Source: Candidatus Sumerlaeota bacterium (GTDB taxonomy: Bacteria > Sumerlaeota > Sumerlaeia > JAFGJS01). Taken from it: DNA of 8,134 nt. The translations under genes were made by a program, and so were the position numbers. Under the pieces are notes generated by a model, which was given only the letters and a program-made list of their open reading frames with translations, ran no database searches and had not been told where the DNA came from. The DNA is taken from positions 1 to 8,134 of the forward strand of contig JAFGJS010000047.1 of assembly GCA_016928995.1 (NCBI GenBank), in the 5' to 3' direction. How positions within the stretch are numbered: position 1 is the stretch's first letter; the number at the start of each line of letters is the position of its first letter. Shown piece after piece: positions 1 through 8,134 of this stretch.

Positions 1-72
1 AACAAGAGCAGGAGCTTGAGCAATGTATACAAAATTGTCGCCAAGGACGATCACGGCGTCAAGATTAATTGA
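1..72 (+). CDS. 3' end of an unidentified plus-strand gene (partial)
   Basis: Frame 1 is open from the window edge to a TGA at 70-72 and encodes 23 residues, ending KIVAKDDHGVKIN. The tail alternates hydrophobic and charged residues like a terminal beta-strand. Codons look ordinary for this genome, with many C or G third positions. The frame would converge on the glycosyltransferase gene, leaving only 15 bases between the two stop codons. Frame 3 is also open, to a TAA at 66-68, so the frame choice is not certain. No family can be assigned from so few residues. A 6-bp dyad (57-62 with 69-74) spans the stop but lacks a T-run, so it is not a convincing terminator. Confidence 0.4.
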   Translation, partial: NKSRSLSNVYKIVAKDDHGVKIN

Positions 73-87
73 CGACACGCCCTAGAA

Positions 88-1218
88 CTAATGAAGTTTG
101 ACGGTTGCTTTGTAGCACTCGAGGGTGTCGCGGGCGGCTTTGTCCCAGGAGAAGTGCTTGGAGCGTTCCCGGCCGTGACGGGCAAGGTTTGCACGCAGGG
201 ATTCGTTGGTCAGCAGGCTCTCAATTTCCGTTGCCCAGCGTTGGGGTTTGCCGGGAGAGAGCAGCAGTCCCGCGTCATTTACGACTTCGGGCATGGATGA
301 CGTGTTGCTGACGATCACCGGCGTGCCGCTGGCCATCGCTTCCAACGGCGGCAGGCCGAAACCTTCGTACAGCGAGGGGTACGCCAGCATCGCCGCTCCG
401 CTGTAATAGAGCGGCAATTCCTGCGCATCGACGTAACTGATGCGGCGGACGCCGCCTTCGCGGATCTCTCCTTCGATCAACTTGTTCAATGCATCGCTCT
501 TCCAGCCATAGTCGCCGATCAGCACTAAAGGATGCTTTCGTTGCAGTTCCACTGGCAGCATGCGAAAGGCCTGCACCAGGTTGTCGATGCCTTTGCGTGG
601 TTCGATCATGCCGACAGCCAGGATGTAGCCTTGCTTCAGGTTTTTCTGCTGCAGGAACTTTTGGATGTCTGCTTCGCGTTGCGGTTGGAATTGCTCTCCC
701 GCTGCTTCCCAGACGATCCATACGCGGTCGTTCGGGACGTTTAGCAGTTTGTTCAGGTCGCGTTGGGTCGCGCCGGACACGGCGATGATCGAGCGGGCGC
801 CATGAACCGAACGGCGAATCGCCCACTGCATGTATTTCCGGAATTTTACTGGATAGGTCTCAGGATGCGCGAATACGGTCAGATCGTGAATCGTGACGAC
901 TGTCGGCGGTGAATCGCAACGCGGACAGAGGAACGCCGGGCCGTGGAATAAATCAGCTCCTTCCGCGCGTAGGATGCCCGGCAGCCGGAACCACATCCAG
1001 ATATCGCCCGCCGGATGGTGCTGATAATCGGGCGCGCCGAAGTACGGCTGGAAGTTATCCGGGGCGCTCAGATTTTCCCAAGCGTCTTCTTCCAGGATGA
1101 AGCAGCGATATTCATTTTCCCGGTCCACGTGCATCAGGCCCTTGAGCAATGAGCGGGTGTAGACTCCTACGCCGGTCATCGACCGGCGCACAGTCCGGGC
1201 GTCGAAGAAGATCTTCAT
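88..1218 (-). CDS. GT-B fold glycosyltransferase, family 4 type
   Basis: This 376-residue protein is a retaining, nucleotide-sugar-dependent glycosyltransferase. It probably transfers a hexose (mannose-like donors are common in close relatives) to a lipid-linked or polysaccharide acceptor at the cytoplasmic face of the membrane. The N-terminal acceptor half starts [10 protein letters not shown] and has the Gly-rich turn [11 protein letters not shown] (15-25) typical of GT4. VTIHDLTVF (108-116) and [12 protein letters not shown] (144-155) are further GT4 landmarks. The C-terminal donor half has VGMIEPRKG (202-210), whose Arg-Lys contacts the donor phosphates, and EGFGLPPLE (285-293), the E-x7-E motif. 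The frame stays open upstream inside the preceding gene. The ATG at 1218 is chosen because it begins the family homology, overlaps the upstream stop as ATGA, and has GAGG ten bases before it (1229-1232). Length is normal. It is the last gene of the leftward unit, and no hairpin terminator follows it. Substrate is unknown. Confidence 0.9.
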
Positions 1219-2048
1219 TTGGTTCCAGCCTCGTTCACGTCGAGTTTCACGGCGCCGCCGATGCGCAGATTGAAACGTTTCGCTGCATCGCCAAGATTCA
1301 CACCGATTTCCAGTGCGCCGTCGCTGCCCCAGTAGATCAGCGGTTTGTCGGGAGACGCTTCGGCAAAGGTGCGTCGGAGCGCGACTCGTTCTCCGTTCGC
1401 CGTCTGCCAGACCAGCGTTGCGCCGCTTGGGCAATGCTGCTCCGTCCATTCACGCGACAGATTCAGCACGGCGTTGCCAAAGTGGTCCACGTGCATGATC
1501 TGCGCCAGTATTTCAGCCGGACGTCCTGATTTCAATACTGGTTCCGGCAATCGCAACTCCACGGGATCCGGCATTTCTGGTCCGCATTGCGTGAAGTCTT
1601 CTCCGGCCAGCCAGTGCGCAGCCGCCGGCGCGAATACATCCCGTCCGTGGAACGTATTCGATCCGCTGCCGTAGAGCCATGCGGCGTTTTGCAATTCCCG
1701 CGCTTCGCATGGGCTCAGCAAACGCCGTATGGGATCAAGCAGACCGTTATCCGGCGCGATGAAACGATACTCCCGTCTCTCGAAGGCGCCGCGCATGGCC
1801 ATCGCCCGGCGCGCCATGCCCACTTTCGGATCCACGATGCAACAGAACACGGCGCCCGCAGGGAAATGGCGGAACTGCTCACGTAAGACCCATGCTCCAT
1901 GCGCCACGTTGCCGGGCTCGATTTCGTGCGTCAGCGCGATTACGGAGCAGCCTGGAGCGATACTGGCGATCACGCCTTGCATCACGCCCGCGTACCAGTC
2001 GCGCGAGCCGAAATCGGTCAGCAATACGAGCGGCGGTGAATCAGTCAT
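1215..2048 (-). CDS. S-adenosylmethionine hydrolase (DUF62, SAM hydroxide adenosyltransferase family)
   Basis: This 277-residue protein belongs to the family that also contains fluorinase and chlorinase. Ordinary bacterial members use water or hydroxide to split SAM into adenosine and methionine in the cytoplasm. Visible motifs are LTDFGSRDWYAGVMQG (10-25), VDPKVG (72-77), IAPDNGLL (97-104), TFHGRD (132-137) and the C-terminal VDHFGNAVLN (187-196). The Asp-Arg-His set thought to activate water is present as D73, R80 and H134, so the enzyme should be active. There is no long insertion resembling the fluorinase-specific loop, which argues for the hydrolase. One oddity is Lys76, where the usual motif is VDPGVG. 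The gene starts 38 bases after the membrane-protein stop, with only a weak ribosome site (ACGGA about ten bases before the ATG), and its stop overlaps the glycosyltransferase start by four bases. The physiological role of these hydrolases, possibly SAM homeostasis, is poorly known. Confidence 0.92.
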   Translation of the reverse strand: MTDSPPLVLLTDFGSRDWYAGVMQGVIASIAPGCSVIALTHEIEPGNVAHGAWVLREQFRHFPAGAVFCCIVDPKVGMARRAMAMRGAFERREYRFIAPDNGLLDPIRRLLSPCEARELQNAAWLYGSGSNTFHGRDVFAPAAAHWLAGEDFTQCGPEMPDPVELRLPEPVLKSGRPAEILAQIMHVDHFGNAVLNLSREWTEQHCPSGATLVWQTANGERVALRRTFAEASPDKPLIYWGSDGALEIGVNLGDAAKRFNLRIGGAVKLDVNEAGTK

Positions 2049-2086
2049 GGCTGTAAAATCCGTTAGTGCTCTGTCGCGCGTGACTT

Positions 2087-2701
2087 TCAGTGTTTGATTT
2101 TCAGCACGACCTCAATCGTCAACAAAGTGCAAAAAATCGACAGTGAAAAAATCGCCGGGGCGAAATAAATCCGCTTCAACCGTTCCAGGTCATGAATCCA
2201 GCGTATCAGCTCGACGTAGCAGCGGAAGGAAAAGAAGATCGTGAAAATGATCGCTGCCCATCCGGCATAGATGCATGTTTGTCCGGCGAATGGTTCCAAC
2301 ACGAAAAAAAACTCCATCAACAGATGCCCCACGATGAAAGGAAACAGCGTCGCGGCGACTGTGTTCGCGCAGAGCGCCAGCGTCGTTTGCGCATGAAACA
2401 GTATGCGCAGTCCGCAGTATGTGAAGATGAAAAGAAAGAAGGGCAGGCTGATGTAGAAGACGCTGATTTCGATGAAGGAGGCTGCTTCCGGAAGTTTGCG
2501 CGAGACCAGCAATGTCACCGTCGTCGGCAGCAGCAAGACATACGCAATGAGCGCGCCGAGGGGCGCGCTCCACTTTGGATTTTTTCCGAGATTGGGGATT
2601 CGTTTGTCCGGTTCGATATAGAGCTGCAGCAGTTCCATGAACTGCTCGAAGGCTTCAAGCAGCATGCGCTTGGCCAGTTGCGTTGAAATCGAGCGATTCA
2701 T
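2087..2701 (-). CDS. Multi-pass inner-membrane protein, possibly Yip1-like
   Basis: This is a 204-residue integral membrane protein of unknown function. A short amphipathic, charged N-terminus (about 1-44, ending in KNPKW) precedes roughly five hydrophobic segments near 45-66, 76-102, 107-135, 142-160 and 177-200. The loop around 161-176 is basic (RCYVELIRWIHDLERLKR), suggesting a cytoplasmic face. The C-terminus is short and lysine-rich. There is no signal peptide, catalytic motif or metal-binding cluster. Size, helix number and a Trp-Pro pair just before or in helix 1 resemble bacterial Yip1-domain proteins, but that is an impression only. The start is taken as the ATG at 2701, which shares its A with the rbfA stop codon (TGATG). 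A GTG one codon earlier at 2704 is also possible. Its place directly behind rbfA implies co-expression with the translation genes. Confidence 0.75.
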   Translation of the reverse strand: MNRSISTQLAKRMLLEAFEQFMELLQLYIEPDKRIPNLGKNPKWSAPLGALIAYVLLLPTTVTLLVSRKLPEAASFIEISVFYISLPFFLFIFTYCGLRILFHAQTTLALCANTVAATLFPFIVGHLLMEFFFVLEPFAGQTCIYAGWAAIIFTIFFSFRCYVELIRWIHDLERLKRIYFAPAIFSLSIFCTLLTIEVVLKIKH

Positions 2702-3150
2702 CACTCGCCGCCATGGTCAGCGTCGTTCGTTTCCGTCCGCGCCTCTGCCGCATCTTGCACAGCGGCCGTCTCCTCCTGTTTCAATTGCTCCAGCAGCGCC
2801 TCGATCCGGCTCGCATGGTCAAAGTTGCGGTCGAAAATAAATTTTACATCCGGCGTGAATCGCAGAGAAATTCGCTGGCCCAGTGCGGAGCGGATGAAGC
2901 CCTTCGCGTGCTCCAGCGCTTCCAGCAGTTCCGCTTCGCCTTCCTGTTCGAGGGTGCTGACGAAAATCAATGCGTGGCGCAGATCTTTGCTGACCTTCGC
3001 GCGGCTCACCGTGATCATCCGCAGCCGTGGATCTTTCACTTCATGCAAGAGGATCGTGGCGACTTCCTCGCGGATCAATTCTTCCAATCTGGGTTTGCGC
3101 GGTTTGCTCAATGCAACGTCCTTTTCATGTCCGCCCTGGCCGGGCGTCAC
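2701..3150 (-). CDS. rbfA: 30S ribosome-binding factor A
   Basis: RbfA is a single-KH-domain protein that binds the maturing 30S subunit near the 5' end of 16S rRNA and is needed for late processing and cold adaptation. The family pattern is clear: RLEELIREEVATILL (21-35), KDPRL (39-43), the strand ITVSRAKVSKDLRHALIFVS (46-65), the helix-kink-helix GFIRSALGQRI (84-94) with the diagnostic Ala-x-Gly at 89-91, then RFTPDVKFIFD (97-107). The last 25 residues are an acidic, alanine-rich tail beyond the domain. The GTG start at 3150 overlaps the infB stop as GTGA. A TTG at 3111 (residue 14) lies seven bases after AAGGA and would give a 136-residue protein closer to the usual length, so the true start is uncertain. 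The infB-rbfA order is widely conserved. Confidence 0.95.
   Translation of the reverse strand: MTPGQGGHEKDVALSKPRKPRLEELIREEVATILLHEVKDPRLRMITVSRAKVSKDLRHALIFVSTLEQEGEAELLEALEHAKGFIRSALGQRISLRFTPDVKFIFDRNFDHASRIEALLEQLKQEETAAVQDAAEARTETNDADHGGE
3119..3123 (-). promoter_or_regulatory. Shine-Dalgarno favouring an internal TTG start of rbfA
   Basis: On the minus strand AAGGA sits exactly seven bases before TTG (3111-3109), which begins the stretch LSKPRKPRLEEL that matches the usual RbfA N-terminus. The GTG at 3150 has no comparable signal at proper distance: its nearest GAGG is 16 bases upstream. Either the TTG is the real start, or the GTG is used by coupling to infB termination. Confidence 0.4.
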
Positions 3151-5948
3151 AGCGTCTGCTTGATTTCCTCAAGTTCAAAGCATTCGATGACGTCGCCTTC
3201 CTTCACATCCTGGTAGTTCTCCAGTTGGACGCCGCACTCCAGGCCTGAGACCACGCTGCTCACATCGTCTTTCACGCGCCGCAGACTGCTGAGCTTGCCT
3301 TCGTAGACGGTCACGCTGTCGCGCACCAGGCGCGCCTGGGCTCCGCGTTGCAGCTCGCCTTCGAGCACCATGCAGCCGGCCACGTTGCCGACTTTGCTGA
3401 CCTTGAAGGTCTTCAGCACATTGGCCCGGCCGCGGAAGTTTTCCTTGTAGACCGGCTCCAGCATGCCCACCAGCGCCTTTTCGATGTCCTCGACCAGTTT
3501 GTAAATGATGCGATAGGTGCGGATTTCCACGCCTTGCGCCTGAGCCTGAAGGTTCGCGTTGTTTTCCGCGCGCACGTTGAAGCCGATGATGATCGAGTTG
3601 GTCGCCATCGCCAGCGTCACGTCCGACTCGCTGATCGCGCCGACGCCCATGTGGATGAAGTTCACCTTCACCCGCTCTTGCGGCAGTTTGTTCAGCGAAT
3701 CCTTGACCGCCTCGACGGAGCCCTGCATGTCCGCCTTGAGGATCAGATCCAGTTCCTGCACCTTGCCTTCTTCAATATGCTCATGCAGGTTTTCCAGCGT
3801 CACCCGGCTGATTTTGCGCAGGCTCTGTTTGCGGCGGCGTTGCATCCGTTTTTCCGCCACGTCGCGCGCCACGCGTTCGTCCTTCACTACGATAAATTTT
3901 TCGCCGGCGTCCGGACATCCGCTCACGCCGATCAGCTCCACCGGCTTGCTCGGACCAGCTTCCTGAACCAGTTCGCCGTGCTCGTTGCGCATACGGCGCA
4001 CACGGCCGCTCACCGTGCCGGCCACGAAGGGATCGCCCAGTTTCAGCGTTCCCTTTTGCACCAGCACCGTGGCCACTGCGCCGCGATTCGGATCCACGTG
4101 CGATTCGATAATCGTGCCTTCGGCCGGGCGCTGGGTGTCTGCCGTAAGCTCCAGCACTTCGGATTGCAGCGCGATGTGCTCCAGCAATTTGTCGATCCCT
4201 TGCCGCGTTTTGGCGGAAACCTCGACGAAGAGATTCTCGCCGCCCAGGTCTTCCGGCACGATTTCGTGGTGCATCAGCTCGTTGCGCACTCGTCCAATAT
4301 TGGATTCGGCTTTGTCGATTTTGTTAATCGCCACGATGATCGGCACTTTCGCGGCTTTGGCGTGGTTGATCGCCTCCACCGTCTGCGGCATCACGCCGTC
4401 ATCCGCCGCCACTACCAGCACCACCACGTCCGTCACGCCCGCGCCGCGCGCGCGCATTGCGGTGAACGCTTCATGGCCCGGCGTGTCGATGAAGGTGATC
4501 GCGCCATGCGGAGTGTGCACGTCATACGCGCCGATGGATTGCGTAATGCCGCCCACCTCGCCGCCCGCGATGTCGCTTTTACGGAAGGCGTCCATCAGCG
4601 ATGTTTTGCCGTGATCCACGTGTCCCATCACGGTCACGATCGGCGGACGCATCGACAGGTTTTCCGGATTGTCCGGCAACATCAATTCCGCAACGTCGTT
4701 TGCGTCCGTGTCCGGGATGAATTCCAATTCCACGTTATGTTCTGTTGCGATCAGTTCGTAAGAATCGGGCGTCAGCACGTCGTTGATCGTCGCCATTTCG
4801 CCCATCATCAGCAGCGTGCGCATCACTTCATTCACCGGTACGCTGATTTTATCCGCGAATTCGCCCAGCGTCAGATCTTCCGCCATTCGGACTTGGCGCG
4901 GGCCTTCGTCGCGTTTGGCGGATGGTTGAATCGGCTGTTGTCCGGCCGCGCCGGGTTTACGTTTGCGCATCTGGCCGCGCACCGGTCCGGTGCCCGTGGG
5001 CATGTCCTCGAATCCAACGTCTTTTTCCGTGATGATGCGCGTCGGTTTCACGCGTCCTTTGCGCCTGCGTCCCCCCTTGTCGCCGCCCGCGGTTTCTCCG
5101 CCAGCGGGGCCGCGGCGCCGGCCGCGATGGTCCTTGTCCATCTTCATCACGTCGATTACGGGGATATTCACCGCAGCCAGATCGACTTTTTCTTCGGATT
5201 TCCGGTCTCCGCCGCGTTGTTCGCCACGATGTTCGCCGCGTGGTTCGCCGCGTTGCTCGCCGCGTTCTTTTTTCTTGCGCCGGCGATCTTCGCGTTTGGG
5301 TTTGCGGGCGTCCGGATCTTCAATGGGGATGTCGCCAAAACGCCGGGTTTTCTGCACCATTTGCGCGATCGGCGAGAAGTTCACCGGCGGACGCGTCTCA
5401 TCCTGTTTCTGTTGTTGCTGGGGAACGTCTTGATCTTTCCTGGGCCGTGGCGCGCGCGCTTCAGCCGGATGGGCCGGAGCGCTTTGTGTGCGAGTGGCGG
5501 CAGGGGGCATGCCGGGAGGAAGGTCTTTTCCTTTGAGTTTGGCGATCAGACGGGCGGCTTTCAGCTTGCGCTGGGTTTCTTCGTCCGCCGCATCTCCGGC
5601 TTGCGTCTCATCAGCGGCGTCTTCCGATGAATCCTGCTGTTTGTTTTGCTCGCGCTGTTTTTTGATTCGCTGCCGCGCCGCTTCCAGTTTGCTGCTCAGC
5701 AGCTCCTTTTCAGCGTCTTTGCGCGCTTTGACTTCAGAGCGTAGCTGTTCGATCTCCGACTGCACATCGGCGCCGTCTTCGGCGGGAGAGGCGTCCTGCC
5801 GGTTTTCATAGAATTCCTTCAACCGCTTCGCATCCTTGTCGTCAACCGACGAGGAGGCGGTGGTCACGGCGATTTTCATTCGCGCCATCTGTTCGATCAG
5901 ATCGCGGCTCTTGATTCCAAGGTTTTTGGCGAGTTCATGAACTCTCAT
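3147..5948 (-). CDS. infB: Translation initiation factor IF-2
   Basis: IF2 is the GTPase that places formyl-Met-tRNA in the 30S P site and promotes 50S joining. The 933-residue protein begins with an IF2_N module (MRVHELAKNLGIKSRDLIEQM, 1-21, continuing to about 46). Next comes a long charged linker: a Glu/Lys coiled-coil-like stretch (64-104), a Pro/Gln-rich part (about 144-190) and a very basic Arg/Gly part (215-300). A second IF2_N-like module lies near 355-410. The G domain has all signatures: GHVDHGKT (442-449), GGITQSIGA (456-464), DTPGHE (488-493), NKID (542-545) and SAK (578-580). Domain II follows (about 605-700), then domain III (about 720-820) and the tRNA-binding C2 domain (about 830-930, including FKVSKVGNVAGCMV). 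The ATG at 5948 is supported by homology. It lies 129 bases after nusA and its stop overlaps rbfA by four bases. Internal repeats in the linker are listed separately. Confidence 0.98.
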   Translation of the reverse strand: MRVHELAKNLGIKSRDLIEQMARMKIAVTTASSSVDDKDAKRLKEFYENRQDASPAEDGADVQSEIEQLRSEVKARKDAEKELLSSKLEAARQRIKKQREQNKQQDSSEDAADETQAGDAADEETQRKLKAARLIAKLKGKDLPPGMPPAATRTQSAPAHPAEARAPRPRKDQDVPQQQQKQDETRPPVNFSPIAQMVQKTRRFGDIPIEDPDARKPKREDRRRKKKERGEQRGEPRGEHRGEQRGGDRKSEEKVDLAAVNIPVIDVMKMDKDHRGRRRGPAGGETAGGDKGGRRRKGRVKPTRIITEKDVGFEDMPTGTGPVRGQMRKRKPGAAGQQPIQPSAKRDEGPRQVRMAEDLTLGEFADKISVPVNEVMRTLLMMGEMATINDVLTPDSYELIATEHNVELEFIPDTDANDVAELMLPDNPENLSMRPPIVTVMGHVDHGKTSLMDAFRKSDIAGGEVGGITQSIGAYDVHTPHGAITFIDTPGHEAFTAMRARGAGVTDVVVLVVAADDGVMPQTVEAINHAKAAKVPIIVAINKIDKAESNIGRVRNELMHHEIVPEDLGGENLFVEVSAKTRQGIDKLLEHIALQSEVLELTADTQRPAEGTIIESHVDPNRGAVATVLVQKGTLKLGDPFVAGTVSGRVRRMRNEHGELVQEAGPSKPVELIGVSGCPDAGEKFIVVKDERVARDVAEKRMQRRRKQSLRKISRVTLENLHEHIEEGKVQELDLILKADMQGSVEAVKDSLNKLPQERVKVNFIHMGVGAISESDVTLAMATNSIIIGFNVRAENNANLQAQAQGVEIRTYRIIYKLVEDIEKALVGMLEPVYKENFRGRANVLKTFKVSKVGNVAGCMVLEGELQRGAQARLVRDSVTVYEGKLSSLRRVKDDVSSVVSGLECGVQLENYQDVKEGDVIECFELEEIKQTL
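5202..5264 (-). repeat. In-frame 12-base tandem repeat inside infB
   Basis: About five imperfect copies of a 12-base unit, seen on the plus strand as TTCGCCGCGTTG-like blocks, encode the residues RGEQ, RGEP, RGEH, RGEQ, RGGD at about 229-249 of IF2. They lie in the basic linker between the N-terminal module and the G domain. Copies differ mainly in the codon for the fourth residue. The region is probably disordered, and unit number could vary between strains by slippage. Confidence 0.85.
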
Positions 5949-6061
5949 CGATACTGCGCTTCCCTTTTATGGGTTTTTAAGGTACTGGTGTTATCCTTTG
6001 CCGGATGAGCCAAGTCAATCCCGAACTTCAGGCCTTTTCCAGCGGTTTTTTCATCATCCAT
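5945..6061 (-). CDS. Candidate 38-residue small ORF between nusA and infB
   Basis: An ATG at 6061, 16 bases after the nusA stop, opens 38 codons that end in a TGA overlapping the infB start codon as ATGA (5948-5945). The predicted peptide begins MDDEKTAGKGLKFGIDL and ends THKREAQYR. It is hydrophilic and lysine-rich, with no membrane segment or recognisable motif. It occupies the slot where many bacteria carry ylxR, but shows none of the YlxR cysteine/arginine pattern and is far shorter. Points in favour are the exact four-base overlap with infB and its position in a tight operon. Points against are the absence of a clear ribosome site, mixed third codon positions (roughly 46% G or C), and the ease with which 38 open codons arise by chance. 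It may act only as a coupling leader for infB, or not be translated. Confidence 0.25.
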   Translation of the reverse strand: MDDEKTAGKGLKFGIDLAHPAKDNTSTLKTHKREAQYR

Positions 6062-6077
6062 CGCGATGGCTGGCTAT

Positions 6078-7610
6078 TCAGGCGTCTTCTTCCGAGTCGA
6101 AAATCGTATCCTGTTCGGAAAGATCGACTTCCTCCTCTTCGCCTTCCGCGATTTCCGGGGCGGCTGCGGAGTCGTCGTCAGCTTCAACCTCTGCCGGTTC
6201 GGACTCTTCGCTCTCCTCCGCCTCTGGCTCGGGATCTGCTTCGCCGTGTTCCGAGGGCTCCGAGGCCGTAGCGTCGGTTTCCAACGGCTCTTCCGCGTTT
6301 TCCGGTGTCTCGTCCTCGTCGGTTTCGGCTTCCCGTTGCATCTCCTCCAGAGCCTCGTAATAATCCCGCGCGGCGTCAACGATCGTTTCCGCCAGCTCCG
6401 GATTGCCGCCGATCAGCGCGTCGATCTCGATGTTGGCCGAATTCGCGATTTTTTCCACCGAGTTGTAATCCGACGAGTTATAAAAAGACGAGCGCTGTTC
6501 GTCGCTCAGGTCCGTGATCTGGTTCAGGAAATCCTCAAGATAGCGCTGTTGAATCTCCGTGGAGGCTTTCTGCGCGCGCAGCTGCGCGTCGCCGCGAATG
6601 TCGATCTTCCATCCCACGAGCTGTGAAGCCAGCTGCACATTCTGGCCCTTCTGGCCGATCGCCAGCGCCAGGTTCTCCTCGGGCACGATGATCGAGGCCC
6701 GTTCATCCGCATTGTTCAGGTCCATCGAAACGATTTTGGCCGGCTTCAACGCGTCGCTGATGAATTGCGCCATGTTTTTACTGTATGGAATGATGTCGAT
6801 CTTCTCATTCTCGAATTCGTGCACGATCATCTGCACGCGCGAGCCCTTCATGCCGACGCACGCGCCGACCGGATCGACGTCCGGATTCATGCTCGACACC
6901 GCGATTTTCGTCCGCACTCCGGCGTGGCGCGCGATTTTCACGATCTTCACCGTGCCGTCCGCCACTTCCGGCACTTCCTGTTCGAACAGTTTGATGATCA
7001 GCTCCGGCGCCGCGCGCGAGAGGCGGATTTGCGGGCCTTTCTGTGCCTTTTCCACGGAAAGCACGAGGCATTTCAGCCGGTCGCCGAAGTTATAGCGCAC
7101 GCCGCGCGGAATCTCCGAGCGTGGCAGCAGCGCTTCAGCCTTGCCGATATTGATCACGGCGTCGCCGCGCTCAAAACGCTGCACCACGCCAGTCACGATG
7201 GCGCCGACGCGCCCTTCGAATTCGTCGAACACTTTGTCGCGCTCGGCGTCGCGCAGGCGCTGGATCACCACTTGCTTGGCGGATTCCGCCGCGATGCGGC
7301 CCAGCACTTTCGGATCGATTTCCACGCGAAGCTCTTCGCCCAGTTCGATGTCTTTTTTGATCTTGCGCGCTTCGCGCAGACCGATCTCCAGGCGTTTGTT
7401 GCGCACAATCCGGACCACAGTCTGCATCACGGTCAGACTCAGCTGTCCTTTTTCCAAATCGATATGCGGCATCGCGTCATGATACATGGATAGATTCTTC
7501 CGCGACGCTGTAATCAGCGCTTGTTGGATCGCTTCGCTGATCACATCCGGATCCAGATCTTTTTCTTTGCTGATCTGCTGAATGAAGTTTTTCAGATTCG
7601 CAATCTGCAT
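6078..7610 (-). CDS. nusA: Transcription termination/antitermination factor NusA
   Basis: NusA binds RNA polymerase near the RNA exit channel and modulates pausing, intrinsic termination and antitermination. The 510-residue protein has the polymerase-binding N-terminal domain (1-125, with DPDVISEAIQQALITASRK at 20-38 and VEIDPKVLGRIAAESAKQV at 96-114). The S1 domain follows (about 133-200, GRVGAIVTGVVQRFERGDAV). KH1 carries GMKGSR (253-258, preceded by VDPVGACV) and KH2 carries GQKGQN (319-324). Residues about 356-423 look like one degenerate helix-hairpin-helix acidic-repeat module (SVEKIA, then PELAETIVDAARDYYEAL). The last 84 residues (427-510) are a Glu/Asp-rich, presumably disordered tail ending DSEEDA. 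The ATG at 7610 is the natural family start and has a weak GGGG nine bases upstream (7620-7623). It is the first gene of the leftward unit. The usual upstream neighbour rimP is missing from the window. Confidence 0.98.
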   Translation of the reverse strand: MQIANLKNFIQQISKEKDLDPDVISEAIQQALITASRKNLSMYHDAMPHIDLEKGQLSLTVMQTVVRIVRNKRLEIGLREARKIKKDIELGEELRVEIDPKVLGRIAAESAKQVVIQRLRDAERDKVFDEFEGRVGAIVTGVVQRFERGDAVINIGKAEALLPRSEIPRGVRYNFGDRLKCLVLSVEKAQKGPQIRLSRAAPELIIKLFEQEVPEVADGTVKIVKIARHAGVRTKIAVSSMNPDVDPVGACVGMKGSRVQMIVHEFENEKIDIIPYSKNMAQFISDALKPAKIVSMDLNNADERASIIVPEENLALAIGQKGQNVQLASQLVGWKIDIRGDAQLRAQKASTEIQQRYLEDFLNQITDLSDEQRSSFYNSSDYNSVEKIANSANIEIDALIGGNPELAETIVDAARDYYEALEEMQREAETDEDETPENAEEPLETDATASEPSEHGEADPEPEAEESEESEPAEVEADDDSAAAPEIAEGEEEEVDLSEQDTIFDSEEDA

Positions 7611-7628
7611 TACTCGGCACCCCAGAGC

Positions 7629-7657
7629 AAAATAAAAAGTGGGCCGGAGCCCACTTT
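7629..7657 (-). terminator. Intrinsic terminator hairpin in the nusA 5' leader (possible attenuator)
   Basis: On the minus strand a perfect 9-bp stem, AAAGTGGGC / GCCCACTTT (7657-7649 with 7644-7636), encloses the tetraloop TCCG. The T-rich stretch TTATTTT follows directly, making TTTTTATTTT with the end of the stem. This is the classic layout of a leftward intrinsic terminator. On the plus strand the hairpin is followed only by TTTGCG, so it is directional. It ends 18 bases before the nusA ATG and no gene lies upstream in that direction. It therefore reads as a leader attenuator and not as the end of another gene. Confidence 0.75.
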
Positions 7658-7676
7658 GCGTCTCATCGAATCCTAG

Positions 7677-7704
7677 ATTGTACGAAAATAATTACGGACT
7701 GCAA
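7677..7704 (-). promoter_or_regulatory. Probable sigma70-type promoter for nusA
   Basis: On the minus strand the -10 element TACAAT (7682-7677, five of six to consensus) is 16 bases downstream of TTGCAG (7704-7699, which shares only TTG with consensus). An A-rich stretch just upstream (about 7707-7726) could serve as an UP element. Transcription would start near 7670, giving a leader of about 60 bases that contains the terminator hairpin. The -35 match is poor, so this rests mainly on the -10, the A-rich upstream DNA and the position. Confidence 0.5.
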
Positions 7705-7843
7705 GCCTTTTATTTCGATTTTTTACGCATATTTTGCGATCCCAAACCGGCGAAACGGATCGGCGATCTCGCCTGTTGCTCGACGTTGAGCTCACCCACT
7801 TTCGTCGCAGGAACATTTTTAAGCAACTATTGCTATTTCAGAA

Positions 7844-7933
7844 TCGCTATCGGTATCGGGATCACAATCGTTTGATGCGACATTTTCATTCTGTTGACGG
7901 TTGTTTCGATCCCGATCCCGATTTCGATAGCGA
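7844..7933. repeat. Long imperfect inverted repeat of ATCGGG/GATCCC-type units
   Basis: The 20-base left arm at 7844-7863 (TCGCTATCGGTATCGGGATC) pairs with the right arm at 7914-7933, giving 18 Watson-Crick pairs, one G-T pair and one mismatch across a 50-base loop. Both arms are built from hexamer-like units (TATCGG; GATCCC repeated at 7908-7919), so the dyad may have grown from short tandem units. A transcript of either strand could form a stable hairpin. There is no T-run after either arm, so it is not a terminator. It resembles repetitive intergenic elements seen in some Acidobacteriota and Planctomycetota, though I cannot confirm a family from this window. Confidence 0.75.
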
Positions 7934-8000
7934 CGCCGATTGACATTGAATGTGCTTGAGATAACTTCTGGTCTTCGCTGATGCGCCGCCATGAATCCTG

Positions 8001-8029
8001 TTGACACTGTTTCCACCCGGCGGGATAAT
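8001..8029 (+). promoter_or_regulatory. Strong rightward sigma70-like promoter
   Basis: The plus strand has a perfect -35 TTGACA (8001-8006), an ideal 17-base spacer and GATAAT (8024-8029, five of six to consensus). Transcription would start near 8036 and run out of the window to the right. No start codon with a long open frame follows before the edge, so the gene served, if any, lies beyond 8134. Confidence 0.45.
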
Positions 8030-8134
8030 CCAGGTTCAATCAACAACGGGCGCAACTCTCTTAAGCTACAGGATGATAATCTCTTTAATCATGATTCCTG
8101 ATAAGCGCTGAAAGCGCTGAGTATCTCAGCCCAG

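Follow-up and report, generated by a model that had tools for sequence, protein, structure and literature searches.

The nusA-infB-rbfA operon of this contig is headed by a short intrinsic terminator whose sequence identifies it as a rimP-leader of the general form, a terminator-type attenuator, placed here before nusA in a bacterial class without detectable rimP. The best explanation, and one that we consider probable, is a rimP-type attenuator at which termination is raised by NusA; by analogy with Bacillus subtilis and Escherichia coli, NusA would act at the leader. The leader type itself is already known, and what is new is the gene setting without rimP. The original prediction had proposed NusA-responsive attenuation of nusA; both the rimP-leader identity of the element and the apparent class-wide loss of rimP went unrecognised in it.

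The window, meaning the whole stretch of DNA that was analysed (8134 bases), comprises an entire contig (G000:C90). Pfam matches yielded the gene order nusA-infB-rbfA, which agrees with the operon that had been predicted behind the leader, and no rimP was found ahead of nusA in the window. The features are as follows.

2701..3150, minus strand: rbfA, downstream in the operon (Pfam)
3147..5948, minus strand: infB (IF2), downstream in the operon (Pfam)
6078..7610, minus strand: nusA, 510 aa, first gene of the operon (Pfam NusA_N, S1, KH_5)
7629..7638, minus strand: U-tract TTTTTATTTT, interrupted by a single A (sequence)
7636..7657, minus strand: terminator hairpin with conserved GUGGGC/GCCCAC core (fold; class conservation; one site per genome)
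7668..7672, minus strand: predicted transcription start, ~7 nt past the -10 box (from spacing only)
7677..7682, minus strand: -10-like box TACAAT, 16-nt spacer (sequence)
7699..7704, minus strand: -35-like box TTGCAG of the predicted nusA promoter (sequence; CTTGC box in class relatives)

Immediately 3' of rbfA, the window also encodes a 205-aa membrane-like protein (window 2087-2704) that had no match in Pfam.

Folding bore out the textbook terminator that had been described, with a 9-bp perfect stem, a 4-base loop and a T-rich tail. The hairpin RNA reads AAAGUGGGC-UCCG-GCCCACUUU with the tail UUAUUUUG (7657..7636, minus strand), which in DNA form is AAAGTGGGC-TCCG-GCCCACTTT followed by TTATTTTG. 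Its nine perfect pairs enclose the loop UCCG and lead into the tail TTATTTTGCT, and the U-tract has the form T5-A-T4 (7638..7629) when the T's of the 3' arm are included. The folding energy of the 22-nt hairpin is -15.0 kcal/mol compared with -4.5 +/- 2.0 kcal/mol for shuffles (z -5.3). The hairpin lies 19 nt past the TACAAT box and 25 nt ahead of the nusA ATG. The TACAAT box itself was located as predicted, upstream of both hairpin and nusA (7682..7677), with a weak TTGCAG (3/6 consensus match) 16 nt off; owing to this weak -35 box, the predicted promoter is absent from the consensus-scan list. The gap of 25 nt leaves no room for a promoter between hairpin and ATG, and transcripts of nusA thus read through the hairpin unless they start inside it. 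No antiterminator was seen in folds of the leader, in which the 13-15 nt 5' of the hairpin stay unpaired.

An 18-codon ORF (window 7666-7608; ATG 7666..7664, MRRKVGSGPLFILLWGAE) spans the hairpin and ends in a stop codon that overlaps the start of nusA (TAATG). In the window this frame is open, and AGGA lies just upstream, so that a leader peptide controlling the hairpin could be envisaged. However, relatives show random variation in start codon, frame and end, and several have no such ORF; moreover, with transcription starting where predicted, hardly any 5' leader would be left on which a ribosome could bind. The leader-peptide attenuator was rejected on the grounds that the ORF over the hairpin is not conserved in relatives, and we regard it as extremely improbable.

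The whole window holds 14 terminator-like sites compared with 10.8 +/- 4.0 in shuffles, and a single hairpin alone therefore proves little. In the window's own genome, 15 of 159 sampled genes (9%) have a terminator-like hairpin upstream (dG <= -10), and such a hairpin (dG <= -10) also occurs in shuffled upstream DNA (78/700, 11%). The case rests instead on conservation. We searched 39 genomes of the class, and the DNA upstream of nusA was readable in 34, of which 32 carry a terminator-like hairpin there (dG <= -10; Fisher p 1e-22 against the 15/159 own-genome genes). In the two exceptions, L028 and L032, the stem is long and the U-tract poor. Exact GTGGGC is present in the 5' arm in 21/34 class genomes from 10 families, even though the NusA of those relatives is merely ~45-60% identical to that of the window. 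The original prediction had made its reading depend on conservation in relatives, and conservation is what these counts revealed; the hairpin before nusA is not there by chance. Furthermore, 20/34 class relatives have a CTTGC box 35-65 nt before the hairpin, with just 2 of 22 occurrences elsewhere in the 150 nt; this box is likely the -35 element.

The same comparison bears on two readings without attenuation. If the hairpin were an ordinary terminator or insulator against upstream transcription, with no regulatory role for nusA, one would point to the 17 relatives whose nearest upstream ORF is co-directional (among 25 with a callable neighbour) and to the window's own contig, which ends ~0.5 kb upstream of nusA. 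Yet the remaining eight relatives retain the hairpin next to a divergent neighbour, promoter-like boxes sit upstream of the hairpin, the 25 nt to the ATG are too short for another promoter, and the sequence is specific to the nusA/rimP place in the genome. The promoter position and the eight divergent neighbours in particular render the insulator improbable. An mRNA can be protected by a hairpin lying within ~13 nt of its 5' end, so that the element might instead be a 5' stability element or a trans-acting small RNA for which termination is incidental. Protection needs no U-rich tract, whereas nearly all class members, and other phyla as well, have retained the tract along with the hairpin, which makes this reading very improbable.

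Three families (f3, f8 and f13) have different stems at the same position. For the covariation of stem and T-run that had been suggested as a check, this means that support is limited, given a stem conserved at the sequence level and quite different stems in these three families; stem-by-stem pair counts were excluded as proof, as the hairpins had been chosen for pairing. As a separate observation, NusA seemingly starts earlier in families f8 and f13 (L025, L028-L030, L032, L034, L036, L062), with a lysine-rich extension (MAKKKK...), and these families have GGGCCGCCC-type stems in place of the GTGGGC hairpin. The NusA extension and the stem replacement may be linked.

In the description by Naville & Gautheret, the rimP-leader is a terminator whose stem, GGGc...gCCC, is conserved and unusual and is joined by a U-stretch; situated before rimP-nusA-infB and lacking an antiterminator, it was 'the most ubiquitous transcription attenuator' of the 2010 survey (PMC2965389). 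The element in the window resembles this published form (Fig. 2b of PMC2965389) in its short hairpin with a G-rich 5' arm, in the GGGc...gCCC core (GUGGGC...GCCCAC at 7657..7636), in its U-stretch and in its position before nusA-infB, and a larger conserved structure is lacking in both. The U-stretch directly follows the stem with 25 nt to the ATG, which falls within the 4-130 nt of the rimP-leader definition, and the place-specificity of that leader is mirrored by the single site in the whole genome. In contrast to the published setting before rimP-nusA-infB, the class has no detectable rimP and nusA comes first, an arrangement of which the main text of PMC2965389 makes no mention. Despite its 2010 label, the rimP-leader is seldom named in the open-access literature that we searched.

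Rfam represents the gammaproteobacterial rimP leader as RF01770. The second E. coli hairpin (GGGCTTTAGGCCC-T7) is the general motif, and this motif (CTGGGCTTTAGGCCC-T7) precedes rimP within the two-hairpin element on which RF01770 is modelled; the family differs from our leader in having two tandem hairpins over 102 positions. A search of 61 genomes with the RF01770 covariance model returned no match at the gathering score, the window leader included, while E. coli as positive control was found with 102 bits. RF01770 covers the gammaproteobacterial two-hairpin form only and missed every general-form leader examined here, which means that annotation pipelines overlook such leaders. The whole of Rfam likewise gave nothing on the window at the gathering score; weak matches in the leader region (MarS, snoRNAs) were dismissed as chance.

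The motif is also almost unique in each genome. The exact hairpin motif occurs once in the window and in none of 200 shuffles, and the pattern GTGGGCN{3,9}GCCCACTTTT has a single site in the window's whole genome. Across 61 genomes, this pattern was found in 15, with one site each, two of them palindromic and matching both strands. All of these sites lie just 5' of nusA, except in G059, a member of another phylum, where the site is 5' of rimP. A relaxed pattern (GTGGGYN{3,9}RCCCRCTTTT) applied to 156 genomes produced 55 rows corresponding to 50 distinct sites, of which 39 are directly before nusA or rimP and 11 elsewhere. Of the 39, 19 lie upstream of nusA, all in the class; the other 20 immediately precede rimP, 19 of them in other phyla and the last on contig G029:C102. 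As the reversed control pattern gave 11 sites, equal to the 11 off-operon sites of the motif, essentially all of the motif excess belongs to the nusA/rimP operon.

Searches for rimP (PF02576, PF17384) gave no match in any class genome, including the single-contig genome G004, except on contig G029:C102; the models were positive in 10/14 known genomes used as controls, and PF02576 can miss a divergent RimP, as for a RimP-like ORF in L078 (G051) that went uncalled and was read by eye. The exceptional contig (L089, 5 kb) bears a second nusA together with rimP and a leader of its own, AAGTGGGTCTTGACCCACTT, while the main nusA of genome G029 is without rimP; the contig is likely contamination. In other phyla, 14 genomes were without a rimP match, and at least three of them have a GTGGG...CCCAC hairpin directly before nusA (L117 in G098, L121 in G113 and L122 in G126, counted as genomes regardless of kinship). 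Looser or more distant versions of the hairpin were seen in G086, G071, G106 and G043, also without a rimP match, and several other-phylum genomes are without such a leader. Where rimP and nusA are on separate contigs (G108, G079, G052), the leader was found before neither gene, and its tie to nusA is thus not absolute. On balance, these patterns suggest that the leader is associated with the nusA operon and can do without rimP.

This bears on the effector, which Naville & Gautheret left open between RimP and NusA (PMC2965389). Because a class without detectable rimP keeps the leader at nusA, RimP is disfavoured, and the sequence comparison argues against it as the reader of the stem. As a natural experiment, the rimP-less class speaks for NusA or some other operon product, and with it the effector question becomes directly testable. 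Going one step further, the leader may belong to nusA and not to rimP, with rimP-less lineages having kept a sequence-specific GUGGG[C/U] terminator whose stem is read by NusA or a partner factor. We offer this tentatively, as a serious possibility that falls somewhat short of being likely; if true, intrinsic termination would here be controlled in a sequence-specific manner, which is unusual, and this control would be conserved across bacterial phyla.

For the leader of the window, we propose the following course of events. Transcription would start ~13 nt 5' of the hairpin, and some RNA polymerases would halt at the interrupted U-tract, releasing a leader RNA of ~40-45 nt. As no antiterminator is visible, it is most likely a protein that determines how large a share of the polymerases stops. 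NusA is the best candidate, since it aids hairpin formation in the RNA exit channel and makes suboptimal terminators more efficient. An abundance of NusA would in turn lower transcription of nusA, infB and rbfA, forming a negative feedback loop. Of the attenuation reading as originally put forward, the part that gained support comprises the order promoter-hairpin-nusA, conservation in the class and membership in a published kind of attenuator, while the role of NusA remains an argument by analogy. Published work bears the analogy out: PMC12288461 states, with reference to Mondal 2016, that NusA autoregulates the B. subtilis nusA gene by stimulating termination within the 5' leader, and E. coli NusA represses its own operon (cited in PMC2965389). 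Like ours, the B. subtilis system has its terminator within the operon's 5' leader; it differs in that the NusA effect was measured there and is inferred here, and in that the first gene there is rimP (ylxS) (PMC12288461).

According to PMC12288461, the effect of NusA is greatest where a terminator has a weak hairpin or an interrupted U-tract, the features associated with NusA dependence in B. subtilis. An interrupted U-tract is present in 16/32 class leaders but in only 1/23 of the 3'-end terminators of the window's own genome (Fisher p 0.0003), a comparison that is suggestive only, because class genomes are set against the terminators of one genome. The leader hairpin, perfect as it is, is weaker (-13 to -15 kcal/mol) than most of the own-genome terminators; class leaders have a median of -14 kcal/mol, compared with values mostly near -20 kcal/mol for the own-genome 3' terminators. 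The combination of a modest hairpin and an interrupted U-tract is suggestively similar to what has been reported for terminators that depend on NusA (PMC12288461). A perfect and fairly stable hairpin might, however, terminate well without NusA.

The same attenuator anatomy could also serve a different effector, such as NusG, Rho, IF2, RbfA or some reader of GUGGGC. Since the stem is conserved in sequence, with the arm GUGGG[C/U] kept across phyla beyond the needs of pairing, a different protein reader is possible, and Naville & Gautheret likewise inferred a sequence-reading protein for the rimP-leader (PMC2965389). With respect to NusG, T5-N-T4 contains TTNTTT, the B. subtilis NusG pausing motif (PMC12288461), although any T-run does too. 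Set against these points, autoregulation through the leader has been reported for NusA itself in B. subtilis (PMC12288461), and we consider a different effector unlikely, though with a modest chance of being correct. Within the preferred reading of NusA-stimulated attenuation, sequence-level conservation of the stem exceeds what a generic NusA effect would need, and this may point to an additional sequence reader.

Two repeats were observed in the DNA upstream of the leader. At the contig end (window 8048-8134) lies an interspersed repeat of 87 bases that is 100% identical on contigs C91 and C81, with copies of 70-90% similarity at dozens of places in the genome. Its partial likeness to Acido-Lenti-1 RNA is below threshold (20 bits, cut-off 37) and probably due to chance. 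In fuller copies (L005-L008), the repeat is followed by a conserved element that contains AGCGCTGAAAGCGCTGAGTATCACAGCCCAGG and CAGGCTGGCGGGATTTTTGCCC. Closer to the promoter, window 7842-7952 holds an imperfect palindromic repeat rich in ATCGGGATCGGGATCG, and related copies occur on several other contigs (83% on C149).
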